Below, piece by piece: positions 1 to 64,000 of a DNA stretch of 64,000 nt. The stretch spans positions 744,001 through 808,000 of the forward strand of contig NZ_CP166840.1 in NCBI RefSeq assembly GCF_041346925.1, in the 5' to 3' direction. The stretch comes from Agaribacterium sp. ZY112 (GTDB lineage Bacteria > Pseudomonadota > Gammaproteobacteria > Pseudomonadales > Cellvibrionaceae). The position numbers and the translations under genes were made by a program. Under the pieces are notes generated by a model. The model was not told the DNA's origin. It searched no databases and saw only the letters and a program-made list of their open reading frames with translations. Position 1 is the stretch's first letter. Each line of letters begins with the position of its first letter.

Positions 1-1137
1 AATCGCTTGCTCAAGCACTGAGGGGTCCAATAAAGCTTCCTCGGCAAGTAATTTGCCCATGTTCACACTTGATGAAGGCTTAACTGAAATCACACCACAG
101 TACTCGGGAATCGCCGCGCTGAATTCTTCGGTACCAATTTTACGACTCAGGTTGATAATCTCGGGCTTATCCATACAAATCAACGGGCGCAAAATCAATT
201 TCTCGCTGACTTTTTCAATTGCCGCCAGATTGTGCAGGGTTTGTGAGCTGACCTGAGAGATAGCCTCACCAGTGACAATAGCGTTAATTTTGGCTCTATC
301 AGCCACTTGACTAGCGGCCCTATACATCATTCGCTTGAGCACCACACCCATATTGGAAGGGCCAACATGCTGAAGAATTTGCTCAACCACACCTTCAAAA
401 GGCACGCTAATAAACTTCACTCGGTGAGAGGAACCAAACTTATTCCACAGATAGAAAGCAACTTCTTTAACGGCTAACTCGTGCTCGCGCCCGCCTAAGT
501 TAAAAAAGCAAAAATGGGTTTTCATACCTCGGCGCATCAACATATAAGAGGCCACCGTCGAATCAAAGCCACCACTGACTAGCGATAATACATCTTCATC
601 CTGAGTACCAAGCGGAAAACCGCCGAGGCCTTGTGTTCGCTCTTCAACCACATAAAGCACATCGTCTTTAATTTCTAGAGCCACGCTCACATCGGGATTT
701 TTTAGCTTCACCCCAACTGCTTCGGTATTTTGATTAAGACCACCACCCACATAGCGCTCTATCTCTATAGAGTTCCATTCATGCTGGCCACTGCGTTTTA
801 CACGCACACAAAAGGTCTTACCCTTGAGCCTGTCTTTCCAGAATTCAAGCGCAACCTGATAGATATCATCAAGGGTTTCAAATTTGTGAGCACTAACCCG
901 CGTAAAGTGAGCAATACCCGGAGTAGATGCAAGCATCGCACTGAGCTCGGCATCGAGATGAGGCCCCTGCCCCTTGGCCCGAACGACTATCCTGTCCCAA
1001 TCTAAAATCACCGCAGTATTTTCATCGATACGGCGAGCCAATATACGTAGATTGTCAGTGAGCTTTTTACACCAGCGCTTACGCACAGGCTTACTCTTAA
1101 TCATAATCTCAGGAAAAAGGCGAACGATATATTGCAT
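1..1137 (-). CDS. thiI: tRNA 4-thiouridine synthase ThiI (partial, C-terminus outside window)
   Basis: ThiI adenylates uridine 8 of tRNA and transfers sulfur to it; in many bacteria it also supplies sulfur for the thiazole of thiamine. The protein starts MQYIVRLFPEIMIKSKPVRK, the usual ThiI N-terminus (compare E. coli MKFIIKLFPEITIKS). About 379 residues are visible: a ferredoxin-like/THUMP N-terminal half, then the PP-loop ATPase signature SGGFDS encoded near 567-584. The frame stays open to the left edge. Any C-terminal rhodanese domain lies outside the window, so whether this is the long enterobacterial type cannot be judged. The start ATG is at 1135-1137. It is divergent from glnA. Confidence 0.95.
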   Translation of the reverse strand, partial: MQYIVRLFPEIMIKSKPVRKRWCKKLTDNLRILARRIDENTAVILDWDRIVVRAKGQGPHLDAELSAMLASTPGIAHFTRVSAHKFETLDDIYQVALEFWKDRLKGKTFCVRVKRSGQHEWNSIEIERYVGGGLNQNTEAVGVKLKNPDVSVALEIKDDVLYVVEERTQGLGGFPLGTQDEDVLSLVSGGFDSTVASYMLMRRGMKTHFCFFNLGGREHELAVKEVAFYLWNKFGSSHRVKFISVPFEGVVEQILQHVGPSNMGVVLKRMMYRAASQVADRAKINAIVTGEAISQVSSQTLHNLAAIEKVSEKLILRPLICMDKPEIINLSRKIGTEEFSAAIPEYCGVISVKPSSSVNMGKLLAEEALLDPSVLEQAI

Positions 1138-1479
1138 GATAATTAGGGCTATAGATAAATAGAAAAAGGGGCCGACAAGGAGCCAAGTCGAGGAGCGCTA
1201 TAGTACCGAACTTGAAGAACGATGCGTAGCGTGAATAACAGCCTACTAGTGCAAGTTCATGCAATATATGACGCAGCGATAATACAGCTAGCTACAAATT
1301 TCACAAAAGAGACAACTAGGAGCCCCTCAAGAAGCCCCTGTCACAACAACAAATAAGTGGCGACGGAAACGGTTAACAGCGCCCTATCTTTGTTTTAAGA
1401 TGCACGCTCCTTAGGAGGTGGCGACGGCCACGTTCCATTTAATTAATCTTGACTAGGCCATAGTCTGTAGGAATCTAAT
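1138..1479 (+). promoter_or_regulatory. thiI-glnA divergent intergenic region with sigma70-like glnA promoter
   Basis: This is a 342-bp gap. The best glnA promoter is TTAACA (1373-1378), a 17-nt spacer, then TAAGAT (1396-1401), which fits sigma70. No GG-N10-GC sigma54 element and no GCAC-N5-TGGTGC NtrC box was found here by eye, although glnA is an NtrC/sigma54 target in enterobacteria. A near-repeat GTGGCGACGG occurs at about 1357 and 1418. The ribosome binding site is AGGA about nine bases before the glnA ATG. Promoter assignment rests on motif match and spacing only. Confidence 0.5.
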
Positions 1480-2886
1480 ATGTCAGAGAAAACTCTGAAT
1501 TTGATCAAAGAGAGCGAAGCCCGCTGGGTTGACCTGCGCTTCACCGATACTAAAGGTAAAGAGCAACACGTAACCATCCCTGTTTCTGAAGTAGGCGAGA
1601 GCTTCTTCGAAGAAGGCAAAATGTTCGACGGCTCTTCAATTGCCGGCTGGAAAGGCATTAACGAATCAGACATGATTCTTATGCCAGACGACGAAGCGTC
1701 ATTGCTTGACCCTTTCAGTGATGAGCCTACTGTTATCGTTCGTTGTAACATCGTTGAGCCAACCACTGGCCAAGGTTACGAGCGTGACCCACGTTCAATC
1801 GCAGCTCGCGCTGAAGAGTACTTGAAGTCAACTGGTCTTGGCGACGCAGCTTACTTCGGTCCTGAACCTGAGTTCTTCGTATTTGACGACATCAAGTGGG
1901 GCTCAGACATGAGCGGCTGCTTCTACAAAATCTCTTCTGAAGAAGCTGCTTGGTCTTCAGAGCGTGCTTTCGACGACGGCAACATGGGTCACCGCCCAGG
2001 TGTTAAAGGCGGTTACTTCCCAGTACCTCCAGTCGACAGCCTTCAAGACATCCGTGGCTCTATGTGTAACGCTATGGAAGAAATGGGTCTTGAGATTGAA
2101 GTTCACCACCACGAAGTTGGTACTGCTGGTCAGTGTGAAATCGGTGTTGGCGCTAACACTCTAGTTAAGAAAGCTGATGAAGTTCAGGTTCTTAAGTACT
2201 GTGTACACAACGTTGCTCACGCTTACGGCAAAACAGCGACTTTCATGCCTAAGCCTATCGTTGGCGACAACGGTTCTGGTATGCACGTTCACCAGTCTTT
2301 CGTTAAAGACGGTGTTAACCAGTTCGCTGGTGACGTTTACGCCGGCCTAAGTGAAACTGCTTTGTTCTACGTTGGTGGTATCATCAAGCACGCTAAAGCG
2401 CTTAACGCTTTCTGTAACGCTTCTACCAACTCATACAAGCGCTTGGTTCCAGGCTTCGAAGCTCCAGTAATTCTTGCTTACTCTGCTCGTAACCGTTCTG
2501 CTTCTATCCGTATTCCTTACGTTGTATCTGCTAAAGGTAAGCGTATCGAGACTCGCTTCCCTGATCCAACAGCTAACCCATACTTGTGTTTCGCTGCTTT
2601 GTTGATGGCTGGTCTTGACGGTGTTAAGAACAAAATCCACCCTGGCGACGCAGCAGACAAAGATCTTTACGACCTTCCTGCTGAAGAGCTTGCTGAGTAC
2701 CCAACTGTTGCTGCTTCACTTGAAGAAGCATTGGCTGCTCTTGACGCGGACCGTGAGTTCTTGACTGCTGGTGGTGTATTCACCGACGACGCTATCGACG
2801 CTTACATCGCGTTGAAAGAAGAAGAAGTTGAGAAACTTAACATGACAACTCACCCAGTTGAGTTCGACATGTACTACAGCGTTTAA
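1480..2886 (+). CDS. glnA: Glutamine synthetase type I
   Basis: Converts glutamate, ammonia and ATP to glutamine in the cytoplasm; the main ammonia assimilation enzyme. At 468 residues it matches the dodecameric GSI-beta class. Recognisable features are [17 protein letters not shown] near residue 50 (beta-grasp region), PEPEFFVFD near 130, the glutamate-binding [10 protein letters not shown] near 268, and NRSASIRIP near 345. A C-terminal NLTTHP-like stretch ([15 protein letters not shown]) resembles the region around the adenylylated tyrosine in E. coli, though the usual Tyr context is only partly visible to me. It is followed by a strong terminator, so it is probably transcribed alone rather than with ntrBC. 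Confidence 0.98.
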
Positions 2887-2909
2887 TCTGCAAGATTAAA
2901 CAGTTGTGA

Positions 2910-2938
2910 AAAAAAGCCGGCCTTGTGCCGGCTTTTTT
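2910..2938 (+). terminator. Intrinsic terminator after glnA
   Basis: A 12-bp perfect stem has arms at 2910-2921 and 2927-2938, with a 5-nt loop. The core is GCCGGC...GCCGGC, flanked by A6 on the left and T6 on the right. It starts 24 bp after the glnA stop codon. Confidence 0.9.
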
Positions 2939-3034
2939 GATTTAAGAGCACATCAAATGTACGACTGCCACGGCACCCAGTGGGCATGCTAATGGCGGAA
3001 GTGCAGGTAATGCAGGAGCAATTGCCTGCCTACT

Positions 3035-3066
3035 CAGTTTAATTGCCTCGCAATTAAACTGTTTTT
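3035..3066 (+). terminator. Second hairpin with T-tract, between glnA and the SelW-like gene
   Basis: A perfect 12-bp stem (3035-3046 with 3050-3061, loop CTC) is followed by TTTTT on the + strand. The only + strand gene upstream is glnA, which already has a terminator 100 bp earlier. On the - strand, where the SelW-like gene ends at 3109, no T-tract follows. It may be a back-up terminator or a degenerate small repeat. Confidence 0.55.
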
Positions 3067-3108
3067 AAAAAACCTAAGCTATATAGATATAGTCCTGCCC
3101 AGTTAACC

Positions 3109-3387
3109 CTATCCTTTTTTATCTAAATGCCCAAGTCCACGCTCAGGAGCAATGACATCACGAATACATTGTTTTAACTGTTTAACATCTGGAAAACCGC
3201 CATCTACTTTCCTGTCCCATACTAGTTGCTCATTTACTCTAATCTGAAACACTCCACCTGTACCGGGCTTTAGCACCATCTCATCGATCTCTTCCGTAAA
3301 CGTCGTTAAGAGCTCCTGAGCCATCCAAGAACTGCGTAACAACCACTGACACAAACGGCAATAATGTATCTCCACCCTATTTGCCAT
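3109..3387 (-). CDS. SelT/SelW/SelH (Rdx) family thioredoxin-like protein
   Basis: A 92-residue protein of the Rdx family, small thioredoxin-fold proteins thought to act in thiol redox chemistry; the physiological substrate in bacteria is not known. The N-terminus reads VEIHYCRLCQW, placing a CxxC motif (CRLC, residues 10-13) in the loop where selenoprotein W has CxxU. This is therefore the cysteine form, and no UGA readthrough is needed. The middle, VFQIRVNEQLVWDRK, and the end, FPDVKQLKQCIRDVI, follow the family pattern. It converges on glnA and diverges from the DUF4124 gene. Confidence 0.85.
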   Translation of the reverse strand: MANRVEIHYCRLCQWLLRSSWMAQELLTTFTEEIDEMVLKPGTGGVFQIRVNEQLVWDRKVDGGFPDVKQLKQCIRDVIAPERGLGHLDKKG

Positions 3388-3495
3388 AAACTCCCCCTTA
3401 TTAATAACTGCACAGATAGTGCTTTATATTACCCAAGCTCGACAAATGCTTTTTCTACAAGGACAATAAGCTCAAGCCACGTTAATGGATGAACG

Positions 3496-4032
3496 ATGAA
3501 AAACCTGCTTATGCCTTTTGCTTTTTTTAGTGCACTGAGCTGCGCTCAAGCCTCCACCCAAGTGCATGCCCAAGTATATGAAAGCACTGACAAACAAGGA
3601 GTAACGAGCTTTAGTGATCAGGCGAGCAAAGGCGCACAAGAACGACAAATTCAACCTAGCAATATGGCTGATGCACCTACGATCAATAACAGGGCAGACA
3701 GTAAACCAAACGATAAAGCTCTAGAAGCGCCTTATATAAATATCAGTGAACCCACTGATGGCAGCCAAATTCCACCCTCTGTACAAGAGCTTACATTCAC
3801 TTGGCAAAGCAATGTTGCCAAAGAAGAGATAGCGCGCATACAACTATGGATGGATCATCGAGTTGTTGCCGAGACCACATCCACAAAAAGCATCAGTCTG
3901 CCTTTAGCACTACCCCAGCGTGGACAGCGCCATTTTCATATACATGTGCTCGATGAGCAGGGTAATACCATTACCCAAAGTAAGAATATTAGCTTGCATA
4001 TACTTCGCGCAGGACAAGGTAAAGCACGCTAA
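3496..4032 (+). CDS. DUF4124 domain-containing periplasmic protein
   Basis: 178 residues. Residues 1-20 are a signal peptide (MKNLLMPFAFFSALSCAQAS). DUF4124 follows immediately (VYESTDKQGVTSFSDQ), then a low-complexity linker. A beta-rich C-terminal domain (residues about 80-170, ISEPTDGSQIPPSVQELTFTW) looks like an Ig/Fn3-type fold. DUF4124 proteins are common beside ntrB in gammaproteobacteria, which fits this position; their function is not established. A weak hairpin with T-tract follows the gene, before the ntrBC promoter. Confidence 0.8.
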   Translation: MKNLLMPFAFFSALSCAQASTQVHAQVYESTDKQGVTSFSDQASKGAQERQIQPSNMADAPTINNRADSKPNDKALEAPYINISEPTDGSQIPPSVQELTFTWQSNVAKEEIARIQLWMDHRVVAETTSTKSISLPLALPQRGQRHFHIHVLDEQGNTITQSKNISLHILRAGQGKAR

Positions 4033-4062
4033 TAGGGCAAAGATCAACAACACCAAACATTA

Positions 4063-4079
4063 AGCACAAAATTGGTGCA
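4063..4079 (+). promoter_or_regulatory. Putative NtrC binding site upstream of ntrBC
   Basis: The sequence is AGCACAAAATTGGTGCA, which matches the NtrC (GlnG) enhancer pattern GCAC-N5-TGGTGC exactly. It lies about 220 bp upstream of the sigma54-like element that precedes ntrB, a normal distance for an NtrC enhancer. A lone half site, TGGTGCA (4330-4336), also lies between that promoter and the ntrB ATG. Confidence 0.6.
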
Positions 4080-4116
4080 AATCACCTAGGCAGGGCTCAC
4101 TTCTTCATCTATCATG

Positions 4117-4140
4117 AGGCGTAATTCACTGCGCCTTTTT
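4117..4140 (+). terminator. Weak terminator after the DUF4124 gene
   Basis: Five-bp stem AGGCG (4117-4121) and CGCCT (4132-4136), with a 10-nt loop and TTTTTATC following. It is short but correctly placed 84 bp after the stop codon. Confidence 0.4.
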
Positions 4141-4295
4141 ATCTTTTATCTTAAAAAGGTGCTTTACAAGAATATAAATCAACTCGACAAAAAATCGATA
4201 AGCACTTGATTAATATAGAATTAATATAATAAAAGCATTTCCCGCACTGAAATTGCGCGCAGATAGTGATCACGTTTAGAACTGACACGAATAAT

Positions 4296-4311
4296 TGGTT
4301 TGGTTCTTGCA
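4296..4311 (+). promoter_or_regulatory. Sigma54-like promoter of ntrBC
   Basis: TGGTTTGGTTCTTGCA has the invariant GG (4297-4298), exactly ten bases, then GC (4309-4310), with the TTGCA -12 block intact. The expected start of transcription is about 4321-4323, giving a leader of about 20 nt to the ntrB ATG at 4342. This supports the ATG at 4342 over a TTG at 4300, which would lie inside the promoter. Confidence 0.6.
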
Positions 4312-4341
4312 AAACAGCCTGTACTTATTGGTGCAATATTT

Positions 4342-5406
4342 ATGCAAAACGTCCATTTCGATAAAGTATTAGACAACCTACTGACTGCCATTGTGGTCAT
4401 GGATGCCAACCTGAACATCCAGTACATCAATGCTGCGGCCGAAAATCTGCTTAGTGTCAGCGGCATGCACACGCATGGTAAAAACTTTAATGATTACTTT
4501 TGCGAAAACGACGACACACCTTATAGCATTCAAGACGCTCTTAAACGTGGGGTAAATTTCACTAAGCGCCGCGCCCGCTGGCAACTAAGTAATGCCCGTG
4601 AAATGACCGTTGACTACACTGTTACTCCCGATGCCGATGATGGCTTTGTGGTACTCGAAGCTCACCCCTTAGATCGTTTATTACGTATCAGTCGCGACGA
4701 AGCGTGGATTGCATCTCAAGAAACCACCAATAATATGGTGCGTTCGATGGCCCACGAAATTAAAAACCCACTAGGAGGCATTCGTGGAGCAGCACAGCTC
4801 TTATCTCGCGAATTAAGCGGTCACGATCTAGACGAGTTCACCAAAATTATTATTGATGAAACCGATAGACTACGACGCTTAACCGACCGCATGCTTGGAC
4901 CAAACAAGCCTGTTGCCCATAAGCCCATTAATATCCATGAAATCCTTGAGCACATTGTTTCAGTTGCCCGCTTAGACGCACCTGAACACATTCAGATTAT
5001 TAAAGATTATGACCCTAGTATTCCCGATCTTCTCGGTGACAAGGAACAATTAATCCAAGCTATTTTGAATATCGTCAATAATGCTGTTCAAGCACTCAGC
5101 GAGAATAATATTGAACATGGCTGCGTAAACTTAAAAACACGAATACGCCGCCGCTTTACCATCGGCCGTAAAAACCATCAGCTAATAGCCGAGCTCAGTG
5201 TTATTGATAATGGTCCAGGTATTCCACCTGAACTTATCGAAGATATCTTCTTTCCGATGATTACCGGCCGAGCAGAAGGCACAGGACTCGGCTTAGCCAT
5301 TTCACAGAACCTAATTACCCGTCATGAAGGCTTGATCGAATGCTCAAGTGTTCCCGGCAAAACAGAATTTAAGATGTACCTACCTTTGGGAAATACAAAT
5401 GCGTAA
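4342..5406 (+). CDS. glnL: Nitrogen regulation sensor histidine kinase NtrB
   Basis: NtrB phosphorylates or dephosphorylates NtrC according to nitrogen status, under control of PII protein; it is cytoplasmic. The 354-residue protein has an N-terminal PAS domain (residues 1-110, LLTAIVVMDANLNIQYINAAAE). The H-box is MAHEIKNPLGGIRGAAQLL, where His is the phosphoacceptor. The N-box is NIVNNAVQAL, and the G-box is DNGPGIPPELIEDIF with GTGLGLAIS. The start ATG at 4342 gives the usual NtrB N-terminus, and a longer TTG start at 4300 overlaps the sigma54-like promoter. Its stop overlaps the ntrC ATG by 8 bp (ATGCGTAA), so the two are translationally coupled. Confidence 0.96.
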   Translation: MQNVHFDKVLDNLLTAIVVMDANLNIQYINAAAENLLSVSGMHTHGKNFNDYFCENDDTPYSIQDALKRGVNFTKRRARWQLSNAREMTVDYTVTPDADDGFVVLEAHPLDRLLRISRDEAWIASQETTNNMVRSMAHEIKNPLGGIRGAAQLLSRELSGHDLDEFTKIIIDETDRLRRLTDRMLGPNKPVAHKPINIHEILEHIVSVARLDAPEHIQIIKDYDPSIPDLLGDKEQLIQAILNIVNNAVQALSENNIEHGCVNLKTRIRRRFTIGRKNHQLIAELSVIDNGPGIPPELIEDIFFPMITGRAEGTGLGLAISQNLITRHEGLIECSSVPGKTEFKMYLPLGNTNA

Positions 5407-6814
5407 GGCAAATAAAGTTTGGATCATAGACGACGACAGATCGATACGCTGGGTGCTTGAAAAAGCCCTTCAGCAAAGTCGCATTGAAATTGAAAGCTTT
5501 GACTCAGGTGACGCCGCCTTACGCCGCCTAGCTATTGCACAGCCAGATGCGATTATTAGTGACGTGCGTATGCCCGGCATCGATGGCCTCAGCATGCTAA
5601 GCAAGATTCACGAAAGCCATCCTAACCTGCCTATTATCATCATGACTGCGCATAGTGATTTAGACAGTGCCGTATCGGCCTACCAAGGCGGGGCATTTGA
5701 ATATTTACCTAAACCTTTTGATGTTGACGAAGCCGTTGCCGTTACTCAACGCGCCCTAGCCCATGCTGATGAGCAAGCAGGCGAAAGCATTGAAGCCCCC
5801 GTTGCTGAAGCAACGGAAATTATTGGTGAAGCGCCTGCCATGCAGGAAGTGTTTCGCGCAATTGGCCGCTTAAGCCAAAGTAATATCACTGTATTAATTA
5901 ATGGTGAAAGTGGTACAGGTAAAGAGCTCGTTGCTCGCGCCTTACATAATCACAGTCCTCGTAAAGACGGCCCCTTCATTGCTCTAAATATGGCGGCTAT
6001 TCCACAAGAACTTATTGAGAGTGAATTATTTGGTCACGAAAAAGGAGCTTTTACCGGTGCTGGCGCACAGCGTGTAGGCCGTTTTCAACAAAGTGACGGA
6101 GGCACCTTATTTTTAGACGAAATTGGTGATATGCCTGCCGAAACTCAAACCCGATTGTTACGAGTGTTGGCCGACGGTGAATTTTACCGCGTTGGTGGCC
6201 ACACCCCTGTAAAAGTAGATGTACGAATTATTGCAGCGACTCATCAAGACCTAGAGGGCTTAGTCGAGAAAAATCAGTTCCGAGAAGATCTTTTCCACCG
6301 CTTAAATGTCATTCGTATTCACTTACCTAAGCTGGCAAATCGACGTGAAGACATTCCTCGCTTAGCCCAACACTTTTTACATAGAGCAGCAGCAGAACTA
6401 GGCGTTGAACCCAAAATCCTTACTGCCGAGAGCGAAGACTATCTTGCAGGCCTTGGCTGGCCGGGCAACGTCAGGCAGCTCGAAAACACCTGCCGCTGGA
6501 TTACTGTTATGGCTTCTGGTCGCGAAGTCCATATCCAAGATTTACCACCAGAATTAAAAACCAGTAAAAGTGACGAAGCCCCCACAGGTGATTGGGATAA
6601 AGCTCTTAGACACTGGGCCGACCAAGCATTGGGGCGTGGTGAAAGCGACATTCTAAGCGGAGCAGTACCCACCTTTGAGAAAGCATTAATTGAAACTGCA
6701 CTTAAACATACGGCAGGCCGTAAACGCGATGCCGCCAATCTACTAGGCTGGGGCCGAAATACGCTAACGAGAAAGCTAAAAGAATTAGGCATGAGCACAG
6801 CCAACGAGGAATAA
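5399..6814 (+). CDS. glnG: Nitrogen regulation response regulator NtrC
   Basis: Enhancer-binding activator of sigma54 promoters. 471 residues. The receiver domain begins VWIIDDDRSIRWVL, with phosphoacceptor Asp55 in SDVRMPG. The AAA+ domain has Walker A GESGTGKE near residue 168 and the sigma54-contacting GAFTGA loop. The C-terminal Fis-type HTH is AGRKRDAANLLGWGRNTLTRKLKELG. I chose the ATG at 5399 because it gives the conserved N-terminus and overlaps the ntrB stop; an upstream in-frame start at 5348 would add 17 residues unlike the family. An NtrC box and a sigma54 element upstream of ntrB suggest autoregulation. Confidence 0.97.
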   Translation: MRKANKVWIIDDDRSIRWVLEKALQQSRIEIESFDSGDAALRRLAIAQPDAIISDVRMPGIDGLSMLSKIHESHPNLPIIIMTAHSDLDSAVSAYQGGAFEYLPKPFDVDEAVAVTQRALAHADEQAGESIEAPVAEATEIIGEAPAMQEVFRAIGRLSQSNITVLINGESGTGKELVARALHNHSPRKDGPFIALNMAAIPQELIESELFGHEKGAFTGAGAQRVGRFQQSDGGTLFLDEIGDMPAETQTRLLRVLADGEFYRVGGHTPVKVDVRIIAATHQDLEGLVEKNQFREDLFHRLNVIRIHLPKLANRREDIPRLAQHFLHRAAAELGVEPKILTAESEDYLAGLGWPGNVRQLENTCRWITVMASGREVHIQDLPPELKTSKSDEAPTGDWDKALRHWADQALGRGESDILSGAVPTFEKALIETALKHTAGRKRDAANLLGWGRNTLTRKLKELGMSTANEE

Positions 6815-6837
6815 GGCTTATTGACCCCATTGTTAAC

Positions 6838-6859
6838 GGCAGCTTAGGCTGCCATTTTT
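6838..6859 (+). terminator. Intrinsic terminator after ntrC
   Basis: Stem GGCAGC (6838-6843) and GCTGCC (6848-6853), with loop TTAG and ATTTTT following. It lies 23 bp after the ntrC stop. Confidence 0.8.
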
Positions 6860-6959
6860 ATTTATAAGTTCAATTCGTTTCCGCCTTATAGAGAATAACC
6901 TCCATGCTATGATGAGTAGCCACGGTAAATTGAGCGATCCGCAAAAGGACTTATACATC

Positions 6960-8546
6960 ATGCGCACTAGTCAGTACCTGATCTTCCGACTTAGCTCTTT
7001 ATTGTTAAGCCTGCTACTAACTTCTTGCGCTAACTTGCCTGAAAACAACCAACAAGTTCCCAGCACAGCAATAAGCTATGATGAAAGCTCTGAAACAACA
7101 CTTGCTAAAAGCGTAAACGAAAGACGTAAACAGCAACAAGCCAGTGACGAACTTACAGGCATGCTATTACTCGATAATGGTTTAGATGCCATGGTCGCAC
7201 GCATAGCTTTAGTTCGGCTCGCTGAACGTAGCTTAGACGTTCAATATTATCTTTATCACAGCGACTTAAGTGGCAGTTTATTAACCTATGAACTATGGCA
7301 TGCAGCTGAACGAGGAGTTCGTGTTCGTTTATTATTAGACGACATGGACATGGCAGGTAAGGACAAAAACCTTGCCGTGCTCAACAAGCACCCCAATATA
7401 GAAATACGCTTATTTAATCCATTCATTCGCGGTAAAAACCGCACCACTCAATTTATTACTCGGTTTGGCTCTGTCACCCGCCGCGCTCATAACAAAGCCC
7501 TTATCGCAGACAATCAAGTAGCTATTATTGGTGGACGCAATATTGGCGATGAATACTTTGATGCCAATGCCAATATGGCTTTTGGAGATTTAGATGTCAC
7601 TCTAACCAACCCCGGCGCACAGCAAGTCAGTGAAGAGTTTGACCTTTACTGGAATAACCAACTTGCCTATCCAATTAGCACATTAAGTAAGTACCAAGCG
7701 AGCGAAGATGACTTACTTGAGGCGCAAAAAAAGGTAGAAGCATTTGCTGTTAAAAATAAAGACAATGTTTATTTTAAAAGCCTAGCTAACAGCGGAATCC
7801 TCAAACGAACCAAAGCAGGGGAAAACAATTACCACTGGGGAGAAGTTGATATCCTTTATGACAACCCAGATAAAATCTCATCAGATCGAGATAAAACCGA
7901 ATACCATCTTGCCCCGAAATTATTACCTCATATCGAATCTGTTCAACATCAACTACTGGTCATCTCGCCCTATTTTGTTCCAGGTAAAGAAGGTGTTGAA
8001 TTTTTTAGTGATTTAGAACAACGAGGCGTGGATGTAAAGATTCTTACCAACTCTTTAACCTCCAACGACGTACCAGCCGTTCACGCTGGCTATTCCCGCT
8101 ACCGAAAAAAGCTACTTAAAGCAGGTATAGAGCTCTACGAACTAGATAAAACCTTATTAGAACGAAATTATCAAAGAGAAAAGAGTAGCACTACCCGTGA
8201 AGGGGTAAAAGGTTCACAAGCCAGCCTACATGCAAAATATTTTGTTATGGATAAGAGCCACGCCTTTATAGGCTCGCTAAACTTAGACCCTCGATCCGTA
8301 GTTGAAAACACAGAAATTGGCGCAGTCATTATATCCGAACAACTAGCAAACTATCTTGCCAACAGCTTTGATGAGCGTATCGACAGCGTCGCTTTTAAAC
8401 TCAGCTTAGAAGACAATAAAATTCACTGGGAAAGAAAAACAGAAAACGGTTCCACTTTAGAGTTCGACAAAGAGCCCTACAGCACATGGTGGGATAGGTT
8501 TAGCATTGGTTTTATGCGGCTACTACCTGGCGAATCACAACTTTAA
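6960..8546 (+). CDS. Phospholipase D family lipoprotein (cardiolipin synthase C-like)
   Basis: 528 residues with two HKD motifs, HNKALIAD and HAKYFVMD, each followed by a GG/GS stretch (GGRNIGDEYF; GSLNLDPRS). This is the two-domain phospholipase D layout of ClsC/YmdC, which makes cardiolipin from phosphatidylglycerol and phosphatidylethanolamine. Substrate here is not proven. The N-terminus after the chosen ATG (MRTSQYLIFRLSSLLLSLLL) ends in a lipobox LTSC, so it is probably membrane-anchored in the periplasm. An upstream ATG at 6909 would add 17 polar residues before the signal peptide and is less likely; AAGGAC lies before 6960. Confidence 0.9.
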   Translation: MRTSQYLIFRLSSLLLSLLLTSCANLPENNQQVPSTAISYDESSETTLAKSVNERRKQQQASDELTGMLLLDNGLDAMVARIALVRLAERSLDVQYYLYHSDLSGSLLTYELWHAAERGVRVRLLLDDMDMAGKDKNLAVLNKHPNIEIRLFNPFIRGKNRTTQFITRFGSVTRRAHNKALIADNQVAIIGGRNIGDEYFDANANMAFGDLDVTLTNPGAQQVSEEFDLYWNNQLAYPISTLSKYQASEDDLLEAQKKVEAFAVKNKDNVYFKSLANSGILKRTKAGENNYHWGEVDILYDNPDKISSDRDKTEYHLAPKLLPHIESVQHQLLVISPYFVPGKEGVEFFSDLEQRGVDVKILTNSLTSNDVPAVHAGYSRYRKKLLKAGIELYELDKTLLERNYQREKSSTTREGVKGSQASLHAKYFVMDKSHAFIGSLNLDPRSVVENTEIGAVIISEQLANYLANSFDERIDSVAFKLSLEDNKIHWERKTENGSTLEFDKEPYSTWWDRFSIGFMRLLPGESQL

Positions 8547-8553
8547 ACCCAAT

Positions 8554-8593
8554 AAAGGCTGGCTGTGTTAATGAAATACACAGCCAAGCCTTT
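8554..8593. terminator. Bidirectional hairpin between convergent PLD and TetR genes
   Basis: The long stem AAAGGCT-GGCTGTGT (8554-8568) pairs with ACACAGCC-A-AGCCTTT (8578-8593), with one bulged A. It reaches the TetR stop codon, so both convergent genes could use it. A strong T-tract is lacking. Confidence 0.6.
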
Positions 8594-9185
8594 ACCCAGC
8601 AAACTCATATAAGAATAAGCGACTTAATTGTTTAGCTAAATCGTACTTTTCTGCATCCGAAGGAGCTGATCGATATTGTAATAACTGAGGCCAAAATAGT
8701 CGTCCTTTAATCGTTGCAACCAGCCAAGATTCAAGTTCCTCAGCGCTTTCAGCTTTTAATAGCCCCTCTTTCAAGGCCTTCTGCAAAAAAACAAGCAAAG
8801 CACCTTCAGGTTTATTTAGCTTATTTTGAACCTCAGACAAGTCAACATCATTATTTAAAGTGGCCGCTAATACAATCTTACTTATATTGATTAAATCAGG
8901 ATTACAAAGCATATTAATTTTCCCCAGCAACAGCTGCACCAGCTGTTCAGAAAAATCACTATCTTCATCAACTACGACACCATGTTCATCAAATAAAAGC
9001 ATCATAGATTCTAAGATATGGAAGAATAGAGCCTCTTTATTTTCAAAATGCTTATACACGGTGCGCTTACTTACTTCAGCTTTAGCCGCAATGTCATCTA
9101 CACGGGTTTTGCCATAACCTTGCTCTAAAAAAAGAGCGATAGCCGCATCAACAATAGCCTGATGTTTAAGTTCTGTTCGCTTCAT
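8592..9185 (-). CDS. TetR/AcrR family transcriptional regulator
   Basis: 197 residues. The N-terminal TetR HTH reads AIVDAAIALFLEQGYGKTRV...IAAKAEVSKRTVYKHFENKEALF. The C-terminal ligand domain resembles the TetR_C AcrR-like type. Its ATG is 2 bp after the stop of the upstream methyltransferase gene, so the two are co-transcribed and probably translationally coupled. The ligand and targets cannot be told from sequence. The phospholipase D and MBL-fold genes next door are possible targets by proximity only. Confidence 0.9.
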   Translation of the reverse strand: MKRTELKHQAIVDAAIALFLEQGYGKTRVDDIAAKAEVSKRTVYKHFENKEALFFHILESMMLLFDEHGVVVDEDSDFSEQLVQLLLGKINMLCNPDLINISKIVLAATLNNDVDLSEVQNKLNKPEGALLVFLQKALKEGLLKAESAEELESWLVATIKGRLFWPQLLQYRSAPSDAEKYDLAKQLSRLFLYEFAG

Positions 9186-9187
9186 AC

Positions 9188-10147
9188 TTATTTCAACCTA
9201 AACATACATACATCCCTTAAAATAGACTCGCTCATGCGATGAGCAACATCAAACTCCTTAAGCTCAAAACCGGCATGTTCAAATACTGTTTTTAATAACG
9301 ATCGTTTAGGATTTAAAGCATTAAAAGACAGCACCAAGACAGCGTTCTTTTTCATGCACTGACGCCAAACATCTGCGCACTTTTCAAGTACATCAATAGG
9401 GTTGCGGCTGCCATCCGAACTGAGATGTTGAACACCGTAGGGAATATCACTCACAAGCAAGTCAAACTTTTCTTGGCTTAACAACTGCAAGGCATCAGCT
9501 GAATCACCAATAATAAGGCGTGCGCTAGAATCATGAGCAGAAAACTCTAAGAACTTTCCGGTATTTTTCTTATTTTTTTGATTAACAAAACCTTCACTCA
9601 ACTTATGCTTTTGGCGATGTAACTTCGACCATTTTTTCACGTTACGGCGCACATCCTCTAAGGCCTTAACATCTTGCTCTATACCCTTGGCATTTAAACC
9701 GTAGCGCATAGCCCATAACAATGTCGTGCCTCGACCACACATCGGGTCTAGCAACTTGAGCTTCTGTCCTGACTGGTAATCTAACTCAGCTAAGGCAACA
9801 TTAATGAGTAACTGCGTTAAACGCTCATTGGTTTTACCTTTGTACTTACTTCCAAATACAAAGTCATCATGCAGCAAAAAACCATCGTCTTGGGCCAGAG
9901 GAATTAAGGCTTCCCCCACTAATTCATAAAGCCCCTGTACAAAGCTAAGACGCTTAAGACGCTGTAAGTCCAAGCCCTCTTCGGCTGAAATAATAAAGAA
10001 TTCGAGTGAAGCACACTGCCACAACTTGTAGCTCAAACCCTCACCTAGTAATTGCTTCAACTCCCTCTCTGCAACTTGTAGATAGTTGGCGAAGTACGCT
10101 TGCTTAGCCTCTGGAGATATCTGTAACGCAAGTCTATTCATACTCAA
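9188..10147 (-). CDS. RNA methylase-like SAM methyltransferase (UPF0020/TRM11-like)
   Basis: 319 residues. The SAM-binding motif I is LLDPMCGRGTTLLWAM and the catalytic-type motif IV is VSDIPYG, in which the first of the usual two prolines is Ile (DIPYG rather than DPPYG). The DPMCGRGT signature is typical of the UPF0020/TRM11 group, which methylate guanosine or adenosine N-atoms in RNA. The N-terminal 110 residues do not show a THUMP domain I can recognise. The exact substrate is unknown. First gene of a two-gene unit with the TetR regulator. Confidence 0.75.
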   Translation of the reverse strand: MSMNRLALQISPEAKQAYFANYLQVAERELKQLLGEGLSYKLWQCASLEFFIISAEEGLDLQRLKRLSFVQGLYELVGEALIPLAQDDGFLLHDDFVFGSKYKGKTNERLTQLLINVALAELDYQSGQKLKLLDPMCGRGTTLLWAMRYGLNAKGIEQDVKALEDVRRNVKKWSKLHRQKHKLSEGFVNQKNKKNTGKFLEFSAHDSSARLIIGDSADALQLLSQEKFDLLVSDIPYGVQHLSSDGSRNPIDVLEKCADVWRQCMKKNAVLVLSFNALNPKRSLLKTVFEHAGFELKEFDVAHRMSESILRDVCMFRLK

Positions 10148-10254
10148 TGCAACGATATTAGTAAATTTACATTATACAAAAAAAATACACTCAAGGGTTT
10201 ACTTTTACAGGGCAGCAAGTAAACTCACCAGTGTACTTATTAAGAAGCATGCTT

Positions 10255-11352
10255 ATGAAGGCCTTACTAGTTATCGCTGCCATCACAATTGGAGTTGTAC
10301 TTATGACAAGCCCCCAGCTCACTTTCACAGAAGAACAAAGAGTGTGGAACAAACAGCAGTCGAAGCAGTGGCTTAACGGCCGTTTTCACAACACTAAGAC
10401 CGCTGAAATGAGCAGCTTATGGGAAATGACCAAAGGTCACTTTCGCCAGCCTAATATTGATACCAACCCCGATGCGGCCATACCTGTCGAAAGCATCAGC
10501 CCTGTGCAACTTGCTAATTTAGACCCTGACGAGAGCAGCCTATTTAGGCTGGGGCACAGCAGTATTTTGCTACATATGAACGAGCAATTTATCTTAATCG
10601 ACCCCGTATTTAGCGAGCGCGCCTCCCCCCTATCTTTCCTTGGTCCTAAACGCTTTCACCAACCGCCAATTGAAATGGAAGCACTGCCATATATCGACGC
10701 CTTAATTATTTCCCACAATCATTACGACCACCTCGATAAAGCCAGTATCAAAGCCCTGCGACACAAAGTTGGTCAGTTCTTTGTACCACTAGGCCTTGGT
10801 CAAACATTAAAGAAGTGGGGAGTTGAAACCAATAAAATCACCGAGCTGGACTGGTGGCAAAGCGCCTATAGCAAGACGATTAAACTAACGGCAACTCCAG
10901 CTCAACACTTCTCAGGCCGAAGCATCACCGATAGAGACAAGACCCTTTGGGCTTCTTGGTCTATTGAAGGTAGTAATAAGATTTTCTTCAGCGGCGACAG
11001 TGGCTATTTTGAAGGCTTTAAAGAAATAGGGGAACGCCTGGGGCCTTTTGATATAAGCCTTATGGAAACAGGGGCTTACAATGAACTTTGGCAAGGTGTG
11101 CATATGATGCCCGAGCAAAGTATCCAAGCTCACTTGGATGTCAGGGCAAGCTATTTTTTACCCATACATAACGGCACATTCAAGTTAAGTTTTCACCCTT
11201 GGTATGATCCTTTTGATCAGGCGCTCTCACTGAGCGAGCAATACAATGTGAACTTACTGACACCACGAATAGGCCAACACGTTTCAGTACAGCAACCCAA
11301 AATGCAAGATCGATGGTGGCAAGCATTAAAAAACAAACCTCAAGATAGGTAA
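10255..11352 (+). CDS. Membrane-anchored MBL-fold metallohydrolase (NAPE-PLD/UlaG-like)
   Basis: 366 residues from the ATG at 10255. AAGAAG lies 7 bp upstream; an upstream GTG at 10231 and ATG at 10249 are possible. A single N-terminal hydrophobic segment (residues 2-20, KALLVIAAITIGVVLMTS) implies an inner-membrane anchor. The MBL metal motif is SHNHYDHLD (HxHxDH), followed by FFSGDSGY and PIHNGTF, which carry further metal ligands. The layout fits the NAPE-PLD/RomA-like branch acting on lipid or lactone phosphodiesters. The substrate is not established. Confidence 0.85.
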   Translation: MKALLVIAAITIGVVLMTSPQLTFTEEQRVWNKQQSKQWLNGRFHNTKTAEMSSLWEMTKGHFRQPNIDTNPDAAIPVESISPVQLANLDPDESSLFRLGHSSILLHMNEQFILIDPVFSERASPLSFLGPKRFHQPPIEMEALPYIDALIISHNHYDHLDKASIKALRHKVGQFFVPLGLGQTLKKWGVETNKITELDWWQSAYSKTIKLTATPAQHFSGRSITDRDKTLWASWSIEGSNKIFFSGDSGYFEGFKEIGERLGPFDISLMETGAYNELWQGVHMMPEQSIQAHLDVRASYFLPIHNGTFKLSFHPWYDPFDQALSLSEQYNVNLLTPRIGQHVSVQQPKMQDRWWQALKNKPQDR

Positions 11353-11499
11353 ATCATCGACCAACAACCAATAAATATACAAAACAACATAGAACTAACT
11401 CAAAACTCTGATGCTTAGCGGCTTGTCGAAGCTGCTGAGCTACTTTAAATTAGATGCCCGCTACATTTTCGTCTTAGTCACTTATATAAGGAATATCCT

Positions 11500-12636
11500 G
11501 TGCTGAAGATCAATGAGCTAAAGATCAATGAGCTAAAGATCAAGAGTATTTTGCTAGCTAGCTGTTTATTTTTTTGCAGCTTTTCCCTCGCCGATGAGAA
11601 AAAAAAGAGCACTGACGACCTTAATTTTTCAGCACTGATTCAGCCCGTTAGTGAAGACAACATCCTCTACGATAAAAAAGATTGGTATAACTGGGGTTCT
11701 TCCATTGTTAAAGGCGATGATGGTAAATACCACTTATTTTATGCTCAGATGTCACGTGAACTCGGCTTTCCAACATGGATCAGTGATGGTGTCATTCGCC
11801 GCGCCGAAGCCGATAAGCCCGAAGGCCCCTACACTGCCAAAGAAATTGTATTGCAAGGCCGAGGGCCAGAACACTGGGATAGCTACACGGCTCACAACCC
11901 TTGGATACAAAAATACGGAGATAAATACTACCTTTACCACATTAGCGTAAATATGAAGGGCCGCGGCTTAAACAAAGAGCAAATGCAGCAAGCTCGAGGC
12001 CGTTCTTTCGATAATCCATATAAAGGCGAGTTACGCCGCAATCAGCGTATTGGCGTCGCCGTAGCTGATAGTCCACTGGGACCTTGGCAGCGCTTTGATC
12101 AACCACAAGTAGAACCTGCAGGCCCTATCGTAAACATCACCTGCAACCCAGCAGTAACCGAGCGCCCAGACGGAGGCTATTTGATGCTGGTGCGAGGAGA
12201 CATGCCAAATAACGAAGACGCCGTCAAAGAAAGCGTACACAAACTTGTACGCCATCAAGCCATTGCGTTAGCCCCAACTCCGACAGGCCCTTGGACAGTA
12301 CAAGAAAAAGCCGCCGTTGGAGATATGAATGCCGAAGACCCCGCCGTATGGTATGACCATAAACGCCAGCGCTATTATGGACTGTACCACGCCTTTGGTT
12401 ATATGGGCATGATGACATCGGTTGACGGCTTACACTGGGAAAAAGCCAAACACCATAAAGTGATGCCTTTGTCCTATAAAAACGATAAGGGTGAAACCGT
12501 AGAAGTCGCCCGCATGGAGAGGCCTTTTGTCTTTATTGAAAACGGTGAACCTAGAGTCCTTACCGTGTCAATTGCTTTAAAAGATGGTGAGAGTTATTCC
12601 ATGTTTATTCCACTCAAAAGCCAAGCGGAATTATAA
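11500..12636 (+). CDS. Secreted five-bladed beta-propeller glycoside hydrolase-like protein (GH43/GH117-type)
   Basis: 378 residues with a signal peptide (SILLASCLFFCSFSLA). The mature part has repeated propeller strands typical of the GH43/62/32/68/117/130 fold: NWGSSIVKGDDGKYHLFYAQ, WDSYTAHNPWIQKYGDKYYLYH, NAEDPAVWYDHKRQRYYGLYHAF and ARMERPFVF. The early SSIV..DGKYH and late EDPAVW acidic residues sit where catalytic acids are found, but family and activity cannot be fixed without a search. The GTG start at 11500 has AAGGA 7 bp upstream. Immediately after the start is a 5-residue tandem repeat, KINELKINEL. It converges with the GH3 gene. Confidence 0.7.
   Translation: MLKINELKINELKIKSILLASCLFFCSFSLADEKKKSTDDLNFSALIQPVSEDNILYDKKDWYNWGSSIVKGDDGKYHLFYAQMSRELGFPTWISDGVIRRAEADKPEGPYTAKEIVLQGRGPEHWDSYTAHNPWIQKYGDKYYLYHISVNMKGRGLNKEQMQQARGRSFDNPYKGELRRNQRIGVAVADSPLGPWQRFDQPQVEPAGPIVNITCNPAVTERPDGGYLMLVRGDMPNNEDAVKESVHKLVRHQAIALAPTPTGPWTVQEKAAVGDMNAEDPAVWYDHKRQRYYGLYHAFGYMGMMTSVDGLHWEKAKHHKVMPLSYKNDKGETVEVARMERPFVFIENGEPRVLTVSIALKDGESYSMFIPLKSQAEL
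11506..11546 (+). repeat. In-frame 15-bp tandem repeat in the signal-peptide n-region
   Basis: AAGATCAATGAGCTA occurs twice without change (11506-11520, 11521-11535), with a third partial copy from 11536. The unit is five codons, so gain or loss of a copy keeps the frame and alters only the length of the n-region before the hydrophobic core. Confidence 0.85.
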
Positions 12637-12702
12637 GCATTAGCCCCCATTGATACTAAAAGTAAGCCTAGCTACCCCCTGTTTATAACTTGCACAAAGT
12701 AG

Positions 12703-12755
12703 CACTAGAGTTTTATAGCTCTAATCTAAGAGAGATAAACTCTAGCGCTCTAGTG
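12703..12755. terminator. Inverted repeat between convergent GH43-like and GH3 genes
   Basis: CACTAGAG (12703-12710) pairs with CTCTAGTG (12748-12755). An alternative inner pairing is CTAGAGTTT with AAACTCTAG (12737-12745). No clear T-tract is present on either strand, so its role as a terminator is a guess from position. Confidence 0.35.
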
Positions 12756-12792
12756 TAATTATTAAGCTTGATTATTTAAATAAAGATATTTA

Positions 12793-15477
12793 TCACTTTA
12801 GCTTTATCTCTTTACTTATAGAGCCTGTACTTGCTGGCGTCAGACCAGGCTGGCTACCACCAACAGTTATTTTCCAGCGGCCTTTCTCTAACACTTCTTC
12901 ACCATCATCGTTAAAGAAAATAAAGCTATTGGCATCTAGCTCAATGTGTACGCGCTTGCTCTCCCCTGCTTTAATATGAACACGCTTAACAGCTTTTAAG
13001 CTATGCAGGGGCTGCCCATCACTGACCGTTAAGTTTTTAAGATACAATTGAACGACTTCAGTTCCATCTCTATCACTACTGTTGCTTATATCAACTTCAA
13101 CAACTAAATCTTTATTTCTTTTTATCTTTTTAGGGATTTGTAAATTTGAATAATTGAACTGACTATAGCTTAAGCCCCAAGCGAAAGGCCACAAGGCTTC
13201 ATGCTCAGCATAGCGATAGGTTCGCCCCTTCATGCTGTAATTACCAAAGTGGGGAAGCTCATCTAAACTCTTTACAAAAGTAAGAGGTAAACGCCCGCTT
13301 GGGTTATAACGGCCAAATAGTACTTCAGCAATTGCTTGCCCAGCAGCCTGCCCCGGATACCAAGCCTCGACAATAGCTGCGACGTTTTCTTTTTCCCAAT
13401 TCAAAGCAAGGTGGCCGCCATTAAGCATAACTAACACCACGGGTTTACCAGTTTTTACTAAGGCTTTAATCAAGTCTTGCTGTTGGCTGGGAAGCTCTAT
13501 TGAAGTTCTATCATAGCCCTCCGCTTCTAGCCTCGGAGTTAAACCAGCAAAAACAAGAACAACATCACTTTGTTTAGCAACAGTTAGCGCCTCTTCTATT
13601 AAATTCTTATCTGTTTTAGCCCACATTAAGCGAAAGTTAGCGGCGCCTGTATGCGCTTCAAATTCAACTTTTATCTTATAGGTTTTTCCAGCTTTAAATT
13701 CATAAGGCTTTGCCACTTTTATGTTCTCGTGATAACCCTCATAGTGCTCAGCATGTAGCTTGTCATTGATATAAATTTTAAACTTATTATGACCCTCAGC
13801 GCCTAATAAATAAGATCCTGACTCTGGAACTTCAATCTGCCCCTGCCAAAGCACACTAAAAAAATCATCTGGAAGATTCTCTGCTGGCGCGCCATCATCC
13901 CAATCGAAGCTAACGACATCATCAACACGAGTTAGCACCGGTTTATTTTCATAAATGATCTCAGCCCCCGAACTCTCTTGATCAAGACGACCATCGGGGT
14001 TTCCTTCCAGTCGATTATTAGCGTAATAATGACCTAATAAGCCTTGTTGTTTTTTACCTTGATATAGAGTGCTTAACCAACTGGCCGGTAGTTCTTCAAG
14101 AATCGTTACCGCATCATTCCAGTTTGAGCCATGGGCATAAAGCACTTCGGCTTTTCCAGCTAGATAATCTTCAACACCTTTTAAGGGCGTAGAGTACTGA
14201 AATGGTAAACCGTGGTAATTACCTAATAAGGCTTCTATCTGATTTGCATTAGGGCCAACCACAGCGACTTTATTGAGTTTATTTTCATCGAGTGGTAAAA
14301 GCTTAGTATCGTTCTTTAGCAGAACGATACTCTCTTTGGCTGCCTGTAAGGCAAGCTGCTGATTCTTTTCAGAGTTAATAACAGATTCAGATAAAGCCGC
14401 CCAAGGCACCATGGCTTCGTCATCAAACATACCCAGTTTAAAGCGTAAAAGCATCGTGCGGTAAACAGCAAGATCTAAATCCTTATCGTCGACCAAGCCT
14501 TGTTTATATGCATTCAGCAAGTGGTCTTTATAGTAATTCCCACAATTAAGTTCATCACCACTTTTTAGTGCTATCTCTGTTGCACTTTCTGGTGACCATG
14601 CAATTTTATGATGCTCATATATATCCAGCACCGCCCAACAATCTGACACAACAAAACCGTCAAAGCCCCATTCATCGCGTAAGATCTCTGTAAGCAAGCG
14701 CGGGTCACCACTGGCTGAAGCGCCATTAACGCGATTATATGCACCCATAACGGAATAGACGTTAGCCTCTTCAACCGCAGCTTTAAATTGCGGTAAATAG
14801 GTTTCATACAGATCTTTATCACCCACAATGCTGTTAAAACTATGGCGGGTTGCTTCTGGCCCACTATGTACGGCGTAGTGCTTAGCAGTGGCGCCAACCT
14901 TTATATATTTAGGGTCATCCCCCTGCATGCCTTTAATATAAGCCACCCCCAAACGCGAGGTTAACCAAGGGTCTTCACCATAGGTTTCACTGCCCCGCCC
15001 CCAGCGTGGGTCACGGAAAATATTGATATTGGGCGCAAAGAAATTCAGCCCCTGAAAGATTTCACGTTTATCTTGTTTTATATAAGCATGGTGCTTGGCA
15101 CGAGCCTCATCACTGATGGCCACACCAATATCAAATAATAATTGTTCATTAAACGAAGCTGCCAAACCAACGGGCTGAGGGAAGACCGTCGCTTTGCCTG
15201 AAAAAGCCAGACCATGTAGGCTCTCATTCCACCAGTTATAGCGAGGAATACCTAAGCGCGGAATACCAACCGCATCATGGGTCAGCTGACTTACCTTTTC
15301 GGCAGCGCTCATTTGCTCGATAAGCGCTAAAGTGCGCTCTTCAAAACTTAAGCTTGTATCAAAATGCTTTAGTTTCTTAAGCTCTGGCTCACTTTCTGCA
15401 AAGCTTGCCGTAGCTACAAGTACCACTAATAACACCGCATAGCGCCAAAGATATTTACTACCCACCACTAAGCCCAT
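12793..15477 (-). CDS. Secreted GH3 beta-glycosidase with inserted PA14 domain
   Basis: 894 residues. A signal peptide (RYAVLLVVLVATASFA) leads into the GH3 N-terminal TIM barrel, whose nucleophile region is GFDGFVVSDCWAV (Asp of VSD). The (alpha/beta)6 domain follows (ESIVLLKNDTKLLPLD), with a PA14 domain inserted at about residues 480-630 (GLLGHYYANNRLEG...FRLMWAK), and a C-terminal Fn3-like domain ends the protein. The PA14 insert is typical of broad-specificity beta-glucosidases and xylosidases. VSDC is closer to the xylosidase/arabinosidase-type SDC than to SDW, but specificity is inference. AGAGG lies 6 bp before the ATG. A LacI-type operator lies 92 bp upstream. Confidence 0.93.
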   Translation of the reverse strand: MGLVVGSKYLWRYAVLLVVLVATASFAESEPELKKLKHFDTSLSFEERTLALIEQMSAAEKVSQLTHDAVGIPRLGIPRYNWWNESLHGLAFSGKATVFPQPVGLAASFNEQLLFDIGVAISDEARAKHHAYIKQDKREIFQGLNFFAPNINIFRDPRWGRGSETYGEDPWLTSRLGVAYIKGMQGDDPKYIKVGATAKHYAVHSGPEATRHSFNSIVGDKDLYETYLPQFKAAVEEANVYSVMGAYNRVNGASASGDPRLLTEILRDEWGFDGFVVSDCWAVLDIYEHHKIAWSPESATEIALKSGDELNCGNYYKDHLLNAYKQGLVDDKDLDLAVYRTMLLRFKLGMFDDEAMVPWAALSESVINSEKNQQLALQAAKESIVLLKNDTKLLPLDENKLNKVAVVGPNANQIEALLGNYHGLPFQYSTPLKGVEDYLAGKAEVLYAHGSNWNDAVTILEELPASWLSTLYQGKKQQGLLGHYYANNRLEGNPDGRLDQESSGAEIIYENKPVLTRVDDVVSFDWDDGAPAENLPDDFFSVLWQGQIEVPESGSYLLGAEGHNKFKIYINDKLHAEHYEGYHENIKVAKPYEFKAGKTYKIKVEFEAHTGAANFRLMWAKTDKNLIEEALTVAKQSDVVLVFAGLTPRLEAEGYDRTSIELPSQQQDLIKALVKTGKPVVLVMLNGGHLALNWEKENVAAIVEAWYPGQAAGQAIAEVLFGRYNPSGRLPLTFVKSLDELPHFGNYSMKGRTYRYAEHEALWPFAWGLSYSQFNYSNLQIPKKIKRNKDLVVEVDISNSSDRDGTEVVQLYLKNLTVSDGQPLHSLKAVKRVHIKAGESKRVHIELDANSFIFFNDDGEEVLEKGRWKITVGGSQPGLTPASTGSISKEIKLK

Positions 15478-15568
15478 ATTTGCCTCTTTATTGTTCGTTC
15501 TTATTATTCAATGCAGTGGTCACCAAGCCCTGCTAGTTATGCTTGATTCTAGAGGACGACCCAATACA

Positions 15569-15582
15569 TGTAAACGATTACA
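15569..15582. promoter_or_regulatory. LacI-family operator upstream of the GH3 gene
   Basis: TGTAAACGATTACA has perfect 5-bp arms (TGTAA/TTACA) around a central CG, the pattern of LacI/GalR-family sites. It lies 92 bp upstream of the GH3 ATG and downstream of the hydratase terminator. No LacI-family gene is in the window, so the regulator must be encoded elsewhere. Confidence 0.6.
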
Positions 15583-15629
15583 CTTATTGTACCATCTAAG
15601 AGCTAGTACCGAATAATCAAGACCGAAGA

Positions 15630-15658
15630 AATAAACAGGCTAGCCGTATCAGCTAGCC
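15630..15658 (-). terminator. Terminator after the hydratase gene (- strand)
   Basis: Stem GGCTAGC (15638-15644) and GCTAGCC (15652-15658), with a 7-nt loop. On the - strand it is followed by TGTTTATTTCTT. It separates the hydratase gene from GH3 and implies GH3 has its own promoter. Confidence 0.7.
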
Positions 15659-15664
15659 CCGCAA

Positions 15665-16438
15665 CTAAACAGACTCGACCGCACTAAAGCTCACTTCGTA
15701 CTCACCTAAGCCCTCGTAACAAATACGCGCAGGGACATCAAAAGCAAGTTCAACAATGCCGCAAAATGAGCCTGTGATAAACGCTTGGCCTTTTTTGAAG
15801 CTCGTACCACGAGCACACATGTAATTAATCAGCCATAAAATAGGTGCAAAGGCCTGTGGGTTCGGGTGCTTACCATCAAACGCTTGTAAGGTATCGGCTT
15901 GCTGCAGGCTCAGCTTAAATGACGATGCCACCTTTCCTTGCTCAAGATCGATCTCCGGCCCAAGATATATGCCTTGATTAAACAGGCCATCGGCGAGTTT
16001 TTCACAAAATGCCAGTTCAGCAGCATCAGACCAGCGATCTTGCATCAACTCTAAAGCCATATGTGCTTTGCCAAAGGCTGCGCTGATTTCTTCTTCCGAG
16101 CGAGGCTGTTCTTGAGCAGGTAGATCTTCACTTAGTACAAAGGCAATTTCTGGCTCAATTCGTACCTTATTATCATCTGGTATCAACTTACAAACATCGC
16201 CACTTTGTTTGGTATTAGCAAAAATAGGGGCGACCACAACGGCATCATCCGCTGGCGGCAGTAAGCACTTCCACGCCGCAATATCATCATCGCGCAATGA
16301 AGCCATCGCCGTTTGAACGGCCAAAGCTTCATCCACATTTTGCACGCGAAGCGCCTCTTCAAAGCGCGCTTGCTTAGTAGCAACAACACGCCCGTTTAAT
16401 AAGCTAGTAGCGATCTTTGAAGCAGATTCTGCATTCAT
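15665..16438 (-). CDS. 2-keto-4-pentenoate hydratase/fumarylacetoacetase-family protein
   Basis: 257 residues of the MhpD/FAH-like fold. Recognisable parts are IEPEIAFVLSEDLP (metal-binding Glu pair), KAHMALELMQDRW, and GQAFITGSFCGIVEL near the C-terminus, which match the hydratase/decarboxylase branch of aromatic meta-cleavage pathways. No other catechol pathway gene is nearby, so the substrate is unknown and the match is to the fold. It is transcribed alone, between the LexA-controlled dinB on the other strand and the GH3 gene. Confidence 0.75.
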   Translation of the reverse strand: MNAESASKIATSLLNGRVVATKQARFEEALRVQNVDEALAVQTAMASLRDDDIAAWKCLLPPADDAVVVAPIFANTKQSGDVCKLIPDDNKVRIEPEIAFVLSEDLPAQEQPRSEEEISAAFGKAHMALELMQDRWSDAAELAFCEKLADGLFNQGIYLGPEIDLEQGKVASSFKLSLQQADTLQAFDGKHPNPQAFAPILWLINYMCARGTSFKKGQAFITGSFCGIVELAFDVPARICYEGLGEYEVSFSAVESV

Positions 16439-16612
16439 ATATAAACATTCCTAAATAAAGCTCATAAGGAGCAAAATTGATAAGCATAATGATCTCGGCA
16501 TAGTACTACATTGATACAAACCCTATTAATGCCACCCTGCAAAGCAGTTTTAAGCACTTTTCAAAAAACGCCCTTACAAAGGCGAACAAGGCTATATCAC
16601 TTGCCCAAAGAA

Positions 16613-16628
16613 CTGTATCGATATACAG
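16613..16628 (+). promoter_or_regulatory. LexA box (SOS) of dinB
   Basis: CTGTATCGATATACAG is a perfect palindrome with the CTGT-N8-ACAG LexA signature. It ends 7 bp before the dinB ATG. Confidence 0.9.
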
Positions 16629-16635
16629 TTTACTT

Positions 16636-17697
16636 ATGCTTAGAAAAATCATTCATATCGATGCCGACTGCTTCTACGCCGCTGTTGAGATGCGTGATAA
16701 CCCGAGCCTAAAGGGTCGCCCTATTGCTGTCGGAGGCAATGCCGATAGGCGCGGCGTATTAACCACAGCAAATTACGAAGCGCGTCAGTTTGGAGTGCGC
16801 TCTGCGATGAGTTCAGCTCAAGCTTTAAAACTCTGCCCCGACTTACTCATCCTCCCAGTACGCATGCAAGCTTACAAAGATGCGAGCCAACAAATGCATG
16901 AGGTCTTTGCAGGCTACACCAAACTTATAGAACCCCTTTCATTGGATGAGGCCTATCTCGATGTTAGTGAATGTAAAGCGTATCAAGGCAGTGCCACTTA
17001 TATTGCTCAAAGCATCAAAGATAAAATCAAAGCTAAAGTAGGCATTACTGTTTCTGCTGGCGTAGCAAATACTAAGTTTCTTGCAAAAATCGCCAGCGAC
17101 TGGCAAAAGCCTAACGGCCTGTTTGTTGTACCCCCAGAGCAAGTCGAACGTTTTGTTCATGAGCTGCCCGTTGCCAAAATTCATGGCGTCGGAAAAGTGA
17201 GCGCCAACAAACTCCATCAGCTAGGTATATATACTGGTGCCGATATTAAAGAAGCTGGCCTTGTTTTTCTCTGCCAACGCTTTGGGCGTTTTGGTAAACG
17301 CTTATTTGAACTCGCAAACGGTGAAGACGGCCGTGAAGTCAGTACTGAGCGTATTCGCAAATCACTCAGTGTAGAAAGGACCTTTAATGAAGACCTCAGA
17401 GGCGAGCACGCCAAGCGATACAAGCTAGCAGACGTACACCAAGAATTTCTATTGCGTCTAGCTAGGCTCGATAAGCGCTATCAAATCAAAAACACCTTTG
17501 TGAAGCTGAAATTCAGTGACTTCAGCACAACCACTCTTGAACAAAAAGGTAGCGATATTAGCCCAGTAAACTATCAAGAGCTAATGTCTAAAGCCCTAGA
17601 GCGCAGCCCCCTCCCTATACGCCTGCTTGGCCTAGGTGTACGCCTGATAGACCTAAATAGCCAACAAGGTCAATCACAACTTTCTTTATTTGACTAA
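16636..17697 (+). CDS. dinB: DNA polymerase IV (Y family, SOS-inducible)
   Basis: Error-prone translesion polymerase, 353 residues (E. coli 351). The N-terminus IHIDADCFYAAVEMRDNP and the catalytic acidic pair in PLSLDEAYLDVSE are intact. The HhH region GVGKVSANKLHQLG and the little-finger domain follow. The C-terminal QSQLSLFD is a beta-clamp binding motif (QLSLF). The LexA box immediately upstream shows SOS control. No Shine-Dalgarno sequence is visible in the 7 bp between box and ATG, so the message may be leaderless or nearly so. Confidence 0.97.
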   Translation: MLRKIIHIDADCFYAAVEMRDNPSLKGRPIAVGGNADRRGVLTTANYEARQFGVRSAMSSAQALKLCPDLLILPVRMQAYKDASQQMHEVFAGYTKLIEPLSLDEAYLDVSECKAYQGSATYIAQSIKDKIKAKVGITVSAGVANTKFLAKIASDWQKPNGLFVVPPEQVERFVHELPVAKIHGVGKVSANKLHQLGIYTGADIKEAGLVFLCQRFGRFGKRLFELANGEDGREVSTERIRKSLSVERTFNEDLRGEHAKRYKLADVHQEFLLRLARLDKRYQIKNTFVKLKFSDFSTTTLEQKGSDISPVNYQELMSKALERSPLPIRLLGLGVRLIDLNSQQGQSQLSLFD

Positions 17698-17824
17698 GCG
17701 TTCAAAATTTAAGATTCTGTATTTCTTTGATTTTTATGCCCTGATTTAGTGATAAATTTAAAATTGGTACTTTCTTCTTGGAAAAAAAATGGCACAATAG
17801 CTCACCTATTGATCAAATTACTGT

Positions 17825-17845
17825 GCTAGTGCATGTATCACTAGC
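17825..17845. repeat. Small inverted repeat upstream of the ExoP-C-like gene
   Basis: GCTAGTG (17825-17831) and CACTAGC (17839-17845) form a perfect 7-bp stem around a 7-nt loop, 93 bp upstream of the next ATG. No T-tract follows. It could be an operator or part of the leader; no function can be assigned. Confidence 0.35.
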
Positions 17846-17937
17846 TCAGAGACACAAAACAATAAAGGCCTTATGCTAAGCTTGAGCTTACTAAACGAGG
17901 CTAAATAAATATAACTTGCCCTTTTGTTGGAGACTTT

Positions 17938-18609
17938 ATGATGAACACCTTTCGGCTTTGGTCTGGACTAAGCTTGATTCTGGCCACTCTTTTTTCGGCT
18001 ACGGCAAACTCTAAGGAAGCCTACAATCCGGATCTTTTCTACTTCATGGAAGGTAAAGACGTTGCCCCTTGGCAGATGAGCATTAACTATGGCAAAAGCC
18101 CTATCCGCTTCGGAGAAGGTGAGTCCACCAAAGGCAGCATTGTGGCTACCCCCTCAGAAAAAGCCAGTGGTGGCCATGCTGTACGCTTAGTGTGGAGCCC
18201 TAAAGGTGTAAAGAATGAGTGGGGCTACCCAGACCAAAACGTTCATACTCTGACGGTTAGCAACTCCACAAAAACAATCGACCTTGAACCGGTTAAAATG
18301 GTTGCCGCACTTGTGTTTGATGTAAAGGTAAATAAAGCGCCACGTAAAATGGTTGAGCTCAGCATGGGCTGTGACTGGAACTGGGAGTGTAGAAGCACTA
18401 TTCCAATTAAAACTGCTCTAAAGAAACTACCTAAGAAGAAGTGGGTAAGTTTCCCAGTACCTTTGCAGTGTTTTGATGACGGCAAATTTAACTTTTCTAA
18501 AGTGCACACCGTCTTTCAAATGTATACAAGCGACAAAATGGACATCGAAATTGATGACATTCGTCTAGCAGCTTTTCCTCAAGACAAGGTTTCCTGCCCT
18601 AGACGCTAG
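17938..18609 (+). CDS. Secreted stand-alone ExoP-C-like galactose-binding-fold protein
   Basis: 223 residues: signal peptide (residues 1-25), then a single beta-sandwich domain. Conserved points are a WxMSINYG opening, AALVFDVKVNKAP, the paired cysteines of MGCDWNWECRST, the W..FPVPLQCF strand and a closing DIEIDDIRLA. This order resembles the C-terminal domain of ExoP-type GH3 exo-glucanases of marine bacteria, here without a catalytic domain. Sugar binding is an inference. GGAG precedes ATGATG; the second ATG at 17941 has better spacing. The GH3 gene 2.5 kb away lacks this domain. Confidence 0.55.
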   Translation: MMNTFRLWSGLSLILATLFSATANSKEAYNPDLFYFMEGKDVAPWQMSINYGKSPIRFGEGESTKGSIVATPSEKASGGHAVRLVWSPKGVKNEWGYPDQNVHTLTVSNSTKTIDLEPVKMVAALVFDVKVNKAPRKMVELSMGCDWNWECRSTIPIKTALKKLPKKKWVSFPVPLQCFDDGKFNFSKVHTVFQMYTSDKMDIEIDDIRLAAFPQDKVSCPRR

Positions 18610-18620
18610 CCTTAATCCAT

Positions 18621-18656
18621 CTTTGTAGCCCTAAGGCAGACCTTAAGGCTACAAAG
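18621..18656. terminator. Long hairpin between convergent genes
   Basis: CTTTGTAGCC-CTAAGG (18621-18636) pairs with CCTTA-AGGCTACAAAG (18641-18656), with one mismatch and a 4-nt loop. There is no T-tract. Position 12 bp after the stop at 18609 and before the convergent YCII gene suggests a shared terminator. Confidence 0.5.
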
Positions 18657-18703
18657 ACAAGCAAACTATTTGCACGCAAAACGGTGGCACGGAAGTCATC
18701 GTT

Positions 18704-19030
18704 CTACTCAGCCTCTTTACCCATCTGCACCAGCTCACTTACCTCTAGCCGACCATTCACCTCAAGAAATGGGCACGCTTTAGCTATCGCTAAGGCCTCA
18801 TCCATTGTATCGGCGGCAATAACACTAAAACCATTCATACGCGTCATACTGCCTTCTTTAACACTGCCATCACTGTCCACAGCATGAGTATTCTTAAACG
18901 GGTTGGCCGGACTAATAGCAGCATCCCCCAAGTTGTTTAACCACGCCATATATTTCGCGAAGTGGGCCTTCCCTTCTTCCTCATTTTTTGGCGCTTCGCC
19001 CCCAAGATAACTAATAATGTAATTTGGCAT
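18704..19030 (-). CDS. YCII-related domain protein
   Basis: 108 residues from the ATG at 19030, which has GGAG nine bases upstream; a GTG at 19045 would add five residues and contains that GGAG. The sequence MPNYIISYLGG...YMAWLNNLG...DTMDEALAIAKACPFL fits the dimeric ferredoxin-like YCII/DGPF fold. Members are often near sigma-70 ECF factors, but none is here. The biochemical role is unknown. Confidence 0.8.
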   Translation of the reverse strand: MPNYIISYLGGEAPKNEEEGKAHFAKYMAWLNNLGDAAISPANPFKNTHAVDSDGSVKEGSMTRMNGFSVIAADTMDEALAIAKACPFLEVNGRLEVSELVQMGKEAE

Positions 19031-19159
19031 AGAGCCGGACTCCACTTATTAAACGAAACAGCAAGCATATCAAGCTCTCTAACGCAGCTCATACATTCTT
19101 TTTGCACATTGTGCTTTTAAGCTAAAAACATCAATACAACAAGCTCAACAGGAGCCGCC

Positions 19160-19555
19160 ATGAAAATCAAAACAGCTATTTTAACCTTGCTAACCGCTTT
19201 AAGCTTTAACAGCTACGCTTGTGATATGGATAAATCATCGTACAAGAAACACGGTAAGGGCTATAAGGAAGTTCAAGAGCTTGTTAGCTCTTACATGCTT
19301 GAACAGGGCGATATTACCCAAACTGAGATAGATCAGCGCAAACAAGAACATGAGCTCATTCGTCAAGAAATGCGTGAGCTTAAAGAAAGTGGTGACACTG
19401 AAGCCTTTAAAACACGTAAGAAGCAACTTAAAGAGCAACATAAAGCTGAGCGCGAACGCATGAAGGACTATCTAAACGAGCACCCAGACCTCAAGGAGCA
19501 AGTTAAAACAATGAAAAAAGAACTGCGTAAGCAGAGTAAAAAAGATCTCGACTAA
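19160..19555 (+). CDS. Small periplasmic, highly charged helical protein
   Basis: 131 residues. A signal peptide (MKIKTAILTLLTALSFNSYA) is followed by a short Cys-containing segment and then an almost continuous charged helix rich in E, K, R and Q (about residues 40-130), probably coiled-coil. The general look is that of CpxP/Spy-type or metal-resistance periplasmic chaperones, but the LTxxQ motifs of that family are not present. I do not recognise the family. Confidence 0.6.
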   Translation: MKIKTAILTLLTALSFNSYACDMDKSSYKKHGKGYKEVQELVSSYMLEQGDITQTEIDQRKQEHELIRQEMRELKESGDTEAFKTRKKQLKEQHKAERERMKDYLNEHPDLKEQVKTMKKELRKQSKKDLD

Positions 19556-19569
19556 CAAGCAGATATAAA

Positions 19570-19604
19570 AAAGCGGGCCGCAGCAACACTGCTAGGCCCG
19601 CTTT
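19570..19604. terminator. Bidirectional terminator between the helical protein gene and amtB
   Basis: Stem AAAGCGGGCC (19570-19579) and GGCCCGCTTT (19595-19604). On the - strand it is followed by TTTTTATATC, so it ends amtB well; on the + strand TTTC follows. Confidence 0.8.
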
Positions 19605-19620
19605 CTAGCTCAAACCAAAG

Positions 19621-20916
19621 CTACATGTTGTAACCACTCTCTTCGTGTAAGACAACATCTAAGCCTTGAATCTCTTCTTCTTTACTCACACGAATACCAC
19701 CAGTTAGCAAACCAGTCACTTTAATAATTGCAAAGGTTAACACTGCGGTATAAACAATCGTGACAACAACACCAATCACCTGAACGGTAAATTGAGCACC
19801 CATTGTTTCGATATCATCAGCAAAACCCTGCCCAGAAAAGACACCTAGGCTTGTAGAGGAGAAAATACCAACCAACAAAGTACCTAGAATGCCGCCAACG
19901 CCATGCACCGGAAAGACATCTAAGCTGTCATCAATTTTTAACTTACGCTTAATCAGCTGGGTCGCGTAAAAACAAACAATACCTGCGGTAGTACCTATAA
20001 CAAGAGCCCCCATAGGGCCCACAAAACCTGAAGCAGGGGTAATGGTTCCAAGACCAGCTACCATACCAGTAACGATACCCAAAACGCTTGGCTTACCAAA
20101 TTTCTTCCACTCGATGGCCATCCACGCTAATGAACCTGCAGCAGCACTGATATGAGTAACCAACATGGCCATTGCTGCATCACCATTCGCTCCTAAAGCA
20201 GAGCCGGCATTAAAACCAAACCAGCCAACCCAGAGCATACCCGCACCCGTCACTGTCATGGTCATATTATGGGGAGGCATCGCCGTAGTTGGAAAACCGT
20301 GACGATTTCCGATCATCAGTGCGGCCACTAAGGCTGCAACACCCGCGGTGATATGCACAACTGTACCACCAGCAAAATCATATAAGCCCATGTTAAAGAG
20401 CCAGCCTGTATCACTCCAAACCCAGTGACAAACGGGGATATAAACCAGCACCAGCCAGAACAATGAGAAAATCATCACCGAGCTGAATTTCATGCGCTCT
20501 GCAAAAGCACCCACGATTAACGCCGGAGTAATGATGGCAAAGGTCATCTGAAACATAGCGTGTAACGACTGGGGAATATCACCAACAAGAGAGTCTGTCG
20601 TCATTGCCTTAAAAAAGGCCAAGCTGAAGTCCCCAATAAAAGCATTACCCTCACCAAAAGCCAAGCTATAACCAAAGAGCAACCAAACCACACTCGCCAT
20701 ACAGGCAATGGCAAAACATTGCATCAATACTGAAAGAATATTTTTAGAGCGAACTAAACCGCCATAGAACAGACTCAGACCCGGTAAGGTCATAAACAAA
20801 ACCAAGGCCGTAGCCGTCAGTATCCAAGCTGTATTACCCGTATTAAAATCGTCGGCCATTACCACGCCTGGAACCAACATTCCCAGTAGTATTAAGCCGC
20901 GCACAGAGAGATTCAT
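19621..20916 (-). CDS. amtB: Ammonium transporter AmtB
   Basis: 431 residues from the ATG at 20916, which has AGGGG 6 bp upstream. It starts with a signal peptide (MNLSVRGLILLGMLVPGVVMA) and has the Amt signatures FYGGLVRSKN and DFAGGTVVHITAGVAAL, which include the channel His, plus a second conserved channel His in the VFPVHGVGGILG segment. The frame is open upstream to 21132, but that stretch lacks family features. Amt trimers carry ammonium across the inner membrane and are plugged by GlnK. No glnK is adjacent here, unlike the usual glnK-amtB operon. Confidence 0.95.
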   Translation of the reverse strand: MNLSVRGLILLGMLVPGVVMADDFNTGNTAWILTATALVLFMTLPGLSLFYGGLVRSKNILSVLMQCFAIACMASVVWLLFGYSLAFGEGNAFIGDFSLAFFKAMTTDSLVGDIPQSLHAMFQMTFAIITPALIVGAFAERMKFSSVMIFSLFWLVLVYIPVCHWVWSDTGWLFNMGLYDFAGGTVVHITAGVAALVAALMIGNRHGFPTTAMPPHNMTMTVTGAGMLWVGWFGFNAGSALGANGDAAMAMLVTHISAAAGSLAWMAIEWKKFGKPSVLGIVTGMVAGLGTITPASGFVGPMGALVIGTTAGIVCFYATQLIKRKLKIDDSLDVFPVHGVGGILGTLLVGIFSSTSLGVFSGQGFADDIETMGAQFTVQVIGVVVTIVYTAVLTFAIIKVTGLLTGGIRVSKEEEIQGLDVVLHEESGYNM

Positions 20917-21074
20917 AGTCACCCCTATTGCTATCGTTATAGAAAGAATTAAGAAGAATACGGCCGCAGAAAGAGCCTGCCAGCCGCGATTTGCACCAGT
21001 ATTATTTTTATTGAGACAAGCAACCTGAGATAAATCAAGCTCGCAGCGTCTCAGAGGGGCTACCCTAGCACTCG

Positions 21075-21100
21075 AGCCAAGCTCGCGCCACATTGGTGCG
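21075..21100 (-). promoter_or_regulatory. Sigma54-like element overlapping an NtrC-like box upstream of amtB
   Basis: On the - strand TGGCGCGAGCTTGGCT (21090-21075) has GG-N10-GC spacing and most of the sigma54 consensus. Overlapping its -24 half is a near-palindrome at 21084-21100, in the + orientation GCGCCACATTGGTGC, one base from the NtrC pattern. The predicted leader is about 145 nt. An enhancer overlapping the -24 box is unusual, so one of the two may be fortuitous. Confidence 0.35.
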
Positions 21101-21201
21101 AAAAAAACTATAAAAAACAAGTCCCGCACCACTAAGGTTCAAAGAGTAATTTAAGCCCTATACTTAAAAATAATGCTCTCAGCTCAACTTCTTGATGTAG
21201 T

Positions 21202-21420
21202 TTAGTCGAAACTAGAAAGATACAAGGATTCTACTTTCTCTCTGGCCCAAGGAGTCTTACGAAGAAATTTAAGGGAGGACTTTATGGACGGGTCATTCTT
21301 AAAACAATTCACTCGGATACGATAAGCCAAACCATCCCAGCCATAGTGCTCAACCAAACGACTTAAGATTTTTTCCAGTGTAAGCCCATGCAAGGGGTTG
21401 TTCGGTTGTTCTTGCTTCAT
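21202..21420 (-). CDS. VF530 family DNA-binding protein
   Basis: 72 residues. The whole chain matches the small helical VF530 family (formerly DUF2132): [25 protein letters not shown], then [22 protein letters not shown] and EKVESLY. The family was named from a Vibrio fischeri protein with a DNA-binding-like fold; function in the cell is unknown. It is transcribed in the same direction as amtB, 285 bp upstream of it. Confidence 0.85.
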
Positions 21421-21508
21421 AAGAGCGTTAATACCTAAGGTATATAAAATCGATGGCTACAGTATATCGCCTCTCAAGTCTTAACGCGTTAATACAGAAG
21501 TTTCTAAA

Positions 21509-21865
21509 TTAAACGAGATCCGAAGCAAACATACTAGACTCATGCCCGATAGACACTTCATCCTTCATTGCTGAATAAGGGATAAGCAAAATATTCTTTT
21601 TCTCGTTGAGGCTAGGTAAAGAAGATCCACACTGCTTACAAAATGTGCTCGCCAATGATTTGTCTTTATGTTTGTAATTAGCAATATATTCTAAGCCACG
21701 GTGCCATGTAATCCGAGATGCCTCAGCGGCAAAACCGTAGGCAGCCCCAGCACTCATCAAACTAGCGCACTGCTCACAGCCGCACTCAAAAAAGCGCTTG
21801 AAGCTTTTTTCCAACTCAAAAACAACCGCACCACATAAGCAACCACCGCTTACCTTTGTACTCAT
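21509..21865 (-). CDS. GFA family protein (glutathione-dependent formaldehyde-activating enzyme-like)
   Basis: 118 residues from the ATG at 21865. The zinc-binding cysteines are visible as GGCLCGAV, CGCEQC and FCKQCGS, the order seen in GFA/Mss4-like proteins. The start was chosen because the family begins just before GGCLCG; an upstream ATG at 21931 would add 22 unrelated residues. The C-terminus ends soon after SIGHESSMF and lacks the usual W-containing tail. Substrate unknown; most GFA-family proteins are not formaldehyde enzymes. Confidence 0.8.
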   Translation of the reverse strand: MSTKVSGGCLCGAVVFELEKSFKRFFECGCEQCASLMSAGAAYGFAAEASRITWHRGLEYIANYKHKDKSLASTFCKQCGSSLPSLNEKKNILLIPYSAMKDEVSIGHESSMFASDLV

Positions 21866-22240
21866 CAGTATCGTATCCCTATGCCTAGGCTCGCCATACA
21901 CTCTGTAGAGCAGAGCAATAAAGCAAGTCATTACAATAAAATACTGAGTATCTGTCTTATCACGTTTCTATAATCTGAGCCCCAAGGTCACAATCTATCA
22001 AGAATGAATAATTATATTTTTAAAAACAATGACTTAAAAAGTGTTGAAATATTCTCATGAAGCTCATCAACGATACTTTCAAAGGAAAGAAACTGTCACC
22101 CTAACAATGTATACACAATAATTAAGACACCAGCCCCATAAAGCATCACTTAAGCTCGTTGAAGGTTATGGCACATAAGCACATCATTTTTACAAAGCTT
22201 ATCCCCCCATCAAAAAGAAAATGAGGAACGACCCAAGCCA
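21866..22240. other. Gene-poor stretch before the pgk terminator
   Basis: 375 bp, AT-rich. No coding potential longer than short chance frames, no clear repeat and no convincing operator were seen. It carries the start-side region of the GFA gene and, at its right end, leads into the pgk terminator. Confidence 0.5.
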
Positions 22241-22270
22241 TAAAAAAACAAAGGGGCCATTAGCCCCTTT
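22241..22270 (-). terminator. Intrinsic terminator after the first pgk (- strand)
   Basis: Stem AAAGGGGC (22250-22257) and GCCCCTTT (22263-22270), with a 5-nt loop. On the - strand it is followed by GTTTTTTTATGG. Confidence 0.88.
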
Positions 22271-22299
22271 AACATCCCTATTTGCTACAGCTGCAAGAT

Positions 22300-23475
22300 T
22301 TACTCAGCAGCGCGCTCCTCTAAGATTGCAACAGCTGGAAGCTTTTTACCTTCAACAAACTCCAGGAAAGCACCACCACCGGTTGAGATGTAACTCACAC
22401 CATCAGCTAAACCGAACTTATCAATAGCAGCCAAAGTATCCCCACCTCCAGCAACAGAGAAGGCTTCACTATCGGCAATAGCACGTGAAATCGCTTCTGT
22501 ACCTTTGGCAAAAGCGTCAAACTCAAATACGCCACAAGGGCCATTCCAAAGAATAGTTTTAGCGTCTTTTAATATGTCAGCAACAGTCGCAACTGTTTCT
22601 GGGCCGTAGTCGATGATTTCTTCACCTGGCTCAACTTCGTTAGCAGCTTTAACTTCAACAACCGAGTCGTGCTTCCAATCGCTGAAACCATCTTTGGTGG
22701 TGGTCACGTCAGTAGCAAACACAACCTGAGTTTCTTTACACAAGCGCTGGGCTTCAGGAATTAAATCTTTTTCATAAAGACTGTTACCCACCTCATTGCC
22801 TGCTGCTGCAACAAAAGTGTTAGAGATACCTCCGCCAACAACCAAAGTATCAGCAATCTTTGACAGTGAATCTAGAACCGTTAGCTTAGTACTTACTTTT
22901 GCACCACCAACCATAGCCACTAGTGGGCGAGCAGGGTTATCCAGAGCTTTACCTAAGGCGTCAAGTTCAGCACTCAATAAAGGGCCTGCACAAGCAACAG
23001 GAGCAAACTTAGATACACCATGGGTAGAAGCCTGAGCACGGTGAGCCGTACCAAAAGCGTCCATAACAAAGACATCACACAAAGCCGCGTAAGCTTTAGC
23101 TAAGTCGTCAGCATTAAGCTTTTCGCCTTCGTTAAAGCGCACGTTTTCAAGCAAGACAACGTCACCATCGCTCAGCTCAACACCGGCTTGCCAGTCTTTA
23201 ACTAGCTTTACTTCTTTACCCAGTAGTTCACCAATACGAGCCGCTACGGGAGCCAAAGAGAACTCATCTTCATACTGGCCTTCGGTAGGGCGCCCAAGAT
23301 GAGACATCAACATAACTTTAGCACCAGCTTCACTCGCGGCTTTGATGGTAGGAAGAGAGGCTTGAATACGAACATCGGAAGTGATCTGACTATCTTGAAT
23401 AGGCACATTAAGATCCTGGCGAATCAAAACTTTTTTGCCGCTAAGTTCAAGATCCTTCATTTGTTTTACAGCCAT
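22300..23475 (-). CDS. pgk: Phosphoglycerate kinase, copy 1 (downstream copy of tandem pair)
   Basis: Glycolytic/gluconeogenic enzyme that interconverts 1,3-bisphosphoglycerate and 3-phosphoglycerate with ATP. 391 residues. Substrate-binding [34 protein letters not shown] and the ATP-site GGAKVSTKL, with GNEVGN and GGGDT near the C-terminus, are all intact. The ATG at 23475 is preceded by GGAG at correct spacing; that GGAG is itself part of an upstream ATG (23487), which is therefore not the start. It lies 302 bp downstream of a second pgk with about 85% protein identity by hand count. No epd, gap or fba is next to it. Confidence 0.96.
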
Positions 23476-23776
23476 AGGTGTCTCCATATGGGAAGCTAAA
23501 GATAAGGGGGAGGGTTAAAACGCCGGTTATTGTACAGATTTTGCAGTCGCTTGACTCGCATCAAGATATAAACTCTAGCCTTAAGCTAGCTCGATAGCTG
23601 CTTAACGCTGAGGTTGCAGGCTGTGATGTGGAGTGAAGTGACACAGGAGTACAAGCCTCAAGAATGAAGCCTTAATGAAAAGGGCGCGCTTAAGACAAAA
23701 ATTGAGTAGAGCCCCCCGAGAATAGAGGGGCTGGAATAGATAAAGGCCAGAGCAAGCGCCCCAGCCTTAATGGGAC
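23476..23776 (-). other. Spacer between tandem pgk genes, with possible hairpin terminator
   Basis: 301 bp. AGCCCC (23710-23715) and GGGGCT (23727-23732) form a short stem downstream of copy 2 on the - strand, with ATTTTTG about a dozen bases further on. This is weak as a terminator. The rest shows no gene; it must contain the ribosome binding site and any separate promoter of copy 1. Confidence 0.4.
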
Positions 23777-24970
23777 CTAGGCCGTTTTAGCTGTCAGCTC
23801 GGCAGCACGCTCTTCAAGAATTGCCACCGCAGGCAGTTTTTTCCCTTCAACAAACTCAAGGAACGCACCACCACCGGTAGAGATATAGCTAATATCTTCT
23901 TTCAAGCCGTATTTATCAATGGCTGCAAGTGTGTCGCCGCCACCGGCTACGGAGAAAGCCTCACTTTCAGCAATGGCACGAGCGACAATTTCAGAGCCTT
24001 TAGCAAACGCATCAAACTCAAATACACCACAAGGACCATTCCACAAGACTGTTTTTGCATCTTTAATAATCGCTGCCACTTTAGCGGCACTTTCTGGACC
24101 ATAGTCAATGATTTGCTCGCCAGGGTTTACTTCATCAACCCCTTTTACTTCAGCCGGGCTATTGTCAGCCCAGTCATCAAAGGCATCCGTAGTCGTTGTA
24201 ACATCGGTTGCATAGACCACCTGAGTTTCTTTACACAGGCGCTGCGCTTCAGGAATTAAATCTGGCTCATAGAGGCTATCACCAACTTCATTACCATCGG
24301 CAGCAACAAAGGTATTGGAGATACCCCCACCAACGACTAACACATCAGCAATTTTAGAGAGCGAATCCAAGACTGTTAGCTTAGTACTGACTTTGGCACC
24401 ACCAACCATAGCCACCAGTGGGCGAGCAGGATTGTCTAAGGCCTTACCCAAAGCATCAAGCTCAGCACTTAACAGAGGCCCTGAACAGGCAGCCGCAGCA
24501 TATTTAGCAACTCCGTGAGTCGATGCTTGAGCGCGGTGAGCCGTACCGAAGGCATCCATAACAAACACATCACACAAAGCGGCATAGGCCTTGGCAAGCT
24601 CGTCGACATTTTTCTTTTCACCTTCGTTAAAGCGCACATTTTCAAGCAATACAATGTCGCCGTCATTGAGCTCAATACCGGCTTGCCAGTCTTTAACCAA
24701 CTTAACTTCTTTACCAAGTAGCTCACTTAAGCGAACGGCAACAGGCGCTAGAGAAAACTTCTCTTCATATTGACCTTCAGTAGGGCGACCAAGGTGAGAC
24801 ATTAGCATCACTCTTGCACCAGCGTCGCTAGCGGCTTTAACAGTAGGAAGAGAGGCTTGAATGCGAACATCGGAAGTAATTTGACCATCCTGGATTGGCA
24901 CATTAAGGTCCTGACGAATCAGAACGTTTTTGCCTTTGAGGTCAAAATCCTTCATTTGCTGAACTGCCAT
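23777..24970 (-). CDS. pgk: Phosphoglycerate kinase, copy 2 (upstream copy of tandem pair)
   Basis: 397 residues, six longer at the C-terminus (LTAKTA) than copy 1. All PGK motifs are intact ([48 protein letters not shown]). Start at 24970, with the same GGAG-within-ATG arrangement as copy 1. About 59 of 391 aligned residues differ from copy 1. They cluster in the segment at about residues 245-275 ([20 protein letters not shown] against [20 protein letters not shown]); the catalytic motifs are unchanged, so both copies look functional. Confidence 0.96.
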
Positions 24971-24985
24971 AGATAACTCCATTAG

Positions 24986-25198
24986 GAATCTAAAAAAGGG
25001 GACAAAAGGTTAAAAATTGCAGCTAAATTATCAGAAACAGCAGAATTTTTACTTGCTGCAGAACAAGTAGAGTTACGCGGACCAATAAATCCTCAAGCAC
25101 TTTGCGCTGGAGCAATATTGGCACTTTCTTCAAACTTGTTATGTGTTGAAATCCCTGATATTCGCGAGCAAAACGTTGTACATAAAATCAAACCATAG
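24986..25198 (+). pseudogene. Possible start-less coding remnant upstream of pgk copy 2
   Basis: An open frame of 70 codons ends at TAG 25196-25198, without an ATG or GTG at its left end. Its translation looks protein-like rather than random (LSETAEFLLAAEQVELRGP, then ALCAGAILALSSNLLCVEIPD in the next part). I do not recognise a family. A chance open frame of this length is not rare, and the region must also contain the pgk promoter, so this is weak. Confidence 0.2.
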
Positions 25199-25284
25199 CC
25201 TAATAAATGAAAGGCTAGACCTCGACTCTGTACTCCTCTTTAATAACGCCATTATCAACATCATCGAAATTACAGGTTAGAGCC

Positions 25285-25980
25285 ATGCACATATTACTTA
25301 GCGGAGCATCATCAGGGATTGGTCGAGAACTTGCTGTGCTACTTGCCAAACAAGGGCATAGTCTAAGCGTATGCGGGCGCAACCCAAGCAAGCTTGAACA
25401 CAGCCTCACATTACTAAAACCGCTGTCTCAAGCTCTGTTCTCTCGCGCCTTTTGCCTTAGCGACTTTGAGGCCATAAGCCAATTTTGTCTTGATGCAAAA
25501 GAGCAACATGGCCCCGTTGACGTACTCATTAACTGCGCAGGCTTAAACAACGGCCGTGCAGCTGGACACCAACTAGAGCATGAAACTTTTGATTGGATGA
25601 TGCGCATAAACTGCTACGCCCCAATTGAATTTATGCGCGCACTGATCCCAGATATGCAAACTCGCCAAAGTGGCACCGTTATCAATGTGCTTTCCACCAC
25701 AGCCCAATTTGCTAACAGCGGTATCGCAGGTTACAGCGCCTCCAAAGCTGCACTCGATAGTTACACCAAAGTGATGCGCAAAGAACTACGTAAAGACGGC
25801 ATTAAGATGCTCAGCGTCTATCCTGGTGGTGTCGATAGCGACTTTAGAGAAGCAGACAGGCCGCAGTATCTACAAGCTATAGACGTCGCACAAGCAATCG
25901 TGCCTATGCTCAATTGCAATGTGAATGCTCACATCCACGAACTGACTATCCGTCCTAGCTGTGAAGAGAATTTTAGTTAA
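25285..25980 (+). CDS. Short-chain dehydrogenase/reductase (SDR)
   Basis: 231 residues with the classical SDR pattern. The cofactor loop is SGASSGIG (TGxxxGIG type) at residues 6-13, followed by Arg in VCGRNPSK, which favours NADP. NCAG is followed by the catalytic triad Ser/Tyr/Lys in STTAQ...GYSASKAA, and PGGVDSDF comes after it. Substrate not identifiable. Transcribed alone, ahead of the binding-protein gene. Confidence 0.9.
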   Translation: MHILLSGASSGIGRELAVLLAKQGHSLSVCGRNPSKLEHSLTLLKPLSQALFSRAFCLSDFEAISQFCLDAKEQHGPVDVLINCAGLNNGRAAGHQLEHETFDWMMRINCYAPIEFMRALIPDMQTRQSGTVINVLSTTAQFANSGIAGYSASKAALDSYTKVMRKELRKDGIKMLSVYPGGVDSDFREADRPQYLQAIDVAQAIVPMLNCNVNAHIHELTIRPSCEENFS

Positions 25981-26070
25981 TTCATTTTAAGCCCGTACAT
26001 GCCCTTCAGCTTGCGAAAGAGCTCTCGCTGAACTAGGTTTCATAGGTCGAGACTTATAAATTTTCGCCCT

Positions 26071-26955
26071 ATGAAAGCTATCTTTAGTGCCCTAATCAGC
26101 CTCTGTTTTATGTTTTGCAGCTTGCATAGCCAAGCTGCGCAAACCGTAGATATCAACATACCTAAGCTTGCAAATGACCGAGATAAACTCGTCATAGAGC
26201 TTATCGAACTTGTCCTCCAGACACAGAACGTTAAAGCTAATTTTATTGAATCAGCCGAGCAAGTGAGTGATTCCCGCCAAGCAGAAGAACTGCGCTCTGG
26301 CCGCCTGAGCCTGCTTTGGGCTGGCATGAGCCAAGACAGAGAAGAGGAGCTACTCCCCGTACGTGTTCCTCTATTTAAAGGTATTCAAGGTCACCGTATT
26401 TTTTGTATACGCCCCGATAAACAAAGTTATTTTAGCGCAGTACAAAACCTTGACGATTTAAAACGCCTAGAGGCCGGCTCAGGGCTTGGCTGGGGTGATA
26501 CCTACATCATTGAAGCGGCAGGAATACCAACCGTGACAACAGCCAAGGGGGCTAGTTTGTGGCTTATGCTTGATGGAGAACGCTTTGATTATTTTCCGCT
26601 AGCCATACACGAACCTTGGAGCGAAATCGCAGCACGACCAGAACTCAACCTAGGTGTCGAAAAGACTATTATGCTGGTCTACCCCTTTGGCATGTATATT
26701 TATGTCAACAAAGACAATCAACAGCTACATGACCTTCTTTATAAAGGCATGAACGCAGCCATTGATGATGGCAGTTATGACAAATTTTTATTTAGCTCAC
26801 CACTATTTAAAGATGCACTGATTGCCGCTGACGTGAGTAAACGCAAAGTTATACGTATACCCAACCCCTTTATTCACCCTGCAACACCGGTAAATATAGA
26901 GAAATATTGGTTAGACCCTGAAAAGCTCACGATTGAAGAACTAAGAGCACTTTAA
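26071..26955 (+). CDS. Periplasmic substrate-binding-like protein (type 2 PBP fold)
   Basis: 294 residues with a signal peptide (MKAIFSALISLCFMFCSLHSQA). The body resembles SBP_bac_3-like orphan proteins of gammaproteobacteria: RVPLFKGIQGHRIFCIRP in lobe I, a hinge near LDDLKRLEAGSGLGWGDTYIIEAAG, and PFGMYIYVNKDNQQL in lobe II. No ABC permease or ATPase gene is near. Such orphan members may serve as sensors or scavengers, but this is not shown. Confidence 0.75.
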   Translation: MKAIFSALISLCFMFCSLHSQAAQTVDINIPKLANDRDKLVIELIELVLQTQNVKANFIESAEQVSDSRQAEELRSGRLSLLWAGMSQDREEELLPVRVPLFKGIQGHRIFCIRPDKQSYFSAVQNLDDLKRLEAGSGLGWGDTYIIEAAGIPTVTTAKGASLWLMLDGERFDYFPLAIHEPWSEIAARPELNLGVEKTIMLVYPFGMYIYVNKDNQQLHDLLYKGMNAAIDDGSYDKFLFSSPLFKDALIAADVSKRKVIRIPNPFIHPATPVNIEKYWLDPEKLTIEELRAL

Positions 26956-26999
26956 TTTTTAACGCGTAATTATTAAATTCCAGAAAACCAATCAAATCA

Positions 27000-27041
27000 C
27001 TCATAGTGTAAGCCCAGCAACATTCAACCTTACACTATGAG
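27000..27041. terminator. Perfect 13-bp inverted repeat between convergent genes
   Basis: CTCATAGTGTAAG (27000-27012) and CTTACACTATGAG (27029-27041) are exact inverse copies around a 16-nt loop, halfway between the binding-protein stop and the Sel1 gene stop. No T-tract follows on either strand. A bidirectional terminator is likely. Confidence 0.6.
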
Positions 27042-27060
27042 CCTTCATTTAAAGATTAAA

Positions 27061-28521
27061 CTACAATGTAGCCAGCTGATCATCCCACTGCTTAACACTA
27101 CGACCCGACTTTTCCGCTTCAGAAATCGCTTTTTTAAGTAAGCTTTTTGCTTTTCTCTTACTGCCAACCTTTTGCTCAACTTGAGCATTTAAATAATAAG
27201 ATTCGGCCGAACGGCTTTCTTCACCTTTAATTTCTTTAAACATAGACCTAAGATCTTTTAACTTCTTTTTATCTTCTGAATCAATAACTAAAGATGCATA
27301 TTTCTCTACAGCAGCAACATGATGCTTTTTAGCCGCGCGCTCAAACCAGAACTTGGCTTTATCTGTCGACGTTTCTAAAACGCCATTAGGAGGATTGAGC
27401 AATAACTTGCCCATACGATATTCAGCCTTAGTCAGGCCAGACGACGCTGCCAGTTTTAGCCATTTAAGCCCTTCTTGTACATTTCTCTCGATATAAAGCT
27501 CATACATAGCCAAATCATACTGAGCGTTATAGACACCCGCTTTAGCCGCGCTCTGTAAATACGGCATAAAATCATCTTCATCCTTAGGGGCAAGAATATT
27601 GCCATAAGCCCTTAACATAGCCGAGTAGGCATACTCGTTTGCGGGATCACCCTTCTTAGCTCGCAGACGAACCAAACGAAATTTGTCGTAAGTTTGAGGA
27701 TATTGTTTATCCAATTGCATAGAATACTGTAAACCAAAAATAATGGATCGTGTAAAACCATTTTGACGGATTGGCTTGCCTTCAATATCTTGTGCAGGTA
27801 GGTATTTACTTAACACCGCTGAATCAAGTACAGCGCGATCAAAAGTGGTGCCCGGGTAGGAAAAAACGATATCGGGATCACTGGTAAAACCATTTTCAGT
27901 AATATCATAAACAACAATCACTTTACCTGAAGGAGCCTCCTGGGTATTAATGGCCGCCGCGCGAGCATTCTCAGAGAATAAGCCACCTGTTCTCCTGTTC
28001 GCCTGCTCAATGCCCATTGATCGATTAATGTTATGACCGATTGCATCATAGGAAAGATTGCCATCAGAGAGACGTTTAGCGTTCTGACCTATTACAGATC
28101 CGCTAGATGATTTTTCAGGATAAAGACTCTGAGTTAAAGCTTTAGCACTGTACTTACTTTCCAGCTCTGTAAAACTATTTAAAATCGCCACTGACTCTTC
28201 ATGCGAAGATCCAGCTAAGATTTCTTGTACTAAAGCAGATGCTCCTGAATAATTCTGTTCCGCGGCAAGAGCCAACCATGAAGCGGCTTGAGTCATATCA
28301 ACGACGCCACTTTGCCCCTGAGCAAACAACAAACCTAGTTTAAATTGAGCCTCTGCACTGCCTAAAACGGCTGAATCTAAGAGATACTCTTTAGCATCTT
28401 TAAAATCACCATCGGCAATAGCTTCATTTGCCTTGATCATGTCAGCTTGCACAATAGAAGCCGAAGCCCCAAAGCACACAATAGAAATTAATAAGAACTT
28501 TAGTTTTTGTACACTAAACAT
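27061..28521 (-). CDS. Sel1-repeat protein with an internal TonB-C-like domain
   Basis: 486 residues with signal peptide (LKFLLISIVCFGASASIVQA). A first Sel1/TPR-like block lies at about 25-110 (AEAQFKLGLLFAQGQSG). A TonB C-terminal-like domain follows at about 195-275 (GKVIVVYDITENGFTSDPDI ... FDRAVLDSAVLSKYLPA). Further Sel1 repeats run at 290-430 (YNAQYDLAMYELYIERN; AEYRMGKLLLNPPNG). The TonB-C unit is flanked by repeats rather than at the C-terminus, and there is no N-terminal membrane anchor. It probably acts as a periplasmic scaffold; partners unknown. Confidence 0.75.
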   Translation of the reverse strand: MFSVQKLKFLLISIVCFGASASIVQADMIKANEAIADGDFKDAKEYLLDSAVLGSAEAQFKLGLLFAQGQSGVVDMTQAASWLALAAEQNYSGASALVQEILAGSSHEESVAILNSFTELESKYSAKALTQSLYPEKSSSGSVIGQNAKRLSDGNLSYDAIGHNINRSMGIEQANRRTGGLFSENARAAAINTQEAPSGKVIVVYDITENGFTSDPDIVFSYPGTTFDRAVLDSAVLSKYLPAQDIEGKPIRQNGFTRSIIFGLQYSMQLDKQYPQTYDKFRLVRLRAKKGDPANEYAYSAMLRAYGNILAPKDEDDFMPYLQSAAKAGVYNAQYDLAMYELYIERNVQEGLKWLKLAASSGLTKAEYRMGKLLLNPPNGVLETSTDKAKFWFERAAKKHHVAAVEKYASLVIDSEDKKKLKDLRSMFKEIKGEESRSAESYYLNAQVEQKVGSKRKAKSLLKKAISEAEKSGRSVKQWDDQLATL

Positions 28522-28788
28522 ACACAGACTGCTCCTTGCAATTTTTTATTATATTGATTTGGCCGCGCATATTATCGAAGAAGCATAGAATCTTCTAGGC
28601 GATATAAACGCAAGAAAATAGAAAAACACCAAGTAGAAAGCACTTTGTAATTACGATAGTGGGCCATTGCTGTATTAATAAAAGAATGACCTACATTAAT
28701 GATATGTCGTTACTATAAGTGAACATGATTTAATGGTATAAAACGTGCGTTACATTGATAGCCTACTTTCCATTCTCTAGGAAACATA

Positions 28789-29133
28789 ATGAATTTCAGC
28801 AAACAGATGATCGACTTAGTCAAAGAAATACGCAGACGCTCATCTAGTGATATTAAGCCTTCTATTAAATTGGCAAATCCAGACCTTATGCCAGAACTGG
28901 TCAAAATGTATCAAGAGTCAAACGATGCTGTGTCTAAAGCACTTATAAAAGAGCTTTGCCATCTTTCAGGTGAAGGCTGGAGCGACGCACTTAGCAAACC
29001 CAAGCAGGAAGAAAAACGCCTTAAGACAAATGTCTATCGCGGCCAAACCAGTGTCACAGAAGTGAAACCACAAAACCAAGAAAGCCCAAAGAAAACAAAA
29101 CAAGTTTATCGTGGAAGAGTTGTGTACGCTTAA
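28789..29133 (+). CDS. Hypothetical protein with C-terminal VYRG repeats
   Basis: 114 residues, no signal peptide. The N-terminal half is helical (MNFSKQMIDLVKEIRRRSS). The C-terminal half is basic and polar, with two copies of the motif VYRGx (NVYRGQTSV and QVYRGRVVY). AGGAAA lies before the ATG. The family is not recognised. The basic tail could bind nucleic acid, but nothing else supports that. Confidence 0.55.
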   Translation: MNFSKQMIDLVKEIRRRSSSDIKPSIKLANPDLMPELVKMYQESNDAVSKALIKELCHLSGEGWSDALSKPKQEEKRLKTNVYRGQTSVTEVKPQNQESPKKTKQVYRGRVVYA

Positions 29134-29289
29134 ATACGCACCAGAATAACGCTTAACAGAATAAAACGCTCCATATTGACTCAATTCCATTAAAACACAG
29201 GCTAGACCAAGACCTCACGTCTAAAGCTCGGTCAGTAAAAAGGTACTCACCTATATCTCTAAGAGTTTTTATTTCTTCTTTGAAAACGA

Positions 29290-30268
29290 CTAAGCGCCCA
29301 ATAAAGCTTTGCAGCAACGAACACCAGCAGCCTGCTTAAGGCCAAACTGCTCTACAGAATGCTTAACCGTATTCCTTCGGCCGACCAAACCTTTAAAACT
29401 TGCTTCAAACTGGGTGCTCACATTAAGCCACCGGCGCTGATCAATCTTAAGCCTATCAAGGATATTAGGGAGCTGTGAATGAATAGCTCCGCGTTTATTC
29501 GATCGAATCAGCCTGCCCGTCCAATCGACCAGCTCTAGATAATCTTGTAAGCGAAATGGCAGCCCTTTTGGTATCGCTTTACGTGGGTTACCAACAAAAG
29601 CCAGTAAATCAACTGGCTGCTGCCGAGCCTGATTAGGAGAACTAGACGATTTAGTTTTTTTATGCGGCGTTTAATGCTGGTATGACTCGAGTTCTCTGGG
29701 GTGTTCGCCATCTTTGCACGAATAGGATTTAAATCAACATAAGCCATACATGCCGCCAATGCGGCCTCATCTAACAAGGCCTGGCTTTTATAACGGCCCT
29801 CCCAGAAACGCCCCGTGCATTGATCTTCAGCATTGGCCTCTCGAGCAATCCCTTCATTAATCAATTGCATAAACTGGCTTATGCTAAACAAACGCTCACG
29901 CCAGTTTTCGATAATTTCTTTCAGAACCCTCGTTTCAGCTTTATCGAGCAACTCATCTCGAATAAAACGTTGGCTAAGTAAATTACCCTTATAAATACAG
30001 TGCCAACGCTCAACAATTTCTTTATCTGTCCTCAACCCGAAGCACCACATGGTAGTGATTAGACATCACTGCATAAGCACACACATCAATAGCAAAGACT
30101 TTGGCAAGATTAAGAATACGATCTTCCACCCACAAACAACGGTGCTCATAGTCTTTACCGCTAAGATGATCTTGCCCACACAAAAAACGCCCTACGTACA
30201 CAGCGGCTAACGCAGTGATAGTAAGGCGTGAAATCTAAACATATCTGTTGCTCACGGGCTTTGGTCAT
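29290..30268 (-). pseudogene. Broken REP-associated tyrosine transposase (RAYT, Y1_Tnp family)
   Basis: The - strand carries pieces of one transposase in different frames: [19 protein letters not shown] (from 30268), then [20 protein letters not shown] and the HUH motif SNHYHVVLR (near 30060), then TDKEIVERWHC through GRFWEGRYKSQALLDE and YVDLNPIRA, then QPVDLLAFVGNPRKAIPKGL, and finally LKQAAGVRCCKALLGA ending at 29290. I count four frame changes, near 30185 (T6 tract), 30040, 29658 (A7 tract) and 29478. Intact relatives mobilise REP hairpins through a Tyr nucleophile and HUH metal site. This copy cannot make a full protein. Confidence 0.88.
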
Positions 30269-30375
30269 ACAACCTAGTCATCAGCTAGTTGAGAATAACT
30301 GAAGACTAGACCAGATTATGAAATAAAGGAGAATAAGTGGGTGTCCTTATTATTTGTTCTTTTATTTATCTTGGT

Positions 30376-30596
30376 TTATCTCTTCCTTCTTCTTTGCAGC
30401 AATAATTCACTAGAATAAACAAGGCTATAAATCACCAACCAAAATATAAAAATACGACCAGACCCCAGAATCAAATGAACGACTTTATTTTCTGGAAAAA
30501 CAACAACTAGAAATAGTGAAGCAACCATAACAAACACAGTTAAAAGAGAGGTCCAAACCGCCTTTTGGGAGAGCTTTTTACTATATATACTCATGA

Positions 30597-30603
<7 letters not shown>
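30376..30603 (-). CDS. Small two-helix membrane protein; candidate immunity protein for the Rhs protein
   Basis: 75 residues (72 if the ATG at 30594 is used). Two hydrophobic helices are visible, residues about 15-37 (VWTSLLTVFVMVASLFLVVV) and about 42-66 (HLILGSGRIFIFWLVIYSLV), with a basic end (QRRRKR). Its first ATG overlaps the stop of the giant Rhs gene by 7 bp; the alternative ATG starts 2 bp after that stop. A short gene coupled to the end of an Rhs gene is the position of the immunity gene in polymorphic toxin loci. No sequence family is recognised. Confidence 0.6.
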
Positions 30604-39848
<9,245 letters not shown>

Positions 39849-40291
39849 ACAGACATCCTTCCAAAGTGAGTTTATTAACCTTAATTGATAAAGGTTTTTT
39901 TATAGATAATGAGGAAATCAAGATAAATTGACTTGTTTCCTACGTAATATTTATATTTATATTATATTAAAGATATGGCTTTGTTCATTACAGCAATATC
40001 GGTACCGTAGCTACAACTAAACAAATCGAACCAAATTAAGTGGTCATATTTTGTTCGCAATATTAAAGCAAACAATAAAAATTAAAAGCGATTCTAGTTT
40101 TTTATAAAGATTAATCTTCCTTGCACATACAAAATAGAAAAAATTTATTATATTGCAGATACATAAATCAAGATTGCGTCCTAATACAAACAGTAGAGAC
40201 CAACAAGTCCACCACCAAATTTATAAGTACACTGGCGGACTTAAAGACAAAACATAGATATAGACAACACCTTCTAATGTAAACTATTCGC
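39849..40291. other. AT-rich gene-free region upstream of the Rhs gene
   Basis: 443 bp, clearly more AT-rich than the flanks (for example the stretch at 39945-39990). No coding frame or inverted repeat of note. It contains the Rhs ribosome binding site (GGAAGGA just before the GTG at 39848 and ATG at 39845) and presumably its promoter. AT-rich upstream DNA next to a large Rhs gene is compatible with horizontal gain and H-NS-type silencing, but that is inference. Confidence 0.5.
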
Positions 40292-40648
40292 CTAAAACGC
40301 CTTATCTGCATAACCCGTCATTTCACTTACCCCTAACTCTTTACCCAGGGCTGTTAAAGGATGAACCGTAACCAAGCCTTTAACCGCCTTTTTCAACTTA
40401 CCCATATCAGCTTGTTCTTTTTTTGTAAGTACACGGTGAAAGGCCATCTCTTTTATTTGTTCTGCTTTGGCGCTGCTCTGCCTAGCCTTTTGCGCCTTTA
40501 ATTTTTCTTGCTGCTCTTTTAATTTATCTAACTCTTCTTGCGCCGCAGCTGCCGCTTCGTAATCTGCTCTATCTTTTGCTTTATTAAACTTACGAGTCAC
40601 TTTATCTATTTTGTTATTTAAGGTTTGAAGATCTTCTTTTAACGACAT
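40292..40648 (-). CDS. yibL: YibL family ribosome-associated protein
   Basis: 118 residues from the ATG at 40648; an ATG at 40654 and a GTG at 40660 are in frame upstream. The C-terminal block [30 protein letters not shown] followed by EMTG closely matches E. coli YibL. The N-terminal half is a charged coiled-coil ([20 protein letters not shown]). YibL co-purifies with ribosomes; its role is not settled. It lies after tkt on the same strand, separated by a strong terminator. Confidence 0.88.
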
Positions 40649-40710
40649 ATTCATTCTCACTTAGTTAAAGATTACTCTCAGCATTGCGTAGTATTTTATT
40701 TTGTATAAAC

Positions 40711-40739
40711 AAAAAAGCCGGGCATAAAGCCCGGCTTTT
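40711..40739 (-). terminator. Intrinsic terminator after tkt (- strand)
   Basis: Stem AAAAGCCGGGC (40713-40723) and GCCCGGCTTTT (40729-40739), with a 5-nt loop. On the - strand it is followed by TTTTTTGTTTATAC (overlapping the stem end). Confidence 0.9.
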
Positions 40740-40762
40740 CATTCTTTCAGTAGTATCAGTAC

Positions 40763-42760
40763 TTAGTCGATCAAATCATTAACTGTGTTAACAACGTTAT
40801 CAACAGTAAAACCGAAGTGCTCTAACAATACGCCGCCAGGTGCACTTTCACCGAAAGTACTCATGCCGATTACGCGGCCGTCAAAACCAACGTATTTCGC
40901 CCAGAAATCAACGTGTGACGTTTCAATAGCAACACGAGCACTAACGTCAGAAGGAAGTACACTTTGCTTGTATGCTTCGTCCTGAGCATCAAAAGTGGTT
41001 GTACTTGGCATTGAAACAACACGTACTTTTTTGCCAGCCGTTGTTAGAACTTCAGCAGCTTGTACGGCCAAACCAACTTCAGAACCGGTCGCAATAAGAA
41101 TAACGTCTGGAGTGCCTTCACAATCAACCAGTGCGTAAGCACCTTTTTCGATTAGCGCTACTTGCTCATCAGTACGTGCTTGTGCAGGTAGACCCTGACG
41201 CGAGAATACTAATGAACTAGGGCCATCTTTACGCTCTACCGCTTTTTTCCATGCAACCGCTGTTTCAGTTGCATCCGCTGGGCGCCATACACTCATGTTT
41301 GGCGTCATACGCAGGTGAGCTAAGTTTTCGATAGGCTGGTGAGTAGGGCCGTCTTCACCCTGACCAATTGAATCGTGGGTATAAACAAAGATGCTTTGAA
41401 TGCCCATTAATGCCGACATACGTACCGCATTAGCTGCGTACTGTTGGAACATTAAGAAAGTTGCACCGTAGTTGATGAAACCTTTGTGCAAAGCGATACC
41501 GTTCATGATGCCGCTCATACCAAATTCACGCACACCGTAGAAGATGTAGTTACCGGCAGCGTCGTCTTGTAGACCTTTAGAATTTGACCAAAGCGTCAAG
41601 TTAGAACCGGCCAAGTCAGCAGAACCACCAACAATTTCAGGTAACAATGCGGCATAAGCTTCAATGCTGTTCTGAGAGGCTTTACGAGAAGCGATGTTTT
41701 CGCCTTTCTCTTGGCACTCTTTAATGAACGCTTGCGCTTTAGCTTCAAAGTCAGCTGGCAATTCATCTTTAATTACGCGGCGCTCGTATTCAGCGGCAAG
41801 TTCTGGGTGAGCTGTTTTATAAGCAGCAAATTTTTGATCCCATGCGCTTTCAGCAGCCGCACCTTTTTCTTTACCGTCCCAACCGCCGTAAACGTCAGTA
41901 GGAATCTCAAAAGGGCCTTCTTTCCAGTCTAGGAATTCGCGAGCTGCTGCGATTTCGTCGTCACCTAGTGGTGCGCCGTGACAGTCGTGGGTACCTTGCT
42001 TATTAGGTGAACCAAAACCGATAGTCGTTTTAGTACAGATAAGGGTCGGTTTGTCAGTTTCAGCTTTAGCGGCTTCAACAGCTGCTTTAATCGCTTCAGG
42101 GTCGTGACCGTCAACCGCTGGGATTACGTGCCAGCCGTACGATTCAAAACGCTTAGGCGTGTCATCGGTGAACCAACCTTCTACTTCACCGTCAATTGAG
42201 ATGCCGTTGTCATCCCAGAACGCAACCAATTTACCTAGCTTCAAAGTACCCGCTAGTGAGCAGGCTTCGTGGCTGATGCCTTCCATCAAACAACCGTCAC
42301 CCATAAATACATAGGTGTGGTGATCAACAATGTCGTGACCTTCGCGGTTGAACTGAGCCGCTAAGGTTTTCTCTGCGATGGCCATACCCACACCGTTAGA
42401 GATACCAGCACCTAGAGGGCCCGTAGTCGTTTCAACACCTGGGGTGTAACCGTATTCTGGGTGACCAGGCGTTTTTGAGTGCAACTGACGGAAGTTCGCT
42501 AGCTCTTCAATAGGAAGGTCGTAGCCGCTCAGGTGCAACAACGAATAGATAAGCATAGAGCCGTGGCCGTTACTTAGGATAAAACGGTCGCGGTCGGCCC
42601 AATCTGGGTTGCTTGGGTTGTGCTTGAGGAAGTCATTCCAAAGAACTTCAGCAATATCTGCCATGCCCATTGGGGCGCCAGGGTGGCCACTTTTGGCTTT
42701 TTGAACTGCGTCCATGCTGAGGACACGAATGGCGTTGGCGAGTTGTCTGCGCGTTGGCAT
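40763..42760 (-). CDS. tkt: Transketolase
   Basis: 665 residues, normal length. Thiamine-diphosphate enzyme moving two-carbon units between sugar phosphates in the pentose phosphate pathway. Visible are the N-terminal [24 protein letters not shown], the ThDP motif [13 protein letters not shown]...DDNGISIDG, and the pyrimidine-domain [16 protein letters not shown] and [16 protein letters not shown]. In many gammaproteobacteria tkt, epd/gap, pgk and fba are together; here pgk is 16 kb away. It is divergent from the ArsR-methyltransferase gene. Confidence 0.97.
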
Positions 42761-42941
42761 AACTGCTTAGCTCCTATCTAACGAGTGAATGATCTAGGCA
42801 AGCGAACTTACCGTAAAAATTGGGGCGCTATTTTCCACTATGCGTGCCGAGGCGTAAACCATAAGCATGCTTAAAAGGAACATAAACTAGCCAAGCATAG
42901 TTAAAAGATGCAATAACGCACAGCTTTGGGGCGATTTTGAG

Positions 42942-42967
42942 GCTATATCAAAATATTTTGATATAGC
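42942..42967. promoter_or_regulatory. Perfect 26-bp palindrome, operator candidate of the SAM-cycle operon
   Basis: Positions 42942-42967 are a perfect palindrome, with half-site GCTATATCAAAAT. It lies 26 bp upstream of the ArsR-methyltransferase gene and covers the predicted -35 (TTGATA, 42958-42963). ArsR-family dimers bind AT-rich palindromes of this kind, so autoregulation by the adjacent protein is the simplest reading. No second copy was found upstream of ahcY or metF. Confidence 0.7.
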
Positions 42968-42986
42968 TTTCATTCGCTGCTAGTAT
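42958..42986 (+). promoter_or_regulatory. Sigma70-like promoter of the SAM-cycle operon, near-leaderless
   Basis: TTGATA (42958-42963), 17 bp, TAGTAT (42981-42986). With a start point six or seven bases after the -10, transcription would begin at about 42992-42993, directly at the ATG at 42994. No Shine-Dalgarno sequence could then be present. Confidence 0.5.
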
Positions 42987-42993
42987 TCTTGCC

Positions 42994-43956
42994 ATGAATG
43001 CTGCTAGCTCTGTATCCGTTGATGTCTTAAGTCAGGCCTTAAAAGCCTCTGGTGACAACTTGCGCCTGCAGATTTTGGCCTTATTGCAGCGTGACAGCTT
43101 TGCCGTGCAAGAGCTTTGTCAGATTTTTGAGATCAAGCAAAGTGGTATGAGCCACCATTTAAAGGTGCTCTTAAAGGCCTGTTTGGTAAGCACTCGCCGA
43201 GAAGGTAATACCATTTTTTATCAGCGCAGTGATGAAGCCTGCGCCAGTGCCTTAGATGAGCTGAGAGATGCCATCTACCAAGTAGCCGGCACGTTAGAGC
43301 TGAGTGATGCCATTCAAGCCCACTTGGGTAGCCTGCATCAACAACGAGCAGCGGCGTCACTTGCGTTTTTTAAAGACAACGCTGACGCATTTCGTGAGCA
43401 ACAAGAGCTCATCGCCGCTTATGAGGTATACGGCCCAGAAGTGGCTAAGCTGTTAAACAGTAATATTGATGGGGCAGCATTAGAGGTGGGCCCTGGCACA
43501 GGTGATTTTCTGCCAGAGCTCGCTAAGCGCTTTGGCAAAGTGTTTGCGCTAGATAGCTCGGCGCAGATGCTCGCGCAAAGTGAAACTTTGTGCCAAGAAC
43601 AAGAGTTAAAGAATATTGATTTTATTAATGGTGACACAGGCTTTTGCCGCACCCTGGGTGCGAACCTAGATTGTGTTGTCATTAATATGGTGCTTCACCA
43701 CACACCGTCGCCGGCTAGTATTTTTGCCGACATAAGCCCTGCATTAAAAAAAGGGGCCACATTATTAGTGTGTGAACTCGGTGCCCACAATCAAGAGTGG
43801 GTGCGCGAAGCTTGTGGTGACCATTGGTTTGGTTTTGCCAGTAATGATTTAAAACAGTGGGCTTTAGCCCAAAATTTGGAAGAAGGCACGAGCCGCTATT
43901 TTGCTTTGCGCAATGGCTTCCAAATTCAAATTCACCAGTTTATTAAACAGCAATAG
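42994..43956 (+). CDS. ArsR-family regulator fused to a SAM-dependent methyltransferase domain (SahR-like)
   Basis: 320 residues. Residues 1-100 are an ArsR winged helix (LRLQILALLQRDSFAVQELCQIFEIKQSGMSHHLKVL). The metal-binding cysteine box of ArsR/SmtB (ELCVCDL) is reduced to ELCQIF, so metal sensing is unlikely. Residues 140-300 are a class I methyltransferase fold with GALEVGPGTGDFLPELAKRF and a VVINMVLHH motif. It lies 18 bp before metK. Regulators of the SAM/SAH cycle of this kind (SahR type) are known upstream of metK/ahcY in proteobacteria. Sensing SAH or SAM with the methyltransferase domain is a reasonable inference. Confidence 0.85.
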   Translation: MNAASSVSVDVLSQALKASGDNLRLQILALLQRDSFAVQELCQIFEIKQSGMSHHLKVLLKACLVSTRREGNTIFYQRSDEACASALDELRDAIYQVAGTLELSDAIQAHLGSLHQQRAAASLAFFKDNADAFREQQELIAAYEVYGPEVAKLLNSNIDGAALEVGPGTGDFLPELAKRFGKVFALDSSAQMLAQSETLCQEQELKNIDFINGDTGFCRTLGANLDCVVINMVLHHTPSPASIFADISPALKKGATLLVCELGAHNQEWVREACGDHWFGFASNDLKQWALAQNLEEGTSRYFALRNGFQIQIHQFIKQQ

Positions 43957-43974
43957 CAACGGTAGAGACGATAT

Positions 43975-45129
43975 ATGGCTGATTATTCAATTTTTACTTC
44001 TGAAAGTGTATCGGAAGGCCACCCAGATAAAATGGCTGACCAAATTTCAGATGCCATTCTTGATGCGATCTTAAAAGACGATGTGCACAGCCGTGTTGCG
44101 GTTGAGACCATGGTAAAAACCGGCATGGTCGTGGTTGCTGGTGAAGTGCGCACGAATACTTATGTCGATTTAGAAGATTTAATACGCGATGTTGTTGTTG
44201 GCATTGGTTATAACTCTTCCGACGTTGGTTTTGACGGCGCAAGTTGTGCAGTATTAAACGCAATCGGCAAACAAAGTTCTGACATCGCTATGGGTGTGGA
44301 TGAAGCGACGGCTAAAGATTTAGGCGCAGGTGACCAAGGTTTAATGTTTGGTTATGCCACTAATGAAACCGATGTACTAATGCCAGCGCCGATTTATTAC
44401 TCACACCGCCTTGTTGAAAAACAAGCCGAGTTGCGTAAAAACGGCACGCACGCCTGGTCGCGCCCCGATGCAAAAAGCCAGGTTACTTTGCGTTATGAAA
44501 ATGGCCAACCGGTTGCCGTAGATGCGGTTGTGCTTTCAACTCAGCACAGCCCAGATATTAGCCAAGCGCAATTAAAAGAAGCGGTCATGGAAGAAATTAT
44601 TAAACCTGTGCTTCCTGCTGACTGGTTACATAAAGATACCTTGTTCCATATTAATCCAACTGGCCAATTTATTATTGGTGGCCCTGTCGGTGACTGTGGT
44701 TTAACAGGCCGTAAAATTATTGTTGATACTTACGGCGGCATGGCGCGTCATGGTGGTGGCGCTTTCTCTGGTAAAGACCCATCTAAAGTTGACCGCTCTG
44801 CAGCTTATGCTGGCCGTTATGTTGCCAAGAATATTGTTGCTGCCGGTTTGGCTGATCGCTGTGAGATTCAAGTAAGTTACGCAATTGGTGTTGCTGAGCC
44901 AACCTCCATTTCTGTAAATACGTTTGGCACAGGAAAATTAAGTGATGCAGCGATTGTTGATCTTGTTCGCCAGCACTTTGATCTACGCCCTCAAGGCTTG
45001 ATTGATATGTTGGATCTTAAACGTCCTATTTATCAAGCAACGGCAGCTTACGGTCACTTCGGCCGAGAAGAGCCAAACTTTACTTGGGAAAATACTGATA
45101 AAGCTGATTTGTTGAAAGCAGCACTTTAA
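43975..45129 (+). CDS. metK: S-adenosylmethionine synthetase
   Basis: Makes SAM from methionine and ATP. 384 residues, as in E. coli MetK. Signatures: [13 protein letters not shown] at the N-terminus, [12 protein letters not shown] in the middle, and [19 protein letters not shown] (P-loop-like). It follows the regulator gene by 18 bp and starts the enzyme part of the SAM cycle: metK, then ahcY (SAH removal) and metF (methyl-folate supply). Confidence 0.98.
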
Positions 45130-45134
45130 ATTTT

Positions 45135-45155
45135 AAGCGCTTACTTAAAGCGCTT
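45135..45155. terminator. Small hairpin just after metK
   Basis: AAGCGCTT (45135-45142) repeated at 45148-45155 around ACTTA gives an 8-bp stem. No T-tract follows. It may attenuate or stabilise the metK message. Confidence 0.35.
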
Positions 45156-45172
45156 CGGAACTCGGTATGAAC

Positions 45173-45265
45173 TGCTGTAGTTGCGATGTCAGACACGCGT
45201 AAACCCTTCCTTGGGGCTCTCTTTGGCATCCATGCCTCAGAAGGTCTGACATCGCAACTACAGCA
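45173..45265 (-). repeat. Hairpin repeat element E1 (metK-ahcY gap)
   Basis: Perfect 22-bp inverted arms, 45173-45194 and 45244-45265, enclose 49 bp. On the - strand the interior starts CTGAGGCATGGATGCC and ends GCGTGTCTGA, the same core as element E2 in the opposite orientation. The outer 15 bp of the arms (TGCTGTAGTTGCGAT) are not shared with E2 or E3. Confidence 0.85.
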
Positions 45266-45323
45266 ATACATACCTAACAATGTGCCCACCCACTACAAAC
45301 CGATGTGGCACCACAAGTTAAAA

Positions 45324-45429
45324 GGGCAGTGTTTATTTGCCTAAGAAGACTCTCTGAGGCATGGATGCCGAAGTGAAGCCTATAGGGATATATCTACGGC
45401 GTGTCTGATTAGGCAAATAAACACTGCCC
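45324..45429 (+). repeat. Hairpin repeat element E2 (metK-ahcY gap)
   Basis: Perfect 21-bp inverted arms, 45324-45344 and 45409-45429, enclose 64 bp with the core CTGAGGCATGGATGCC (45351-45366) through GGCGTGTCTGA (45398-45408). The core is about 80% identical to E1 by hand alignment, while the arm sequence (GGGCAGTGTTTATTTGCC...) is private to this copy. It ends 29 bp before the ahcY ATG, so it is in the ahcY leader or promoter. Confidence 0.85.
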
Positions 45430-45458
45430 CACAAATACTCTAAGGGAGCTTACCCGAA

Positions 45459-46868
45459 ATGACAGTTGTAATCGCAGCAAATAATTTTAGTGACTTTAAA
45501 GTCGCCGCAAAAACCCAAGAAGAATTTGATCAAGACGCACTTTGGGGCCGTAAAGAAATTGAGATCGCCGAAGGTGAAATGCCTGCACTTATGGCTTTGC
45601 GCACCCGCTATAAAGGTGAACAACCTTTAGCTGGCGCCAAGATCATGGGTTGTATTCACATGACGATTCAGACAGCCGTATTGATTGAAACGCTTGTAGA
45701 ACTCGGTGCAGAAGTGCGTTGGTCTTCATGTAATATTTTCTCAACTCAAGATCACGCCGCAGCTGCTATTGCCGCAGCGGGCATCCCTGTATTTGCTTGG
45801 AAAGGTGAAACAGAAGAAGAGTTCTGGTGGTGCATCGAACAAACCGTTGTTAAAGATGGTGAAGTTTGGGATGCCAATATGATTCTTGACGATGGTGGCG
45901 ACCTCACTCAACTATGTCACGACAAATTCCCTGAACTATTAAATGATATTCACGGCATTAGTGAAGAGACCACAACAGGTGTACATCGCTTAGTTGAAAT
46001 GCAGGAAAAAGGTGAGCTGCTTGTTCCTGCTATCAACGTAAACGACGCCGTCACCAAAAGTAAAAACGATAACAAATACGGTTGTCGTCACAGCTTAAAT
46101 GATGCCATCAAACGCGGTACCGACCACTTGCTTAGCGGTAAAAAAGCACTTGTTATCGGTTACGGTGATGTGGGTAAAGGTTCTGCAGCCTCTCTTCGCC
46201 AAGAAGGTATGATTGTTAAAGTAACTGAAATCGATCCTATCTGTGCAATGCAAGCATGTATGGACGGCTTTGAAGTGGTATCGCCTTATAACAACGGCGT
46301 AAACACTGGCAAAGTTGAAGATATCAACCATATCGTATTAGGCACAACCGATCTTGTTGTAACAACCACCGGCAACGTTAACGTATGTGATGCCGCTATG
46401 TTACAGAGCTTAAAGAACGGCGCTGTTGTTTCAAACATTGGTCACTTCGACAATGAAATTGATACGCAGTTTATGCGTGACAACTGGGAGTGGGATGAGG
46501 TGAAACCTCAAGTCCACAAAATTTACCGCAACAAAGCAGAGAATAATCATCTGATTCTTTTATCAGAAGGTCGCTTAGTTAATCTAGGTAATGCAACTGG
46601 TCACCCAAGCCGTATTATGGATGGTTCTTTTGCGAACCAGGTTCTTGCGCAAATGTATTTGTTTGATAAAAAGTTTGCCGACCTAGATAAATCAGAAAAA
46701 GCAGCCAACGTTTACGTTAAGCTTTTACCTAAGAAGCTGGATGAAGAAGTAGCTGCAGCCATGGTTGAAGGTTTTGGTGGTGTCATCACTAAACTACGTG
46801 ACGACCAAGCTAAGTATATTAATGTAGAAGTCGACGGTCCATTTAAGCCAGAGACTTATAAGTACTAA
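45459..46868 (+). CDS. ahcY: S-adenosylhomocysteine hydrolase
   Basis: Splits SAH to adenosine and homocysteine, removing the product inhibitor of methyltransferases. 469 residues, the longer bacterial form with the insert seen in proteobacteria. Signatures: [40 protein letters not shown], the NAD-binding [21 protein letters not shown], and the C-terminal KPETYKY. Intact. AAGGGAG lies upstream of the ATG. The 329-bp gap to metK is filled by hairpin elements E1 and E2, so a separate ahcY promoter is possible. Confidence 0.98.
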
Positions 46869-46923
46869 ATTATAAAAATGGCTTGTAGAAACCCCTATTC
46901 TGCAAGTCATCTGCCACATTAAC

Positions 46924-47032
46924 GCTCGGAGTGCCGGAGGGGGTTCAGGAAACGCCGTGAACCCATCCATGGGGGCTGCGCACCGACATCCTTGTCGGTG
47001 AGCTTCCTTCAACCCCCTCCGGAACCCCGAGC
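46924..47032 (-). repeat. Hairpin repeat element E3 (ahcY-metF gap)
   Basis: 22-bp arms at 46924-46945 and 47011-47032 match at 20 of 22 positions and enclose 65 bp. On the - strand the interior reads GACAAGGATGTC, then AGCCCCCATGGATGGG, then TTCACGGCGTTTCCTGA. Aligned to E2 it shares GGATG, AGCC, GGAT, ACGGCGT and TGA in register, so it is a diverged member of the same family, again with private arms. It sits 55 bp after ahcY. Confidence 0.8.
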
Positions 47033-47109
47033 TAACATTGTGCCCTTTTAAAGATTAAAGATGGCACGGTGTTAAATGAGTTGGCACTAAACCACATGAG
47101 TGGAAAACA

Positions 47110-47952
47110 ATGAGCGAAGAAAAAATACAATTTAGCTTCGAATTCTTCCCAGCGAAGACCGAAGCAGGACGTGAAAAACTCGTCACCACACGTAACGAGT
47201 TAAACAAATTAAACCCAAAGTACTTTAGTGTTACCTACGGTGCTGGCGGTTCTACCCGTGACAATACCAAAGGCATTGTTACTGAAATGAAAAGCGCCGG
47301 CTTTGACGTTGCGCCTCATTTAAGCTTTGGTGGCGATGACGAAGAAAGCATGATCAAACTGTTAACTGACTATAAAGATGCCGGTATCAATCGTATCGTT
47401 GCGTTGCGCGGTGATATGCCTTCAGGTGTGGGTGGTTCTTTACAGTTAGTTTATGCCAACGAGCTGGTTGCTTTTATTCGCAAACATTTTGGCGACCACT
47501 TCAAGTTGGCGGTTGCCGCTTACCCTGAAATTCACCCTGAAGCCAAAAGCTACGAAAGCGATGTTAATTACCTTAAAGGTAAATTTGACGCGGGTGCTGA
47601 CAGCGCTATTACCCAGTATTTTTATAATCCTGATGCCTTTTTCTATTTTATGGAACAGTGCAACAAGGTAGGCATTAATAAACCCATTTACCCTGGGATT
47701 ATGCCAATTACCAACTATAAAAATCTGGCACGCTTTAGCGACGCCTGTGGTGCGGAAATTCCCCGTTGGATTCGCAAGCGCTTAGAAAGTTATGGCGACG
47801 ATACGGCAAGTATTGCCGCGTTTGGCACAGACCTAGTATCTGAACTTTGTGAAACACTATTAGACAATGGTGCACCGGGTTTTCATTTCTACACAATGAA
47901 TCAGGTTGATCCTACCTCTACCATTGTAAAAAATCTTGGTTTAGCAGACTAA
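47110..47952 (+). CDS. metF: Methylenetetrahydrofolate reductase
   Basis: Reduces 5,10-methylene-THF to 5-methyl-THF for methionine synthesis, FAD-dependent. 280 residues, normal for bacterial MetF. Signatures: FSFEFFPAKTEAGREKL, VTYGAGGSTRDNT, RIVALRGDMP, and PGIMPITNYKNL. Its stop overlaps the rsmE ATG by one base (TAATG), so the two are coupled. It completes the methyl-cycle grouping with metK and ahcY. Confidence 0.97.
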   Translation: MSEEKIQFSFEFFPAKTEAGREKLVTTRNELNKLNPKYFSVTYGAGGSTRDNTKGIVTEMKSAGFDVAPHLSFGGDDEESMIKLLTDYKDAGINRIVALRGDMPSGVGGSLQLVYANELVAFIRKHFGDHFKLAVAAYPEIHPEAKSYESDVNYLKGKFDAGADSAITQYFYNPDAFFYFMEQCNKVGINKPIYPGIMPITNYKNLARFSDACGAEIPRWIRKRLESYGDDTASIAAFGTDLVSELCETLLDNGAPGFHFYTMNQVDPTSTIVKNLGLAD

Positions 47953-48683
47953 TGCGTATCCCCCGCATCTATACAGAACAAGCGCTTGCTTCTAACACCG
48001 AACTAGAGCTGGAAGAAGCGCCCTCTCATCACTTAATTAAAGTGTTGCGTATGGCTGTGGGGCGCAGCCTCATTTTATTTAATGGGCAAGGAGGTCATTA
48101 CGATGCCGAGATTATTGCTAGCACAAAAAAATATGCCACGGTTAAAATCACTCAATGGCATCAGCAGGACAACGAAAGTCCATTAAACACCACATTAGCT
48201 ATTGGCTTAAGCCGTGGAGAACGCTTTGATTTAGTTTTACAAAAAGCGACCGAGCTAGGTGTTACTTCCATACAACCCATGTTTACTGAGCGCACAGAAG
48301 TGAAACTCAGTGGCGATCGTTTAAATAAAAAGTTTTTAAGCTGGCAGAAAATAATTATCGCTGCCTGCGAACAAAGTGGTCGAAATATTCTTCCCACGCT
48401 CAAAAGCCCAATACACATCCAAGACTATTTCACTCAAGAGCGCGATCAACAACAATTAAAACTAGTTCTTCACCATCGCAACAGTTCACGATTTAGTGAA
48501 TTAGAAAAAACCGACGATATTTGCCTGCTCATTGGCCCCGAAGGCGGTTTAAGCCAAGATGAAATTGACTTGGCACACAAACATGACTTTAAGAACTTAA
48601 GCCTAGGCCCTCGTGTTTTACGCACAGAAACAGCCCCTCTTGCAGCGCTTGCTATTATGCAACAGTGCTGGGGCGATTTTTAA
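47952..48683 (+). CDS. rsmE: 16S rRNA (uracil(1498)-N(3))-methyltransferase
   Basis: 243 residues, SPOUT class. The PUA-like N-terminus MRIPRIYTEQ...HHLIKVLRMAVGRSLILFNGQG and the SPOUT knot IGPEGGLSQDEI and LGPRVLRTETAPLAAL are typical of RsmE. It methylates U1498 in 16S rRNA using SAM. Translationally coupled to metF through a TAATG overlap. Confidence 0.96.
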   Translation: MRIPRIYTEQALASNTELELEEAPSHHLIKVLRMAVGRSLILFNGQGGHYDAEIIASTKKYATVKITQWHQQDNESPLNTTLAIGLSRGERFDLVLQKATELGVTSIQPMFTERTEVKLSGDRLNKKFLSWQKIIIAACEQSGRNILPTLKSPIHIQDYFTQERDQQQLKLVLHHRNSSRFSELEKTDDICLLIGPEGGLSQDEIDLAHKHDFKNLSLGPRVLRTETAPLAALAIMQQCWGDF

Positions 48684-48701
48684 TACGTGACCGAAGACAC
48701 T

Positions 48702-48953
48702 ATGTCGTGTCGCGACGACTGCGCAGCTTGCTGCATCGCCCCATCCATCACTCAAAGTTTTGCTAATGCGCCACAAGGTAAAGCTGCTGATGAGCCTTGC
48801 CCCAACCTCGATATGCAAACTCTTAGGTGTCGAATCTGGGGACAAAGCAATTACCCCAGTTGGTGCAAGGCCTTTAAACCTGAAGCCAGTATTTGCGGAA
48901 ATTCACGCGAAGAAGCATTAGAGATTATTCGGTTTTTAGAAAAAACCACTTAG
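48702..48953 (+). CDS. YkgJ family cysteine-cluster protein
   Basis: 83 residues from the ATG at 48702 (a GTG at 48687, 4 bp after the rsmE stop, would add five). Cysteines occur as CRDDCAACC, then CPNLDMQTLRCRIW, then WCKAF and ICG, the CxxxCxxCC pattern of the YkgJ family (UPF0153), probably binding zinc or an iron-sulfur cluster. Function unknown. Probably the last gene of the metK to rsmE unit. Confidence 0.85.
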   Translation: MSCRDDCAACCIAPSITQSFANAPQGKAADEPCPNLDMQTLRCRIWGQSNYPSWCKAFKPEASICGNSREEALEIIRFLEKTT

Positions 48954-49067
48954 AGCTCAGCCAAGCAACAAGCTCAGATCAAAAGCCCATGTGAATTTGT
49001 TTCGCTATAGATGTAATTTCTGAAACAATGTAGCTTGTAGTCACACAAGCAAAGCAACAGGACGCAA

Positions 49068-50606
49068 ATGAACATCCAAGAAAATAAACGCTACGCCAGC
49101 GCGGGCTTTATTATCGATATTGACCAACACACCGTTGAAGCCAATGGCTCTGTGGTTAATGTGCGTCCACGTACCTTCACACTACTGAAGCTACTGCTTA
49201 TGCAAAGCAAACAGGTAGTGAGCAAAGAGGTGCTGCTTGAATCCATTTGGGACGATGTCGTGGTGGATGAGCAGGTGCTATTTCAGTCTATCAGTGAAAT
49301 ACGCCAACTCTTTAAAAACCCAACCGTCATCAAAACTTATCCTCGCAAGGGTTATATCTGGACCTGTGATGTGGAAGAAGTCAAAGACGGCTTTTTCTCT
49401 CGCCATAAAAAAGCCTTAATTCTCATCTGTGCTTTACTCATGAGCGCCGCTCTGGGCGCGGGCTTTGTTTGGCATCACCAGCAGAAAAATCACACCGACT
49501 CAACAAGTGCCCCTCAGCTTCAAAACAAAGTGCCCTCTGCTCAAGAACTCGCATTGCAGAAGCACGACCTTTCCGGCTCTGTACTAATTTTGCCCATCAA
49601 AACCAGCATCAACAGTATCGAACATCAATGGGTCAATCTCGGCGGCATGGACCAACTTATTTCGCTATTAAGACCGAGTGAACTCGCCGTGGTCAGAGAT
49701 ACCGAAGTCGTACTTTGGCTTATGCAAGAAGCCCAGCTCAAACGCGACTATCAAAGCGATGAGGTTCACAAACTCTTTCAACACACGCAAGCCTCGGCCA
49801 TTGTTGAAAGTCTACTCACGGGCAATATCAACGAATACCGACTGCTTTATAAAATTCATCAAAGTGCTCATGTAAGCCAAGGCCTTATTGAGGCACAAAG
49901 CATAGACCAAGCGTTAATCCTTCTTGCCGAGGAGCTTAGCGGCAAGCTCAACACCCAAGCCGCCAAGAATAAGTTTGATTACAGTTCAGATTATCGCAAC
50001 GCCCTGCTGGTCAGTGCACTCGAACTTATGGAGCAAGAGAATTATAAAGACGCGCAAGCGCTACTTAAAACCTTACTTGAAACTGAAAAAGACAATCTTA
50101 TTGCGCGTCGAAAATTGGCCGAGTCTTTATTCCATCTCGGTCAGGCTGAACAAGCTCTTAACGTGCTGGATGAGGCCGCAAGCATCGCTTTAGCAAAACA
50201 AGATTTCAATCTAAGCCGCATATATTATTGGCAAGCGGTAATAGAAAACAGCCTGCAGAATCACGACGCAGCATTAAGCTACCTCCAACAAGCCGATGCT
50301 GTAGTAGCTGAAGATTGGCTCTACGCGGCTTATATCGCGGAACTGCGCGGTATTCTTTTTAGTCAGACAGGTAAGGTCGAGCAAGGCATAAGCAGCTATA
50401 AAAACGCCCTCAGTAATTATGGCAATATGTTCTGCCCCAACGGTCGCGGCCGCACCTATCTCCACCTTGCCCACGCCTACTTTAACCTCGGCCAAAAGCA
50501 ACAAGCCGAAGAGCAGTTTGAGCAAGCCCAAGCTCTTATGCAGAACTACCAACTTGATAGGCTGCAAGCTTATTCCGACAATATGCAAAACTTACTTGCT
50601 AATTAG
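49068..50606 (+). CDS. CadC/ToxR-like transmembrane winged-helix regulator with periplasmic TPR repeats
   Basis: 512 residues. Residues 1-105 are an OmpR/PhoB-type winged helix (NVRPRTFTLLKLLLMQSKQVVSKEVLLESIWDD ... TYPRKGYIW). One transmembrane helix lies at about 118-140 (ALILICALLMSAALGAGFVW). The periplasmic part (about 150-512) ends in TPR repeats (NYKDAQALLKTLLETEKDN; AEQALNVLDEA; AEEQFEQAQALM). This is the one-component architecture of CadC, with signal sensing outside and DNA binding inside. Target unknown; the PEBP lipoprotein gene downstream is the nearest candidate. Confidence 0.88.
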   Translation: MNIQENKRYASAGFIIDIDQHTVEANGSVVNVRPRTFTLLKLLLMQSKQVVSKEVLLESIWDDVVVDEQVLFQSISEIRQLFKNPTVIKTYPRKGYIWTCDVEEVKDGFFSRHKKALILICALLMSAALGAGFVWHHQQKNHTDSTSAPQLQNKVPSAQELALQKHDLSGSVLILPIKTSINSIEHQWVNLGGMDQLISLLRPSELAVVRDTEVVLWLMQEAQLKRDYQSDEVHKLFQHTQASAIVESLLTGNINEYRLLYKIHQSAHVSQGLIEAQSIDQALILLAEELSGKLNTQAAKNKFDYSSDYRNALLVSALELMEQENYKDAQALLKTLLETEKDNLIARRKLAESLFHLGQAEQALNVLDEAASIALAKQDFNLSRIYYWQAVIENSLQNHDAALSYLQQADAVVAEDWLYAAYIAELRGILFSQTGKVEQGISSYKNALSNYGNMFCPNGRGRTYLHLAHAYFNLGQKQQAEEQFEQAQALMQNYQLDRLQAYSDNMQNLLAN

Positions 50607-50772
50607 CTTGTCATTTTGCTTCTGTTCGACGCAGAGGTACAAACGATTAATATATGAGAAAACCCAATAAAATCATAATGCTAAGATAATTTTAGATAAC
50701 TATAGCTAGCTTCATTAGGCCTCTGTGGTCGCACCGACGATAGTTCAAACCTCAACATTAGGGAGAACTACC

Positions 50773-51471
50773 ATGATTACATTACCTCGCACTCAACAGC
50801 TGTTAGGCTTACTTACCCTCACAGCATTATTAAGCGCCTGTGGCGGTGATTCAAATAACAAAGCAGCACAGAATCAAATAAACGCTAGCCCCTTACCTAG
50901 CACTGAAGCCAGCCCCTCGCCATTAGCTTCGCCAAGCCCTTCACCTAGCCCGTCTCCAAGTCCAGAAGCGAGCCCGAGCCCTTCACCGCAGATAGATATG
51001 AGCATTAGCTCCAGCGCTTATAACAACGGAGACAACATCCCTCTATTACACGCTTGCACAGCCAAAAGCGGCAACAACATCTCACCTCAATACTCCTGGG
51101 CTGATGCACCACAGAACGCGGCATCATTTGCGTTAATTATGGATGATGAGAACTCACCCTGCGGCACTGGCGAGAGCGCTTGCAAGCATTGGACAGTGGT
51201 AAATATTCCTGCCGAGATAACCATGCTGGATGAGGATCTAAATATTTCGAGTATTAGCGGGGCGATTGAAGGAGTAGCCTATACTGGCTCCAGTACTTAT
51301 GCAGGCCCATGCCCACCTAGCACCCACAGCTATAAAACTAGTATCTACGCCTTAAATGAGAACATGCCCGCCTTTACCAGCAGCCCTAATTTAACTCGCG
51401 CACGATTTGAACGTATTTATGCTGAATATATATTGGATTCGGCGACCATTAGTGGCAACTTTACGCCTTAA
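50773..51471 (+). CDS. PEBP/YbhB-YbcL family lipoprotein
   Basis: 232 residues from the ATG at 50773 (GGGAGA upstream). The lipobox is LLSAC. A long Ser-Pro rich linker (ASPSPSP repeats, about residues 45-75) is followed by a phosphatidylethanolamine-binding/Raf-kinase-inhibitor-like domain: NISPQYSWADAPQNAASFALIMDD, CKHWTVVNIPA, and CPPSTHSYKTSIYAL. Bacterial PEBPs have no settled role. The repetitive linker DNA (50890-50995) could vary in length between strains. Confidence 0.88.
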   Translation: MITLPRTQQLLGLLTLTALLSACGGDSNNKAAQNQINASPLPSTEASPSPLASPSPSPSPSPSPEASPSPSPQIDMSISSSAYNNGDNIPLLHACTAKSGNNISPQYSWADAPQNAASFALIMDDENSPCGTGESACKHWTVVNIPAEITMLDEDLNISSISGAIEGVAYTGSSTYAGPCPPSTHSYKTSIYALNENMPAFTSSPNLTRARFERIYAEYILDSATISGNFTP

Positions 51472-51486
51472 TATTAAACACGATAA

Positions 51487-51510
51487 ATAGGGGGGCTTTT
51501 GCCCTCCTAT
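51487..51510. terminator. Hairpin between convergent PEBP and TraB genes
   Basis: ATAGGGGGGC (51487-51496), loop TTTT, GCCCTCCTAT (51501-51510), with one G-T pair. It sits 16 bp after the PEBP stop. Confidence 0.6.
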
Positions 51511-51556
51511 CCACGCTTAACTACTTCTCTTCTACTTCAAGTAAATAAACATACTT

Positions 51557-52428
51557 TTAAATAAGCTTTTCTATTTTATAACCTTTGTCTTCCAGAGACT
51601 TAATAAGGCCATGAGGCCCACCCATATGTGCAAGGCCAACCAGAACAAATTCCACTTGCTCTGTTTGTGCATATTCTTCAATTTTCACAAGCCATTTAGA
51701 GTTTCTTTCAACCATCAAGATTTGATACTCTTCGGGACGTTGTTCGCGACGCTCTTTCTCTGAGGCTTCTTCAGGTTTGTCTAAATCGCCACTGCGCCAT
51801 ACAGCCTCAGTTTCTTTAATGCCCTCTATTCCTTCTTCCAGCATGTCAATCGCATAATTAATCGTACTATTTGGAGTATTGGAAAGTTTTTCAAAAGCTA
51901 TAACTTGCTCGTCCGGTGTATCCAAAGGAAGACGCACCTTACCATCAGCTTTTGCTTTCTGATAAAAATAATCATCAACGCCATATTCGCGTGATCTGCC
52001 ATGCTTGCTATATTCCATTTCCAGTAAAACGTGGCTAACAAGAGAAGGTTTGAAGCTGGCAAATTGCCCAACAGACATACCGCGATTTGTTAAATAGTGG
52101 TCAAGGGGCTATAGGTAGTTTCATCCAACACATCTTTAATGCTTTTCCCCGGCGGTAACATCATTGCCACCATAGCTTTTTGTTGAAACTCGGGTGAATT
52201 CATTTCATCCGAATCTGTTTCAAAAGCCAATACTTGTGACTCTTTATAGGCTTTGTCATAGGCCTCAGGCAGAGGATGATCAGCAACACTTAACAAATGA
52301 ATCGTGCCACCAAAATACATGACGGAATCATCTTTAGTGACCTTCCAAACGGCACTTTCTGCCGATGCAAAAGAGCAAAACCCTGAAACCAGAAAACAAG
52401 CCACATAGTAGCTAAGTTGGCGATACAT
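51557..52428 (-). pseudogene. TraB/GumN family protein interrupted by one frameshift
   Basis: Two frames together make one protein of about 290 residues. The N-terminal part (52428 down to 52090) has a signal peptide and the family opening WKVTKDDSVMYFGGTIHLL. It ends early at SPLTTI. Reading on after a one-base shift gives DHYLTNRG, then MSVGQFASFKPSLVSHVLLEMEY, EYGVDDYFYQKAKADGKVRLPLDT and the closing VLVGLAHMGGPHGLIKSLEDKGY. The shift lies near 52105-52111 (a CCCC run on the - strand). GxH motifs at both ends (GGTIH, GLAHMGG) are intact. It could be a recent inactivation or a sequencing error. Confidence 0.85.
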
Positions 52429-52709
52429 GTTTAAATCCTTTTGTAGAATGTGTCTAATTATTATGTGAAACCGTAGATAGTATGATCCGATCTATCCGTC
52501 AGCTTGACGAGCTGTTATGGGGGAATAATAAATATTGTTTGTCACCGTAATGCTACCAATTGGTAATACTCATACATCGAATTAAAACTATCTAAACGGC
52601 TTAAACTTGTTAAATAAGAGCAATGACAAGAGCTTAAGTGGCATAGTAAATATGAAAACTATATAGCCAGAATTTAAGATACAGTACTTTATTGAAAGGA
52701 AATATCAAT

Positions 52710-53294
52710 CTAGAACACTGTAATATCAGGCAAATTCTGCATCACAGCTTTAATATCACTATGTGATTCCAGCGTGTTGATAACCTCATTAATCGGTTCA
52801 GGCCACACTCCTTGTAAATCTGCTTCACCTTCATATTTGATAGGGAACGCTAGAACTTCCCGACTAGGATTAAACTGAGCATTTACCCCTTCTTTGTTGC
52901 CACGTGCGTCGACACGAAACCAGCCGAAATTATCGAGATAAATCGCATTTAGGCCATGCAAACAAAAAGGAGGCGTTTCACCATCAATCGTTAAGCGCTG
53001 ATAACAAAGGCCAGCAGGAATACCATTTGCCCGCAACAATGCTGCTAACAAATGACTTTTGGCATAACAAAAACCCGTCGTATGTAAAAGTACATCTGAG
53101 GCTTTGCATGTTACTGGGTTGAGCTGAAAATCCCAGCTGTGCTTAATATGGTCGCGAACATAAAGAAAACAGCGCTCGGCGATAGCATATTTATCACTAT
53201 CGCCTTGTTTAAGTTCTAGCGCACATTTTAAGACAGCTGGATGCTGCCAATCGATGTACTTGCTTGCACTTAAATAGCGCTGCAGATTCGCCAT
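52710..53294 (-). CDS. Transglutaminase-like domain protein
   Basis: 194 residues, cytoplasmic. The catalytic Cys is in TTGFCYAKSHLLAALLRANGIPA, the His in FCLHGLNAIYL and the Asp in FRVDARGNK: the C-H-D triad of the TGc/transglutaminase-core fold, which in bacteria includes proteases and amidases. Its ATG overlaps the tex stop by one base (TAATG), so it is translationally coupled to tex. Substrate unknown. Confidence 0.85.
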   Translation of the reverse strand: MANLQRYLSASKYIDWQHPAVLKCALELKQGDSDKYAIAERCFLYVRDHIKHSWDFQLNPVTCKASDVLLHTTGFCYAKSHLLAALLRANGIPAGLCYQRLTIDGETPPFCLHGLNAIYLDNFGWFRVDARGNKEGVNAQFNPSREVLAFPIKYEGEADLQGVWPEPINEVINTLESHSDIKAVMQNLPDITVF

Positions 53295-55624
53295 TATTTT
53301 TTATTTTTCATTGCTTGGGCAAATAAAGCAGCCATAGTGCCCTCACCTTGAGTAGCAGCCTGCCCACGACCTTGACCACTTTGATGTTTACGCTGAGCGC
53401 CTTGAGCACCGCGACGCTCTCCGCCTTTAGCTTGCCCACTGCGCGCTTCGCCCGGCTTATCATCCATACGCATGCTTAAACCAATACGCTTACGCGGCGC
53501 GTCAACTTCCATGACTTTTACTTTAACAATGTCACCGGCTTTAACAACTTCTCTTGGATCTTTAACAAAGGTATTGGAAAGTGCGCTGATATGTACCAAA
53601 CCATCTTGGTGAACACCTACATCCACAAAGGCACCAAAGTTAGTTACATTGGTCACCGTGCCTTCCAATACCATGCCTTCTACAAGGTCTGATATTTTCT
53701 CTACACCCTCTTGAAACTTTGCAGTTTTAAACTCGGGGCGAGGGTCGCGACCTGGTTTATCTAGCTCAGAAATAATATCGGTTACCGTTGGAATACCAAA
53801 CGTTTCATCCGCATAATCTGCCGCTTTAAGTCGACGTAAAAAGGAGCTATCGCCAATTAAATCATTAACGGCTTTGCTGTTAGTCTGAGCTATCTTTTCA
53901 ACTACGGTATAAGATTCAGGATGAACCGCTGAGGCGTCTAATGAATTTTCAGCATTTGCAATACGTAAAAAACCTGCTGCTTGTTCAAATGCTTTGGGGC
54001 CAAGGCGACTAACTTTTAATAATTGCTTACGGCTTTCAAACGCACCATTTTCATTGCGATGACTAACAATATTATTAGCAATGGTTTGGTTTAACCCTGA
54101 TACTCGAGCCAATAATGGCGCCGATGCCGTATTCACTTCAACACCAACACCGTTCACACAATCTTCAACAACCGCGTCGAGAGATCGCGCTAAGCGAGTT
54201 TGGCTTACATCGTGTTGGTACTGACCTACACCAATGCTCTTAGGTTCAATTTTTACAAGTTCCGCCAACGGATCTTGCAAGCGGCGAGCAATAGAAATAG
54301 CACCACGGATAGTCACATCTAAATCGGGAAATTCTTTTGCCGCAAATTCAGAAGCAGAATAAATAGAAGCACCCGCTTCATTAACGATGACTTTTTGCAC
54401 CTGTGACAACTTATAGCTTTTAATCATGTCACCAACAAACTTTTCAGTTTCTCGGCTAGCTGTACCGTTACCAATCGCAATAAGAGTCACGTTATGCTTT
54501 TGAATTAAACCAAGCAATACCGCTTCTGATTCACGAATTTTATTTTGTGGTGGTGTGGGGAAAATAGCGCAGTGATCAAGGACTTGGCCGGTACTGTCAA
54601 CCACAGCTACTTTCACACCGGTGCGCAAACCGGGATCCAAACCGATAGTGGCTTTTTGACCTGCTGGCGCCGCCAACAATAAATCTTTTAAGTTTGCCGC
54701 AAAAACGTCAATGGCATCAGCTTCTGCTTTATCGCGTAAATCTCCTAATAAATCGGTTTCTAGGTGGGTCGCCAATTTTACTCGCCAAGTCCAACGTACA
54801 ACTTCGCTTAACCACTTGTCTGCGGCGCGGCCTAGATCTTGAATATTCCAACGCTCAGCCACTAAAGATTCTGCAGGGTGACTTTGGCCCGGCTCTAAAT
54901 CTTCTTCAAGGGTAAATAACACATTAAGCACACCCTCATTGCGGCCGCGGAACATTGCCAAAGCTCGATGGCTCGGTACTTTAGCTAGTTGCTCTCGATG
55001 ATCAAAATAGTCGCGGAATTTTGCACCTTCTTGTTCTTTACCTTCAACCATCGTTGCATGCAGCCAAGCTTCCTGACGCAAGAAATTACGCAAACGCTCT
55101 AAGAGCTCTGCATCTTCACTAAAGCGTTCCATCAAAATTTGTTTAGCGCCATCAAGTGCATCTTTTACTGTGGCAATACCGGCATCAGCATTAAAATAAC
55201 TTTCAGCTTGTACTTCAGGCTCTAGGCTTGGATCGGCAAATAAGGCATCGGCCAAAGGCTCCAAACCTGCTTCGCGCGCTATTTGTGCTTTGGTGCGGCG
55301 TTTTGGCTTATAAGGCAAATAAAGATCTTCAAGTGAGGTCTTAGTACTTGCCGCCTTAATTTGTGCCTCAAGCTCAGGGGTCAACTTTTCCTGCTCTGTA
55401 ATGCTTTTTAATACGGCTTCACGTCGCTCATTTAGTTCACGTAAATAGCTTAAACGCTCGTCGAGGTTCCGCAATTGACTGTCATCTAGACCGCCTGTCA
55501 CTTCCTTACGATAACGAGATATAAAAGGTACGGTGGCACCTTCATCAAGTAGGCCTACTGCTGCTGCGACCTGAGTTTCTTGAACACCAAGTTCCTTGGC
55601 GATAATAGAAGTGATTTGAGACAT
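53294..55624 (-). CDS. tex: Tex-type transcription accessory/RNA-binding protein
   Basis: 776 residues. N-terminal helical region ([21 protein letters not shown]), YqgF-like domain ([19 protein letters not shown]), HhH region ([17 protein letters not shown]), and a C-terminal S1 domain ([31 protein letters not shown]). It ends in a low-complexity Gly/Arg/Gln tail. Tex binds nucleic acid and is linked to transcription and stress tolerance. First gene of a two-gene unit with the transglutaminase-like protein. Confidence 0.96.
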
Positions 55625-55954
55625 TCTTGACCTATGTACATGTGCAAACTTAGGCGCGGATTATGCGCTAAGTCGCGCTGTCTTACACCCTTGAACTTTG
55701 TTGCTTTTTGGGTTTGGCTTGGAGCTATCTTATTAGTTTTAGAGTCCGTCCCAGCACAGGGAAAGGCACTCAGGGCACGCTCATGACTCCCTGTTCGCTA
55801 AACGGCCGCTCCCGACGGCCGATTGCCCTTCTTACCTTCTCCCAGAACTGAGACTAAGTGCCACGTCAAAGGCTGGATATGGCTTCCCTAACTGTGGGCT
55901 GAGAGTCTAGACTCTGCCCCCACACCCACATACTCACTGCACCGCAACTCACTT
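55625..55954. other. tex-globin divergent intergenic region with a GC-rich patch
   Basis: 330 bp. It holds CGGCCG-N7-CGGCCG (about 55803-55821), a flanking GGGCA...TGCCC pair, and AGAGTCTAGACTCT (55902-55915), a perfect 14-bp palindrome 40 bp upstream of the globin ATG that could be an operator. No gene was found. The GC-rich patch is unlike the AT-rich gaps elsewhere and does not match the E1-E3 elements. Confidence 0.4.
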
Positions 55955-56380
55955 ATGACAAACACACTTAAGTTCGGCACTTTAGACGCCTCCTACCAAG
56001 CCGCCGGCCAGCTTGAAGGTATTATTAAGCTAGTCGATGCCTTTTATGACTATATGGAACGCTTGCCAGAGGCCGCTGAGATTAGGGCCATGCACCGCGA
56101 AGACCTCAGCGATTCACGCAAAAAACTGAGTTACTTTCTCAGTGGTTGGCTCGGAGGCCCCAAACTATATAAAGAGCACTTTGGCGGCATCAGCATCCCG
56201 CAAGTTCACAGCCATTTAAAGGTTGGCGCAGAACAGCGCAACGCTTGGATGCTGTGCATGAAACACGCACTTAAAGACCAAGATTACAGTGACGATTTTA
56301 AAAAATACATGTTTGAGCAACTCAGTGTGCCAGCAGAGCGTATTAGACAGGTCTGTTCACACGCCCAAGACTCAGAGTAA
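55955..56380 (+). CDS. Group II truncated hemoglobin-like globin
   Basis: 141 residues. The chain follows the 2-on-2 globin: ASYQAAGQLEGIIKLVDAFYDYM (helices A-B), LSGWLGGPKLYKEHFG (E helix), and the proximal-His region VHSHLKVGAEQRNAWMLCMKHAL, where the second His aligns with the heme ligand of trHbO. Likely roles are oxygen or NO chemistry. It precedes rlmI, but a -10 box after the stop suggests rlmI also has its own promoter. Confidence 0.88.
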   Translation: MTNTLKFGTLDASYQAAGQLEGIIKLVDAFYDYMERLPEAAEIRAMHREDLSDSRKKLSYFLSGWLGGPKLYKEHFGGISIPQVHSHLKVGAEQRNAWMLCMKHALKDQDYSDDFKKYMFEQLSVPAERIRQVCSHAQDSE

Positions 56381-56401
56381 TTGCTCTGCTGCCTATGGCC
56401 T

Positions 56402-56412
56402 TGCGCTATAAT
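56402..56412 (+). promoter_or_regulatory. rlmI promoter -10 box
   Basis: TATAAT at 56407-56412 is a perfect sigma70 -10, 43 bp before the rlmI ATG. The -35 is poor (TTGCTC at 56381-56386, 20-bp spacer). An in-frame start at 56395 lies upstream of this box and is unlikely to be used. Confidence 0.5.
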
Positions 56413-56454
56413 GCGCCCACTTTGCCAGCTCCAACCTTTATAGCGAGTACAACC

Positions 56455-57642
56455 ATGCTGCCTACGCTCTACCTTAAGAAAAATGCCGACAAACGCCTGC
56501 GCCAAGGCCACCTGTGGATTTACTCCAACGAAGTAGATACCAAACGCAGCCCGCTAACGGGTTTTGAAACAGGCAGCTTAGTGATCGTCGAGAACGATAA
56601 GGGCCGCGCACTCGGTATTGCGACACTCAACCCTAAAGTCTTGATGTGTGGCCGTTTAATTACTCGCAACACCAAAGCCAATATCAATCGTAAATTCTTT
56701 ATGAAACGCATTAAACAAGCGCTTGAATTGCGAGAGATGTACTTTGAAAAACCCTACTATCGCCTTGTATACGGCGATTCAGACTTTATGCCTGGCATTG
56801 TTTGTGACCGTTTTGGCTCAGACCTAGTTGTACAACTAACAACCGCAGGCATGGAAAACTTCAAACAAGAAATCCTCGAAGCCTTTGATGATGCTATTGA
56901 ACCAACAGGCATGATCTTAGCAAACGATCACAGCGCTCGAGTGCTTGAAGAACTACCTAGCTATAGCGAACGTTTTGGCGACGTAGGAGATGAATTTATT
57001 CTCGAAGAAAACGGCGTTAAGTTTGCTATTCCCAGCGAAGGTGGGCAAAAAACCGGCTGGTTCTATGATCACCGCTTGAATAGAGCTCAGTTGCAAAAAA
57101 TGTCAAAAGACAAAACGGTACTCGATGTTTTCTCTTATGTCGGTGGTTGGGGCGTACAAGCGGCCGCCGCTGGCGCTAAAGAAGTCAGCTTTATTGATGC
57201 TTCCGAGCAAGCCCTGTCTTGGGTAGAGCGTGCCTATGAGCTAAACCAATTAAAACAAAAACCCGAGTGTTTACACGGCAAAGCGGTTGAGCAATTAAAA
57301 GCCTTAATTGAACAAGGACGAAAATTTGATGTCGTAGTGCTGGATCCACCTGCGTTTATTAAGCGCAAAAAGGATCAAAAGAACGGTGCCGCTGCGTATA
57401 GGCACATTAATGAACTGGCTATGCGTTTGGTTGAAGCTGGCGGAATTTTAGTAAGTGCTTCGTGCTCCATGCACTTAGCAGATGATAGCCTCGGCGACAT
57501 AGTTCGCAGTGCTGCTGCACACTTGGACCGCGACGTACAACAAATATTTAAAGGCAGCCAAGCACCGGATCACCCCGTACACCCGAGCATTGTTGAAACC
57601 CAATACCTCAAGGCTTTATTTTATCGTTTAAGCCGCAGGTAA
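56455..57642 (+). CDS. rlmI: 23S rRNA (cytosine(1962)-C(5))-methyltransferase
   Basis: 395 residues from the ATG at 56455. PUA domain at the N-terminus (RLRQGHLWIYSNEVD ... GSLVIVENDKGRALGIATLN), then a central EEHEE-like part (YGDSDFMPGIVCDRFG). The Rossmann methyltransferase has SAM motif VLDVFSYVGGWGVQAA, catalytic motif LDPPAFIKRKK and SASCSMHL. The match to RlmI/YccW is over the full length. Longer in-frame starts upstream include the -10 box and lack family similarity. Confidence 0.93.
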   Translation: MLPTLYLKKNADKRLRQGHLWIYSNEVDTKRSPLTGFETGSLVIVENDKGRALGIATLNPKVLMCGRLITRNTKANINRKFFMKRIKQALELREMYFEKPYYRLVYGDSDFMPGIVCDRFGSDLVVQLTTAGMENFKQEILEAFDDAIEPTGMILANDHSARVLEELPSYSERFGDVGDEFILEENGVKFAIPSEGGQKTGWFYDHRLNRAQLQKMSKDKTVLDVFSYVGGWGVQAAAAGAKEVSFIDASEQALSWVERAYELNQLKQKPECLHGKAVEQLKALIEQGRKFDVVVLDPPAFIKRKKDQKNGAAAYRHINELAMRLVEAGGILVSASCSMHLADDSLGDIVRSAAAHLDRDVQQIFKGSQAPDHPVHPSIVETQYLKALFYRLSRR

Positions 57643-57697
57643 AAATGTCACAAAATGGACTTAGAGTAAAAAACTAAGCCCAACAAGGAGAGACAAA

Positions 57698-58399
57698 ATG
57701 AGATTAGCCGGACTTTTTTTAGTTTTATTGTGTAGTAGCCAAGTATTCGCTTTTGATTCGGACGACCGCTTTATTCAAGTTAGTGGCGAAGCAAGTAAGT
57801 CAGTTAGCCCCGACCAAATGCATTGGAATATTTCCATTAGCAACGAAGGTGTCGACTTACAAAGTGTTGCCAAACAACACAGTCAAATTAGCAAACAGAC
57901 CTTAAGCAGCTTAAAAGATATTCTGGCTAACGACAGTAAACTACAAAGCCAAAATATGAATCTTCGCCAGCGTACTCAGTGGAAAAACGGCAAGAACATC
58001 AACACAGGCTTTATTGCTAGCAGCCGTATTTCATTCACATTAAATGATGTTGAACTTTACCAACAACTTTGGTCAAGCCTTGCTGGTATCAAAGGCGTGC
58101 AAATTAATAACGTTAGTTATGACGTAAGTAATCGGGAAGCCTTAGAGCAAGAAGTTCAACTAACTGCGCTCACCAACGCCAAAGCAAAAGCAGAACGCAT
58201 GGCTGCAGCCTTAGGTCAGAAAATTGGTAAACCTCTCTCGATCAGCGAAGCCGGTCAAGCAGGTCCTATGCCTCTTATGAAGACCCGCGCGATGTCAGCC
58301 GCTGTTGAAAGTGAGGAGTTAGTTTCTGGACAGAAGAGTATAGAGCTTGGTGAAATCAAAATACGCGGACACGTTGCGGTAAGTTTTGAGTTGAAGTAA
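57698..58399 (+). CDS. SIMPL domain (YggE/DUF541 family) periplasmic protein
   Basis: 233 residues with a signal peptide (MRLAGLFLVLLCSSQVFA). The SIMPL domain runs from IQVSGEASKSVSPDQMHWNI to the end, with the typical RISFTLNDVELYQQLWSSLAGIKGV and ALTNAKAKAERMAAALGQKIGKP. E. coli YggE is linked to oxidative-stress tolerance; mechanism unknown. AAGGAG before the ATG. Ends at a hairpin shared with the convergent gene. Confidence 0.88.
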   Translation: MRLAGLFLVLLCSSQVFAFDSDDRFIQVSGEASKSVSPDQMHWNISISNEGVDLQSVAKQHSQISKQTLSSLKDILANDSKLQSQNMNLRQRTQWKNGKNINTGFIASSRISFTLNDVELYQQLWSSLAGIKGVQINNVSYDVSNREALEQEVQLTALTNAKAKAERMAAALGQKIGKPLSISEAGQAGPMPLMKTRAMSAAVESEELVSGQKSIELGEIKIRGHVAVSFELK

Positions 58400-58406
58400 A
58401 TCCGAT

Positions 58407-58428
58407 GGGGCAAGGCAAGCTTTGCCCC
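58407..58428. terminator. Hairpin between convergent SIMPL and methyltransferase genes
   Basis: GGGGCAA (58407-58413) and TTGCCCC (58422-58428), with an 8-nt loop, lying between two stop codons 40 bp apart. No long T-tract. Confidence 0.55.
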
Positions 58429-58439
58429 TAGTTTATAGG

Positions 58440-59771
58440 CTACTGTCTCATTTTAAAAAACTGAACCAACATCTGCTTCATTTCTTGCGCATCTACCGAA
58501 TCTTTTTTAGCCGCATAACGCGCTATATCTTGAATACTTCGTTTGCCATCAACTTGTTTATACAAATTTGCCAAAAACTCACTGGTAGCAGATTCACGTA
58601 ATATCACATCACTGACAGGAACCGGCACAGTAGTATCGATTAGCCAAGTTGGCATGGTACTTAACTCTGGCTCTGCATCTACGTGCTGACGTTTAACCGC
58701 TTGCCAAGACCATACTGTTTCCATTCGATAGCCCGCACTATAAGGCGACTTAAGATAAGGCATCTCTGTTTTTTTCAGCTCTTCTAGCTCAAAACCCGCT
58801 TTTGCTGCAAGCTCTACTAACTCATCACTTGAATAACATAGGCTATCTCTATTCTGGTTAAATACTAATGAGCCCATATTTAACCAAGCCCCCCCTATGG
58901 GTAAATATTGATTTAACTGAGATAAAAACTTAGAGAACTCATAAGGCTGGATATCAATAATCCACGGCGTTAGCACAGTATCAAAACTGTGTTTTTTAAA
59001 GCTGGGTTTTGCCGCATCAGAAAAGCAAAGATGAAAACCTTCAGGAACATTCGTTAAGGCTTGCATCTGGTGTTTGATAGCGTAGTAATCCGTAATTTTT
59101 GGATGCAGTGGGAATTCGGTAAAGAAGAACGATTCACCACGTAACATTTTATTTAAAGCAAGTAAAAACATCGGATTAATATCACAAGCCACGGTAAGGT
59201 CAGCATCCAAGTGCTTATGTACATCTAAAGCTAAACGCCCTGCACCGGATCCTAAAACACATAATTTACCGAGTTTAGCTGGCGCTACTTTTTTTATTAA
59301 CTCTAAACTCTGTTGATTTTCTTCTTCGCCCCACTGCCAGTCTCTATAAATATTGGCTTCATAGCTAAGTAGGTTCTGCGTCGTTGGCGCTATGTCTCGT
59401 AGAGCGCTGTAGGTTTCTGACGAAGCGACTTTCGCCCGCGTTAAGGGTTCTAATAACGTTGTGACTTCAAGTAAAAAATCTTTTTTAGCTTGTAACAAGC
59501 TTTCGACACGAGAGTAAAAAACAGCGCTGGCATCTTCACTATCTCGTTCAAGCAAAGCAATTTCTTGCAATAAAGTTTGTTGAAAGTGGTTGAGCTTAGC
59601 CCCCCAATCCAAAAGTGAATTACGTGGATGGGCAATAAGCCAAGGAATGCCATCGATCAGCGGGTAGCTGTGCTGGCCATCTTCACTAACAAGCTGATCC
59701 TCAACTTGCTTTAGAGCGTGGCCTGTTTGTGGGCAGGCCAATATAGCGGCCAAAGCTGGACTCAGAGTCAT
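58440..59771 (-). CDS. Trm112-like domain fused to a methyltransferase and a C-terminal PqqD-like segment
   Basis: 443 residues. Residues 1-50 resemble the Trm112/UPF0434 zinc-ribbon (ILACPQTGHALKQVED...YPLIDGIPWLI), but only one of its four cysteines remains. A class I methyltransferase fold follows in the middle (LCVLGSGAGRLALDVHKHL, then ACDINPMFLLALNKM), with a style like N2227/carnosine N-methyltransferases. The last 70 residues (VILRESATSEFLANLYKQVDGKRSIQDIARYA) look like a small winged helix of the PqqD type. Domain calls are by eye. Substrate unknown. Confidence 0.6.
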   Translation of the reverse strand: MTLSPALAAILACPQTGHALKQVEDQLVSEDGQHSYPLIDGIPWLIAHPRNSLLDWGAKLNHFQQTLLQEIALLERDSEDASAVFYSRVESLLQAKKDFLLEVTTLLEPLTRAKVASSETYSALRDIAPTTQNLLSYEANIYRDWQWGEEENQQSLELIKKVAPAKLGKLCVLGSGAGRLALDVHKHLDADLTVACDINPMFLLALNKMLRGESFFFTEFPLHPKITDYYAIKHQMQALTNVPEGFHLCFSDAAKPSFKKHSFDTVLTPWIIDIQPYEFSKFLSQLNQYLPIGGAWLNMGSLVFNQNRDSLCYSSDELVELAAKAGFELEELKKTEMPYLKSPYSAGYRMETVWSWQAVKRQHVDAEPELSTMPTWLIDTTVPVPVSDVILRESATSEFLANLYKQVDGKRSIQDIARYAAKKDSVDAQEMKQMLVQFFKMRQ

Positions 59772-59878
59772 AAGCTTATCCTTAAGAATTTATGTTCTTA
59801 GTTTAGCTGGATTCTGAGTGTTAAGAGAGTACTCAGGCAAGAAGGAGGCGGCCAAAACCAGCTCACCCCCTCGTTTTG

Positions 59879-61534
59879 TTAACTGTTCGTTAAACCACCG
59901 TCGACGATTGGTTCAAACGCCACGTAATTATCGAGAATTGCTTGCGAAGAGCCCAAACCTTGAGTCAAACCCTCCGTATCAAAGTTAGTGGCAAAATCCC
60001 CCGTCTCCCCATGCAGAGCCATGTAATTCAGAATCACAGTTTGCACAAGCTGATCGACATTATTTGCTGCAGGGCTACTAGCCGTTTCAACATCCCCACT
60101 GGCCCGCATATACCCAATCTGCTGATGGCGCGCCTGCTCGTCCATAGAGGCACCCAATAACTGAGCACGACCGCCAGGGTTATACACCAAGAAAAATGAT
60201 GCCGCCGTTTGCTGATTATCTGATGTCCACATCCCTTTGCCGCGACCAAGCTCGGTATCTTCAGTTGCACCATTAGAAGATAAGGAGCCATCGGAGCTAA
60301 CATAGAGCATCAAGGGCCGGCCTTTACGCGCTGCATATTCCAAACACGCGCCCATACAGCGGCCAGCACGTAAATCACGAACCTCACCGGTTGAACGACC
60401 GCCGCCATGATAGTCATAACCGCCCATAGCAATAGTGCCCGCCCCCGCATACGGATAACCATTAGCAGGGCTGTCTAAGACCAATTTCATAACTGAAGCA
60501 GTTTTAGAGAACTCTCTATCATCCATTTCGGCACTAGTAAAAATACCGCCGGGACCAACAATATCGGTGTCTTGGAAAACATCTAATACACTGATATTTG
60601 GAAATTGATCGGCAAGGCTTGCGTTTTCAACATAGGTACAAGCGAGCTTTTCACGCACTTCGTTATCGTTGCTCAGGCCGGTTGATACACTGTCGGTTTT
60701 TGCTTTCGATAAGCGCGCCACACTTTCCATGACATTAACCACTTCTTGTGGGCTTAATGAACCAAAATCACCCACGCTCACCAAACCAGTTACATCACTA
60801 GGCCTATCAATTTTACTAGGCCTCAGATCCGCCTGAATGTACTGGGCCGGTGCCATTGAGTTACCGCCGCTCTCACTGTTACGTGAACCAATAGTTGATA
60901 GCAGGCTGCCTTTGGCACCGCCCACACGGGCAATACCATAAAGTGGGTTGTGGGGGTTATTGCCCGTATCGTTTTCTGAACGGGCAGGTATCACGGCGCC
61001 ATTAATATTAGCCCGTGTCGTTAAGGATGTGCGCTCTAATATGCCACGTAAAAAGGCTGAGTCAGAGTGAAAAGCCAAGCCTAAAGAGGTATCTGTGTGA
61101 TCGCCATTTGAAGTACCTGTTTCACTGCTGCCAGCCCCATTGGCTTCCGCCGCACCGGGAACCATGTCGCCGGGCAGGCCTTGCTTGCTATAGCCTCCAC
61201 TGCTTAGGAAGTCCATTTGACCACCCGCACCGCCAACAAGCACATTGGAACCCGCCATATTGGCGCCACCGGCCAAATCAATATGAATAAAAGGAATCTT
61301 GCGCGAAGAGCCGCCATCCAATTCACATTCAGTTAAACGAGTCAGCATATCTGGGCTTAAAGCTGCCATAGCTTGTGGTGAGGCCAGTATAGAACCGAGC
61401 ACACCCGTCGTCGCTACCGTTCCCACTCCTGCAGTAAAACCTTGAGCTAAAAACTCACGACGTGTTTTAGGCCTTGCATGGCCGCTCTGGTAGAGCGGCT
61501 GGTCGGGCGCAACATAGAGATTTTTCTTAGTCAT
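59879..61534 (-). CDS. Tat-exported DUF1501-like protein
   Basis: 551 residues. The N-terminus has a twin-arginine motif, KTRREFLAQGF, followed by a hydrophobic Ala-containing stretch ending near AMAAL, so it is probably exported folded by the Tat system. The body has IPFIHIDLAGGANMAGSNVL, PHNPLYG, and GGYDYHGGGRSTGEVRDL, in the order seen in DUF1501 proteins (sulfatase-like fold), then LYVSSDGSLSSNG. It lies 27 bp downstream of the LamG/CxxCH lipoprotein gene. DUF1501 proteins are often paired with cytochrome-domain partners; the substrate is not known. Confidence 0.65.
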   Translation of the reverse strand: MTKKNLYVAPDQPLYQSGHARPKTRREFLAQGFTAGVGTVATTGVLGSILASPQAMAALSPDMLTRLTECELDGGSSRKIPFIHIDLAGGANMAGSNVLVGGAGGQMDFLSSGGYSKQGLPGDMVPGAAEANGAGSSETGTSNGDHTDTSLGLAFHSDSAFLRGILERTSLTTRANINGAVIPARSENDTGNNPHNPLYGIARVGGAKGSLLSTIGSRNSESGGNSMAPAQYIQADLRPSKIDRPSDVTGLVSVGDFGSLSPQEVVNVMESVARLSKAKTDSVSTGLSNDNEVREKLACTYVENASLADQFPNISVLDVFQDTDIVGPGGIFTSAEMDDREFSKTASVMKLVLDSPANGYPYAGAGTIAMGGYDYHGGGRSTGEVRDLRAGRCMGACLEYAARKGRPLMLYVSSDGSLSSNGATEDTELGRGKGMWTSDNQQTAASFFLVYNPGGRAQLLGASMDEQARHQQIGYMRASGDVETASSPAANNVDQLVQTVILNYMALHGETGDFATNFDTEGLTQGLGSSQAILDNYVAFEPIVDGGLTNS

Positions 61535-61561
61535 TACATATTACCTTTTAATTGCGCCTGC

Positions 61562-64000
61562 TTATTGCACCAACATCAACGCTGACCCCAGAGCTGCCGA
61601 GCAGCTTGCGATCACCGTGGTTTGGGTATTGCCGTTGCCAGCCATGTTATCGATTAGATTGTTAAGCTCCATTTCTACATCAGCTGGATCTGGCTGAGTA
61701 GCCAGACTTACCGTTAAACCATCGTAATCAAGCTCATCGCTTATCAAGGCCTTCATTAAGGAACCAACAATAATTTCTCGACCAGCAGCATTAAAGGCCG
61801 CAGCATAGCTTGCACCAAAATCAAAACCAGGCCAAAACTGAGAGCGCAAACTATTGTCTTGTACCAGCGCCGTACAATAGGCCACCGAAAGCTGCATCAC
61901 ACCACTTTGATGAGAGGCTAAAAACGCTTGTGGGTTAGCATCAACAGGCATTTGTTGACGCACAGCATCAAACACACTCTTAACACTGACTTCATCCGTT
62001 GCCACTCCTGTCATCTGGCTTAAGTTCAGATTAACTTCATCAAAAGTACGTACACCAATTTCACTTTGCTCTTCAACAGCCGCAAGAGGAACTCGCTCAG
62101 GTACAGGTTCAGCGGGGCGCGCATAAGAACGGCCGGCAATGCTGTCAAAACTTAAGAAAAACTGATCTATATCTGCCCCCTGCTCTAGAGGGATCAAAGC
62201 CCCTAGACGGCCTAAAGAGGTGCCTGCTGCAGAACTGTAGTTCTCTGAATTAATAGTGATATCTAAATTTGCATAGGCCTGACCTGTAGCGACTTCACGC
62301 CCATTCAAACCAAGGCGTAAGCCTTGAATACGTAAATCGTCAGGCACAGTGCTGTTATCCAAGCTGATAAAGAATGGCTCAGTAAACAGGTAGCCGTAAT
62401 TATCATATTGCTGCACTTCGAAAACGATGTAGGCTTCAGGCACATCAATGAGGTGACTTAAGCCAAAGAGTAAAAAGAACTTTTCACCTACACCTGCTTC
62501 AAAGTTTTCAGTAATGTCTTCAACACTTAATTTGCGATTATGGATGGCGAGCAAACGCATCGTCCCCATCCACAACTCGGCATTGTCGACCTCATTACCA
62601 ACAGCCAGCGCATAAGTTGGGTCCCAATCGGCTAAGTTGCCAACTTGCTCTGTGTCTTCAGCAACGAGTTCACCATTCACAAAAATACTCTGCCCATTAA
62701 TTGGGTCGAAATTGACCACTACGTGCTGCAAAGTTGCCTGCAAAACTTCGTCTTCAGAAGGAGTGCTTAACTGGTCACCACCAGCGCCTTCGGCCTCACT
62801 GTGACGCACAAGAAAATCATAATCATAAGTCGTTTGGCCAAGGGTAAAGTTACGATCATCAGGTCCGCCGCTATAAGTCACAATTCGAGCAGGGCCATCT
62901 TGAGCTACATTGTCAGGAATAAGCCAAGCTTCGACTGAAAATTCGCCTGTACTACTTATAAGGTCATACAATTTAGAGGAGGTACTTGTTGCACCTTGGG
63001 CCTTGCCATCATTAATACGCACCCCCCAGGAACCAACCCACTCATAGTCACCACTTAAGTTGAGATCTAAAGCAGGCTCCACCCCTGAAGTATCAAAAGC
63101 AATAGCACCTTCACCAGTTTTAAATTCATAAAGCGCAATCGCTGCACTTTCAACACGACCACCAGAACTTGCTACTATGCCATCGGGTAAACTTAAAGCG
63201 CGACTCACAACAAGAGCAGGGTCAACCTCTGTGGTTGGAATCCCGTCAGCAAGAGCCTGAATAGCCTCTTCCATCGTGCTCGCATTAGCCGCACAGTTAC
63301 TCCAGCAATTATGTGAATCAAAACCTAAACGGTTAACTAAACGGCTAGACGCTGGGTTATCGAGTTTCATACGGCTTTTAGCCGCTTGATAAGCAACATC
63401 AATATCGGCACTGGCTAAATACGGCTGCTGCTTAGTCGCACTGTCTTCGCTATGACAGTCAACACAATAACTTGTCAATACCGGATAAACAGTGGTCGAA
63501 AACAACGCTGAATCGAGAGGAAAGTTCTTAGACTGACCTATTTCAATTTCAGGGGGTGCTACCAACACAACCGCATTGGGTTCCGCCCCGGAAGCTGAAG
63601 CCCAATTTTCAATGTAATTAGTAATAATGTCTGCACAAACATTTGGCTCGCCACTCCAGCAATTGTGGCCACTCTGAACCTTGGTCACCAAGCGTGATAA
63701 CGGCGGCGCACCCAAGTCAACTAACTTGTTGGCTTCCGCGTAAGCGAGGTTAATATCATCAGTGCGAACAAACATGGGGCTTTGCTCACCTTCAATATGG
63801 CATGCGCCACATCGATCACTGGTAGCTAAGTTATCCCATACATTGATTTTAAAATTCTGCACATCATCCGTGCTCGGAGCAGGCCCTTTATAAACCAAAC
63901 CCGAGTTGCGCCCATCATCTGCGCCTTGCGCATTAGCCTGAACCCCTTCACCACTGCCACTACTACAAGCAGCGACGGTAGCCAATAAAGACAGCGAAGC
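61562..64000 (-). CDS. LamG-domain lipoprotein with two CxxCH heme motifs (partial, N-terminus outside window)
   Basis: At least 812 residues. The frame is open to the right edge, where the visible start is LLATVAACSS, a lipobox, so only the first part of the signal peptide is missing. CGACH (residue about 60) and CVDCH (about 175) are c-type heme motifs, each in a repeat that ends with NCWS. A LamG/concanavalin-like domain follows at about 285-495 (SSTGEFSVEAWLIPDN; HVVVNFDPINGQSIFVNGELV). The rest (500-800) is unassigned beta-rich and helical sequence. It is probably an outer-membrane or periplasm-anchored electron carrier or sugar-binding protein, made with the Tat protein downstream. Confidence 0.75.
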   Translation of the reverse strand, partial: ASLSLLATVAACSSGSGEGVQANAQGADDGRNSGLVYKGPAPSTDDVQNFKINVWDNLATSDRCGACHIEGEQSPMFVRTDDINLAYAEANKLVDLGAPPLSRLVTKVQSGHNCWSGEPNVCADIITNYIENWASASGAEPNAVVLVAPPEIEIGQSKNFPLDSALFSTTVYPVLTSYCVDCHSEDSATKQQPYLASADIDVAYQAAKSRMKLDNPASSRLVNRLGFDSHNCWSNCAANASTMEEAIQALADGIPTTEVDPALVVSRALSLPDGIVASSGGRVESAAIALYEFKTGEGAIAFDTSGVEPALDLNLSGDYEWVGSWGVRINDGKAQGATSTSSKLYDLISSTGEFSVEAWLIPDNVAQDGPARIVTYSGGPDDRNFTLGQTTYDYDFLVRHSEAEGAGGDQLSTPSEDEVLQATLQHVVVNFDPINGQSIFVNGELVAEDTEQVGNLADWDPTYALAVGNEVDNAELWMGTMRLLAIHNRKLSVEDITENFEAGVGEKFFLLFGLSHLIDVPEAYIVFEVQQYDNYGYLFTEPFFISLDNSTVPDDLRIQGLRLGLNGREVATGQAYANLDITINSENYSSAAGTSLGRLGALIPLEQGADIDQFFLSFDSIAGRSYARPAEPVPERVPLAAVEEQSEIGVRTFDEVNLNLSQMTGVATDEVSVKSVFDAVRQQMPVDANPQAFLASHQSGVMQLSVAYCTALVQDNSLRSQFWPGFDFGASYAAAFNAAGREIIVGSLMKALISDELDYDGLTVSLATQPDPADVEMELNNLIDNMAGNGNTQTTVIASCSAALGSALMLVQ

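Follow-up and report, generated by a model that had tools for sequence, protein, structure and literature searches.

Three hairpins flanking an ahcY-like gene belong to a family of small repeats spread over many Gammaproteobacteria

Three hairpins in the window, the whole 64,000-nucleotide stretch of Agaribacterium sp. ZY112 DNA that was analysed, share a common core and are closed by arms that differ from one hairpin to the next. What kind of element would hold its interior constant and leave its ends private? The hairpins, E1, E2 and E3, are interspersed with three open reading frames that, from reading, we take to be a metK-like gene (43975..45129, + strand) upstream of E1, an ahcY-like gene (45459..46868, +) between E2 and E3, and a metF-like gene (47110..47952, +) downstream of E3. 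The complete E1 hairpin occupies 45164..45274 on the − strand, where a perfect 22 bp match (45173-45194/45244-45265) lies inside 31-nt arms (94%; 45164-45194/45244-45274) around a core with two GGA loops (45195-45243). E2 lies on the + strand at 45324..45429, with a perfect 21 bp match (45324-45344/45409-45429) inside 27-nt arms (93%; 45324-45350 and 45403-45429) and two GGA loops in its core (45351-45402). E3, at 46924..47032 on the − strand, has arms of 29 nt (83%; 46924-46952/47004-47032). These coordinates and folds confirm the places, common core and dissimilar arms given in the original prediction, and also its claim that E1 is separated from E2 by 58 bp and oppositely oriented; their GGA strands point away from each other.

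Folding energies were consistent with a structured element. For the strand carrying GGA in its loops, minimum free energies gave z scores of −9.4 (E1), −10.1 (E2) and −7.6 (E3), with none of 200 dinucleotide shuffles of each reaching the native value, and this strand was 3.6–4.7 kcal/mol more stable than its opposite in all three. The core of E1 carries a paired 1-bp deletion, GC/GC for GCC/GGC. The window holds two occurrences of a core pattern for which 0.06 would be expected. The head-to-head spacer between E1 and E2 (45275..45323) contains two facing boxes, GTGCC (about 45282-45286) and GGCAC (about 45307-45311); similar boxes were found 5′ of many copies, with a weak consensus. Directly 3′ of E1 is a CGAAGC-type box (45152..45158, −), seen by eye 3′ of several other window-genome copies. 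Facing E3, a TGGCACGGTGTTA box was read in the sequence at 47062..47074 (+). It is possibly the remnant of a lost + partner, and the matching gap in the related genome G003 holds a −,+ pair.

To count further copies, a covariance model was built from nine copies of the window genome (G000, 4.28 Mb). A pattern search alone had recovered five family members and two other sequences there and missed E1, and its reversed control gave 15 matches; the pattern thus had no genome-wide specificity, and the covariance model was used instead. The model found 25 matches at E ≤ 3.6e-6 in about 15 places, 16 of them independent and the other nine being the copies used to build it; three weaker matches (E 0.007 to 0.27) were left uncounted. 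The family proposed from the three hairpins is therefore real. Its placement in a SAM-cycle operon holds for the window's three copies, which are the only ones of the 25 to fall in the window, but not for the genome as a whole.

The family extends well beyond this genome. Twenty of 38 related genomes, the window genome included, were positive at E ≤ 0.01, with a highest count of at least 116, and three genomes of the G022 genus gave at least 150 (G022 itself), 125 and 108 matches. In a sample of the gammaproteobacterial class, 72 of 369 genomes were positive at E ≤ 1e-4, a lower bound, since the filters were strict and scoring stopped at 12 candidates in each genome. Copies lay within 2.5 kb of ahcY at 16 of 80 named ahcY loci, eight of them in Marinobacter and others in Microbulbifer, Saccharospirillum and Sediminihaliea. 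Two queries against plasmid records and one against phage records returned no family match, and the available parts of the Teredinibacter and Saccharophagus genome papers do not mention the repeat. E1, E2 and E3 are thus members of a family of small repeats that occurs in many Gammaproteobacteria.

Architecture was examined in 208 matches from fetched loci (25 from G000, 70 from G022, 40 from G003, and 73 from G038, G039, G021, G015, G029 and G027), of which 203 were usable and five, shorter than 80 nt, were dropped; copies from G003, G021, G038 and G022 are the fetched parts of the listed matches, not whole genomes. A structure drawn by hand on the nine G000 copies had 91.9% of its cells paired, against 66.3% in shuffled and 34–46% in slid alignments, and in every one of the 12 outer-stem pairs both partners had changed, though figures taken from the sequences that yielded the drawing are by themselves no independent proof. 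Across the 203 copies, the Watson-Crick fraction dropped sharply at offset 28–30 in G000, G003, G022 and G038, and at about 26–28 in G021. By its sequence, each copy can form a one-strand fold in which a closing helix of 28–30 bp and a short inner stem lead to a junction with two GGA-loop hairpins. The closing helix is often interrupted by a GA-rich internal loop in the window genus. Outside the arms of G022 and G038 copies are weakly conserved foot boxes, TGGCACTGAGG on the 5′ side and CCGGA on the 3′ side of the hairpin. Counterparts of these boxes are less clear in the window genus. Loops and junction are near-invariant, and the closing helix is kept paired with its sequence unconstrained; the arms, free in sequence and held to pairing, drift by paired changes and so become private to most copies.

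The loops themselves were largely uniform. Hairpin 2 ended in an ANGGAN hexaloop in 188 of 195 copies (eight of the 203, of unusual core length, were omitted), with G 81, T 57, A 18 and C 7 times at loop position two (163 copies) and closing pairs CCC/GGG (119), TAC/GTA (50), TAT/ATA (10) or TCC/GGA (4). Hairpin 1 carried GGA in 191 of 198 loops (five copies with long cores omitted), and the distance between the starts of the two GGAs was 23 nt in 140 of 158. ANGGAN is the RsmE loop, and the CsrA consensus is RUACARGGAUGU, according to the portion of a review consulted (PMC7652899). Like CsrA/RsmA-binding hairpins, family copies present an ANGGAN hexaloop on a short stem and offer two sites per element; unlike them, they are dispersed repeats on both strands and not one sRNA gene, and CsrA binding is putative. 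The number of CsrA genes showed no relation to copy number among 38 genomes, 36 of which have CsrA, and G022 combines one CsrA gene with at least 150 copies. Gene count, which does not track copy number, was set aside as support for CsrA binding.

Copies are frequently paired. Among neighbours within 400 bp, 68 of 71 pairs were head-to-head (minus-plus), two plus-minus and one plus-plus; the 68 pairs hold 136 of the 203 copies, and a head-to-head locus therefore has one copy on either strand. Relative to codirectional neighbouring genes, 64 copies were sense and 67 antisense, and the remainder lay in convergent gaps (39), in divergent gaps (18), within an ORF (10) or at edges (5), counts that rest on crude ORF calls. 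Extra hairpin units were also found inserted in or near the loops of other copies. A promoter within the pair spacer found no support at E1–E3, as the region's one promoter-like site (3.0 expected) lies inside ahcY, and one G022 pair leaves only about 20 bp between its boxes.

To follow the arms over time, copies at the same site were compared between G000 and G003 and between G022 and G038. In 25 such comparisons, 411 pairs were unchanged, 222 had a change in both partners and 20 in a single partner, with pairing kept in each case, 75 were broken in one copy and 22 in both; the broken counts include internal-loop positions, and one pair that is oppositely ordered in the two genomes supplies two of the rows. 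Not all rows are orthologous, as in several, E2 and E3 included, the G003 or G038 copy belongs to another subfamily or has an insert. The G003 sites of E2 and E3 are of this kind, which indicates that replacement in place also occurs. Paired drift is clearest when E1 is compared with the G003 copy at the same site. These two alone among 203 copies have the E1-type core deletion, both keep GGA in both loops, and their arms are different yet still paired; the ahcY genes of the two genomes differ at 122 of 193 fourfold sites.

The same trend was seen among 103 G022 and G038 copies (two of 105, weakly paired, were omitted). Double changes climbed with divergence, one-sided changes stayed near 0.5, and broken pairs increased only gradually, from about 0.6 to 2.4. 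Where two to three pairs had changed (six comparisons), broken pairs were about as common as double changes in these two genomes, the outcome to be expected if a break is the first step and its partner soon follows. The scarcity of one-sided changes could be explained by selection alone as well, and template switching is here an inferred contribution.

Mismatches that remain in the arms are mostly of kinds that are stable on one strand. On the GGA strand, GT, GA and GG mismatches numbered 260 against 43 for their complements AC, TC and CC, with 24 others (six of the 203, in which fewer than 18 of the 27 positions were paired, are omitted, and internal-loop offsets 4–6 excluded for G000 and G003). 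The ratio was the same for sense (90:15) and antisense copies (93:16), and outside the model offsets it was 169:23 (GU 91, AC 15). By genome, with offsets 4–6 excluded for all but G022, G038 and G039, GU:AC was 24:1 in G022, 16:0 in G038, 49:3 in G003, 3:1 in G021 and 19:11 in the window genome. The window genome has the weaker bias and also the less perfect stems. This asymmetry points to one strand of the element being selected as a fold, either as RNA or as single-stranded DNA. Since sense and antisense copies are equally common, read-through mRNA would not be the sole selected molecule, and a single-stranded DNA fold would predict the same mismatch pattern as RNA. Same-site paired changes and strand-specific tolerance of mismatches together back the suggestion, made when the hairpins were first noticed, that pairing and not arm sequence is under constraint.

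Taken together, the reading we lean towards, as somewhat the better bet, is that E1–E3 belong to a YPAL/RU-2-like family with a constant GGA-loop core and drifting paired arms, working as RNA through CsrA and spreading in the manner of REP or MITE elements. The acting molecule would be RNA of the GGA strand, and its two loops, 23 nt apart, may bind a CsrA/RsmA-type dimer. The family would spread like other REP/MITE-type repeats by means of some mobiliser. Mismatches in the arms would be removed fast, probably through selection and template switching inside the hairpin, the two turning single mutations into paired ones. Template switching as a mechanism is described in the part of PMC8794818 that was consulted.

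The closest known relative appears to be YPAL/RU-2 of Yersinia (about 168 bp), which has a similar core with two GGA-loop hairpins. When compared with the RU-2/YPAL sequence printed in PMC2759123, seven of nine G000 cores beat all 300 shuffles, scoring 32–54 against shuffle maxima of 21–27 (L002a, 54 against 27), and those of E1 and L007b scored within the shuffles. YPAL is described, in the part of PMC2229807 seen, as recently mobile, dispersed and intergenic, with target duplications of 3–26 bp. It differs in being conserved over its whole length of about 168 bp, where most copies of G000 and its relatives have different arms and mainly the core in common, and in that family copies are often head-to-head.

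Resemblance to TwoAYGGAY (RF01731) is weaker. Both have two terminal AYGGAY-type loops, although those of the family are often ANGGAN and not strictly AYGGAY. E3 was the best G000 match (40.3 bits; E2 31.1, E1 29.6; gathering cut-off 43), and all five RF01731 matches in G000 at E ≤ 10 were family copies. None of these five, nor any of 20 loci, reached the gathering score, and none of 13 loci from relatives and the window genome matched at E ≤ 0.01. E1 also scored 37.1 bits against mir-4659, higher than against TwoAYGGAY but far from that model's cut-off of 92; this was taken as an artefact of a perfect hairpin and the family as unrelated. Ysr224 (RF02770) gave sub-threshold matches on the strand opposite the GGA loops, in E3, in the G356 copy in L318 and in a second, unmodelled stretch of the G288 locus L299. 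It is an annotated Yersinia sRNA, and the matches reached 23–30 bits against a cut-off of 70. A literature search that covered few subscription papers found no paper linking YPAL, TwoAYGGAY and Ysr224.

The strongest competitor to the YPAL/RU-2-like reading is a purely selfish, REP-like repeat, in which a transposition enzyme reads a single-stranded DNA fold with GGA loops and no RNA function is involved. It is a serious possibility, if an unlikely one. REP dimers are for the most part arranged head-to-head, and REPs are high-copy intergenic palindromes that form heterodimers as well, in the part of PMC3733652 available. The family shares the high copy number, the intergenic palindromes, the heterodimers and the head-to-head dimers (68 of 71 neighbour pairs), so that the contrast with REPs originally drawn from conserved ends versus conserved core holds only in part. 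Random orientation relative to genes, site-wise gain, loss or replacement of copies, and extra hairpin units within or near the loops of other copies would also suit a selfish element, and the mismatch asymmetry could stem equally from single-stranded DNA or from RNA. REPs are, however, 20–40 bp palindromes bearing a GTAG or CGTC tag, whereas the family has a longer, branched fold with a 28–30 bp stem and a core of about 50 nt, and its feet carry TGGCACTGAGG or TTAGG and CCGGA in place of the REP tag. The Y1 transposase (RAYT), a candidate mobiliser, was searched for as PF01797 and had no match in G003 (70 copies), G015 (65), G008 (39) or G010 (30); at 29 of 30 Y1 loci there was no copy within about 1.5 kb. 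Neither copy number nor gene neighbourhood thus links it to the family, and it was rejected as mobiliser. An ANGGAN loop whose N positions are free, moreover, resembles protein-RNA recognition.

A different vehicle was found in G288. Seven sites there have one 87-nt hairpin, arms included, and six of the seven have 9–10 bp direct repeats outside CAGCAATTCCC-type ends, the seventh lacking one end (by eye). CAGCAATTCCC-type ends occur 301 times at up to two mismatches in G288, against 0 for the reversed pattern. A second end was present in 22 of 30 such loci, and of these 15 had exact direct repeats of at least 9 bp, three had repeats with one mismatch and four had no repeat; the other eight loci had no second end within reach. 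Terminal inverted repeats with 9-bp duplications are the usual mark of DDE enzymes. The G288 hairpin rides inside a MITE with such ends, and DDE enzymes have no need of an internal fold, which speaks against the purely selfish reading. No autonomous parent was recognised in these 30 loci of about 300 ends, and such terminal repeats with target duplication were seen in G288 and not in window-genome copies. By eye, the core also sits between other inverted repeats in G074 and G106.

Private arms could in principle arise by mutation alone, with template switching keeping any palindrome perfect and no selection for pairing. According to the part of PMC8794818 seen, template switching can both generate stems and keep them intact, and can yield double changes. 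The rarity of one-sided changes would agree, as would the G038 loci L184 and L185, where one entire hairpin is identical and the spacer and partner differ. We regard this as improbable, given that the strand asymmetry (260:43) points to selection on the folded strand, and the near-constant stem length and constant loops do likewise.

That the hairpins are ordinary intrinsic terminators or stabilisers of mRNA 3′ ends is more improbable still. They are stable and intergenic, and 39 copies are convergent against 18 divergent (90 against 73 for all short gaps in those loci, at a looser ORF cut-off), but no T run follows E1–E3 (by eye), and the conserved core and loops and the equal constraint on antisense copies would be superfluous for termination. 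The only site reported by a terminator scan, with 2.0 expected, lies inside ahcY; the scan detects loops of 3–8 only and would miss these hairpins.

The arms were not made from target DNA; the helix belongs to the element. Copies sharing arms were found in several places. The original prediction had named shared arm sequences, or empty sites lacking arm sequence, as results that would make the arms ordinary element ends, and that is what was seen. Two G022 pair units at different sites have arms and part of the spacer in common, and arm similarity is graded within genomes. A third G022 pair unit resembles these two but is inverted as a whole. Three gaps occupied in G022 (L132) have no match in G038 or G039, and the first of them, 15 bp long in G038, shares with one arm of the G022 copy only the 7-mer AATACCC. 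These sister-species gaps, compared for YPAL-like duplications of 3–26 bp and dyad targets, are too diverged to give exact element ends. The idea first proposed for these arms, that a core inserts and an inverted duplicate of the DNA beside it is made, is scarcely credible, as is its variant in which the core enters an existing palindrome: the mutual difference of the E1, E2 and E3 arms, the shared 7-mer, and the reported position of YPAL targets across or next to dyad symmetries (PMC2229807, part seen) would favour it, against a near-constant arm length, boxes outside the arms, one hairpin at seven G288 sites with direct repeats outside the element at six, graded arm similarity, and an empty gap too short for a 30-bp arm.

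Beyond the YPAL/RU-2-like reading itself, the data leave room for a broader and rather doubtful proposal: a mobile CsrA-responsive RNA module, in which one GGA-loop core would sit on several unrelated small mobile backbones in different Gammaproteobacteria, often head-to-head and with its arms rewritten. If so, any transcript through a head-to-head locus would carry one copy, CsrA sites dispersed over a genome could number up to 150 or more, and rewriting of the arms under pairing would keep copies from recombining or cross-pairing. A common core may also underlie the separate labels YPAL, TwoAYGGAY (weakly) and, on the other strand, Ysr224 (weakly). The hundreds of long stems, with a near-perfect helix and rewritten sequence, would offer a natural test of selection against template switching as the source of compensatory changes. 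And if the loops bind CsrA, this would be a mobile repeat spreading the binding sites of a global regulator.

Several copies in Agaribacterium sp. ZY112 flank genes (loci L017, L018, L016, L020 and L013), which we take to be metK-, ahcY-, metF-, metG-, dapB- and gltD-like, and five of these gene-flanking gaps also hold copies in the related genome G003. Separately, the minus strand of the window carries one very long ORF (30597-39848; 3083 aa). Elsewhere in the same genome, at G000:C1:583271-583799 (L021), three similar family copies lie in direct orientation with a period of ~220 bp, the arms of copies 2 and 3 being nearly identical. This triple array is a tandem duplication.

Six copies carry additional hairpins, inserted within or close to the two GGA-loop hairpins of the folded core: L100 1330-1440, L102 3011-3176, L178 2547-2659, L181 1235-1374, where a GGCATCCATGCC hairpin lies within hairpin 2, L188 1097-1239 and L236 4133-4236. 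In G288, a genome of the same class, units of ~49 bp sit within the GGA loop of hairpin 1 (L321-L346, e.g. L337, L342 and L345), each carrying two GGA-loop hairpins of its own on the opposite strand. These units occur singly, in tandem or nested, and some element lengths fall at the steps 165, 214, 263 and 312.

One gap common to the related genomes G022 and G038 holds a pair in reversed order (L142 2132/2280 vs L184 1643/1796; +- vs -+, by strand of the GGA loops), as if the pair unit had been inverted between them. In several G022 pairs (L129, L132 and L133), a second inverted repeat, of the GTAGGGTAGGTAAGCG...CGCCACCTACC type, occupies the spacer separating both hairpins. Copies L132:10160 and L143:9061 share one outer 3′ arm sequence and differ in their 5′ arms, which suggests that copies have exchanged sequence by way of the core.
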